DNA from: Betaproteobacteria bacterium
GTDB taxonomy: Bacteria; Pseudomonadota; Gammaproteobacteria; Burkholderiales; JAHFQX01
Assembly (NCBI GenBank): GCA_023259135.1
Contig: JAHFQX010000027.1
Span: forward strand, 1-39,524
Direction of reading: 5' to 3'
Length of the DNA stretch: 39,524 bases
The stretch's first letter is position 1. Every line of letters begins with the position of its first letter. The notes under the pieces are model-generated. The model worked only from the letters and a program-made list of their open reading frames with translations, was not told the origin of the DNA and ran no database searches. This document shows positions 1 to 39,524 of the stretch, piece after piece. The translations under genes were made by a program, and so were the position numbers.

Positions 1-318
1 CGCCATGAGAATGTCGAATTCGTGGTCGTGGTGGATCTTCAGTCGCTTGACCATGTATTCCCGCAGCACGCCTTCGGGGAGCAGGTTGCTGAAGAAAGGC
101 GGCAGCTTCATCCGACTCGAATAAATTTCCCGCAGCTTGCGCTCAGTCGCTTCTTCATTTCCCGGCGTGTTGAAGGACAGACTCAGGACCGGCCGGCCGG
201 GCCCCAGATCGATGTAGCTGTCATCGAAGGCGAACAGGCTTTTTCCGTCTGGAAAGCCGGTGAGATGGCCGACCGGCACATCGCCCAGCAGTATCTTCAG
301 GACGCGGGCATCAGCCAT
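1..318 (-). CDS. hipA: HipA-family toxin kinase, N-terminal part (cut by window edge)
   Basis: On the minus strand an open frame starts with ATG at 318 and reads MADARVLKILLGDVPVGHL, then FDDSYIDLGPGRPVLSLSF and LPPFFSNLLPEGVLREYM. This is the N-terminal region of HipA-type Ser/Thr kinases; the LPEG-x-LRE stretch is typical. In the family this part precedes the kinase domain and contacts HipB, and the toxin phosphorylates targets such as glutamyl-tRNA synthetase. Only 106 codons lie in the window, so the kinase residues cannot be checked. The start overlaps the end of the hipB-like gene by 8 bp, as expected for a translationally coupled hipBA operon. The family call is fairly secure; whether the toxin is intact is unknown. 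Confidence 0.85.
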   Translation of the reverse strand, partial: MADARVLKILLGDVPVGHLTGFPDGKSLFAFDDSYIDLGPGRPVLSLSFNTPGNEEATERKLREIYSSRMKLPPFFSNLLPEGVLREYMVKRLKIHHDHEFDILMA

Positions 319-637
319 TCGATGGCTCCTCGTCGTCCTTTACTTGGTAGCGTTCGAGCAGGGAAGGGGAAGAGACTGGAGCGAAAACTGAGGGCGCCGG
401 CCCGCGCTTTGCTTTGAGAAGCGATTCAACCTTTGCCGCGTCCTCCCGCGGAACGGGCATGAGTTCCACGTCGAGCGCCTGGGCCAGCTTCAAGAGCGTG
501 GATAGCGTGACGTCTCCCCCGCGCTCGAAGGTCGACACCTGCCGTTGCTGAATGCCGCTGCGGCGCGCAGCCTCGGCTTGCGACAGGCCCAGGCCAAGCC
601 GGCGCGCTCGAATGGTCTGGTGGAGATTCGGCTTCAT
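311..637 (-). CDS. hipB: HipB-like XRE-family antitoxin
   Basis: This 108-residue protein begins MKPNLHQTIRARRLGLGLSQ and has an XRE helix-turn-helix over about residues 8-62 (SQAEAARRSGIQQRQVSTFERG, then TLLKLAQALDVEL). The C-terminal third is Lys/Pro/Ser-rich and probably flexible, as in HipB proteins that dock on HipA. It directly precedes and overlaps hipA, so it should be the antitoxin and autorepressor of the pair. An inverted repeat 13-31 bp upstream of the start (650-668) is a plausible binding site. The family assignment is firm; the HipB role comes from the neighbour. Confidence 0.88.
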   Translation of the reverse strand: MKPNLHQTIRARRLGLGLSQAEAARRSGIQQRQVSTFERGGDVTLSTLLKLAQALDVELMPVPREDAAKVESLLKAKRGPAPSVFAPVSSPSLLERYQVKDDEEPSNG

Positions 638-647
638 GAAATGAATT

Positions 648-684
648 ATAAGGCATAGAAATTGCCTTGCAATACCTTACAATA
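648..684. promoter_or_regulatory. Candidate HipB operator and divergent promoter region
   Basis: Between hipB (minus) and higB (plus) lies a perfect inverted repeat AAGGCA-N7-TGCCTT (650-668). Its arms extend to 7 of 9 matching bases over 647-671. It overlaps two adjacent direct repeats, CCTTGCAATA and CCTTACAATA (665-684, one mismatch). An inverted repeat just upstream of an XRE antitoxin gene is the usual place for an autoregulatory site. Binding by HipB is inferred, not shown. Confidence 0.45.
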
Positions 685-778
685 CATAATCAGCACCCGG
701 TCCAAGTATTGACCGCTATAGCGGGCGAGATGGATTTACGCTTGACGTACATCGTATCCCGGACTATGTTGTCCGGCA

Positions 779-1077
779 ATGATCCCGAGTTATCGCGACA
801 AGCGGACGAAGGAATTTGCCGAAGGCAAGCGCGTCAAGGAGTTCGAGGACTTTCGCCGCCAGGCGGAAAAACGCCTCGACATTCTCGACGCTGCAACCAG
901 TCTTGCGGACCTTCAGGCGCTGCCATCGAATGCGCTGGAGGGCATGAAAGGCGACCGCAAGGGCCAGTACAGCATCCGCATCAATATGCAGTGGCGAATA
1001 TGCAGTGGCGAATCTGTTTCGAATGGCCTGAGGGGCAGAGCGGACCTTCGAATGTCGAAATCGTGGACTACCACTGA
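779..1077 (+). pseudogene. higB: HigB-type toxin (RelE superfamily), frameshifted by a 14-bp tandem duplication
   Basis: The frame from ATG 779 reads MIPSYRDKRTKEFAEGKRVK and continues to KGDRKGQYSIRINMQWRIC, which is HigB/RelE-like. At 983-1010 a 14-bp unit (AATATGCAGTGGCG) is present twice, which shifts the frame. Removing one copy restores an uninterrupted HigB ending RICFEWPEGQSGPSNVEIVDYH with stop at 1077, the standard HigB C-terminus. As it stands the 779 frame loses the C-terminal end and runs on, without a stop, in frame into the antitoxin gene, giving a 208-codon toxin-antitoxin fusion ending at 1405. The toxin is probably inactive. HigB normally cleaves mRNA on the ribosome. The gene would be intact if the duplication were a sequencing or assembly error. 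Confidence 0.85.
983..1010. repeat. 14-bp tandem duplication inside higB
   Basis: The unit AATATGCAGTGGCG occurs at 983-996 and again, identically, at 997-1010. It is followed by AAT, so slippage can occur at any of three bases. Since 14 is not a multiple of three, the duplication is the direct cause of the higB frameshift. It looks like a recent replication-slippage event. Confidence 0.95.
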
Positions 1078-1090
1078 AAGGAACTTGACC

Positions 1091-1405
1091 ATGGCCCGCA
1101 CACCGATCCACCCCGGCGAAATTCTCGCCGACGAACTCGAGGAACTCGGCGTCAGCCCGACCGAGCTGTCGCGGCAGATCCGGGTGCCCGCGAACCGTAT
1201 CAGCCAGATCATCAACGGCAAGCGCTCGATCACCGGCGATACCGCGCTTCGTCTCGCCCACTGGTTCGGCACGAGCCCGCAGTTCTGGATGAATCTGCAG
1301 GCGCTCTACGACGTGCGGATGGCCGAGGAAGATGCGGGCACGGAGATCAAGACGCTCCCGACCAAGCCGGAAAAATCCCCGACCGGCCAACCGCAACCGG
1401 CGTAG
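1091..1405 (+). CDS. higA: HigA-type XRE antitoxin
   Basis: This 104-residue protein starts MARTPIHPGEILADELEELG, the classic HigA opening (HPGEIL). An XRE helix-turn-helix follows (VSPTELSRQIRVPANRISQI, then NGKRSITGDTALRLAHWFG) and the family's FWMNLQALYDV motif at about residues 65-75. HigA neutralises HigB and represses the operon; this variant comes after the toxin gene, as is normal for higBA. Its ATG lies 13 bp past the original higB stop and is still available, so free antitoxin can be made. Because of the upstream duplication it can also be translated as the C-terminal half of a fusion from 779. Its own domain looks intact. Confidence 0.92.
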   Translation: MARTPIHPGEILADELEELGVSPTELSRQIRVPANRISQIINGKRSITGDTALRLAHWFGTSPQFWMNLQALYDVRMAEEDAGTEIKTLPTKPEKSPTGQPQPA

Positions 1406-1418
1406 CGCGGGAATCGTC

Positions 1419-1691
1419 ATGCCGGGAACGAATGAAGCCTTTTCACGCGTCAAGATCGACGCTCAGCTCAAGGACCAGGGCTGGGACGTGCTGAATCCGA
1501 ACGCCGTGCGCTTCGAGTACGTCCTCCCGGACAAGACCAAGGCCGACTACGTCCTTTGCGACCGTCACGGACGGGCGCTCGCCGTGATCGAGGCCAAGCG
1601 AGCCGCCATCAACCCCGCCGAGGCCGAAGCGCAGGCGAAGGCCTACGCCGCGCAGCTCAAAGTGCCCAAGGATGCGTTCCAGGTGGGCTGA
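1419..1691 (+). pseudogene. hsdR: Type I restriction endonuclease R subunit, N-terminal fragment
   Basis: From ATG 1419 the frame gives 90 residues: MPGTNEAFSRVKIDAQLKDQ, GWDVLNPNAVRFEYVLPDKT, KADYVLCDRHGRALAVIEAK. This matches the N-terminal nuclease part of HsdR-type proteins: the D at KADYVL and the IEAK motif fit a PD-(D/E)XK nuclease core (D...ExK). Full HsdR is about 800-1,100 residues with a helicase motor. Here the frame stops at 1691, just after FQVG, and the following sequence belongs to a different gene. It is a truncated remnant; no hsdM, hsdS or helicase portion is present nearby. Confidence 0.75.
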
Positions 1692-2068
1692 CCCGGCTCG
1701 CGCATTCGCGGTGGCGCTGGCGATGCTGTTGTCACCATCGCCAGGCTTGGGGCAGTCGATCCTCGTTTGGGTGCAGAGCTCGACCTTGGCCGGCTTCCAG
1801 TATTACGCCCGGGAGACACTCTGGGATACGCTGGCGGTCGGCGATCGGGTCGAGCTTGACCGTGATCCGGACAACCGCCACGATGGTCGCGCCATCAGGG
1901 TGTCCTATCGCGGCCAGATGATCGGTTTTCTACCCCGAGCCGGGAATGACGCGGTCGCGGCGGCCATGGACCGCGGCGCTCCGCTGGAAGGACGCATCGG
2001 CGCGCTCGCCACGGCACCGTGACCCGTGGCAGCGTGTCCGTATCGAAATCTGGATGCGCGTGCGCTGA
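1672..2068 (+). pseudogene. HIRAN-domain protein with signal-like N-terminus, frameshifted near its end
   Basis: The frame from about 1672 (or GTG 1711) contains a hydrophobic leader (RAFAVALAMLLSPSPGLGQS) followed by a HIRAN domain: VQSSTLAGFQYY, ETLWDTLAVGDRVELDRDPDN, RHDGRAIRVSY and GFLPRAGNDAVAAAMDRG. It stops at 2020-2022 after ATAP. One base further on the reading resumes as DPWQRVRIEIWMRVR with stop at 2066-2068, a natural ending for this family, so one extra base near 2017-2020 breaks the gene. HIRAN domains are best known as DNA-end-binding modules in Rad5/HLTF-type proteins; the role of small secreted-looking versions is not established. The 5' end merges with the hsdR fragment, so the native start may be lost. 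Confidence 0.65.
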
Positions 2069-2144
2069 GCCGCGCCGACCGTCGCACCGCCCTGTCCGGG
2101 CGCCCGGGCCACCCAGGCAGGCGGCCGCGAGGCACCCGGCGCGT

Positions 2145-3467
2145 TCAGCTTTCCTTCGAGCAGTCTCGCGGCGTGATGCCTTTTTCCTTGGCGTACTTCA
2201 TCGCGGATTCTTCGACGAGCGGGCGAACGATGGATTTGTCCGACGATATCCAGTCGCTCACCAGCACCCATTTGCTGCCATCCCACTGATGGAATTTAAC
2301 CGCATGGCCGCCTTCGTGGTCCGCGCATGAGGTCTTGAGCGGCTGCACCAGGCCCTCGGCGCCCAGCTCCCGCAGACGCTTCGCGTCCAGATTCAGGTGC
2401 TCCAGCGCCCAGCGCATTTCCTCGCCGGTGATCGGCCGCCTGCCGAAGCGCGCATGGGCAATACGCAAGGCCTCGATATTGACGATGCCCATCGCGACGC
2501 CGAGGTTGTAGTAGATGCTGCCCAGGCGTTTCGGATCCTCAAGGTTGCCGCGCTTGCCACCCGCATACAGGTGCCTGGCGATGTCCTTGATGACCGGAAA
2601 GTCAGTGCCGGACGGCGTTTCGACGACGGAAATATAGCCCTTGGCGGCATCGCCGGCGGGAATGACATCCTCCTCGGCACCGGCGATGTGCGTGCCGACG
2701 ATGCGATCGGCAGGAAAACCGACCTTCTGCGCCATTTTCAGCGCCGTGACCGCCATGACGCCGGCGCCGCGCAGGATCACCCAATCGGGCTTCAACTGTC
2801 GCACGCGCAGCCACTGCGCTTGTTGCTCGGTGCCGGGATGACTGACCTCGATGTTGGTGAGTTCGAAGCCGTATTTCTTTGCCTGCGCATCCATGAGCGG
2901 CAGCGTTTCCTTGCCGTAGGGCACACCGACATAGACGTTGGCGATCTTCTTGCCTTTCAGCTTTTCGACGCCGCCTTCCTTCTGCGCGATGAACTGGATC
3001 TTGGCGGTGTTGGCGCTCCAGTAGGTGGCCATCAACGGGAAGACCCACGGAAACACGCGGCCATCGGCCGTGTCCGCGCGCCCATAGGTCGGCGTCACAA
3101 CGGGGATCTTCTCGCTGGGCGTGCGATCGATCAGCGCATAAACCAGCGCGGTCATCATCGGATTGAGCGCCGGCGCACCGGTGCCCTTGCGCTTCAGCCG
3201 CTCGTAGCACTCCATGCCGCGGTCGGTCTGAAACCCGGTCTCGCAGTCCTCCCAGACCAGCTTGATGCCGTTCACACCGCCATCACGCTTGTTGAGCATG
3301 TCCATGTAATCGATGAAGCCGCCCGGCGCACCGCTGCCGATGGCCGTGACCGGCCCGGTGCGATAGGCGATGATTGGAATGTACTGCTCCTGCGCGAACA
3401 CCGCACCGCTACCCAAGAATGCCAGGCCCAGGCCGGCGCCGACTGCCAGGTTTCGCCACGCTTTCAT
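2145..3467 (-). CDS. Periplasmic ligand-binding protein of an ABC transporter (branched-chain amino acid type), copy 1
   Basis: This 440-residue protein has a Sec signal peptide (MKAWRNLAVGAGLGLAFLGS...AVFAQ, cleavage after about residue 26). The body is of type I periplasmic-binding-protein fold, LivK-like (Peripla_BP_6 family): GGFIDYMDMLNKRDGGVNG near the N-terminus, then a GTEQQAQWLRVRQLKPDWVI stretch. There is no lipobox, so it should be soluble in the periplasm. Four cysteines, at about C75, C87, C381 and C436, match those of the copy at 20011. No permease or ATPase gene is adjacent. ATG 3467 is chosen over GTG 3470; a strong GGAGGAGG site lies just upstream. The ligand cannot be told from sequence. 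It appears intact although surrounded by broken genes. Confidence 0.88.
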   Translation of the reverse strand: MKAWRNLAVGAGLGLAFLGSGAVFAQEQYIPIIAYRTGPVTAIGSGAPGGFIDYMDMLNKRDGGVNGIKLVWEDCETGFQTDRGMECYERLKRKGTGAPALNPMMTALVYALIDRTPSEKIPVVTPTYGRADTADGRVFPWVFPLMATYWSANTAKIQFIAQKEGGVEKLKGKKIANVYVGVPYGKETLPLMDAQAKKYGFELTNIEVSHPGTEQQAQWLRVRQLKPDWVILRGAGVMAVTALKMAQKVGFPADRIVGTHIAGAEEDVIPAGDAAKGYISVVETPSGTDFPVIKDIARHLYAGGKRGNLEDPKRLGSIYYNLGVAMGIVNIEALRIAHARFGRRPITGEEMRWALEHLNLDAKRLRELGAEGLVQPLKTSCADHEGGHAVKFHQWDGSKWVLVSDWISSDKSIVRPLVEESAMKYAKEKGITPRDCSKES

Positions 3468-3578
3468 CACCCCTCCTCCGGAAATGTCCTTGTGATTGTC
3501 ATAATGCGCGCCTGATGATAGGCGGGCGGCACGATGGCGTCAAGCAGCAGCGGTCATCAAGGGGCGGCCGCCCCGAGG

Positions 3579-4073
3579 TCAGATCGGATCCCAGCAGAAC
3601 ACGTCCATGGTTCGTTCCATCGGCGTGAGCCAGGTCTTGAATGCGGGCAGCACGCGCTCGGCGAGGGTCTCGGGTGTCCAGCCGGAATCACGATGGATGG
3701 AGCGCAGCGGACGTATCTGCGACATCAGGAACACCTCGTTGCCGATGACGGTAAAGATTTGCCCGGAGACGTCCTTCGCGGCGTCGCTCGCCAGGAATAC
3801 GGCCATGGGCCCGATCTGCGCCGGATCCAGGCTTTTCCTCAGCTTGTCCAGGAAGGCAACGCGCTCCGGCGAGACGTACGGAACGGAATACCTGCCGAAG
3901 GTTTGCGTACTGTGCTCGCCGAAGACATGGGCTACGCAGGTCTCCGGCAATTCCCCCCACTGCTGAAATATCGCATCCAGCGCGCGTCCGATGTCATTGT
4001 GGTTTACCCGTGCTTGGCAGATCGAGAACCTTCGCCGCGCATGGAGACGGCTTCGTTCAAACCCGGATCGCAC
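3579..4073 (-). pseudogene. Short-chain dehydrogenase/reductase, C-terminal remnant
   Basis: The last ~85 residues of this frame read LDPAQIGPMAVFLASDAAKD, VSGQIFTVIGNEVFLMSQIR, PLRSIHRDSGWTPETLAERV and end MDVFCWDPI. This is the C-terminal part of SDR enzymes of the large FabG-like group. The Rossmann TGxxxGxG motif, the catalytic Ser-Tyr-Lys and most of the fold are missing. The first 50 or so residues of the frame do not resemble an SDR, so the remnant has been joined to unrelated DNA near 3,850-3,930. It cannot be an active enzyme. Confidence 0.7.
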
Positions 4074-4867
4074 CTACAAGGGATATTTTAGGCAACTCTA
4101 TTCTGCTGATGCTGAAAGAACACGGCATCATGCGCCGGGCCAACAGCAGCGTATGTGGCATCCGCCTGGCCATATCGGAGATGACCGGCCAGGATGTCCC
4201 AATCGAGTGGAAGAAGTTCTTCGACAAGGCATACAAGCGGGGGAAGCTCAGATCACGACGTGCAAGGGCCACTTCAAGCCCGGCGATATCTCGCCTTGCA
4301 AACGAGATTCACGAGAAGCGGCTCGAAAACATCCTGTCTCATGCAATAGTGAGGAAGACGAAGAAGCCAACCAAACCGATCAAATTTAACTGGCTGCGGG
4401 TCGGAGAGCGTGAACTTTCCTCCGAGGCGCGCAAGAGCTGCGCTCGAAGGGCTGGTAGGTATTGCGGCCTGTCGTGACTCGCTTCGCGGCGACATGTCAG
4501 CAATGCTGACAGTGAGCGCACGGCACTCGGCTTCGGGTAAGGGAACTACATCATGCTTGTGCGGCCACACCGTCAACCGCGAGAAACCTGAATCCGTTGT
4601 ATGGCTATCTCGTCCGGCCACATACGTCGCAATCAAAAATGTCGTTGGACTTTGCCGGACTGAATTGAATCTCGTTGGCTGTGTCAGCCCGCTTGATGCC
4701 CGTTACGCGTCGCCCTTCGCTCGCAAGAGCGCTCGAAACCGGCCTCATCTCCTGAAAGCCGGTGGTCGCAAGGCTCGAAGTTATCCTAAGCTGCCGCCCG
4801 TCGGGGCATTCAGTCATGCGCATGACGCAATAGTTCGCATTTCTGCCGCAATACGTCAGTCGCGCCA

Positions 4868-4887
4868 GCAAACGGAATTCCGTTTGC
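4868..4887. repeat. Perfect 20-bp palindrome
   Basis: GCAAACGGAATTCCGTTTGC reads the same on both strands with no loop. It stands in the gene-poor stretch, about 400 bp upstream of the Phd/ParE operon. It could be a binding site for a dimeric regulator or a recombination target; no neighbour identifies which. Confidence 0.8.
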
Positions 4888-5238
4888 ATCGGCGTCCACC
4901 TCGAACGGGGATTCTCTCCGTTCTCAGTCTGTACCGCTGCCCCTGCTGAACGCTTGGCGCGCCAACCGCGCGTCCATGCGTAAGGCTCGTGGGGCGGACT
5001 CGTGCCAGCACACCGCGACGGCCTCGGCCGCCGCGATTCCTGCGCCAACATTTGTCCGCGCTCCTGCGGCAACCCATGGCTGCGCCAGCCGGCGTCGTCA
5101 CTGGCGGATTACCGCCCGGCCGCTGGTCGAGTTGAACGGGCTCGATGCGGTGGAACGGCGAAGGCGGAGGCCAAGATCAAGTGCGTGATCGGAACTGAAT
5201 CACAGTCCAAGGGGCTTTCCCATTGTCGCCAGTGAACC

Positions 5239-5260
5239 TATAATGGACTAAATTCAGTCC
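5239..5260 (+). promoter_or_regulatory. Promoter -10 and candidate Phd operator
   Basis: A consensus TATAAT (5239-5244) is followed directly by GGACTAAATTCAGTCC (5245-5260), a 16-bp palindrome with a single mismatched pair. It ends 24 bp before the antitoxin ATG. A dyad overlapping the start of transcription is the usual arrangement for autoregulation by Phd/YefM antitoxins. No good -35 box is visible (TTTCCC at 5216-5221 has the right spacing), which would fit a weak, tightly controlled promoter. Confidence 0.6.
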
Positions 5261-5284
5261 TACAACGTCGACCGGAGCTTCGCC

Positions 5285-5557
5285 ATGCGCTCATCTCAGA
5301 TCAAACCCATCAGCTATCTGAAGGCCAATGCTGCAGAGGTGCTCGACCGCCTGGCCGAGAGACGGGAACCAATGCTCATTACGCAGAACGGCGAAGCAAG
5401 GGCCGTGATCCAGGACGTTGCGTCGTACGAGGAAACGCAGGAGACCCTGGCGCTATTGAAGATTCTGGCCTTGGGGAACCGCGAGGTCGAGCAAGGCAGA
5501 GTCAGACCCCTTGCCGATGCCATCCGCCGCCTCCGGGCCAAGAAGACGGCGGCTTGA
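5285..5557 (+). CDS. Phd/YefM-family antitoxin
   Basis: This 90-residue protein starts MRSSQIKPISYLKANAAEVL and continues DRLAERREPMLITQNGEARA and VIQDVASYEETQETLALLKI. This is a typical Phd/YefM fold: an N-terminal dimerising DNA-binding half with the ITQNGEARAV strand motif, and a C-terminal helical, charged tail that wraps the toxin. A GGAG site precedes the ATG. Its TGA overlaps the ATG of the ParE-like toxin by one base, so the two are translated together. It should repress its own promoter through the dyad at 5245-5260. Confidence 0.93.
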   Translation: MRSSQIKPISYLKANAAEVLDRLAERREPMLITQNGEARAVIQDVASYEETQETLALLKILALGNREVEQGRVRPLADAIRRLRAKKTAA

Positions 5558-5883
5558 TGGCCTACGAGGTTCTGCTCACGGCGGGCGCCGAGCAGGATCC
5601 GGAGAACATCTACGACTACATCGCCGAATCGGACTCGCCCGCAAAAGCGAATTACGTATTGACCCGGTTGTTGGAAGCCGCCAAGCAATTGGCCGCTTTC
5701 CCCGATCGCGGCTCCCATCCGAAAGAGTTGCAGGCACTCGGCATCCGGGAATATCGCCAGACCTTCTTCAAACCGTATCGCCTCATCTATCGGGTGATCG
5801 GTCGGCAGGTGGTCATCTATGTGATCGCCGACGGCAGGCGCGACATGCAGTCGCTGCTCCAGCGCAGGCTGTTGGGCGCTTGA
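5557..5883 (+). CDS. ParE/RelE-family toxin
   Basis: This 108-residue protein begins MAYEVLLTAGAEQDPENIYD and contains SPAKANYVLTRLLEAAKQLA, FPDRGSHPKELQALGIREYR and FKPYRLIYRVIGRQVVIYVI. The 'YRLIYRV...V.IYVIADGRRD' core and the following basic residues are typical of ParE/RelE plasmid-stabilisation toxins. ParE members poison DNA gyrase while RelE members cut ribosomal mRNA, and the sequence does not settle which applies. It starts within the stop codon of the antitoxin gene (TGATG). The frame is full length and has no defect, so this TA pair may be active, unlike higBA nearby. Confidence 0.92.
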   Translation: MAYEVLLTAGAEQDPENIYDYIAESDSPAKANYVLTRLLEAAKQLAAFPDRGSHPKELQALGIREYRQTFFKPYRLIYRVIGRQVVIYVIADGRRDMQSLLQRRLLGA

Positions 5884-5900
5884 TCTCGGCGACCCCGGCT

Positions 5901-6125
5901 ATGGGTATCTCGAAGAACGACGCCGTCTCCCTCGCGCAGGTTCGCGCCCGATTCTCGGAACTGATTCAAGAGGTCAAAGCCGGCGCCGAAAAGATCATCA
6001 CCAAGGACGGTGATCCGTACGTCGCACTGATCGACGCGGAGCGACTCGAGCATTACCGCAGGCTGACGCGCGAACGCATTCACTTGCTGCTGATTAATGA
6101 GGCGGGCAAGGGGCTATCCATGTAG
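5901..6125 (+). CDS. Orphan Phd/YefM-like antitoxin
   Basis: This 74-residue protein reads MGISKNDAVSLAQVRARFSE, LIQEVKAGAEKIITKDGDPY, VALIDAERLEHYRRLTRERI. It has the Phd pattern: the LAQVRARFSELIQEV helix, then the IITKDGDPYVALI strand. It starts 17 bp after the ParE-like gene, probably on the same transcript. No toxin frame follows. Instead its stop lies on top of the end of an ATPase remnant on the other strand, so the partner toxin and perhaps the native C-terminus were lost in a rearrangement. It might still bind the nearby toxin or operator, but this is only a possibility. Confidence 0.75.
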   Translation: MGISKNDAVSLAQVRARFSELIQEVKAGAEKIITKDGDPYVALIDAERLEHYRRLTRERIHLLLINEAGKGLSM

Positions 6126-6571
6126 TCGCGGCACCAAGCAGCCCGCCGGCGCGCCGCAGGTCGCGCCAATGCTGCGGGATAGCCGCCGCCGGCAATCCGT
6201 TCGAGCAGCTCCGGGCCGAGCCGCGGCCGCGTGCGGGCCTTGAAACCAGCGTCGAAAAGCGCGTCGAGGAATCCAGGCGGCTTGTGTGCCAGCTCTGCTT
6301 GCGCCAGCGGGTGCAGCCGCAAAATCTCCAGCCGGCCGGCCAGCGAGTCCGCCAACCGGGGCACCAGCAACACATTCGCCGACCCGGTGAGAATAAAGCG
6401 GCCGGGCCTGCGGTCGCGATCGACCGCTGCCTTGATTGACGTGAACAGTGCCGGAACGCGCTGCGCCTCGTCCAGCACCACTTTGTCCGGGAGATCCGCG
6501 ACAAAGCCTGCCGGGTCAGCCTGCGCCGACGCACGCAACGCGTCGTCATCGAAACTGACGTAGGCATACCC
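6080..6571 (-). pseudogene. AAA ATPase (DUF4143-type) internal fragment
   Basis: On the minus strand, from about 6571, the frame reads GYAYVSFDDDALRASAQADP, then FVADLPDKVVLDEAQRVPAL, RRPGRFILTGSANVLLVPRL and FLDALFDAGFKA. These are the Walker-B (VVLDEAQ) and sensor (LTGSAN) regions of the ATPase family that carries a C-terminal DUF4143. The Walker-A P-loop and the whole C-terminal domain are absent: homology ends near 6110 after RRAAWCRDYMD. The upstream break lies next to a repeat resembling an insertion-sequence end at 6573, consistent with loss by transposition. Intact proteins of this family are about 400 residues. This one is not functional. Confidence 0.75.
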
Positions 6572-6572
6572 C

Positions 6573-6625
6573 TGTAAGCCCGGACACCGCCCAAATGAAA
6601 GGTTATGGTTCGGCCAAATGAAAGG
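6573..6625. repeat. Direct repeats resembling an insertion-sequence end
   Basis: A TG dinucleotide at 6573 begins sequence containing two perfect copies of CCAAATGAAAGG (6591-6602 and 6614-6625), 23 bp apart. Multiple short repeats inside a TG-starting terminus are typical of IS21-type ends. The spot is exactly where the ATPase homology stops. No transposase gene remains, so the identification is tentative. Confidence 0.3.
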
Positions 6626-6670
6626 ATTGGAGCACAGCCCGGCAACTTGGCAGGTCGCTCTTATAGGTCT

Positions 6671-6840
6671 AACAGGCTTGAAAAACGCTCACAATGCTTC
6701 GATACGGCGGTCAAGCTGCCTACTCAGCACGAACGGAATCCGCACGTTGCCGTTCGCCCTGAGTAGCGCGAAGCGCGTATCGAAGCCTGTCCTGAGCAGG
6801 GTCGAAGGGGGGCAATTTTGGCGTTTTTCAACAGCCTGCT
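6671..6840. mobile_element. MITE-like imperfect palindromic element
   Basis: Three nested inverted repeats share one centre. The outer pair is AACAGGCTTGAAAAACGC (6671-6688) with GCGTTTTTCAACAGCCTGCT (6821-6840). The middle pair, GCTTCGATACG (6696-6706) and CGTATCGAAGC (6776-6786), is perfect. The inner pair, 6720-6736 with 6750-6766, matches at 15 of 17 bases around a 13-nt loop. The whole could fold into one long hairpin. The right arm carries an extra ~25-bp insertion (6787-6812 area). There is no coding capacity. This is the structure of a miniature inverted-repeat element moved by a transposase in trans. Confidence 0.65.
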
Positions 6841-6955
6841 AACGCGCTTGCCTTGGCGGCGCTTTGCTCTTCGCACGGTTAGCCGCACGGCGGTCACTGA
6901 AGGTATCGGCGATGCAGCCGGCGGGCGCTGTTGCTGGCCGTTCATGGTTCGACAG

Positions 6956-6978
6956 GCCTGTCCTGAGTGAAATCGAAG
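6956..6978. repeat. Second copy of a short interspersed repeat
   Basis: GCCTGTCCTGAG-N5-TCGAAG at 6956-6978 repeats the motif at 6785-6807 inside the palindromic element (18 of 23 bases the same). Repeats built on CCTGAG...TCGAAG are scattered through many proteobacterial intergenic regions. The stretch 6841-7035 holds nothing else recognisable. Confidence 0.5.
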
Positions 6979-7035
6979 AGCCCGCCACGGGCGGCCCCAT
7001 CTAGACGAGGCGCCGGAACCCGGCGCGTCAAACCC

Positions 7036-7620
7036 TTAGAGCTTGTCCGGCAAATTCAGGGCGGGCAGGCGTTTGCGGTCAACTTCCGGCGCCGGCAGCG
7101 GAGAGACTTCCACCAGGGATTTGCGGCAGCGCCGAGCCAGTTCCTGATAGAGGGCGGTTCCGGCCGCCTTGCGGGCCACGTCCTGGTCGCTCATGGGCCG
7201 GACCGGCTGGGCCGGATTGCCGGCCAGCAGGGTGCGGGGCGGCACGGTAGTGCCGCCTTTGACCAGGGCCATGGCCGCCACCAGGCATTCCTCGCCGATG
7301 ACGGCGCCGTCCAGCACCACCGCGTTCATGCCCACCAGGGAATTGCGTCCCACGATGCAGTTGTGCAGCACTGCGCCGTGGCCGATATGGCCGTCTTCTT
7401 CCACCACGGTATCCACTTCGCCGCCGTGGATGACGCAGGTATCCTGCACGTTGCTGCCGGCCTTGAGGACGATGCGGCCGAAATCTCCCCGCAGGCAGGC
7501 GGCGGGGCCCACGTAGCAGCCCGCTCCCACCCACACGTCGCCGATCAGCACGGCGCTGGGATGCACGAAGGCGGTGGGGTCCACCACCGGGATCACTCCG
7601 TCTATCGCGTAGCAGGGCAT
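7036..7620 (-). CDS. paaY: Gamma-carbonic-anhydrase-like hexapeptide protein (PaaY/YrdA family)
   Basis: This 194-residue protein is a left-handed beta-helix of hexapeptide repeats (VHPSAVLIGDVWVGAGCYVG, then PAACLRGDFGRIVLKAGSNV). Histidines H65 (VIHGG), H81 and H86 (HIGHGAVLH) sit at the spacing of the zinc ligands in gamma-carbonic-anhydrase-type proteins. The C-terminal helix is longer than in the small YrdA proteins (about 184 residues), as in PaaY. PaaY is described as a thioesterase that clears dead-end CoA esters during phenylacetate breakdown, while other members hydrate CO2. The PaaG-like gene next door favours the PaaY role, but no other paa genes are in view. A GAGGAG ribosome-binding site precedes the ATG. 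Confidence 0.8.
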   Translation of the reverse strand: MPCYAIDGVIPVVDPTAFVHPSAVLIGDVWVGAGCYVGPAACLRGDFGRIVLKAGSNVQDTCVIHGGEVDTVVEEDGHIGHGAVLHNCIVGRNSLVGMNAVVLDGAVIGEECLVAAMALVKGGTTVPPRTLLAGNPAQPVRPMSDQDVARKAAGTALYQELARRCRKSLVEVSPLPAPEVDRKRLPALNLPDKL

Positions 7621-7648
7621 GGGCTTCTCCTCGGGGGTTGTTTCGGAA

Positions 7649-7679
7649 TTGCCGGCAATCTTAGCAAATTTGGCATAAT
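7649..7679 (+). promoter_or_regulatory. Possible promoter for the enoyl-CoA hydratase gene
   Basis: TTGCCG (7649-7654) and CATAAT (7674-7679) resemble -35 and -10 boxes, but the 19-bp spacing is long. They lie in the 110-bp gap between the two divergent genes, 50 bp before ATG 7731. The call is weak. Confidence 0.3.
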
Positions 7680-7730
7680 CTCCCTATTTGCCGCGGCTTA
7701 TGGCGGCACTTTTCCGCTGGAGAGCCCCGC

Positions 7731-8522
7731 ATGGATGCTTCGTCCCTTGTTCTCGAAACCGCCGCAGGGGTCGCCACCCTGACCCTGAACCGCCCCGAGC
7801 GGCTCAACGCCACCACCGTGCCGATGCTGCTGGAACTGCGGCGGGCGGTAGACCGGGTGGCGGCCGATCCGGCGGCGCGCTGCGTGGTGCTCACCGGCGC
7901 CGGACGCGGATTCTGCGCCGGCCACGATCTCACCGGGCGCAAACCGGGCACCGCGGAATCCGCCACCGACATCGCCGATCTCATGGACCGCCACTACAAC
8001 CCCATTATTCGGGTCATCCGCAACATGCAAAAACCGGTGATCTGCGCGGTGAACGGGGTGGCCGCGGGCGGCGGAGCCAATCTGGCGCTGGCGGGGGACA
8101 TTGTCATCGCCGCCCGCTCGGCTTATTTCGTCCAGAGCTTTTGCAAGCTGGGGGTGATCCCCGACTGCGGCGGCACGTATTACCTGCCCCGGCTGGTGGG
8201 GCGGGCCCGGGCCCTGGGGCTGGCGCTGCTGGGGGACCGGCTGGACGCGGAACAGGCGGCGCAGTGGGGCCTTATCTGGAAATGCGTGGACGATGCGGCG
8301 CTCATGTCGGAAGTTTCGCGCATCGCCTGGCGCTTGGCCGGCCAGCCCACCCGAGCTTTCGGCTTGATGAAGCAGGCCTTCGAAGCCTCCCTTGGCAACA
8401 GCCTCGATGCCCAATTGGATCTGGAGCGGGATTTGCAGCGCGTCGCCGAGCATTCCGCCGACGGCCGCGAAGGCATCGCGGCTTTTTATGAAAAGCGCAA
8501 GCCGGTATTCACCGGCCATTAG
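7731..8522 (+). CDS. Enoyl-CoA hydratase/isomerase, PaaG-like
   Basis: This 263-residue crotonase-fold protein has LNRPERLNATTVPMLLEL, the first oxyanion-hole segment GRGFCAGHDL (residues 59-68) and the second, VNGVAAGGGANLALAGD (107-123). At 143-155 it has IPDCGGTYYLPRL. The aspartate D145 in this IPDxGGT motif is the residue used by PaaG-type isomerases in place of the glutamates of classical hydratases. PaaG isomerises 2-(1,2-epoxy-dihydrophenyl)acetyl-CoA to the oxepin form in phenylacetate catabolism. Only paaY is also nearby, so another acyl-CoA substrate is possible. The next gene starts 33 bp downstream on the same strand. Confidence 0.85.
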   Translation: MDASSLVLETAAGVATLTLNRPERLNATTVPMLLELRRAVDRVAADPAARCVVLTGAGRGFCAGHDLTGRKPGTAESATDIADLMDRHYNPIIRVIRNMQKPVICAVNGVAAGGGANLALAGDIVIAARSAYFVQSFCKLGVIPDCGGTYYLPRLVGRARALGLALLGDRLDAEQAAQWGLIWKCVDDAALMSEVSRIAWRLAGQPTRAFGLMKQAFEASLGNSLDAQLDLERDLQRVAEHSADGREGIAAFYEKRKPVFTGH

Positions 8523-8555
8523 ATTTTTCCTTTATCGATCTCGGAGAGTTCCACC

Positions 8556-9635
8556 ATGCTCGAATCCATCGTGTTTAAAACCGAGCGCAAGCTGTCGCGG
8601 TTCCTGGATCCGCGCCGCGACTTTCAGCCCTCGGAACACCCCAGCGAGATGCGCTACGATCCGCTCACCGGCCTTTCCTCGCGCATCTGTCACTTCGCCC
8701 ACGCCACCGCGCCGCCCATGGACTTGGCGCCCATCGTGGAGCGCTCCTTGCCATCCTGTCCGTTCTGCCCGCAAGTGGTGATGAAGCTGGCTACCCGCTA
8801 CGAGGACCGGCTGGTGCCGGGTGGGCTGTTGAGCCGCGGCGGCGCCTTGCTGTTTCCCAATCTGTTTCCCTACGACGAAGTGTCGGCGGTGGCGGTGATG
8901 TGCCGGGAGCATTATTTTCCCTTGGCGGAGCTGCCCGCCCGGGTGCTGGAAGACGGCGTGGGGGTGGCGAGGGATTTCCTGCGGCTGCCGGCCTTGCGCG
9001 ACGAAGTGGGCGGGGACGCGGCCTATCCCATCGTGGCGTGGAACTACACGACGGTGGCGGGGGGATCGATGATCCACCCTCACATGCAGGTCATCCTGTC
9101 GAGCAACCCCGGCAACGCCCTGCGCCGGGAACTGGCCGCCGAACAGGCCTACAAGGAGCGCCACGGCCGGCTGTTCCGGGAAGACTTGCTGGAAGCCGAG
9201 CGGCGGCGCGGCGAGCGCTGGATCGGCGAATCCGGTTCGGTGTGCTGGCACGTGCCCTTCGCCCCCAGCGCCTTGCTGGGCGACGTGGCGGCGGTATTTC
9301 CGGGGCGGGCCACTTTTCAGGATCTCACCGACCGGGACGTCGCCGATTTCGCCGAGGGGCTGACCCGGGTGCTGGGCTACTTCGCCACTCTCGACATCCA
9401 GGGCTTCAACTTGATGTTCTTCAGCGACGCCTGCGGCGCGGCGCCGGACCGCCATTGGCTAACGGTGAAGGTGTTGCCCCGCTTCATCATCGGCCCCAAG
9501 CTGATGGTGCAGGACACGTCCTACGTCCAGTTGCTGCTGGAGGACCGCTTTGCCATGCTCTTTCCCGAGGAGGTGGCGGAAAAGCTGCGGGAGTTTTGGA
9601 ATGCCCAGCCCCGGCTGCGGGCGGCCCAGGGCTGA
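8556..9635 (+). CDS. GalT-like nucleotidyltransferase of the HIT superfamily
   Basis: This 359-residue protein carries CPFC (C68, C71), a likely zinc site, in SLPSCPFCPQVVMKL. At residues 174-178 it has HPHMQ within GSMIHPHMQVILSSNPG. HPHxQ is the catalytic motif of galactose-1-phosphate uridylyltransferase, in which the second histidine takes the nucleotide. NLFPYDEVSAVAVMCREHYF upstream also fits the GalT fold. Overall similarity to true GalT seems low and no galactose genes are near, so the sugar or nucleotide it acts on is unknown. It follows the PaaG-like gene by 33 bp with a GGAGAG site and is probably co-transcribed. This pairing of crotonase and GalT-like genes is unusual. Confidence 0.7.
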   Translation: MLESIVFKTERKLSRFLDPRRDFQPSEHPSEMRYDPLTGLSSRICHFAHATAPPMDLAPIVERSLPSCPFCPQVVMKLATRYEDRLVPGGLLSRGGALLFPNLFPYDEVSAVAVMCREHYFPLAELPARVLEDGVGVARDFLRLPALRDEVGGDAAYPIVAWNYTTVAGGSMIHPHMQVILSSNPGNALRRELAAEQAYKERHGRLFREDLLEAERRRGERWIGESGSVCWHVPFAPSALLGDVAAVFPGRATFQDLTDRDVADFAEGLTRVLGYFATLDIQGFNLMFFSDACGAAPDRHWLTVKVLPRFIIGPKLMVQDTSYVQLLLEDRFAMLFPEEVAEKLREFWNAQPRLRAAQG

Positions 9636-9641
9636 AACAGG

Positions 9642-10562
9642 CTATTTCAAGACCGCCGCCGCCACCACCTTGCGAGTGAGGTGGGGCGCGAACATCTCGA
9701 TGAAATCGTAGACATAGCCCCGCAGGTAGCTGTCCCGCCGGATGCCGATGCGGGTGACGCTGGTTTCGAACAAATGGCTGGCGTCCCGGGCCCGCAGGGT
9801 CCGGTCCCGCTCGGGATCGAAGGCCATGCGGGCCATGATGCCGACCCCGAGTCCCAATTCAACGTAGGTCTTGATGACGTCGGCGTCGATGGCGGTCAGC
9901 ACCACGTTGGGGGTCAATCCCTTGGCCTGGAAAGCCTTGTTGATGGCGGTGCGCCCGGTGAAGGCGAAATCGTAGGTGATGATAGGATGGCGGGCGATGG
10001 CTTCCAGGGTGAGGGTTTTTTCCTTCAGCAAGGGATGGCCGGGGGGCGTGACCACGCAGCGGTTCCACTCGTAGCACGGCAGCATCACCAGTTCCTGGAA
10101 CAGCTCGATGGCCTCGGTGGCGATGGCGATGTCCGCTTCGCCGGAAGTCACCAATTCGGCGATCTGCATCGGGCTGCCTTGACGCAGGCTGAGCCGCACC
10201 TTCGGATAGCGGGCGGTGAAGCGCTGCACCACCGGGGGCAGGGCATAGCGCGCCTGGGTATGGGTGGTGGCGATGGTCAGGGAACCGCTGTCCTGGCTGG
10301 CGAACTCCATGGCCACTTGCCGCAGGTTTTCGGCGTCCCGCAGCAAGCGGCGGATGATGTTCAAAATCTGCTGGCCGGGCTCGGTCAAGGCCACCACGCG
10401 CTTGCCGTGGCGCACGAAGATCTCCACCCCCAGCTCTTGCTCTAGCAGGCGAATCTGCTTGCTGATGCCGGGCTGGGAGGTATGCAAGGCCTCCGCCGCC
10501 TCGGAGATGCTGAGCCCTTGCTTGACCACCTCGTCCACATAGCGCCATTGCTGGAGTTTCAT
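9642..10562 (-). CDS. cysB: LysR-family regulator CysB
   Basis: This 306-residue protein starts MKLQQWRYVDEVVKQGLSIS, very close to the opening of E. coli CysB (MKLQQLRYIVEVV), so ATG 10562 is preferred over a frame opening five codons upstream. The winged helix-turn-helix covers residues 1-60 (EAAEALHTSQPGISKQIRLL). A periplasmic-binding-like sensor domain follows, with TTHTQARYALPPVVQRF, the conserved CysB/Cbl segment for the inducer site. CysB activates sulfate assimilation genes when acetylserine is present and sulfide is low. It is transcribed away from tauE-cysI-cysHDN, as expected for their regulator. Its C-terminus faces the GalT-like gene, 6 bp away. Confidence 0.93.
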   Translation of the reverse strand: MKLQQWRYVDEVVKQGLSISEAAEALHTSQPGISKQIRLLEQELGVEIFVRHGKRVVALTEPGQQILNIIRRLLRDAENLRQVAMEFASQDSGSLTIATTHTQARYALPPVVQRFTARYPKVRLSLRQGSPMQIAELVTSGEADIAIATEAIELFQELVMLPCYEWNRCVVTPPGHPLLKEKTLTLEAIARHPIITYDFAFTGRTAINKAFQAKGLTPNVVLTAIDADVIKTYVELGLGVGIMARMAFDPERDRTLRARDASHLFETSVTRIGIRRDSYLRGYVYDFIEMFAPHLTRKVVAAAVLK

Positions 10563-10582
10563 CGAGGCCCCCGTCATAACTT

Positions 10583-10623
10583 CAAAGAATAAAATTGTAA
10601 CTTGATATTCTTTGCAAATATAT
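10583..10623 (+). promoter_or_regulatory. Candidate CysB operator and cys operon promoter
   Basis: A perfect 9-bp inverted repeat, CAAAGAATA (10583-10591) and TATTCTTTG (10606-10614), lies 21 bp upstream of cysB in the AT-rich gap before the cys genes. A promoter for the plus strand can be read as TTGTAA (10595-10600), a 17-bp spacer and ATATAT (10618-10623). LysR regulators bind such dyads, and the position would let CysB both activate the operon and repress itself. Binding is inferred. Confidence 0.5.
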
Positions 10624-10690
10624 AGAACCTTGCTAGGATTCCGGCCTCTGAGAATATGTGGGCCGGCCGTTATAAAAGCCGGGGCGTCTT

Positions 10691-11479
10691 GTGGATTGGG
10701 GTTACAGCTTATCCGGCCTGATCGTGGGCCTGATCGTGGGAATGACAGGCGTGGGGGGCGGTTCCCTCATGACCCCGTTGCTGGTGACCGTGTTCGGAAT
10801 TTCTCCGGCCACCGCGGTGGGCACCGATTTGCTCTACGCCGCCGTCACCAAGGCGGGGGGCGTGTGGGTGCACGGCCGTCGCGGCCATGTGGATTGGACC
10901 CTCGTCGGCCGCTTGGCGACGGGCAGCATCCCCGCCGCGATACTGACGGTGGCGGCCCTGGGACTGCTGGGGGTCAAGAGTAAGCACTTCTCCACGGTGG
11001 TGATGGCCGCCTTGGGAGCGGCCTTGATCCTGACGGCCCTGGCCTTGCTGTTCCGGGAACGGCTGACGAGGCTGGCCCGTTCCCGGGGCGAATGGCTCGG
11101 CGGTCCCGATTCCGCCGCCCGGCACCGGCTCACCGTGGTCATAGGCGCGGTGCTGGGGATCTTGGTGGCGATATCCTCGGTGGGAGCCGGGGCCTTGGGC
11201 GTGGTGGCGCTAGTGCTGCTCTACCCCAAGCTGTCCGCGGTGCGCATCGTCGGCTGCGACATCGCCCACGCGGTGCCGCTGACCCTGGCGGCGGGGCTGG
11301 GGCACTTCGCCTTGGGCACGGTGGACTTCACCCTATTGGGCAGCCTGTTATTGGGCTCCCTGCCCGGCATCTATATCGGCAGCCATATCAGCGCCAAGAT
11401 CCCGGAGCGCTTGTTGCGGCGGATGCTGGCCGTGTTGTTGGTGGCCATCGGCGGTAAACTCATGGCCATGGCCGTTTAA
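10691..11479 (+). CDS. tauE: TauE/SafE-family sulfite/anion permease
   Basis: This 262-residue, very hydrophobic protein has about eight membrane helices in two similar halves. The first half has GLIVGLIVGMTGVGGGSLMTPLL and the second GAVLGILVAISSVGAGALGVV; the G-x-GGGS...P pattern in each half is the TauE/SafE signature. Proteins of this family move sulfite or organosulfonates across the inner membrane. Lying between cysB and cysI, it probably carries a sulfur oxyanion: export of excess sulfite or uptake of a sulfur source. The start is GTG 10691 with no strong ribosome-binding site, so a different start nearby is possible. Confidence 0.85.
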   Translation: MDWGYSLSGLIVGLIVGMTGVGGGSLMTPLLVTVFGISPATAVGTDLLYAAVTKAGGVWVHGRRGHVDWTLVGRLATGSIPAAILTVAALGLLGVKSKHFSTVVMAALGAALILTALALLFRERLTRLARSRGEWLGGPDSAARHRLTVVIGAVLGILVAISSVGAGALGVVALVLLYPKLSAVRIVGCDIAHAVPLTLAAGLGHFALGTVDFTLLGSLLLGSLPGIYIGSHISAKIPERLLRRMLAVLLVAIGGKLMAMAV

Positions 11480-11498
11480 TCTTGAAGGTGAGCACAGC

Positions 11499-13589
11499 AT
11501 GAAACCACTACAAAATTGGTCGAACGCGGAGGAAATCGAATACTTCGGGAAGGCCGTCCGGGACTTTCTCGATCACAAGACGGATGCCGACCGCTTCACC
11601 GCCATCCGGCTCCAGCAAGGGGTCTACGGCCAACGCCAGGAAGGCGTCAACATGATTCGGGTCAAGCTGCCCGGCGGGCGAGTGGATGCCCCCGGCTTGC
11701 TGGCCATCGCCGATGTGCTGAAGCGCTATGTCCGCGACGATCACGAGGTGGTGCACATCACCACCCGGCAGGACATCCAGATCCACTACGTGCCCCTGGA
11801 ACACACCCCCGCGGCGCTGCGCCGCCTGGGGCAAGGCGGCTTGACCACCCGCGAAGCCTGCGGCAACACCTTGCGCAACATGACCGCCTGCCCCCTGGCG
11901 GGGGTCTGCCCCCGCGAGCATACCGACGTGAACGTCCACCTGGACGGCGCGGTGGCCCATTTCCTGCGCAACCCCCTCAACCAGCAACTGCCCCGCAAGT
12001 TCAAGATCAGTTTTTCCGGCTGCGAGGCCGATTGCGCCCAGGGCATGTTCCACGATCTGGCGGTGATCGCGGTGCGGGATGGGGAGCGCCACGGCTTCAA
12101 GGTGCTGGCCGGCGGCGGGCTGGGCCACAAGCCCCGGGAAGCCCTGGTGGTGGAACCCTTCGTGGAGGAAAAAGACCTCATCAAGGTGATGGAAGCCTTG
12201 GTAGCCTTGCATAACCGCTATTCCGACCGGGTCAAGCGGGCCAAGGCCCGCATCAAATTCCTGGTGGACCGCTTCGGCGCCGAAGGCTTCCTCGTCAAAT
12301 ACCGCGAGGAACTGGTTCGCACCCGTTCCGCCCTGGAAGCCCAGCATTATCCCCAGGGGGATTGGCGCGTCCCGGCGCCCGGCGAGATTCCCGGCTCCGG
12401 CGTGCCGCGCCGGGTGTTCCCCCAAAAACAAGCCGGCCGATCCGTGGTTCCGGCTAGCGTTCCCATGGGGGATCTGCGGGCCGTTCAATTGGAAGGGCTG
12501 GCGCAACTCTTGAACCGCTTCCAACTGCCCATGCTGAAAGTGACCCAGGATCAGAACCTGCTGATCCCCGACGTGCCCGACGCCCAAGTCGGCTCGGTCA
12601 GCGCGGCGCTGGCCGCCCTGGGCCTGGGTCTTCCCCAGGCGGGCGATAACGTGGTGGCCTGCCCCGGCACCTCCACCTGCCGCCTGGGCATTACCTCCAG
12701 CCCCATTCTCGGCCCCAAGCTGTCCGGCGGCCCCCACAATTTGCGGATCCGGGTATCCGGCTGCCACAACGGCTGCGCCCAGCCGGAAGCCGGGGATATC
12801 GGCATCTACGGCGAAGGCCGGCGCCTGCATGGCCGGCTGGTGCCCCATTATCAAACCTACTTCGGCGGCGACGGCATGGCCGGCCGGGGGCTGGCCATCA
12901 AAGGGCCCTCCATTCCGGCGGCCCGCATCGAGACCGCCGTGGATCGGGTGAAGCACGCTTACGCCGCCGAGCGCCAGGCCGATGAAGCGTTTTTCGAGTG
13001 GAGCCGCCGGGTCGGCATCCAGCACATCACCGATCTTTTGAAGGACCTGACCGTGGTCGCCCCGGAGGATTTGCAATCGGTGGCGCGGGATCACGGCACC
13101 ACCACCGATTTCCGGGTGCTGCAACTGGGCGGCGGAGAGTGCGCCGGGGCCAATCAAATGCAGGTGGGGGCCAATTTCTTCGAGGCCGCCCACGAGCGCA
13201 TGTACCGGGATGCGTTGCTGTTCCAGCGCAAATATGGCGATGCCGTGCAATGCGCCGAGACCGTGGCCCGTCTGGTGGCCCAGGCCGCGGTGCAGTTGGC
13301 GGGCGGCCCCAAACAGGAAGACTTGGCTTTGCTGGCGGAGGAACTCTCCCGCTTGCTGCCGGAACATGCCGGCTTGGGTGAGGCGCTGGCCCGCTGGCAT
13401 CCAGCAGTCCTGCAAGTCGAGGCCCATACCGACAAGGGATTGGCGGCGCTGTTCGCCGAGCAGGATAGCTGGACCACCGCTGTCGCGGCCTTGTGCCTGG
13501 CCCGGGAGCCGCAACTGGACCTGAACGGCGCCCTGCCCCGCAACGGCACGGCGGACCCAGCCCAGCAGCCCGCCTTGCAAACGGCCTAG
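11499..13589 (+). CDS. cysI: Siroheme nitrite/sulfite reductase hemoprotein with C-terminal extension
   Basis: This 696-residue protein has two ferredoxin-like/siroheme repeats. The [4Fe-4S]-siroheme cysteines are C388 and C394 (CPGTSTC) and C422 and C426 (SGCHNGC), the CX5C...CX3C pattern of assimilatory sulfite reductases. The early half has TTRQDIQIHYV and a second cysteine set (TACPLAGVCP, SGCEADC). It reduces sulfite to sulfide. There is no flavoprotein CysJ gene, so ferredoxin is the likely electron donor. About 170 residues after position 525 exceed the usual ~550-residue hemoprotein. They include a QLGGGECAGANQMQ stretch and a helical segment that may be HEPN-like. It heads the cysHDN-cobA genes. 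Confidence 0.92.
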   Translation: MKPLQNWSNAEEIEYFGKAVRDFLDHKTDADRFTAIRLQQGVYGQRQEGVNMIRVKLPGGRVDAPGLLAIADVLKRYVRDDHEVVHITTRQDIQIHYVPLEHTPAALRRLGQGGLTTREACGNTLRNMTACPLAGVCPREHTDVNVHLDGAVAHFLRNPLNQQLPRKFKISFSGCEADCAQGMFHDLAVIAVRDGERHGFKVLAGGGLGHKPREALVVEPFVEEKDLIKVMEALVALHNRYSDRVKRAKARIKFLVDRFGAEGFLVKYREELVRTRSALEAQHYPQGDWRVPAPGEIPGSGVPRRVFPQKQAGRSVVPASVPMGDLRAVQLEGLAQLLNRFQLPMLKVTQDQNLLIPDVPDAQVGSVSAALAALGLGLPQAGDNVVACPGTSTCRLGITSSPILGPKLSGGPHNLRIRVSGCHNGCAQPEAGDIGIYGEGRRLHGRLVPHYQTYFGGDGMAGRGLAIKGPSIPAARIETAVDRVKHAYAAERQADEAFFEWSRRVGIQHITDLLKDLTVVAPEDLQSVARDHGTTTDFRVLQLGGGECAGANQMQVGANFFEAAHERMYRDALLFQRKYGDAVQCAETVARLVAQAAVQLAGGPKQEDLALLAEELSRLLPEHAGLGEALARWHPAVLQVEAHTDKGLAALFAEQDSWTTAVAALCLAREPQLDLNGALPRNGTADPAQQPALQTA

Positions 13590-13601
13590 AGAAATATCAT
13601 C

Positions 13602-14294
13602 ATGACCCTCGACGAAAAAATCGCCCGCGCCGCAGCCCTGCTCGGGCAAGCGCGGCAGGATCATCCGCCGGTGGTCTTCGCCGCCAGCTTCGGCGTGGAG
13701 GATATGGTCCTCACCGACCTCATCGCCCGGCAATTCCCCGACATTGAGATTTTTTCCCTGGATACCGGCCGGCTGCCGGAGGAAACCTACGACCTCATGC
13801 GGCGGGTGGCGGACCGCTACCACCTCAAGATTCGCATTTATTTCCCCGAGGCCGAAGCCGTGGAGCGCTATGTGGCGGCCCACGGGCCCAACGGCTTTTA
13901 CGATAGCGTGGAACTGCGCAAGGCCTGCTGCCATATCCGCAAGGTGCTGCCGCTGCGCCGCGCCTTGGCCGGCAAGGGAGCCTGGGTCACCGGCTTGCGG
14001 CGCGAGCAGGCGGCGACCCGGCAAGATCTGCCGGAAACGGAATTCGATGCCGACAACGGCTTGCAGAAATACAGTCCGCTGGCTTCCTGGACCGAAGCCG
14101 AAGTATGGGCTTATGTCCGCGACCGGGACGTCCCGTACAACGCCCTGCACGACAAGGGCTATCCCAGCATCGGCTGCGCTCCTTGCACCCGGGCCATCAC
14201 GCCGGGGGAGGACATCCGGGCCGGCCGCTGGTGGTGGGAAAATGCCGACTCCAAGGAATGCGGATTGCACCCCAGTCAACCTCGCGCGGCCTGA
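13602..14294 (+). CDS. cysH: Assimilatory APS reductase (phosphoadenylyl-sulfate reductase family)
   Basis: This 230-residue protein has the PP-loop-like FAASFGVEDMVLTDLI near the N-terminus, FSLDTGRLPEETY, and the KECGLH motif with catalytic C220. Two cysteine pairs, C109-C110 (KACCHIRK) and C192/C195 (CAPC), are the ligands of the [4Fe-4S] cluster that marks APS reductases and is missing in the PAPS-specific E. coli type. The enzyme reduces APS to sulfite with thioredoxin. That agrees with the absence of an APS kinase gene or domain in the operon. It starts 12 bp after cysI and ends 33 bp before cysD. Confidence 0.93.
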   Translation: MTLDEKIARAAALLGQARQDHPPVVFAASFGVEDMVLTDLIARQFPDIEIFSLDTGRLPEETYDLMRRVADRYHLKIRIYFPEAEAVERYVAAHGPNGFYDSVELRKACCHIRKVLPLRRALAGKGAWVTGLRREQAATRQDLPETEFDADNGLQKYSPLASWTEAEVWAYVRDRDVPYNALHDKGYPSIGCAPCTRAITPGEDIRAGRWWWENADSKECGLHPSQPRAA

Positions 14295-14327
14295 CGGATA
14301 CCCCATAGCATTCGGAGACACGTTGCC

Positions 14328-15278
14328 ATGAATCTCGCGGTTATCGAACCGACTCCCGCCAAGCCGGAGCATCGTTCCTTGCCGGCCTTGACCCACTTGG
14401 ATTTGCTGGAGAGCGAAGCCATCCACATCCTGCGGGAAGTGGCGGCGGAATGCCGCAATCCGGCGCTGCTGTTCTCCGGGGGCAAGGATTCCATCGTGCT
14501 GTTGCGGCTAGCCGAAAAAGCCTTTCGCCCGGCGCGCTTTCCGTTTCCGCTGGTGCATATCGACACCGAGCACAATTTCCCGGAGGTCATCGCTTTCCGC
14601 GACCGGCGCGCCGCGGAATTGGGAGAACGGCTCATCGTCCGCAGCCTGGAGGATGCCATCCGGCAGGGCCGGATCACGCTGCGCTCTCCAGACGAAAGCC
14701 GCAACGTGCATCAATCGGTGACCTTGCTGGACACCATTACCGAATTCCGCTTCGACGCCATGATCGGCGGCGCCCGGCGGGACGAGGAAAAAGCCCGCGC
14801 CAAGGAGCGCATCTTCTCCTTCCGCGACGAGTTCGGCCAATGGGATCCCAAGAACCAGCGCCCGGAATTGTGGGATCTCTACAACCCGCGGGTGTTTCCG
14901 GGCGAACACATGCGCGTGTTCCCCATCAGCAATTGGACCGAGATGGATGTCTGGCAGTACATCGCCCGGGAGCGGCTGGAGGTCCCCGACATCTATTTCG
15001 CCCATCGGCGCGACGTGATCCGGCGGGGTTCCGGCCTGTTGCCGGTGTCCTCCCTGGTGCGGCCCAAGCCGGGGGAGGAGGTGCTTAACGTGTCGGTGCG
15101 GTTTCGCACGGTGGGGGACATGAGCTGCACCTGTCCGGTGGAATCCACCGCCGCCACGCCGGAGGAGATCATCCTGGAAACCGCCGTGACCCGCATCACC
15201 GAACGCGGCGCCACCCGTCTGGACGACCAGACTTCGGAGGCGTCCATGGAATTGCGCAAGAAGGAGGGATATTTCTGA
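14328..15278 (+). CDS. cysD: Sulfate adenylyltransferase small subunit
   Basis: This 316-residue protein reads LTHLDLLESEAIHILREVAA, then LLFSGGKDSIVLLRLAEKAF, the SGGKDS PP-loop that binds ATP. HIDTEHNFPEVIAFRD and GGARRDEEKARAKERIFSFR follow, both hallmarks of CysD. It catalyses ATP + sulfate to APS, driven by the GTPase CysN. The length is close to the usual ~302 with a slightly longer N-terminus. Its TGA overlaps the cysN ATG (TGATG), which points to translational coupling of the two subunits. Confidence 0.96.
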   Translation: MNLAVIEPTPAKPEHRSLPALTHLDLLESEAIHILREVAAECRNPALLFSGGKDSIVLLRLAEKAFRPARFPFPLVHIDTEHNFPEVIAFRDRRAAELGERLIVRSLEDAIRQGRITLRSPDESRNVHQSVTLLDTITEFRFDAMIGGARRDEEKARAKERIFSFRDEFGQWDPKNQRPELWDLYNPRVFPGEHMRVFPISNWTEMDVWQYIARERLEVPDIYFAHRRDVIRRGSGLLPVSSLVRPKPGEEVLNVSVRFRTVGDMSCTCPVESTAATPEEIILETAVTRITERGATRLDDQTSEASMELRKKEGYF

Positions 15279-16546
15279 TGGCTGCCGCTCCCATTCTCCT
15301 TCAGGAACTGGATCTGCTGCGGTTTACCACCGCCGGCAGCGTGGACGATGGCAAAAGCACCCTGATCGGCCGGCTGCTCTACGATTCCCAGGCCATCTTC
15401 GAAGACCAGCTTTCCGCCATCCGGAACACCACCCGGCGGCGCGGCATGGCCGGAATGGATTTGTCGCTGCTCACCGACGGACTGGTCGCCGAGCGCGAGC
15501 AGGGCATCACCATCGACGTGGCCTATCGCTACTTCACCACGCCGCGGCGGAAGTTCATCATCGCCGACACTCCGGGCCACGAGCAGTACACCCGCAATAT
15601 GGTGACCGGGGCTTCTACCGCCAATCTGGCGGTGGTGCTGGTGGATGCCCGCAAGGGCTTGCTGACCCAATCCCGCCGCCACACCGCTATCGCCAACCTG
15701 CTGGGGATTCCCCATCTGTTGGTGGCGGTCAACAAAATGGATCTGGTGGGTTACGATCAACAGGTGTTCGAGAACATCCGCCGGGAGTTCGCCGAATTCG
15801 CCGCCCGGCTGGATTTCTCCACCGTGGACACCATTCCCATCTCCGCCCTGAACGGCGACATGGTGGTGGAACGGGGAGACCGGCTATCCTGGTATTCTGG
15901 CCCGACGCTGCTGGAACGGCTGGAAACCATCGAGATCGACCACGATCTGAATCTCTCCGATCTGCGTTTTCCGGTGCAATGGGTATGCCGTCCCCAGACG
16001 GATGAATATCACGACTTTCGCGGCTATGCCGGGCGAATCGAATCGGGGGCCGTCGCCGTGGGAGAAGAAATCGTTGCGCTGCCCTCCGGACAGCGCAGCC
16101 GGATCGCGCGGATCGTCACCTTGGACTGCGATTTGCCCCTGGCCCGGGCGCCCCAGTCGGCGACCCTGGTGCTGCAGGACGATCTGGATATTTCCCGCGG
16201 CGATATGCTGGTCAAGGCCGATTCCCTGCCCCGGACGCAAAAAGATTGGGAGGCCACGGTCTGCTGGCTATCGGAGCAGCCCATGGACCCACGGCGTAAA
16301 TATTGGGTCAAGCACACCACCCGCACCGTGAAGGGCCTGTTCACCGGCATCCGTCATCGCCTGGACGTCAACACCCTGGCGGAGCAGCCGGCCACGGGCT
16401 TGGCCATGAACGACATCGCCCGGGTCGGCCTCAAGGTCCAGCAACCGTTGATGGGCGACGACTACCGGCGCAACCGGGCCACCGGCTGCTTCATCGTCAT
16501 TGACGAAGCCACCAACAACACGGTGGCGGCGGGATTGCTGGGGTGA
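15278..16546 (+). CDS. cysN: Sulfate adenylyltransferase large subunit (GTPase)
   Basis: This 422-residue EF-Tu-like GTPase has the P-loop GSVDDGKST (residues 20-28), G3 DTPGHEQY from residue 97 and G4 NKMD from residue 152, followed by two beta-barrel domains (RFPVQWVCRPQTDEYHDFRG). GTP hydrolysis drives sulfate activation by CysD. The chain ends after the barrels (FIVIDEATNNTVAAGLLG). It lacks the C-terminal APS-kinase domain found in fused CysNC, in keeping with direct APS reduction by CysH. The stop overlaps the GTG start of cobA by four bases (GTGA). Confidence 0.96.
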   Translation: MAAAPILLQELDLLRFTTAGSVDDGKSTLIGRLLYDSQAIFEDQLSAIRNTTRRRGMAGMDLSLLTDGLVAEREQGITIDVAYRYFTTPRRKFIIADTPGHEQYTRNMVTGASTANLAVVLVDARKGLLTQSRRHTAIANLLGIPHLLVAVNKMDLVGYDQQVFENIRREFAEFAARLDFSTVDTIPISALNGDMVVERGDRLSWYSGPTLLERLETIEIDHDLNLSDLRFPVQWVCRPQTDEYHDFRGYAGRIESGAVAVGEEIVALPSGQRSRIARIVTLDCDLPLARAPQSATLVLQDDLDISRGDMLVKADSLPRTQKDWEATVCWLSEQPMDPRRKYWVKHTTRTVKGLFTGIRHRLDVNTLAEQPATGLAMNDIARVGLKVQQPLMGDDYRRNRATGCFIVIDEATNNTVAAGLLG

Positions 16547-17391
16547 CCGGAAAAATCTATCTGGTCGGCGCCGGTCCGGGGGCTCCGGATTTGCTCACGC
16601 TGCGGGCTTCCCGCCTGCTGCAGCAAGCCGACGCGGTACTGTACGACGCCTTGGTCCATCCCGAGGTGGTGGCGCTGGCCCGCCAGGCAAAAAAAATTCC
16701 CGTCGGCAAGCGTTGCGGTCGGCATTCCGCCGACCAACAATTCATCAACAAGCTGCTGGTGGAAACCGCTCGCCAATACCCCGTGGTGGTACGCCTCAAA
16801 GGCGGCGACCCGATGCTGTTCGGCCGCGCCCACGAAGAGCTGGAAGCCCTGACGGCGGTCGGCATTTTCTGGGAAGTGGTGCCCGGCATCACCGCCGCCT
16901 CGGCGGCCAGCGCCGAACTGGGGGTGTCCTTGACGCGGCGCGGCATGGCCCGCAGCGTCGCCTTTCTCACCCACCGGGTCAAAGCCGGGGCGCCGCCGTC
17001 GGAGTGGCTCGCCGCCGCCCAAGGCGCGGATACCGTGGCGTTTTACATGGCCGGGGGAACGGGCCCGCAAGTGGCGGCGGCCCTGCTGCAAGCCGGTAAG
17101 TCTCCGGACACGCCGGTAGTATGGGTGGAATCCGCATCCCTTCCGGAGCAGCGGCGGCATGCCACCACCTTGGGCCGCTTCAGCCGGGAACCCCCGGAGT
17201 CGCCCCAGGGGCCCGCCCTGCTGCTGGTGGGAGAAGTCTATCGGGAATGCCTCGCCGCAGAAGCGGGCAACTCGTCGGGAGACAGGACGGACACCGTAGC
17301 CGATGGGCAAACAGCCGAAAAGCAATCAGGGCAAAAGCGGTCTCCGACTATTTGCCCCAGCGCTTCTCCTCCGGCCAAGGCTGGTCCTTGA
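16543..17391 (+). CDS. cobA: Uroporphyrinogen-III C-methyltransferase
   Basis: This 282-residue protein starts at GTG 16543 (MTGKIYLVGAGPGAPDLLTL), the SUMT signature. DALVHPEVVALA, VVRLKGGDPMLFGRAHEELE and VVPGITAASAASAELGVSLT follow. It methylates uroporphyrinogen III twice with SAM to precorrin-2, the precursor of the siroheme needed by the sulfite reductase of the same operon. The dehydrogenase/ferrochelatase half of CysG is not fused and is not in the window. The last ~40 residues are low-complexity and overlap the end of the convergent ribbon-helix-helix gene by 44 bp, so this tail may be recently acquired. Confidence 0.93.
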   Translation: MTGKIYLVGAGPGAPDLLTLRASRLLQQADAVLYDALVHPEVVALARQAKKIPVGKRCGRHSADQQFINKLLVETARQYPVVVRLKGGDPMLFGRAHEELEALTAVGIFWEVVPGITAASAASAELGVSLTRRGMARSVAFLTHRVKAGAPPSEWLAAAQGADTVAFYMAGGTGPQVAAALLQAGKSPDTPVVWVESASLPEQRRHATTLGRFSREPPESPQGPALLLVGEVYRECLAAEAGNSSGDRTDTVADGQTAEKQSGQKRSPTICPSASPPAKAGP

Positions 17392-17647
17392 GGGCCGGCT
17401 CCTCGGGAAATCCGGCGCCGCGCTCCGGCGGAGCCTCTTCCACCGACGCCAAGCTGATTTCCGAATCCAATTCTTCCGCCAAGCGGGCTTCGGCTTGTTC
17501 CTGGCTGGCCCGCACCCGTTGACGTTGTTCCAGATAAACCACCGCGGCGTCTCGCAGTAAATCAGCCGCCTTCAGACGGGACAACTCCGCTTCTCGCTCC
17601 AGCCGGGCGGCAAGTTCATCGGAAAGGCTAATAGTGTAGGAAGGCAT
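17348..17647 (-). CDS. Ribbon-helix-helix (CopG-type) DNA-binding protein
   Basis: This 99-residue protein begins MPSYTISLSDELAARLEREA, then ELSRLKAADLLRDAAVVYLE: a beta strand followed by two helices, as in CopG/ParD-type ribbon-helix-helix proteins. The remainder is acidic and proline-rich (EELDSEISLASVEEAPPERG), like the toxin-binding tail of an antitoxin. No toxin gene follows; instead the gene runs tail-to-tail into cobA. GGGAG precedes the ATG, and a dyad built from GTCGGA with a TATAAT box lies upstream. It could be an orphan antitoxin or a stand-alone autoregulator. Confidence 0.8.
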   Translation of the reverse strand: MPSYTISLSDELAARLEREAELSRLKAADLLRDAAVVYLEQRQRVRASQEQAEARLAEELDSEISLASVEEAPPERGAGFPEEPALKDQPWPEEKRWGK

Positions 17648-17677
17648 GGGGATTCTCCCTCGGGTTTTGGGCGATCC

Positions 17678-17710
17678 ATTATATGTCGGATATGTGTCGG
17701 AATATCCGAC
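17678..17710 (-). promoter_or_regulatory. Promoter and candidate operator of the ribbon-helix-helix gene
   Basis: On the minus strand TATAAT (17678-17683) lies 31 bp before the start codon. Immediately upstream are three copies of the hexamer GTCGGA: at 17685 and 17696 on the plus strand, 11 bp apart (one helical turn), and an inverted one at 17705-17710. They form a perfect 9-bp inverted repeat (17685-17693 with 17702-17710). Repeated short sites spaced by about a turn are how ribbon-helix-helix proteins bind DNA cooperatively. Confidence 0.6.
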
Positions 17711-17832
17711 GACAAATCCAGCAGTTCGACGTTACTCAGAAGTCGCCAACTTAGGCGACCAAAATACGCTGGAAACCCGCATGAAATCCGTGCTCAATGT
17801 TGCACAAGTTACCGTTTCCTGAGTAATTCGGT

Positions 17833-18615
17833 TCATCCGCGGCGGCGGGGTTTGCGGGGCGCTCGCTCGAACAAGATGTCGTAAACGGGTCGGGGCAGCG
17901 CTTTGAGGGCCGCGCCCACCACCGCCATGGGCCAGGGAACCACGCCATGGCGCCGCTCCTTCGCCGCCATGGCAGCAATCCGCGCCGCGGCCCGCTCGGC
18001 GTCCAGCAAAAACGGCATGAAATAAGGATTGCCCGCCGTCATGGGGGTGCGGATATAGCCGGGACAGATGGTCACCACGGCGACTCCAGCATTCCGCAAC
18101 TCCAATCGCAGACTTTCCAGATAAGCGATGACTCCGGCCTTGGATGCGCTGTAGGCCCCCGCCCCCGGCAGGCCCCGGAATCCGGCCAGGCTGGCAATGC
18201 CCACCAGCGTCCCTTGGCGGGCACGGCGCATGGCCTCGACGAAAGGGTGAAAAGTGTGGACCACGCCCAACAAATTGGTTTCCACGATTTCCCGAAATAC
18301 CGCTAAATCCTCCGGGCATTCGGTGAGCGTCCCCGCGCTCACTCCGGCATTGGCGAATACCAGCTCGGGACAGCCGTAACGGCCCATGAAATCGGCGCCG
18401 GCCCGCGCCAGGGCCCCCGCATCCCGCACGTCGGCGACATAGCTCGCCGTCTCGCAGGGCAAGGATTGAGCCAGCTCGTCCAAGGCTTCGGCCCGCCGGC
18501 CCGCCAAGCCCAGGCAGGCCCCGGACCGGCTGCCATAATGGCGCGCCAAGGCCGCCCCCAGCCCGCCGGAAGCTCCGGTGATAAAGACCTTGAGCGGGGG
18601 GGACGAACCCGGCAC
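17833..18615 (-). CDS. Short-chain dehydrogenase/reductase
   Basis: This 260-residue enzyme has the Rossmann motif TGASGGLG (residues 13-20), VFANAGVS (the NAG motif) and the catalytic Ser plus YSASK (GAYSASKAGVIAYLESLRLE). PGYIRTPMT follows it. The nucleotide is NAD(H) or NADP(H); the substrate is not evident. The start is GTG 18615, the codon right after the TAG of the upstream dsbA-like gene, so the two are surely co-translated. The basic C-terminus (ERAPRKPRRRG) is typical of membrane-associated SDRs of unknown substrate. It is the last gene of the binding-protein / dsbA / dsbA string. Confidence 0.88.
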   Translation of the reverse strand: MPGSSPPLKVFITGASGGLGAALARHYGSRSGACLGLAGRRAEALDELAQSLPCETASYVADVRDAGALARAGADFMGRYGCPELVFANAGVSAGTLTECPEDLAVFREIVETNLLGVVHTFHPFVEAMRRARQGTLVGIASLAGFRGLPGAGAYSASKAGVIAYLESLRLELRNAGVAVVTICPGYIRTPMTAGNPYFMPFLLDAERAAARIAAMAAKERRHGVVPWPMAVVGAALKALPRPVYDILFERAPRKPRRRG

Positions 18616-19332
18616 CTAGCGGGCCCGATTTCGGCGGGCCAGCCGGACGAGATGATCAAGCACCGGGATCACCTCGGGAACCCCGCCGGTCAAGCCGCTG
18701 GAGGTCAGATATTTGCCATCCACCACCAGGGAAGGAGTGGCGTGGATATCGTAAGTGTGGGTGTATTCCTTGGCCTGGGCAAGCTTGGCCCGTATCGGCT
18801 CGGAATCGTAGAGCTCGACGAACTTGCGGCGGTCGATGCCCTGGCGTTGAGCCCAATCGGCCATCACCTCGGGGTTGCTCATGGCCATTTCCTCCTGGTG
18901 ATAGGAGCGGTAGACCTGCTGATGCAACCGCTCCAATTCCCCCAACGCCTCCAGAACGAAGAACGTTTTGGCCAAAGGGACCCAGCTTTCGTGGCGCACC
19001 ACCGGCAGGTGGCGAAACGCCACGTCGGCGGGCTTATTCTTGAGCCATTGCTCCAACAAAGGTTGGAGTTCGTTGCAATAGGGACAGGCGTAGAAGAAAA
19101 ATTCGATGACCTCGATCTGGCCTCCCGAAGCGGTGGGCAGCGGCCCGATGAGACGGTAGTCCCTCCCGGATTTGGCTTCCTGCTGGGCAAGGGCGGCGGG
19201 GACGCCTCCCCAAAAAACGGCCGCCAGCAGCGCCGGCGCCGCAATGGCTCCGAACCGCTTAATTTTTCTTGCCGGAGCGGGATTTCCGGGCCAATGCCAC
19301 CAGTTCATCCAAAATTTCCGAGAAGCGCTCAT
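18616..19332 (-). CDS. DsbA-family thiol:disulfide oxidoreductase (CPYC)
   Basis: The mature part begins after a signal sequence ending PAALAQ. It shows a thioredoxin fold with the active site CPYC at C83/C86 (VIEFFFYACPYCNELQPLLE), a helical insert (WVPLAKTFFVLEALGELERL) and the cis-proline loop (HATPSLVVDGKYLTS). It should introduce disulfides into secreted proteins. The frame opens at 19332, but this overlaps the upstream dsbA by 74 bp. The real start may be ATG 19308 or a rare codon near 19263, because the signal peptide proper starts KIKRFGAIAAPALLAAV. It is similar in layout to the gene upstream and is probably a tandem duplicate. Confidence 0.85.
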   Translation of the reverse strand: MSASRKFWMNWWHWPGNPAPARKIKRFGAIAAPALLAAVFWGGVPAALAQQEAKSGRDYRLIGPLPTASGGQIEVIEFFFYACPYCNELQPLLEQWLKNKPADVAFRHLPVVRHESWVPLAKTFFVLEALGELERLHQQVYRSYHQEEMAMSNPEVMADWAQRQGIDRRKFVELYDSEPIRAKLAQAKEYTHTYDIHATPSLVVDGKYLTSSGLTGGVPEVIPVLDHLVRLARRNRAR

Positions 19333-19903
19333 AGCTGCCCGCCATGGAAGGAGCCGTCAGATATTTGCCGTCCACCACAATGGTGGGGGTCCCCGTCACG
19401 CCGTAACTGCGGGTCAATTGCGCCGCCCGCTGGGTCTGATTCTGCACCGCGAAGGACTGATAGACATCGGCGAACTTCTGCCGATCCACACCCTGCTTGG
19501 CCACCCAATCGAACAGGAGCTTGGGATCTTCAAGCCGGATATTCTTTTCGTGGACCGCCGCGAACACCGCGTCATGGAACTTGCCGACGAGATCCAGGGC
19601 GTCCAGGGCGTAATAAGTCCGGGTCAGCGGCAGCCAATTGTCCGCCAGCACGGCGGGGATACGGCGCAGTTCCACGTCTTTGGGCTGCTTCTTGAGCCAA
19701 GCCTTGAAGCTGGGCTGCAAACTGTAGCAATGGGGGCAGCCATACCAGAAAAACTCCAACACCTCCACGTTCTTGCCTGTCTCCACCGGCTGGGGGGGTT
19801 GCAGCGAACGATAGTCCTTGCCCGGCTGAACCGCTGCCGCCGCGGCGGAGCAAAACAATAACGCCAGCAAACCGGAACCCATGGATCGAAGGAATAGACG
19901 CAT
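19259..19903 (-). CDS. dsbA: DsbA-family thiol:disulfide oxidoreductase (CPHC)
   Basis: This 214-residue protein has a signal peptide (MRLFLRSMGSGLLALLFCSA) and a thioredoxin fold with the classical DsbA active site CPHC, C56/C59 (VLEFFWYGCPHCYSLQPSFK). The cis-proline segment TGTPTIVVDGKYLTA closes the active site. CPHC gives DsbA its very oxidising character; DsbB would recycle it but is not in the window. ATG 19903 is preferred to an upstream TTG; GGAG lies 8 bp before. It follows the four-cysteine binding protein, separated by a terminator-like hairpin, and precedes a second DsbA-like gene that overlaps its end. Confidence 0.9.
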   Translation of the reverse strand: MRLFLRSMGSGLLALLFCSAAAAAVQPGKDYRSLQPPQPVETGKNVEVLEFFWYGCPHCYSLQPSFKAWLKKQPKDVELRRIPAVLADNWLPLTRTYYALDALDLVGKFHDAVFAAVHEKNIRLEDPKLLFDWVAKQGVDRQKFADVYQSFAVQNQTQRAAQLTRSYGVTGTPTIVVDGKYLTAPSMAGSYERFSEILDELVALARKSRSGKKN

Positions 19904-19922
19904 CAAGAAACTCCAGAAAATA

Positions 19923-19948
19923 ACGGGGGGAAGCCACGCTTCCCCCGT
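19923..19948 (-). terminator. Intrinsic terminator or attenuator between the binding protein and dsbA
   Basis: The arms GGGGGAAGC and GCTTCCCCC, with flanking AC/GT pairs, form a strong hairpin around a 3-nt loop. On the minus strand it is followed by TTATTTTCT. It sits just 20 bp before the dsbA ATG, leaving no room for a separate promoter, so some read-through must feed the dsbA genes. Confidence 0.6.
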
Positions 19949-19974
19949 AACCAGCCAAACCCGAGGAAGGGACC

Positions 19975-19999
19975 GTTCCCGGCGCGCCGGGCCGGGAAC
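19975..19999 (-). terminator. Hairpin just after the binding-protein gene
   Basis: A perfect 9-bp stem, GTTCCCGGC and GCCGGGAAC, with a 7-nt loop lies 12 bp downstream of the stop codon at 20011. No T-run follows, so it may protect the mRNA 3' end rather than stop transcription by itself. Confidence 0.45.
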
Positions 20000-20010
20000 A
20001 GTCTACCGCG

Positions 20011-21348
20011 TCAGGATTCCTTGGAGCAATCCCGCGGCGTGATGTTCTTCTCCTTGGCGTACTTGGCCGCGGATTCCTCCACCAGCTTGCGCACCAGCGC
20101 CCGGTCGGGCTGGATCCAGTCGGAGATCACCACCCACTTGCCGCCGTCCCACTGCTGGTACTTGGTGGCCCCGCCGCCTTCGTGGTCGAAACACGAGGTT
20201 TTCATGGGCTGGATCAAACCCACCGCCCCCAGTTGCTTGATGCGCTTGTCGTCCATGACGATGTTTTCCAGACCCCAGCGCACCTGCTCGCCGGTCAGCG
20301 GCCTTTTACCATACTTGCGTTGGGCTACCCGGATGCCTTCCAGGTTGAGGATGGCCTGCACCACCCCGGCGTTGTAGGACACCCCCCCCACTCGCTTGAC
20401 GTCGTCCAGATAGCCCTTCTTGCCTCCCGAGTAGTAGCGCTTGATGAGCTCTTGAAGCACCGGATAACTGCTGCCCACCGGAATGAAATTGTTGCCGATA
20501 TAGCCCCTGGCCGCCTCCCCCGCCGCGCCCACCTCATCTTCCGCGGTAGCCCACCACATGCCGACGATGCGGTCGGCGGGGTAACCCACTTTCTGGGCCG
20601 CCTTCAGAGCCCCCGGCGTCATCACTCCCAGGGTGCGCATGATCACCCAGTCGGGCTTATGCTGGCGGATTTGCAGCCACTGAGCCTGTTGCTCCGTGCC
20701 GGGCGGCGCCACCTCGATGGGAATCAATTCAAAACCATGTTTCTTGGAGAGCGTATCGAAGATGGGCAGGCTTTCCCGGCCAAAGGGAGAACCATGGTAG
20801 ACAAAGGCGATCTTCTTCCCCTTGAGCTTGTCCATTCCGCCTTCCCGCTGGCCGATGAACCGGATCATGGTGGTGTCCCCGCTCCAGTAACTGGTGATCA
20901 GCGGAAAAATATAGGGGAACACCCGGCCGTCGGCGGTATCCGAACGGGCCTGCCCCATGGTGATCATGGGGATCTTGTCGACCACGGTGCGCTCGGTCAG
21001 GGCATAGGTCACCCCGGTATTCAGCGGGTTGATGAGGGAAGCTCCGGTGGGGCCTTTGCGCTTGAGCCGTTCGTAGCATTCCAGGCCCCGATCCACCTTA
21101 TACTCGAATTCACATTCCTCCCAGGTGATCTTGACGCCGTTGATGCCGCCGTCCCGTTCGTTGATCATCGTCATGTAATCCAACTGCCCCCCGGTAACCC
21201 CCAGCCCGATCCCCGCCAGGGGCCCCACTCTAAAATTGGGGAAGGGAATGAACTGTTCGTTGGGCGCCGCCCCGACGGATCCCGCCAGGGACAGCAAAAG
21301 GCCCCCCCCCGCTCCCAAGACAACTCGCCAACTTTGCGCTTTTTTCAT
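20011..21348 (-). CDS. Periplasmic ligand-binding protein of an ABC transporter, copy 2
   Basis: This 445-residue protein has a Sec signal (LGAGGGLLLSLAGSVGAA) and the same LivK-like type I binding-protein fold as copy 1 at 2145. Shared segments include TADGRVFP, GTEQQAQWL, the TSCxDHEGG motif and an almost identical C-terminus (ITPRDCSKES). Cysteines C79, C91, C386 and C441 coincide with those of copy 1; the third is exactly 60 codons before the stop in both. No permease or ATPase gene is close. AGGGAGG precedes the ATG. The ligand is unknown. The paired cysteines and the dsbA genes directly downstream suggest that disulfides are needed for its folding. Confidence 0.9.
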   Translation of the reverse strand: MKKAQSWRVVLGAGGGLLLSLAGSVGAAPNEQFIPFPNFRVGPLAGIGLGVTGGQLDYMTMINERDGGINGVKITWEECEFEYKVDRGLECYERLKRKGPTGASLINPLNTGVTYALTERTVVDKIPMITMGQARSDTADGRVFPYIFPLITSYWSGDTTMIRFIGQREGGMDKLKGKKIAFVYHGSPFGRESLPIFDTLSKKHGFELIPIEVAPPGTEQQAQWLQIRQHKPDWVIMRTLGVMTPGALKAAQKVGYPADRIVGMWWATAEDEVGAAGEAARGYIGNNFIPVGSSYPVLQELIKRYYSGGKKGYLDDVKRVGGVSYNAGVVQAILNLEGIRVAQRKYGKRPLTGEQVRWGLENIVMDDKRIKQLGAVGLIQPMKTSCFDHEGGGATKYQQWDGGKWVVISDWIQPDRALVRKLVEESAAKYAKEKNITPRDCSKES

Positions 21349-21569
21349 ATAGCCTCCCTTTCACCACGGTTGACATTCACCCCCTTGCGGGGCCCTTCAA
21401 CAACGTGTCGCATAGCCCAGAAACAAGATCGGCCACACCAGAACTCGATAACCTTGAGCCACCCCTCCAAAACCCATCGGGGGGCTCGCCCGGCGCATTT
21501 TGCGCTCATGATAACCGCCGCTCCGGTTTTGTCCAGTGTGGCAATGCCCCGTTAACCGCTCCGAAAATT

Positions 21570-22805
21570 TCAGGGCTTGCTTGAATGCACCGCGCCGATG
21601 CCGGCTCGCAAATCCGGAAGTCTCCGGCCTAGCCAAAACGCGGCCGCCAGGCAGCAGATACCGGCAATCAGCATGGTGGGCTGAACGCCGATGCGATGGG
21701 CCAGCGCCCCTTCAGCCAAACTCCCCAAGGGCGCGCTGCCCAGGAAAGCCGTGATGTAAAGACTCATCACCCGCCCCCGCTTATCGTCATCCACCACGGT
21801 TTGGAGAATGATGTTGATGGAAGAACCGGTGCAGATGATGCCGCAGCCCAGGGCCATCATCAGCAACAGCGAAATCCACAGCACCTGGCAGTAAGCGAAC
21901 AGGATTTGAGCCCCGCCGACAACGCTCACAGCAGCGAGGATGACCCGGGGCAATCCGCCGATCCCTCGGCGAGCAGCCAGGAACACGGTTCCCCCCAGGG
22001 CTCCCAAGCCCGCCGCGCCGATCAGGAAACCCAAGGTGCGGGGCCCGCCGAGGAACATCTCGGCGGCGAAAATCGGCATCAGGGATTGATAGGGCATGGC
22101 CATGAAACTCATCACCGCCACCACCGGCAGCAGAATCCGCACCGGTGGAAAACTCCTGGCATAGCTCAATCCTTGCCGCAGTTCTCCCAGCACGCTTTGT
22201 TTGGCCACGGCCGCCGGCCGAGCGGGAATCCGCATCGCCAATGCGGCGCCGATCACCGCCAGCTTGCTGAAGCCGTTGACGAAGAAACACAGCGCTTCGC
22301 TCAGCATCGCCAACATGATTCCGGCTATGGAAGGCCCCACCAGCCGGCCGCCGTTCATGATAGCGGAATTCATGGCGATGGCGCTGGGCAGATCTTCTTT
22401 CTTGTCCACCAAATCCGACAGCAGGGACTGGCGCACCGGAGTATCGAAAGCCACGATCATCCCCAGAGCACCGGCCAGCAACAGCAGCAGCCACGGAACC
22501 GCCAGGCCGGAATAGGCGAGATAAGCCAGCAGAAAAGCGTGCAGCAGAAACAGGGTCTGGGTGGTCAGTAGCAGCTTGCGGCGGTCAAGCCGATCGCACC
22601 AGGCTCCCGCTAGGGGGGACAGCAGCAGCACCGGCGCCTGGCTGGCGAAACCCACCAGCCCCAGCAACCAGGCGGAGCCGGTGAGCCGGTATATCAACCA
22701 ATTCATGGCGATTTGCTGCACCCAGGTGCCCACCAGGGATACGCTCTGGCCGCCGAAGAATAGGCGGAAATTGGGATGGCGGAAGGCCCGCAGGGCGTGA
22801 ATCAC
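21570..22805 (-). CDS. MFS transporter (EntS-like)
   Basis: This ~411-residue protein has about twelve membrane segments. It opens RAFRHPNFRLFFGGQSVSLV, followed by GTWVQQIAMNWLIYRLTGSA, typical of the EntS/DUF894 group of major-facilitator exporters. WCDRLDRRKLLL is the loop-2 motif A region, DTPVRQSLLSDLV another conserved segment and VDDDKRGRVMSLY the matching loop later. The start is taken at GTG 22805, 4 bp after the valS stop. The frame is open further upstream into valS but has no membrane-protein character there. Efflux of a siderophore, drug or metabolite by proton antiport is likely; the substrate is unknown. Confidence 0.85.
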   Translation of the reverse strand: MIHALRAFRHPNFRLFFGGQSVSLVGTWVQQIAMNWLIYRLTGSAWLLGLVGFASQAPVLLLSPLAGAWCDRLDRRKLLLTTQTLFLLHAFLLAYLAYSGLAVPWLLLLLAGALGMIVAFDTPVRQSLLSDLVDKKEDLPSAIAMNSAIMNGGRLVGPSIAGIMLAMLSEALCFFVNGFSKLAVIGAALAMRIPARPAAVAKQSVLGELRQGLSYARSFPPVRILLPVVAVMSFMAMPYQSLMPIFAAEMFLGGPRTLGFLIGAAGLGALGGTVFLAARRGIGGLPRVILAAVSVVGGAQILFAYCQVLWISLLLMMALGCGIICTGSSINIILQTVVDDDKRGRVMSLYITAFLGSAPLGSLAEGALAHRIGVQPTMLIAGICCLAAAFWLGRRLPDLRAGIGAVHSSKP

Positions 22806-22809
22806 CCGA

Positions 22810-25800
22810 TTAGCGCAACCTCTCGAGCTGGGATTGAAGCTTTTCCAGCGTGGCGGAAAAACGCTCCAGCCGTTCCCGCTCCTGCTCCACCACCGCCGCC
22901 GGCGCCTTGCCGACGAACCCCGGATTAGAGAGCTTACCGCCACATTTGGCGATTTCCCCCTCCAGTTTGGCGATTTCCTTGGCCAGCCGCTGCCGCTCGG
23001 CGGCTGCGTCCACCGGAACCTCCAGCATCAAGCGGTATTCGCCGACGATGGCCACCGGGGCATCGGCCACCGGCAGATCCGCCACCACCCGGACCTCGCT
23101 TAGCTTCGCCAGGGGCTTCAAGTAGGCGGCCAAGCGCCCAACGCCTCCCGCCCCTCCGGCCGCCACCAAGGGCGCCCGCTGGGCCGGAGACAGGCCCATC
23201 TCGCCCCGCAGCCCGCGGCAGGCGCTGGCCAACTCCTTGAGCAAGGCCATTTCCTGCTCGGCTTGCGGGTCCATCCGGCCGGCGTCGGGCCGCGGGTAGG
23301 GCGCCAGCATCACGCTGTCCCCCGATTTCCCCGCCAGCGGCGCCACCTGCTGCCACAACTCCTCGGTGATGAAGGGGATCAACGGGTGGGCCAGCCGTAG
23401 CGTGGCTTCCAGCACCCGGCACAAGGTACGGCGGGTAGCGCGGCACTGGGCGTCATCGCCTTGCTGCAACTGCACCTTGGCCAATTCCAGATACCAATCG
23501 CAGTATTCGTCCCAGACGAATTCGTAAATCGCCCGAGCCGCCATATCGAAGCGGTAATCGCCAAACGCCTCCAGCACCGCTTGCTCGGCTCGCTGCAAGC
23601 GGCTCACGATCCAGCGGTCGGCCGGCGTCGGGGCCAGGGGTAGGCTCTCATCCAGACCGGTATCGGCGCCTTGGCAATTCATCAAGACATAGCGGGTGGC
23701 ATTCCACAGCTTGTTGCAGAAATTCCGGTAACCCTCGCAACGGCCCAGGTCGAATTTGATGTCGCGGCCGGGAGAGGCCAGGCTGGCGAAGGTGAAGCGT
23801 AGCGCGTCGGCGCCGAAGGCGGGAATGCCGTTGGGAAATTCCTGGCGGGTGCGCTGCTCGATCTGCTCGGCCTGCTGGGGATTCATCAGGCCGCTGGTAC
23901 GCTTTTGCACCAGGGCTTCCAGGTCGATGCCGTCGATGAGGTCGATGGGATCGAGCACGTTGCCCTTGGACTTGGACATCTTGTGGCCTTCGCTGTCGCG
24001 GATCAGGCCGTGGACATAGACGTGCTTGAAGGGAATTTTGCCGGTGATGTGCTGGGTCATCATCACCATCCGGGCCACCCAGAAGAAGATGATATCGAAG
24101 CCGGTGACTAACACCGAGGAAGGCAGATAGAGGCTGAGTGCTGGGTTGGATTTCGCCGGATACTCGGGCGTCCAGTCCAGCGTGGAAAAAGGCCACAGGG
24201 CGGAGGAGAACCAGGTGTCCAGCACGTCATCGTCGCGTTTCAGATTGCCGGTGTAGCCATCCCGTGCCGCCAGCTGCCTTGCCTCGACTTCATCATGCGC
24301 GACATAGAAACGACCCTCGTCGCCGAACCATGCCGGAATCTGGTGTCCCCACCACAATTGGCGCGAGATGCACCAGTCCTGAATATTGTTCAGCCACTGG
24401 TTGTAGGTGTTGACCCAGTTATCCGGGTAGAATTTTATTTCGCCGGACGCCACCACTTCCAGCGCCTGTTGGGCGATAGACTTGCCATCCTTGCCGGGCT
24501 TGCTCATCGCCACGAACCACTGGTCGGTGAGCATGGGCTCGATCACCGCGTGACTGCGGTCGCCGCGCGGCACCATTAACTTGTGCGGCTGGGTGGCGGC
24601 GAGAAGATTTTGCTCTTCCAAATCGGCGAGGATTTGTTTGCGTGCTTCAAAGCGGTCGAGGCCTTGATATTTTTTTGGAATATTGTCAATAGTCCAGTCT
24701 GTTTGAAGCAACATTTCCTTGGTGGCAAAGACATCGGGGCCGCCATCAGGTTGAGTTCTTAGTGCGTCGAATTTATGTGGCGCTAAGTAGCGCTGTTTGT
24801 CGGCCCAGTCGTCCCCCTTGGTTCCTTTAATTCTTCCATCCAACGTGAAAATGCTGATTGGGGTAAAACCATGGCGTTGCCCCATCGCGTAGTCATTGAA
24901 ATCGTGCGCCGGGGTGATTTTGACGCAGCCGGTGCCGAAGGCGGGATCGACGTATGCGTCGGCAATGATGGGGATGGTCCGGTGGGTGAGCGGCAGAAGC
25001 AGCTTCTTGCCGATCAGGTGTTTGTAGCGCGTGTCCTCGGGATGCACCGCCACGGCGACGTCGCCGAGCAGCGTCTCCGGGCGGGTGGTGGCGACGATGA
25101 GCGCACCCACGCCGGTTTCCAGTGGATAGGCGATGTGCCACAGGTTGCCGTCTTCTTCCCGCGACACCACTTCGAGGTCGGATACGGCAGTGCCCAGTAC
25201 CGGATCCCAGTTCACCAACCGCTTGCCGCGATAGATCAGGCCCTCGTTGTAAAGCCGGACGAAAGTCTCGGTGACGATCTTGGACAGTCCTTCGTCCATG
25301 GTGAAGCGTTCCCGCGACCAATCGCAGGAAGCCCCCAGCCGGCGCATCTGCCGGGTGATGGTGCCGCCGGAGTATTCCTTCCACTCCCAGACCTTTTGCA
25401 GAAATTTTTCCCGGCCCAGCTCATGGCGGGACACGCCCCGCCCCTCCAATTGACGTTCCACCACGATCTGGGTGGCGATGCCGGCATGGTCGGTGCCCGG
25501 TTGCCACAGTGTGTTGTCCCCCCGCATGCGGTGATAGCGGGTCAACGCATCCATCAGGGTCTGGTTGAAGCCGTGGCCCATGTGCAGGGTGCCAGTGACG
25601 TTGGGCGGCGGCAGCAGGATGCAAAAATTGTCGAGCTTGCCCGGTTCCAGGCCAGCCTTGAAATAGCCGCGGGATTCCCATTGCGGGTACCAGCGCCGCT
25701 CCACGGCGGCGGGATCGAAGCTCTTGTCAAGTTCCATGGGAGCAAGGGCGGAGATGCCGGATGGCGTTCCGCTGACGGGTTCCGGAGAAAAGGTTGGCAT

Positions 25801-26268
25801 TATATCCGAGGGGGCCGGCGCCCTTGCGGACCCGGCAGAGGACTGGGGCCGCGCCGCGGCCAGGGCTTCGGCGACAGCCTCTTGAATCCAATCCCCGATC
25901 TGCTCTCTCAGCCCGGCGAGCGTGCCTTGGAGGCGCTGTTCCACCTGCCGCGCCAAACGTTCCGCTAGGTCGTGACCGAAATCCGGGGGCAACGGGGCGG
26001 GTTTATCGGGATCCGGAGCGCGGACCGGAGCTTGCCGGGCCGGCGCAACGACGGCGGCTTCCTCCAAAACATCGGTGAGCACCGGGATGGGCGGCAACGC
26101 AACGGCTTCGCGGGGCTCCACCGCTTCGGTCAGAAGCGGAACGGCAGCGGGCGGGGAAGACGGTTCCGGCGGCGGCCCACCCCGCCGCTTGGCGAGGAAA
26201 GCATCGACTTCGGCCAGGATGGAGGGGTCCGCATCGTCCCGCTCCGGGCCGGGAGGATAACCCTTCAC
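22810..26268 (-). CDS. valS: Valyl-tRNA synthetase, frame open through an N-terminal extension
   Basis: The class I synthetase charges tRNA-Val and edits threonine. The HIGH motif is HMGH in [20 protein letters not shown], and KMSKSKG occurs near codon 586 counted from ATG 25737. A C-terminal coiled coil ([20 protein letters not shown]) ends at 22810. The usual ValS beginning, [20 protein letters not shown], is at 25737, which gives 975 residues (E. coli 951). The same frame is open upstream to GTG 26268, adding 177 residues unlike ValS. Either a separate protein has fused to ValS or translation of ValS starts internally; no good ribosome-binding site is seen before 25737. It is followed at 4 bp by the MFS gene and preceded by holC. 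Confidence 0.95.
25738..26268 (-). other. N-terminal extension fused to valS (DUF2486-like)
   Basis: The 177 codons from GTG 26268 encode an acidic, proline-rich stretch ([20 protein letters not shown]), then [14 protein letters not shown], then an amphipathic helical part ([40 protein letters not shown]). Betaproteobacteria often have a small gene between holC and valS whose protein contains an IP-x-LT-D/E-V motif like the one here. I infer that this is that protein, with its stop codon lost. GGAAAG and 24 bp separate it from the holC stop. Confidence 0.55.
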
Positions 26269-26292
26269 CCGCGGGCTTTCCGGCCGGCCGGC

Positions 26293-26727
26293 TCAAGAGC
26301 GGGCGGCGGCGCGATGCAATTCATGAGTTTCGATGGCATAGCCCTGGCCGCGATAATGGCGGAAGCGGCTCCGCCCTTGTTGGATATCGGCCGGATCCTG
26401 GCCGACGATTTCCAGCAAGCGCCGGAAGCCGGGGAAAAATTCCGGGCAGCCGCCGCTCAAGTTCAGCAGCACATCCCCGCGGGGCAGCGGTTCGGCGCGG
26501 TAATCCACGATGGCCGGGGTCACGGCGGCCAGCCGATGGCCGGCGCGGCAATGGGGCAAAAAGCCGATAGCCGGGTCCGTCCATAGCAATCGGTCAAGGT
26601 GGCTGGCGGCCGCCTCGTCGGCGGTCAGAACGAATACCCGATGGCCGCCGGCCACCGCCTTGGCGGTCAGCACGCAAGCCGTCCGGAGCTTGTCCTGGGC
26701 ATGAACGTAGAAATCGATGCGGGTCAT
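26293..26727 (-). CDS. holC: DNA polymerase III chi subunit
   Basis: This 144-residue protein reads MTRIDFYVHAQDKLRTACVL, TAKAVAGGHRVFVLTADEAA, then LDRLLWTDPAIGFLPH. The N-terminal TRxDFYV and the DxxLWT...FLPH motifs are the HolC signature. Chi joins the clamp-loader (through psi) to the single-strand-binding protein at the replication fork. The chain is about the usual length (147 in E. coli). The ATG overlaps the pepA stop (ATGA), and the pepA-holC-valS order is the common proteobacterial arrangement. Confidence 0.92.
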   Translation of the reverse strand: MTRIDFYVHAQDKLRTACVLTAKAVAGGHRVFVLTADEAAASHLDRLLWTDPAIGFLPHCRAGHRLAAVTPAIVDYRAEPLPRGDVLLNLSGGCPEFFPGFRRLLEIVGQDPADIQQGRSRFRHYRGQGYAIETHELHRAAARS

Positions 26728-28241
26728 TCGCGGCGCCGTGCCCCGCCGCCGCCCTGCCGCGAGGCGCGGGCCATGAGGAAATGGACCAGCAAAGGGACTG
26801 GGCGTCCAGTGGCGCCTTTTTCCTTGCCGGATTTCCAGGCGGTGCCGGCGATGTCCAGGTGGGCCCAGGGCAATCCCTTGCTGAACCGGGACAGAAAGCA
26901 CGCGGCGGTGACGGTGCCCGCCGGACGTCCGCCGATGTTGGCCATGTCGGCGAAATTGCTGTTGAGCTGTTCCTGATATTCCTCCCATAGGGGCAGACGC
27001 CATGCCCGATCCCCGGAAGTTTCGGCGGCGGCCAGCAACTCGGCGCTCAGTGGCTCGTCGTTGCCCATCAAGCCCGAAGCCACATGCCCCAGGGCGATGA
27101 TGCAAGCGCCGGTGAGGGTGGCGATATCCACCACCGCCTCCGGATCGAAACGCCGGGCGTAGGTCAGGGCATCGCACAGAATCAGCCGGCCTTCGGCATC
27201 GGTATTGAGAATCTCGATGGTCTGGCCCGACAGGCTGGTGACCACGTCTCCCGGCCGGGTGGCCCGCCCCCCCGGCATGTTCTCGCAACTGGGGATCACC
27301 CCCACGACATTGACGGGAAGCCGCAGCCGGGCGCAGGCCTCCAGAGTGCCCAGCACGCTGGCGGCGCCGCACATATCGAACTTCATCTCGTCCATCTCCG
27401 GACCCGGCTTCAGGGAAATGCCGCCGGTATCGAAAGTGATGCCCTTGCCGATCAGCGCGACGGGGCGCTGTTTCCTGCCGGCCCCCTGGTAACTCAAGGT
27501 AATCAGCTTGGGCGGCTGGATGCTGCCTTGCGTCACCGACAACAGCGACCCCATTCCCAGCTTCTCCATGTCCTTGCGTTCCAACACCTCCACTTTGAGG
27601 CCGTGGCGCTTGCCCAAGGCCTGGGCTTGCTCCGCAAGATAGGTCGGGGTGCAAATGTTGCCGGGAAGATTGCCCAATTCCTTGGCCAAGCTCATGCCGT
27701 GGCCGATGGCCAACCCGGCTTGCAAGCCCCTTTGGGCCTCGGCTTTGCCGCCATCCTCCACTCCCAGGACGATATGCCGCAGATTGGCGGATTCGGTTTT
27801 GGGCTGGGTTTTGAAGCGGCTGAAACGATAGTCCCGATCGAGGATCTCCTTGGCCGCCTGGAGCGCCTTCCAAGCCGTATCCCGGCCGTTGACGGCCAGC
27901 TCCAACAGATAAAGAGCGGCATCCTGGGCGCCGGTGCCGGCCACCGCCTGGTAGGCGGTCTGTACCGCCGCGCGATAAGCGGAATCGCCCAACTCCGCCT
28001 GTGGGCCAAGACCCACCAGGACCACCCGGGACGTTGCCACCTTGGGCAACCGATGGGCTACCAGGCTGGAGCCCTTCTTGCCCTTCATGTCGCCGGTTTT
28101 CACCAACTCGGCAAGGGCGCCGCCGCTGGCTTCGTCCAGCCGGGCCGCGGCCGCGGAGAGTTTGCGGTCCTCAAAAACGCCCACCACCACCGCGCCTACC
28201 TTGAGTTTATGGGGTGCTGCTGTTTTTATGCTAAAGTCCAC
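26724..28241 (-). CDS. pepA: Leucyl aminopeptidase (M17)
   Basis: This 505-residue enzyme starts at GTG 28241 (MDFSIKTAAPHKLK), with GGAG six bases before. The C-terminal catalytic domain has IGKGITFDTGGISLKPGPEM, MKFDMCGAASVLG and the M17 signature NTDAEGRL (346-353), with the lysine, aspartates and glutamate that hold two metal ions. It removes N-terminal residues, mainly leucine, from peptides. In E. coli PepA also acts as a DNA-binding architectural protein in Xer recombination and pyrimidine control. A longer frame upstream of 28241 covers the intergenic promoter and is not used. A promoter lies at 28293-28322. Confidence 0.95.
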   Translation of the reverse strand: MDFSIKTAAPHKLKVGAVVVGVFEDRKLSAAAARLDEASGGALAELVKTGDMKGKKGSSLVAHRLPKVATSRVVLVGLGPQAELGDSAYRAAVQTAYQAVAGTGAQDAALYLLELAVNGRDTAWKALQAAKEILDRDYRFSRFKTQPKTESANLRHIVLGVEDGGKAEAQRGLQAGLAIGHGMSLAKELGNLPGNICTPTYLAEQAQALGKRHGLKVEVLERKDMEKLGMGSLLSVTQGSIQPPKLITLSYQGAGRKQRPVALIGKGITFDTGGISLKPGPEMDEMKFDMCGAASVLGTLEACARLRLPVNVVGVIPSCENMPGGRATRPGDVVTSLSGQTIEILNTDAEGRLILCDALTYARRFDPEAVVDIATLTGACIIALGHVASGLMGNDEPLSAELLAAAETSGDRAWRLPLWEEYQEQLNSNFADMANIGGRPAGTVTAACFLSRFSKGLPWAHLDIAGTAWKSGKEKGATGRPVPLLVHFLMARASRQGGGGARRRE

Positions 28242-28292
28242 GGTGCGCTCCAGAGTTAGGTTACTCGCTGATTTTCGATTGATCCCGCCAAA

Positions 28293-28322
28293 ATTATCCT
28301 CGGACTCTTCGCAAAAAGTCAA
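28293..28322 (-). promoter_or_regulatory. Promoter of pepA
   Basis: On the minus strand TTGACT (28317-28322) and GATAAT (28293-28298) are separated by 18 bp, close to the sigma-70 consensus. The start codon is 52 bp downstream. The -35 box ends one base before the lptF ATG on the other strand, so lptF transcription must start over this promoter. Confidence 0.65.
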
Positions 28323-28323
28323 A

Positions 28324-29415
28324 ATGGGTTCGGGCTCTCTGTTTCGCCGGGCCTTGATCGGCGAATTCACCGCCAACGGGGCGGCGGCGTTCCTGGTGCT
28401 GCTGGCCATCACCCTCACCACCCAGGTTATCCGCTTCCTGGGAGACGCCGCCGGCGGAACCATTGGCTCGGACGGCGTGCTGCCGCTGCTGGGTTTCTCG
28501 GCGCTGAGTTATCTGCCGGTGCTGCTGTCCCTGACGGCGTTCATCGCGGTGCTGTTGGCGCTGTCCCGCAGCCATCGGGATTCGGAGATGGTGATCTGGT
28601 TCGGCGCCGGCCTGAGCTTGACCCGCTGGATTCGTCCGGTGCTGGGCTTCGCCCTGCCCATTATCGCCACCATCGCCCTGTTGGCCTTGTTTCTCACCCC
28701 TTGGGCGCTGCGCAAGGGCGAGGAATTCCAGCGCCAAATGGAAGCCCGCGACGACGCCTCGTTAGTGGCCCCCGGCCTGTTCAAGGAATCTCGGCAAGCC
28801 GATCAAGTGTATTTCGTGGAAACCTTCAACGCCGATCTTTCCAGAGTGAACAACATCTTCGCGCGCTCCGTCCGGCAACGCCGGGAAGGCGTGATGGTGG
28901 CCCGGCAAGGATACGTGGAAACGGCGCCCAACGGCGACCGGTTTCTGGTATTGCTGGACGGCCGGCGTTACGAAGGGGAACCGGGCTCCGCCGAGTATCG
29001 CATCGTCGAGTTCCAGCGCTATGCCATGCGCGTCGAAGCTCATGAAGCCAAAAACTACCGGCCTTCCACCAAAACCCGCTCCAGCATGGATCTGTGGCGC
29101 TTGGGACACGCCGAGGATCTGGCCGAACTGTCCTGGCGCCTGGGGTTGCCGGTCAGCGGGCTCATCCTGGCGCTGGCGGCGATTCCCCTGAGCTTCGTCA
29201 ATCCGCGGAGCGGCCGCTCCCTGAACCTGCTGGCGGCCCTGGTCCTGTTCATCATCTACAGCAATTGCATGAGCATTGCTCAAGCCTGGATCGCTCAAGG
29301 CGAAATGGGCTTCTTCGGCGGCCTGGGCACGGTCCACGGCGGCTTGGCCCTTATCCTGGGATTACTGTTCTTCTGGCGTACCTCTCCGTTGCGTTTGCGC
29401 AAATGGCGGTTTTAA
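28324..29415 (+). CDS. lptF: LPS export ABC transporter permease LptF
   Basis: This 363-residue inner-membrane protein has three N-terminal helices (FLVLLAITLTTQVIRFLGDA; FSALSYLPVLLSLTAFIAVL; LPIIATIALLALFLTPWALR). A periplasmic jellyroll domain of about 150 residues follows, with MVARQGYVETAPNGDRF, then three C-terminal helices (GLPVSGLILALAAIPLSFVN). This is the YjgP/YjgQ family. With LptG and the ATPase LptB it lifts LPS from the inner membrane onto the Lpt bridge. Its end overlaps lptG by 13 bp. The start at ATG 28324 is chosen from the family (SLFRRALIGEF); the frame upstream is open but lies in the divergent promoter. Confidence 0.93.
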   Translation: MGSGSLFRRALIGEFTANGAAAFLVLLAITLTTQVIRFLGDAAGGTIGSDGVLPLLGFSALSYLPVLLSLTAFIAVLLALSRSHRDSEMVIWFGAGLSLTRWIRPVLGFALPIIATIALLALFLTPWALRKGEEFQRQMEARDDASLVAPGLFKESRQADQVYFVETFNADLSRVNNIFARSVRQRREGVMVARQGYVETAPNGDRFLVLLDGRRYEGEPGSAEYRIVEFQRYAMRVEAHEAKNYRPSTKTRSSMDLWRLGHAEDLAELSWRLGLPVSGLILALAAIPLSFVNPRSGRSLNLLAALVLFIIYSNCMSIAQAWIAQGEMGFFGGLGTVHGGLALILGLLFFWRTSPLRLRKWRF

Positions 29416-30476
29416 GAAAATACCTGTTCCGGGAAATCGCCCTTAGCACCGTTTTCATCCTGGCGGCGCTGCTGGCGCTGTTCGGTCTGCTGGATTTGAT
29501 CGGGGAGTTAGCCGACGTGGGCAAGCAAAATTATCGCTTACCCACCGCCCTGGCCTTCGTCGCCTTGAGTCTGCCGGGCCACGTTTACGAGCTCATGCCC
29601 ATCGCCGCCCTGATCGGGACCCTGTTCGCCCTGGGGCAACTCTCCGCCAGTTCGGAGTACGCGGTGATGCGGGTTTCCGGAGTCTCCGCCGCCGGCATGG
29701 TGGGGATGCTGCTCAGAGTCGGGACGGGTTTCGCGATCGTGACTTTCGTGTTCGGCGAATTCATCGCCCCGCCAGCGGACCAACTGGCCCAGCGCTTGCG
29801 GATCAAGGCCACTCAGAACCTGGTCGCCCAGGAATTCCGCTCCGGCCTATGGGTGCGGGACAGCGGAAACTTCATCAACGTGGCCCAGGTCACGGCGGAT
29901 GCCGGGTTGAGGAATATCAAGGTGTTCGAATTCGGCGACGATTTTCGGCTGCGAGCCATCCGTCACGCCCAAAGCGGCGAATACCAAGGGGCAAACCGCT
30001 GGCGGCTAAAGGAGGTTACCGAGACGAATTTCGAGGACCACAAGGTTGCGGTACGCCGGATCGCCGAACAGGAATGGCTTTCGGTGCTCAGCCCGGACAT
30101 CCTGTCGGTGTTGCTGGTGGTTCCCGAGCAAATGTCCGTCTGGAACCTATACCAGTTCATTCGCTATCTGCAGGAGAACCAGCAGCAAACCCGCCGCCAC
30201 GAGATTGCCCTGTGGACCAAATTGAGCTACCCCTTCGCCGTATGGGTCATGATGCTGCTGGCGCTGCCCTTCACCCACCTGGTCGCCCGGGCCGGCAACC
30301 TGGGGGCCAAAATCTTCACCGGCATCATGCTGGGACTCGGTTTTCACCTCGTCAACCGGTTGTTCGCCCACATGGGGCTGTTGAGCGGCTGGCCGCCCCT
30401 GACGGCGGCCGCGCTGCCCACGTTGTCGTTTCTGGCGGCGGCGTTGTTCCTGCTGTGGCGGATAGAGCGCCGCTGA
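29403..30476 (+). CDS. lptG: LPS export ABC transporter permease LptG
   Basis: This 357-residue protein reads MAVLRKYLFREIALSTVFIL, AALLALFGLLDLIGELADVG, then YELMPIAALIGTLFALGQLS and SSEYAVMRVSGVSA. The EYAVMRVSG coupling segment and the YELMP motif are typical of LptG. A periplasmic beta domain (FGDDFRLRAIRHAQSGEY) precedes the last three helices (YPFAVWVMMLLALPFTHLVA; LGAKIFTGIMLGLGFHLVNR). It partners LptF in extracting LPS. The ATG lies inside the end of lptF. The next gene, encoding an RDD protein, faces it 7 bp away. Confidence 0.94.
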   Translation: MAVLRKYLFREIALSTVFILAALLALFGLLDLIGELADVGKQNYRLPTALAFVALSLPGHVYELMPIAALIGTLFALGQLSASSEYAVMRVSGVSAAGMVGMLLRVGTGFAIVTFVFGEFIAPPADQLAQRLRIKATQNLVAQEFRSGLWVRDSGNFINVAQVTADAGLRNIKVFEFGDDFRLRAIRHAQSGEYQGANRWRLKEVTETNFEDHKVAVRRIAEQEWLSVLSPDILSVLLVVPEQMSVWNLYQFIRYLQENQQQTRRHEIALWTKLSYPFAVWVMMLLALPFTHLVARAGNLGAKIFTGIMLGLGFHLVNRLFAHMGLLSGWPPLTAAALPTLSFLAAALFLLWRIERR

Positions 30477-30483
30477 CGGGGGC

Positions 30484-30948
30484 TCAGCGTGGCGAGCCGA
30501 TAAAAACGATACGGGTTCCGGCCAGCCGGTCGTGCAGGAACTGGCGCTCGGGATCAAACAAAGCCCACGCCCAGGCTAGCCCGCCCAAGCCGATCCCCAC
30601 CACTGCCAGCACATAACGGGCAATCGCTTGTCGCGGCTCGATGGGGCCACCGGCCCGGGTCACCAACCTCAAGCGCCAAGTCTTCATGGGCAGGGTCTGT
30701 CCGCCAAGCCGCCAGCACCCAACGAAATACACTCCGCATACCGCCAGCAAATAAAGCTGCAATGCCGGCCGGCCCAGGGCCAGCGGAATCGCCCAAGCGA
30801 ACCCCAAAAACAGAAAACCCGCCACCAGCACCAGGGCGGCCAACAACAGACTTTCGTAAACCAAGCTCAACAAACGGCGCCCCAATCCCGCCAGAGGCCG
30901 GGTAGCGGCTTGCCAATCCGTGGCAGGAACGTCGGCGGCAGCCGCCAT
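30484..30948 (-). CDS. RDD-family membrane protein
   Basis: This 154-residue protein has the RDD pattern: LAGLGRRLLSLVYESLLLAA (an Arg and an acidic residue in the first helix region), FLGFAWAIPLALGRPALQLY, then GGQTLPMKTWRLRLVTRAGG and a last hydrophobic segment followed by FDPERQFLHDRLAGTRIV. Three or four membrane helices are expected. RDD proteins are inner-membrane proteins of unclear, possibly transport, function. Its ATG overlaps the stop of the DUF3106 gene (TGATG). It ends the four-gene string that starts with the sigma factor. Confidence 0.85.
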   Translation of the reverse strand: MAAAADVPATDWQAATRPLAGLGRRLLSLVYESLLLAALVLVAGFLFLGFAWAIPLALGRPALQLYLLAVCGVYFVGCWRLGGQTLPMKTWRLRLVTRAGGPIEPRQAIARYVLAVVGIGLGGLAWAWALFDPERQFLHDRLAGTRIVFIGSPR

Positions 30949-31427
30949 CAGTTGGCGGGCACCGACGGCGCCACCGCCGGGGGCGCTGTGGGAGGGGGAG
31001 GCGCTGACCGAGCTGACCGAGGTTGGGCAGTTCGCTTCAACGCATCGCGCCGTTCTTCGGGCAACTGTTGATATTGCTCCCATTTCCGCTTGACTTCCTC
31101 GCGCTTTTCCGGGGGAAGCCGTTTCAGATTCTTGAATTTTTCCCGGGCCTTCATACGCTCGGCGGAACTCAGTTGGGCCCAGTCCCTCATCCGGGACTGG
31201 ATGCGCTGCTGCTCTTCCGGTTTCATGTCGGGGTAGCGTTTGGCGACCCCCAGCCATTTCTTGCGCCGAACGGGCCCCATTTCATCCCACTCGGCGGCGA
31301 GCGGGGCGAGGGCCGTTTGCTGAGCGGGAGAAAGCTCGGTCCAGCGATGTGGCGGGGGACTGGGGGCGGCAACGGCAGGGAGGGCCAGCCCCAGCCACAG
31401 GATCACTCCGAAGACTGCCGGAGCCAT
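30948..31427 (-). CDS. DUF3106 secreted protein
   Basis: This 159-residue protein has a signal peptide (MAPAVFGVILWLGLALPAVA) and a mature part rich in charged helices: TELSPAQQTALAPLAAEWDE, VRRKKWLGVAKRYPDMKPEE, RIQSRMRDWAQLSSAERMKA, REKFKNLKRLPPEKREEVKR. Repeated L-x-P-x-x-R/Q blocks with W are the mark of DUF3106. The C-terminus is Pro/Ala-rich. The function is unknown. The repeat layout recalls periplasmic helical stress proteins such as CpxP/Spy, but this is only a resemblance. It overlaps DUF3619 at its start (25 bp) and the RDD gene at its end. Confidence 0.8.
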   Translation of the reverse strand: MAPAVFGVILWLGLALPAVAAPSPPPHRWTELSPAQQTALAPLAAEWDEMGPVRRKKWLGVAKRYPDMKPEEQQRIQSRMRDWAQLSSAERMKAREKFKNLKRLPPEKREEVKRKWEQYQQLPEERRDALKRTAQPRSARSAPPPPTAPPAVAPSVPAN

Positions 31428-31783
31428 ACGTCGAATCCATTGTCCAGATAGACGTCGATGGGCAACTCGTCGGCCAGCAATTTGGCGTCGATCTCGGCGA
31501 AGTCCCCGCCCCGTTGCTGTTGAATGCGCTCCCAATAGAAAAACCCCGTCAAGACGAATAACAGCGCCAGCACGATCAACAGCCAAGACACCCCCGGGGC
31601 GCGGTTTCCCCGGCCCCAGACCAGAACGTCCCCTTCCCATCCCATGGGCCGATCCGCTTCACGGGCCAGGGTAATAGCTCGGGCCCGTGCGCCGGCCAGC
31701 CGCCGCACGATGGGGCCATCCAATTGCCCCAGAGATTCGTTAAGGCGAGTCACGATTTTCGCCGCAAAGTCGGATTCATTCAC
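31403..31783 (-). CDS. DUF3619 small membrane protein
   Basis: This 126-residue protein starts at GTG 31783 (MNESDFAAKIVTRLNESLGQ). It has an N-terminal cytoplasmic helical part, one transmembrane helix (VSWLLIVLALLFVLTGFFYW) and a C-terminal periplasmic tail ending DELPIDVYLDNGFDVWLRQS. The D-YLD-GF-W ending is that of DUF3619. Its start overlaps the sigma-factor stop by four bases (GTGA). The position directly after an ECF-like sigma gene and the cytosol-membrane-periplasm layout match those of anti-sigma factors, but this function is inferred. Confidence 0.8.
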   Translation of the reverse strand: MNESDFAAKIVTRLNESLGQLDGPIVRRLAGARARAITLAREADRPMGWEGDVLVWGRGNRAPGVSWLLIVLALLFVLTGFFYWERIQQQRGGDFAEIDAKLLADELPIDVYLDNGFDVWLRQSSE

Positions 31784-32376
31784 AGTTCGATTCCTTTTTC
31801 CCGGAGGACAACCGCCAAGGCACGCACTGCCCGGAAGCAATGGGTTTTGACGCTCCCCTCGGAGCATCCCATGGCCGCCGCGGCCTCCGACACATCCAAA
31901 TCTTCCCAATAACGCAGCAGGAAAGCTTGGCGTTGACGCGCCGGCAATCCTTCCAGGGCTTCTTCAATCCCTTGAAGGGTTTGGGCTTGCTCCATGCGCG
32001 CGGCCGGATCCCCGCCGAAATTGGAGGAACCCTTGACCTCCAAAGTTTCCAGAGGGTCATGATCTTGGTCCTGTCCCGCCGGACCGAAAGAGGAAATCAG
32101 GGTGGACCAAAAATTGCGGACCTTCTGCCGGCGGAAATGGTCGCGGACGGTATTCTGCAAAATCCGCTGAAACAGCATGGGGTACTCGGCCGCGGGCTTG
32201 CCGGAATATTTTTCGGCGAGCTTGAGCATGGCATCCTGCACGACGTCCAGGGCCAGGGCTTCGTCGCGCACGGCAAATAGGGCGTGCTTGAAAGCCCGGC
32301 GTTCGACGCCGGCCAGAAAATCAGCGAGTTCTCGGGAACTGGCCAGGAGCGCCCCTAGGGAAAAACCCCAAGCCAC
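31780..32376 (-). CDS. ECF-type RNA polymerase sigma factor
   Basis: This ~198-residue protein has region 2 (FKHALFAVRDEALALDVVQD, AMLKLAEKY, then YPMLFQRILQNTVRDHFRRQ, binding core polymerase and the -10 element). After a linker (FGPAGQDQDHDPLETLEVKG) comes region 4 (LEGLPARQRQAFLLRYWEDL, DVSEAAAAMGCSEGSVKTHC), a helix-turn-helix for the -35 element. This is sigma-70 subfamily 2 with no region 1.1 or 3. The opening GTG 32376 has no clear ribosome-binding site, and family members begin closer to ASSRELADF, so the true start may be some ten codons further in. It heads the DUF3619, DUF3106 and RDD genes, with which it shares overlaps. Confidence 0.88.
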   Translation of the reverse strand: MAWGFSLGALLASSRELADFLAGVERRAFKHALFAVRDEALALDVVQDAMLKLAEKYSGKPAAEYPMLFQRILQNTVRDHFRRQKVRNFWSTLISSFGPAGQDQDHDPLETLEVKGSSNFGGDPAARMEQAQTLQGIEEALEGLPARQRQAFLLRYWEDLDVSEAAAAMGCSEGSVKTHCFRAVRALAVVLREKGIEL

Positions 32377-32494
32377 GCCGACGACAGCGGAAACCCAGCG
32401 GAAGAAAACCAGAAGTGCTCCTGATCGGGCATTTTTTTAGGGAAAGCCGACTCTGACGGTCTGAGCGTCAAATCTTAGCAGAATCGCCGGCATT

Positions 32495-32524
32495 TTGGAC
32501 GGAGGCGGCAAAAGCCGCTAAAAT
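32495..32524 (+). promoter_or_regulatory. Promoter of ribF
   Basis: TTGGAC (32495-32500) and TAAAAT (32519-32524) with an 18-bp spacer make a good sigma-70-like promoter, 22 bp before the ribF ATG. Such a short leader leaves no room for an FMN riboswitch. Confidence 0.6.
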
Positions 32525-32546
32525 CCTGGCTTTCCCCAGACCAATC

Positions 32547-33485
32547 ATGAACATATCCCGCGTGCTCCGCTCGCCGGAGCCGATCGCGCTCACGGTAGGT
32601 AATTTCGATGGCCTGCATTTAGGGCACCGGGCGATTCTGGCGCGCCTGCGGGATGCCGCCCGGCAACGCGGACTCCCCCCCTGCGTCATGACTTTCGAGC
32701 CCCATCCTCGGGAATTTTTTGCCCCGGACCAGGCCCCCACCCGGCTCACTTCATTGCGGGAAAAACTGGAATTGCTGGCCGCCGAAGGCATCGATGCAGT
32801 TTATGTCTGCCGCTTCGATTACAGCTTCGCTCAAACCAGCGCCGCCGATTTCATCGAGCGCATCCTGTGGCGAGGCCTGCAAGTCCGCTGGATGCTGGTG
32901 GGAGACGATTTCCGGTTCGGCGCCCGGCGCGCCGGGGATGTCACCATGCTGAGGGAAGCCGGAATCCGTCTCGGCTTCGAGGTGGAAGACCTGCCCAGCG
33001 TCAAAGTCGGGGCATTGCGGGCTTCCAGCACCGCGGTCCGGGAAGCGCTGGCCGCCGGGAACCTGGATGCCGCGGCGCGGCTGCTGGGACGGCCCTACAG
33101 CATCATCGGGCGGGTCGGCCACGGCGACAAGCTAGGCCGGCAACTGGGATTCGCCACCGCCAATTTGCGCATCCAGCACAACCGGCCCGCCTTGACGGGA
33201 ATCTTCGCCGTGGAGGTGCATGGCCTCGGGGCCGGCGATCCCCATCCCGGAGTGGCCAGCCTCGGGGTGCGGCCCACCCTCGGCGCGGGACAAGCCCCTC
33301 TGCTGGAAGTCCATCTATTCGACTTCGACCGCGACATCTACGGCACCCGTCTCAAGGTGGATTTTCTGGCCAAGCTGCGGGACGAGGAGAAATATCCCGA
33401 TCTGGAGAGCCTCACCCGCCAGATCGCCCGGGACGTGAAAGCCACCCAGGCTTTTTTCAGGAAACGGAACACCCATCATGGCTGA
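32547..33485 (+). CDS. ribF: Bifunctional riboflavin kinase / FAD synthetase
   Basis: This 312-residue protein has an N-terminal adenylyltransferase domain with [10 protein letters not shown] (18-27) and later [17 protein letters not shown]. The C-terminal flavokinase domain has [19 protein letters not shown] (the G-x-x-LG-FxTAN motif) and GVRPTLG. It converts riboflavin to FMN and then FAD. It overlaps ileS by 8 bp; ribF-ileS-lspA is a common proteobacterial operon. The length equals the family's usual ~310. Confidence 0.95.
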
Positions 33486-36264
33486 CACGAAGCACACCAT
33501 CCATCTGCTGGAAACCGCCTTCCCCATGCGGGGCGATCTGCCGCGGCGGGAGCCGCAATGGGTGCAGCGCTGGCAGCAAGGCGGGCTGTACCGGAAGATC
33601 CGGCAGGCCAGCCAAGGCCGGCCCAAGTTTATCCTGCACGACGGCCCGCCCTACGCCAACGGCGACATCCACATCGGCCATGCCGTCAACAAGATCCTCA
33701 AGGACATCATCGTCAAGAGCAAGAATTTCGCCGGATTCGACGCCCAGTACGTGCCCGGCTGGGATTGCCACGGCTTGCCCATCGAGCATCAGGTGGAAAA
33801 GCTCCACGGCAAGGATCTGCCCGCCGACCGGTTCCGAGCCCTGTGCCGGGAATATGCCGCATCCCAGATCCAACGGCAGAAACAGGATTTCATACGCCTG
33901 GGAATATTGGGGGATTGGGAAGACCCCTATCTCACCATGAATTTCCACACCGAAGCGGACATCATCCGCTCCCTGGGCGCCTTGCTGGAAAAGGGATTTC
34001 TGTTCCAGGGCCAGAAACCCGTCAACTGGTGCACCGACTGCGGCTCCGCCCTGGCGGAAGCCGAGGTCGAATACGAGGAGCGCACTTCGCCGGCCATCGA
34101 CGTAGGCTTCCCGGTCACCGATACCCAACGGGTGGCGCGTTGGCTGGGAGTGGATCAGGTGGATCAGCCGGTCATGGCGGCGATCTGGACCACCACCCCC
34201 TGGACCCTGCCGGCCAACCAAGCCGTGGCGGTCCATCCCGACATCGATTACGCCTTGGTCCAAACCCCCGACGGCCTGCTGATCCTGGCCCGGGAACTGG
34301 CGGAATCCTGCGTCAAGCGCTACGGCTGCCAAGACTGGAGCATCGCCGCCATGGTGCGGGGCATCGAATTGGATCGCTTGGCGCTGCGCCACCCGTTTTA
34401 CCAGCGCGAGGTCCCGGTGATTCTCGGCGGCCATGTCACCCTAGAAGTCGGAACCGGCTTGGTGCATACCGCCCCGGCCCACGGCCTGGAAGATTATCTG
34501 GCGAGCCTGCCCTATCACCTGCCGGTGGACAACCCGGTGGAAGGCGACGGCGTGTTCAGCGCCGCCACTCCCTTGGTGGGCGGGCTCAAGGTCTGGACCG
34601 CCAACGACGTCATCATCGCCGAGCTGGAACGCCGGGGCACCCTGCTCCACAAGGCGCGGCTCAAGCACAGCTACCCCCATTGCTGGCGGCACAAGACCCC
34701 TATCATCTACCGCGCCACCCCCCAATGGTTCATCGCCATGGACCAGCCCCCGAACCGGAGCTTGCCCCATACCTTGCGCGCCACGGCCCTGGAGGCGGTA
34801 GCGCGCACCCGCTTCTATCCGGCGTGGGGTCAGGCCCGGCTGGACGCCATGATCCGCAACCGCCCCGATTGGTGCGTCTCGCGCCAACGCAACTGGGGGG
34901 TGCCCATGGCCTTGTTCATCCACAAGGAAACCGGGGTCTTGCACCCGCGCACCGCAGAATTGCTGGAACAAGTGGCCCAGCGCGTGGAACGGCAAGGCAT
35001 CGAAGCCTGGTTCGCATTGGACCCCCGGGAACTGCTGGGCGACGCAGCCCGGGATTACCAAAAAATCCAGGACACCCTGGACGTCTGGTTCGATTCCGGC
35101 ACCACCCACCAGTCGGTGCTGCGCCGCCGGGAGGAGCTGGGCTTTCCCGCCGACATGTATCTGGAAGGCTCCGACCAGCACCGCGGCTGGTTCCAATCGT
35201 CGCTGCTGACCAGTTGCGCCATGAACGGCCGGGCGCCCTACGACAGCCTGCTGACCCACGGTTTCGTGGTGGACGGCCAGGGCCACAAGATGAGCAAATC
35301 CCGGGGCAACGTCATCGCCCCGCAAAAAGTCGCCGACAGTCTGGGGGCCGAGATTCTGCGGCTATGGGTGGCCTCCACCGACTATTCCGGCGAGTTGTCC
35401 ATCTCCGACGAAATTCTCAAGCGGGTAGTGGAGAGCTATCGGCGCATCCGCAACACCCTGCGCTTCCTGCTGGCCAACCTGGGAGACTACGACCCCGCGG
35501 CTCATGCGCTGCCGGCGGAAAGCTGGCTGGAGCTGGACCGCTATGCCCTGGCCCTGGCCAACCGGCTGCACGAGGCGGTGAGCGCCGATTACCAGCGCTA
35601 CGAGTTTCATTTGGCGATGCAAAAGCTCCATCACTTCTGTTCCGAGGATTTGGGGGCCTTCTATCTGGACATCCTCAAGGACCGCCTCTACACCGGCGCC
35701 AAGGACGGCATGCCACGCCGCTCGGCGCAGAACGCGTTGTTCCATATCGGCCACAGCTTGATCCGGCTGATGGCCCCCATCTTGAGCTTCACCGCCGAAG
35801 AAGCCTGGCAGCACCTTTGCGGCGCTTCCGGGGAAAGCGTGTTCCTGACCGTGTGGCACCCCCTTCCGGCGGCTCCCGACGCCGCGGCTCTGGAGCCGCG
35901 CTGGACCCAATTGCGGGAGATCCGGGCGGAAACCCAGAAAAAGCTGGAAGCGCTGCGCATCGCCGGGCAGATCGGCTCATCCCTGGCCGCCGCAGTGGAG
36001 TTTCACGCCGCGGGAGAACGCCTGGCCTTGTTGCGCTCCCTGGGAGACGATCTCAAATTCGTGCTGCTGGTGTCCGATGCTCGAGTCACGGCGGTGGACG
36101 ACACGAATCAGCAACAAACCCTCGTCCATCCCAGCCCCCATCAAAAATGCCCGCGCTGCTGGCATTACCGCGCCGATCTGGGCCGCGACAGCCGCCACCC
36201 CGAAGTCTGCGGCCGCTGCGCCGCCAATCTGGCGGGGCCGGGAGAATCCCGCCTATATGCCTAG
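33478..36264 (+). CDS. ileS: Isoleucyl-tRNA synthetase
   Basis: This 928-residue class I synthetase has HIGH (65-68, in [15 protein letters not shown]) and KMSKS (604-608, in [14 protein letters not shown]). It also has the editing-domain stretch [15 protein letters not shown] and a C-terminal zinc site with CPRC (891-894) and CGRC (911-914). It matches the bacterial IleS of about 938 residues. It charges tRNA-Ile and clears misactivated valine. The ATG is inside ribF and the end overlaps lspA by 8 bp, so the three are translationally coupled. Confidence 0.97.
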
Positions 36265-36766
36265 CACCCGGCCTGTCCGATCCTGCCGCCCGCTCTGGTT
36301 CGCCGTGGCCGGCGCGGTCATGCTGCTGGATCAGTGGAGCAAGGCGTGGATCCTCGAACTGCTGGCCACCGGGGAAAACCGGGTGCTGACGCCGTTCTTC
36401 AACCTGGTATTGGTTCACAACCAAGGCGCCGCCTTCAGCATGCTGAGCGACGCCGCCGGCTGGCAGCGGGGATTGTTCTCGATCATCGCCCTCGGCATCT
36501 CGGCGTGGATCGCCGTGACCTTGTGGCGTCATCCCGCCCGCTCCCTCTTGAATGGAGCTCTGAGCCTGATCCTCGGCGGCGCGGTGGGTAATTTGACGGA
36601 CCGGCTGATGCGGGGCGCGGTGGTGGATTTCCTGGATTTTCACTGGCTGGGCCACCATTGGCCGGCTTTCAACGTTGCCGATTCGGCCATCACCGTCGGC
36701 GCCGTGCTGCTGGTGCTGGACGCCTTCATCTCCGGCCGCCGGCCCCAGGGCGGAACCCATCATTGA
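36257..36766 (+). CDS. lspA: Lipoprotein signal peptidase
   Basis: This 169-residue protein has four membrane helices. The catalytic aspartates are D124 ([10 protein letters not shown]) and D142 ([11 protein letters not shown]). NQGAAFSML and [11 protein letters not shown] are also conserved. It cleaves the signal peptide of prolipoproteins ahead of the lipidated cysteine. The start at ATG 36257 overlaps the ileS stop. The usual next gene in gammaproteobacteria is fkpB or ispH; here a SAM hydrolase gene follows 31 bp later. Confidence 0.95.
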
Positions 36767-36797
36767 ACCCAGAAACCGGAAAAAACCGCAAAACGCC

Positions 36798-37535
36798 ATG
36801 CTGGCCTTGTTCACCGACTTCGGCAGCGCCGACCTCTACGTCGGACAGGTCAAGGCGGTGTTGCACCGGGATGCGCCCGGCGTTCCAGTGCTGGACCTCG
36901 CCCACGACCTGCCTAATTTCCGAGTCGAAGCCGCGGCCCATTTGCTAGCCGCACTGCTGCCCCGTTTTCCCGCCGATACCGTGTTCCTGGCGATAGTGGA
37001 CCCGGGGGTGGGAGGAACACGGGATGGGATAGTGGCGCGCTTGGACGGCCGCTGGCTGGTGGGGCCTGACAACGGATTGCTGTCGGTGGCGGCGGCACGG
37101 GCAAAGCGGCGGGGGTTGTGGCGCATCGTCTGGAGACCCGCCGAGCTGTCCGCCACTTTTCACGGCCGCGATTTGTTCGCCCCCGTGGCGGCCTGCTTGG
37201 CCCAAGGCTCCTTTCCCGCTAGCCGCTTGCAGACCCTGCCCCGTCTCGCCGTGGGTTTCGGAGCACAGGATTTAGCCCAGGTCGTTTATCTGGACCACTA
37301 TGGCAACGCCATCACCGGGCTACGGGCCGATCCTGTCCCCGACACCGCTCGGCTCGCCATCGGCGGCCGCATCCTGGGATATCGCCGCACCTACGGCGAG
37401 GCCGGGCCGGCAATGCCGTTCTGGCACTGCAACAGCCTGGGCTTGGTGGAAATCGCGGTAAATCAGGACAGCGCCGCCCGCTTGCTGGGAATCGCGGTAG
37501 GCGCCCGGCTGGCCTGGGAAGATGGATTGCAGTAA
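36798..37535 (+). CDS. SAM hydrolase / hydroxide adenosyltransferase family (DUF62)
   Basis: This 245-residue protein begins MLALFTDFGSADLYVGQVKA, the FTDFGxxDxYVG motif. It then has FLAIVDPGVGGTRDGIVARL, WLVGPDNGLLSV, FHGRDLFAPVAACLA and VVYLDHYGNAITGL. These are the conserved parts of the family that includes bacterial fluorinase and chlorinase, whose common members hydrolyse SAM to adenosine and methionine. The conserved DNG and HGRD residues are present. Nothing points to a halogenase role, because the extra loop of fluorinase is not evident. It is probably on the ileS-lspA transcript and ends 15 bp before the convergent rppH gene. Confidence 0.88.
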   Translation: MLALFTDFGSADLYVGQVKAVLHRDAPGVPVLDLAHDLPNFRVEAAAHLLAALLPRFPADTVFLAIVDPGVGGTRDGIVARLDGRWLVGPDNGLLSVAAARAKRRGLWRIVWRPAELSATFHGRDLFAPVAACLAQGSFPASRLQTLPRLAVGFGAQDLAQVVYLDHYGNAITGLRADPVPDTARLAIGGRILGYRRTYGEAGPAMPFWHCNSLGLVEIAVNQDSAARLLGIAVGARLAWEDGLQ

Positions 37536-37550
37536 GGAGAGGGGCCCGCG

Positions 37551-38072
37551 CTAGCGGACCGCCAGCCGGACCGGACCGGCCGCCGGCTGGCGCGGCGGCC
37601 GGTCCTTAAGGAAGCGGCGCAGCTCGCCGAGCGCCTGTTGATAGACCGCCTGCTTAAACTCGATGACCGAATCCAGCGGCACCCAGTAGTCGCTCCAGCG
37701 CCAGGCGTCGAATTCCGGGTGATTGGTGGCCCGCAGGCAAACGTCGCAATCCCGCCCCACCAGCCGCAGCAGAAACCAGATCTGTTTTTGTCCGCGATAG
37801 GTGCCCCGCCACTCGCGGCGCACCCAGTGGTCGGGGACGTCGTAACGCAACCAATGCCGAGTGCGCCCGATGATTTTGACATGATGGGCTTGCAGCCCGA
37901 TCTCTTCCTCCAGCTCCCGGAACATGGCTTGTTCCGGGGTCTCCCCCGCCTTCATCCCGCCCTGGGGAAATTGCCACGCGTCTTGTCGAATCCGCTTACC
38001 CCAGAACACCTGGTTCCTGGCGTTGCAAAGGATGATGCCGACATTGGGGCGATACCCTTCCCGATCCAGCAT
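37551..38072 (-). CDS. rppH: RNA pyrophosphohydrolase
   Basis: This 173-residue Nudix enzyme reads [20 protein letters not shown], then [20 protein letters not shown]. The Nudix box runs G38 to L60 ([20 protein letters not shown]). It removes pyrophosphate from the 5' end of mRNAs to start RNase E decay. ATG 38072 is chosen because family members start M[LI]DREGYRPN; an ATG at 38087 would add five residues. The C-terminal tail ([16 protein letters not shown]) is basic and proline-rich. Confidence 0.93.
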
Positions 38073-38155
38073 TTTGTTCACCGTCATTCATCAGTTACGG
38101 AGATTCTTTCACATCTGAAACATCTCTGTAAAGTGGGGGACGGCTGGCTAAGCAT

Positions 38156-38944
38156 TTAAATTAGAAGCCGTTTTTTATTCCCCGCATTATGGCGTCGCAG
38201 CATTTCGACGAAGGCGGGAAATTCCAGCCCCAGCCGGGCTTGCAATTCCGCGGCGCGCTTCTCCAAGCTCTCCCAGCGGGGCTGGCCTTGGGGGGTCAGA
38301 AAGGCCAGCACGACGATGTTGCCCTTGCGCTGAGCGGGAAGAAACAGCACTCCACCGGGAAAATGGGCCTCCATCCAGCCCGCGTAGCGATTGAAATGGG
38401 AGTCGCTGCTCCATAGATTCACGACCAGGATGCCGTTGCCTCGCAGGGCCGCGGCGGCGTCCGCGAAAAAAGCTTCCCGCGCCAGCTCGGGAGCCAGGGC
38501 GCGGCCGTCGTAGCCATCCACCAGCAGCACGTCGGCAGATTCCGGATGCCGGGCGACGAAGGCGCTGCCTTCGGCGATCTCCACTCGCAGCCGCTCGTCG
38601 TCGGGAGGCAGAAAGAACAGGCTGCGGGCGGCGGCCGCCGCTTGGGGATTGATTTCCATCGCCACGGTGCGGGTCGCCGGCAGATGGCGATGAATGAATT
38701 TCGCCAGGGAGCCGCCCCCCAGCCCGATCATCAGCACATCCCGAGGCTCGGGAGGGAACAGCAAAAAGCCCATCATGCAGCGGGTATATTCCAGCTCCAG
38801 CGCCCACGGATCGGCCAGCCGCATGGCGCTTTGCACCGAGTCGCTGCCCAAATGCAGGGTGCGCACGCCGTCTCGCTCGCTGACTTCGACGCTGGCGGGG
38901 CTTGGGTCTGCGCGGCCGGGCCGCCATTTGAACACGAACGGCAT
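38156..38944 (-). CDS. Spermidine-synthase-like methyltransferase-fold protein
   Basis: This ~262-residue protein (276 if it starts at 38986) has a SAM-binding-type Rossmann fold with DVLMIGLGGGSLAKFIHRHL, then VAMEINPQAAAAARSLFFLP and VLLVDGYDGRALAPELAREA, where true SpeE has acidic residues for the aminopropyl donor. YTRCMMGFLLFPPEP is the conserved family piece before the fold. True SpeE contains a GGGDG motif; here it is GGGSL, so polyamine synthesis is doubtful. Many proteobacteria have such a protein and its role is unknown. It diverges from proS. Confidence 0.75.
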   Translation of the reverse strand: MPFVFKWRPGRADPSPASVEVSERDGVRTLHLGSDSVQSAMRLADPWALELEYTRCMMGFLLFPPEPRDVLMIGLGGGSLAKFIHRHLPATRTVAMEINPQAAAAARSLFFLPPDDERLRVEIAEGSAFVARHPESADVLLVDGYDGRALAPELAREAFFADAAAALRGNGILVVNLWSSDSHFNRYAGWMEAHFPGGVLFLPAQRKGNIVVLAFLTPQGQPRWESLEKRAAELQARLGLEFPAFVEMLRRHNAGNKKRLLI

Positions 38945-39027
38945 TTGTCGCTGATTAGGAAATTTGCGGTTTTGCGCCGGACCCATTGTAAAATGGCCGG
39001 CCAGTTTTTGCGGATTATTTAAGGATT

Positions 39028-39524
39028 ATGCGGGTTTCTCGATTTTTTCTGTCCACCCTCAAGGAAGCTCCGGCGGAGGCCGAGCTGGTGAGCCATCGGC
39101 TGATGCTGCGGGCGGGTCTGATCAAGCGCCTGGCCAGCGGACTCTACACCTGGATGCCATTGGGATTGCGGGTACTGCGCAAGGTGGAGGCGGTGGTGCG
39201 GGAGGAAATGAACCGCGCCGGGGCCATCGAACTGCTGATGCCCGCAGTACAGCCGGCGGAGTTGTGGCAGGAATCGGAGCGCTGGGAATTCTATGGCCCC
39301 GAGCTGCTGCGCCTCAAGGACCGGCACCAGCGGGATTTTTGCTTCGGACCGACCCACGAGGAAGTGATTACCGACGTGGTCCGCCGGGAAGTGAAGAGCT
39401 ATCGGCAATTGCCCCTCAACTTCTACCAAATCCAGACCAAGTTCCGCGACGAGATCCGCCCCCGCTTCGGCGTCATGCGGGCCCGGGAATTCCTGATGAA
39501 GGACGGCTATTCTTTTCATCCCGA
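39028..39524 (+). CDS. proS: Prolyl-tRNA synthetase, N-terminal part (cut by window edge)
   Basis: From ATG 39028 the frame reads [60 protein letters not shown], then [40 protein letters not shown] and [12 protein letters not shown]. This is the start of a class II prolyl-tRNA synthetase of bacterial type, with motif 2 ([13 protein letters not shown]) and TxE-like GPTHEE. AAGGA precedes the ATG. The gene is open to the window end, about 165 codons of the usual ~570. The typical editing domain insert would follow beyond the edge. Confidence 0.95.

Follow-up and report, generated by a model that had tools for sequence, protein, structure and literature searches.

Comparative analysis of a four-gene operon from a Betaproteobacteria bacterium points to a sigma/anti-sigma switch, and we consider it probable that the DUF3619 protein acts in this switch as a CnrY-like anti-sigma factor, that the ECF sigma factor is translated from a CUG start codon and that the output consists of small secreted proteins. 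The operon lies in the window, by which we mean the whole 39,524-nucleotide stretch analyzed here (contig JAHFQX010000027.1 of assembly GCA_023259135.1, order Burkholderiales in GTDB), and its genes follow one another on the minus strand from 32376 to 30484 in the order ECF sigma factor, DUF3619, DUF3106 and RDD. The module is real, widespread and unnamed in the literature that we searched, and it may already figure under a number in the ECF re-classification. Its mechanism class is already known; its new features would be a CUG start codon, DUF3106 as a partner and small secreted proteins as the output. Two unnamed Pfam families hence gain a testable role, and both a promoter and a target gene are predicted in the genome from which the window derives. 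The features of the operon are:

31780..32346, minus strand: ECF sigma factor gene, 188 aa (NF006550, 255.6 bits), with proposed CTG start at 32346-32344
32376, minus strand: alternative GTG start of the sigma factor gene, in frame, 10 codons upstream of the CTG
32352..32356, minus strand: AGGGG, Shine-Dalgarno-like, 5 nt before the proposed CTG (read from the sequence)
31403..31783, minus strand: DUF3619 protein, 126 aa, putative anti-sigma factor with one transmembrane helix and a cytoplasmic N-terminus (PF12279, topology, coupling with sigma)
31780..31783, minus strand: GTGA, shared by the sigma stop codon and the start of DUF3619 (read from the sequence; ATGA or GTGA in relatives)
30948..31427, minus strand: DUF3106 protein, 159 aa, proposed periplasmic partner (PF11304, 121.5 bits; predicted model)
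30484..30948, minus strand: RDD-family membrane protein, 154 aa (PF06271, 68.0 bits), order-specific addition to the operon

The initial annotation had described four genes joined by three stop-start overlaps, and all of these were found: the GTGA listed above, 25 bp shared by DUF3619 and DUF3106 (31403-31427, minus strand) and TGATG between DUF3106 and RDD (stop 30950-30948, ATG 30948-30946). All assigned families exceed their curated cut-offs (173 for NF006550, 24.3 for PF11304, 24.1 for PF06271; DUF3619 scores 85.2 bits against PF12279, cut-off 22.2, and the sigma factor 65.1 bits against Sigma70_r4_2, cut-off 25.7) save Sigma70_r2, which falls slightly below its own (22.2 bits, E 1e-4, cut-off 24); both sigma domains are present in the predicted model of a relative, L041. 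The overlap between the sigma factor and DUF3619 genes is evidently not due to chance, because 192 of 231 related loci have ATGA (152) or GTGA (40) at the sigma stop; this tally covers the sigma/DUF3619 junction only and does not depend on how the DUF3619 frame was picked. The window proteins are members of PF12279, PF11304 and NF006550, families whose names carry no function, and the literature search returned no paper naming DUF3619 or DUF3106, in agreement with the earlier remark that these two lack assigned roles. Judged by their sequences, the flanking genes are lptF/lptG, which run toward the operon at one end, and ribF, which runs away from it at the other. Convergent lptF/lptG close the operon in the window (28042-30476), as they do in 10 of the 16 long order loci (L331, L334-L337, L340, L342-L345), and ribF appears in none of these 16 stretches.

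The breadth of the module was assessed by searching named genomes with the sigma factor only, a design that avoids circularity. Among the best 80 of at least 586 confirmed candidates, DUF3106 lies downstream on the same strand in all 80 (own profile, E <=1e-4), the taxa including Gammaproteobacteria, Nitrospira, Geobacter, Trichlorobacter, a Zetaproteobacterium and Dyella; judged by this gene neighborhood, sigma factor and DUF3106 form a widespread module. Altogether, 231 distinct sigma loci were gathered. An automatic test recognized DUF3106 in 230 of them, and in the remaining one, L069, DUF3106 sits in an ORF that overlaps the sigma ORF; many of the 231 were fetched through DUF3619 or DUF3106, and the unbiased count is that of the 80. 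Thirteen of 262 loci (L020, L075, L233, L234, L237, L239, L254, L256, L257, L259-L262), some cut at contig ends or stemming from weak matches, have no sigma factor of this type within the stretch examined, and DUF3106 may also occur alone. PF11304 gives a weak, sub-cut-off match in E. coli.

PF12279 covers mainly the order of the window. The window's own genome contains one DUF3619 gene, and the family was detected in 146 of 200 genomes sampled from the order. Among 274 class genomes, 23 gave a match (the own genome, one relative from the order and 21 weak-scoring genomes), and DUF3106 is present in 74 of the same 274. Outside the order, the gene in the same position scores weakly in L018, at 23 bits, and has no match in L110. 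Here and below, "outside the order" designates loci not drawn by the order search, of which the Methylotenera MAGs L132 and L148 may belong inside. An extra small secreted-looking protein of the LLEFLGxxE...W.DP type is seen between the anti-sigma gene and DUF3106 (e.g. L070:1903-2150, minus strand); judged by a loose motif, 44 of the 138 loci from outside the order encode it, as does 1 of the 91 order loci, and the one protein tested, that of L070, has no Pfam match.

To define the promoter, a dyad search was run over 206 upstream regions. It revealed a GTCA..CGTT dyad at fixed spacing in 63 regions, compared to about 0.7 in shuffled sequences, with the promoter consensus TGTCAACC-N14-GCGTT (also (G/C)CGTT). 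Of 120 loci outside the order, 69 have the motif close to the sigma start, compared to 2 of 86 inside it. Among 75 named loci with 1300 bases upstream, 61 carry GTCAAC-N16-CGTT in sense and 1 in antisense orientation. Outside the order, the sigma factor hence seems, from the conservation of this site, to regulate its own operon. For 19 of the 61 loci the promoter sits 500-1053 bases upstream, and a small gene, secreted-looking by eye, intervenes; the intervening proteins are of LDRRGDRI-repeat, His/Arg-rich, EF-hand or Gly-repeat type. Eight loci, several of them close relatives, present a second site downstream of the operon and ahead of a lipoprotein gene, and in a ninth genome a motif site elsewhere also precedes a lipoprotein gene; one such lipoprotein belongs to DUF4382 (30.4 bits, cut-off 25). 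Any regulon would be small, because genome-wide counts in 25 genomes amount to only 92 for the motif versus 72 for its reversed pattern. The literature search for TGTCAACC with ECF sigma factors returned only unrelated papers, as judged from their listing.

The picture differs inside the order, where the motif exceeds the threshold in 3 of 86 operons. The window operon has no recognizable self-promoter of this type (score -7.9), and its autoregulation was rejected for want of a motif site. A conserved upstream element, GGTCAAG, is found in 47 of the 86 order loci; it was not taken as the promoter of the sigma factor because its other strand, CTTGACC...TACTGT, resembles a divergent sigma-70 promoter, and it looks like the promoter of a neighboring gene.

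Candidate targets inside the order were sought with the strict pattern GTCAACC-N15-CGTT[AG]. A first set of 16 order genomes yielded 27 sites (20 for the reversed pattern), to which the own genome adds two, and 11 of these 29 sites lie 83-97 bases before members of one gene family, in 10 of 17 genomes. This family (M[NSTR]KLLxxLIA..., secreted by eye and mostly Lys-rich) was noticed in the first set before any criterion was fixed. A criterion was then set ahead of the second set of 17 more genomes (26 strict sites versus 34 reversed), namely a small, secreted, charged protein encoded 50-130 bases downstream. It holds for 12 of 29 sites in the first set, one of which (L277) is probably a spurious frame, and for 4 of 26 in the second (p 0.11 against 0/24 and 0.027 against 0/36). 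Six second-set sites, in 5 genomes, precede the Lys-rich family, the family pattern having been written after viewing the second-set loci and some genomes of the two sets sharing a genus. Secreted ORFs in general follow 14 of 29 sites in the first set and 10 of 26 in the second. The controls were empty by every criterion, both at 24 reversed-pattern sites and at 12 sites in 19 order genomes lacking DUF3619, a few of which may carry a divergent copy missed by PF12279. Combining both sets, 17 of 55 sites precede the Lys-rich family, compared to 0 of 36 control sites (Fisher p 7e-5). In the own genome, the corresponding site occupies positions 13336-13361 of contig 13 (minus strand), 92 bases before a gene encoding MTKLLATLIAAVFAVSS...EKKEEMKKEKK. 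Four such Lys-rich proteins were tested, and no Pfam family reached its cut-off. Genome-wide motif counts were discarded as regulon evidence, being barely enriched or not at all (92 versus 72, 27 versus 20 and 26 versus 34 as above; 17 versus 19 for a loose pattern in the own genome), and because the totals are not enriched, the position of sites relative to genes was used alone.

Going by these positions, the sigma switch seems to activate genes for small, charged, secreted proteins. The positions could also be explained if the sites before Lys-rich genes were used by a different sigma factor whose promoter is similar, the window sigma factor having other targets. Such an arrangement would accord with the scarcity of the motif in the operons of the order (3/86), and the association of sigma factor and motif draws on relatives outside the order and on co-occurrence. 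We nevertheless regard it as unlikely, since the genomes without a DUF3619 match offer 0 of 12 sites against 17 of 55 in those possessing it, and since the region 4.2 consensus of the sigma factor, GCSEGSVKTH, is common to both clades.

The second component of the predicted switch is the DUF3619 protein. The initial annotation had proposed a single transmembrane (TM) helix with a cytoplasmic N-terminus, as in an anti-sigma factor, and this proposal finds support in topology, covariation with sigma region 4 and the conserved overlap, by which DUF3619 behaves like a membrane anti-sigma factor. A candidate ORF directly follows the sigma gene in 229 of 231 loci. By our own threshold, 198 of these ORFs have one TM helix, 30 none and 1 two, the 198 being an upper figure, as the middle ORF was picked among frames by a score favoring one TM helix and the C-terminal motif. 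Within 15 residues of the TM helix, the 198 one-TM ORFs carry 508 Lys and Arg residues on the N-terminal side and 108 on the C-terminal side, and by locus the orientation is N-in in 166, tied in 25 and N-out in 7. The TM helix begins at a median position of 61, leaving about 60 residues before it, and the window protein contains no cysteine. The C-terminus bears an [F/L]xxW[L/I/V/M/A] motif at 65 of the 91 loci of the order and, outside it, at 131 of 138. The DUF3619 proteins of L203-L207 (order family f195) lack the GFxxWL tail and end directly after a Y/F-V/I-D motif (one residue later in L207), with TGA, TAA and TAG all found as stops.

Coupling between the two proteins was quantified by mean-field analysis of 207 pairs (185 effective). 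The strongest inter-protein coupling joins sigma column 133 (W147 counted from the CTG) to L14 of DUF3619 with a z of 8.8, compared to maxima of 4.2-6.3 in 12 within-clade permutations (two clades), the sole correction for phylogeny. Adjoining pairs are also coupled (126-14, 129-14, 118-11 and 119-15, sigma to DUF3619), so that helix 1 of DUF3619 covaries with sigma region 4; the pairs linking helix 2 and the sigma2 domain (5-36, 30-29) are weak and within the permutation range. This signal fits the contact between helix 1 and sigma4 that PMC7406223 describes for class I anti-sigma factors and CnrY.

Structure prediction of the complex, which the initial annotation had put forward as a check, was performed as a single-chain AlphaFold model in which the sigma factor and DUF3619 of one locus are in frame and the stop is read through (mean pLDDT 79, pTM 0.58). 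The L041 DUF3619 model shows helices at residues 1-21 and 26-43, followed by a long TM helix. The sigma factor of the joint model superposes on NepR-, RsiW- and CnrY-bound sigma factors at 2.9-3.7 A over 142-150 residues, compared to 21-28 A for polymerase-bound ECF sigma factors when both domains are aligned. It thus adopts the closed shape of some anti-sigma complexes, which is consistent with anti-sigma binding but not diagnostic of it, because the SigG1 crystal (7qh5), titled without an anti-sigma factor, is matched as well, at 3.8 A over 146 residues, and the fit to sigma factors bound by RseA or RskA is poor (11.9 A and 8.6 A). We describe DUF3619 as working like CnrY and do not file it as a member of that family, because phmmer matched the window protein to no PDB chain at E up to 10.

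The DUF3106 protein has a signal-peptide-like N-terminus, assigned by eye, followed by seven predicted helices (mean pLDDT 86.9). Its gene neighborhood supports a secreted partner in the sigma module, as first proposed; the likeness to periplasmic stress sensors that accompanied this proposal found neither a CpxP/Spy/CnrX-type match nor significant coupling with DUF3619, and both the signal and a sensor role for DUF3106 are conjectural. Kinship with CpxP, Spy or CnrX had been suggested by PEQR-type repeats and was dropped as unsupported, without being excluded: no PDB match of this type was obtained by sequence at E up to 1, and fold comparison was weak (best Z 3.4), these families being absent from the fold lists. 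Coupling between DUF3106 and DUF3619 reaches 4.9, which is not significant against permutations of 4.5-6.2, and the location of 10 of the 15 best pairs on the periplasmic part is a hint only. A search with the window RDD protein placed it beside the module at 72 of the 91 order loci and at none of the 140 loci outside the order, whereby RDD was rejected as a core part and is best read, on this distribution, as an order-specific addition to the operon. The operon had been presented as a complete envelope-stress circuit; RDD falls outside its core, envelope stress is a conjectural signal, and this description leaves out the output, namely the predicted promoter and its targets, which in this order are located elsewhere in the genome.

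DUF3619 might conversely be an accessory membrane protein, with DUF3106 (or RDD) as the regulator and the sigma factor controlled mainly by low synthesis. The rare CUG start does suggest control at synthesis, and DUF3106 accompanies every one of the 80 best loci of the sigma-only search. Yet DUF3106 looks secreted and could not then meet the sigma factor directly, whereas DUF3619 possesses a cytoplasmic part whose helix 1 covaries with sigma region 4, and we judge the accessory role to be quite improbable.

The remaining component of our preferred reading, an anti-sigma DUF3619 acting on the sigma factor, is the way in which the latter is translated. The sigma family probably starts mostly at CTG (CUG), and the window gene, whose start had been placed at 32376, probably does so at the CTG at 32346-32344, five bases downstream of AGGGG. 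The position scored, nine codons before the conserved F of FLxxVExRA, holds NTG in 156 of 208 loci (CTG 118, ATG 18, TTG 15, GTG 5) and another Leu codon in 2, compared to CTG 58, ATG 14, TTG 20, GTG 0 and other Leu codons 104 at an internal Leu six codons later. The 52 loci without NTG, all outside the order, must therefore start elsewhere. In 46 of 117 CTG loci, the stretch from the in-frame stop upstream to the CTG is free of ATG, GTG and TTG, and 35 of these 46 have no canonical start before the FL anchor either; a stop codon immediately precedes the CTG in L043 and L052 and lies two codons before it in L114. CTG was observed in the order, other Gammaproteobacteria, Candidatus Nitrospira defluvii, Geobacter sp. 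OR-1, Trichlorobacter and a Zetaproteobacterium.

These observations are accompanied by a difference in Shine-Dalgarno (SD) content. SD-like matches of at least 4 bases precede 71% of CTG starts, compared to 9-31% at seven shifted control positions and 37% for the closest canonical codon upstream; for ATG, TTG or GTG starts the share is 24%. CTG and other starts differ both within the order (35/59 versus 5/27, p 5e-4) and outside it (48/58 versus 4/11, p 0.003), with p values that ignore phylogeny. At the window GTG no SD is visible by eye, and the AGGGG before the CTG may act as one, a variant that the tally across loci did not count. That the conserved CTG is instead an internal leucine downstream of an ATG, GTG or TTG start, for which the in-frame GTG of the window and a canonical codon between stop and CTG in 71 of the 117 CTG loci would offer candidates, is very improbable in view of the near absence of other Leu codons at this position, the 46 loci devoid of such a start and the excess of SD-like matches at CTG.

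A CUG start conserved from the order through other Gammaproteobacteria as far as Nitrospira, Geobacter/Trichlorobacter and a Zetaproteobacterium, the SD being stronger beside CUG and weaker beside ATG, TTG or GTG, could constitute a built-in translational throttle that tunes sigma output narrowly and may respond to initiation factors or ribosome state, an idea for which we see roughly equal chances of being right or wrong. The gene infC, encoding IF3, has a conserved AUU start codon. The likeness between both cases lies in a rare start codon retained across many species, and the difference in the codon and gene class. If the throttle is real, the sigma family would add to infC a second regulatory gene in which a non-standard start codon is conserved, and translation initiation would become testable as a control point of the switch. 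The literature search found no paper on CUG or CTG starts in sigma or anti-sigma genes. Standard gene callers do not as a rule consider CTG starts, and database N-termini of this sigma family may therefore often be wrong.

We propose that DUF3619 is a small anti-sigma factor similar to class II (CnrY-type) proteins, two cytoplasmic helices of which would hold the sigma factor, with helix 1 on region 4, and whose single TM helix would span the inner membrane and lead to a short periplasmic tail usually ending in [F/L]xxW. The secreted, helical DUF3106 protein would probably touch this tail and set whether the sigma factor is held. The sigma factor would be made at a low rate from its CUG and DUF3619 translated from the overlapping start, so that the anti-sigma factor should be in excess. 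Once freed, the sigma factor would transcribe from TGTCAACC-N14-(G/C)CGTT promoters, the predicted targets including its own operon outside the order and small secreted, mostly Lys-rich proteins inside it. The output would be a few charged secreted proteins that perhaps protect the envelope.

The closest known counterpart is CnrH/CnrY/CnrX of Cupriavidus metallidurans, with a class II anti-sigma factor and, in CnrX, a helical periplasmic protein. In both systems an ECF sigma factor would be accompanied by a helical protein of the periplasm and by a small single-pass anti-sigma factor that has two helices in the cytoplasm. The two-helix binding mode of CnrY is described in PMC7406223. The joint-model sigma factor superposes on CnrY-bound CnrH (4cxf) with a Z of 12.6 and 3.7 A over 142 residues; the differences are that the window DUF3619 matches no PDB chain by sequence, that DUF3106 matches none of the CnrX type, and that the targets are not the same. 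RpoE/RseA/RseB and other class I systems likewise encode a membrane anti-sigma factor and its periplasmic partner in one operon. DUF3619 departs from them in its roughly 60 residues before the TM helix, its two predicted helices (L041) and the missing cysteine of the window protein, and the joint-model sigma factor fits poorly on RseA-bound sigma (1or7, 11.9 A). SbrI/SbrR of Pseudomonas is a possible characterized relative.

Several further proteins were seen next to sites of this type. LDRRGDRI-repeat secreted proteins follow a sigma-type promoter in L092, L095, L099, L125, L138-L140, L144, L317 and L326, and the one tested, from L099, matched Pfam only below cut-off, to an apolipoprotein-like family. 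The second strict site of the own genome (L277; contig 81, 1565-1590) lies upstream of a secreted ORF with MNRFVYFFAALVACFALMGPAAAAVNINSATVEELQA, which by eye we take to be ComEA-like. At L320 (G112 contig 7), the gene that follows a motif site encodes a secreted EGKCG-repeat protein reminiscent of HvfA-type copper-binding peptides; it has no Pfam match.
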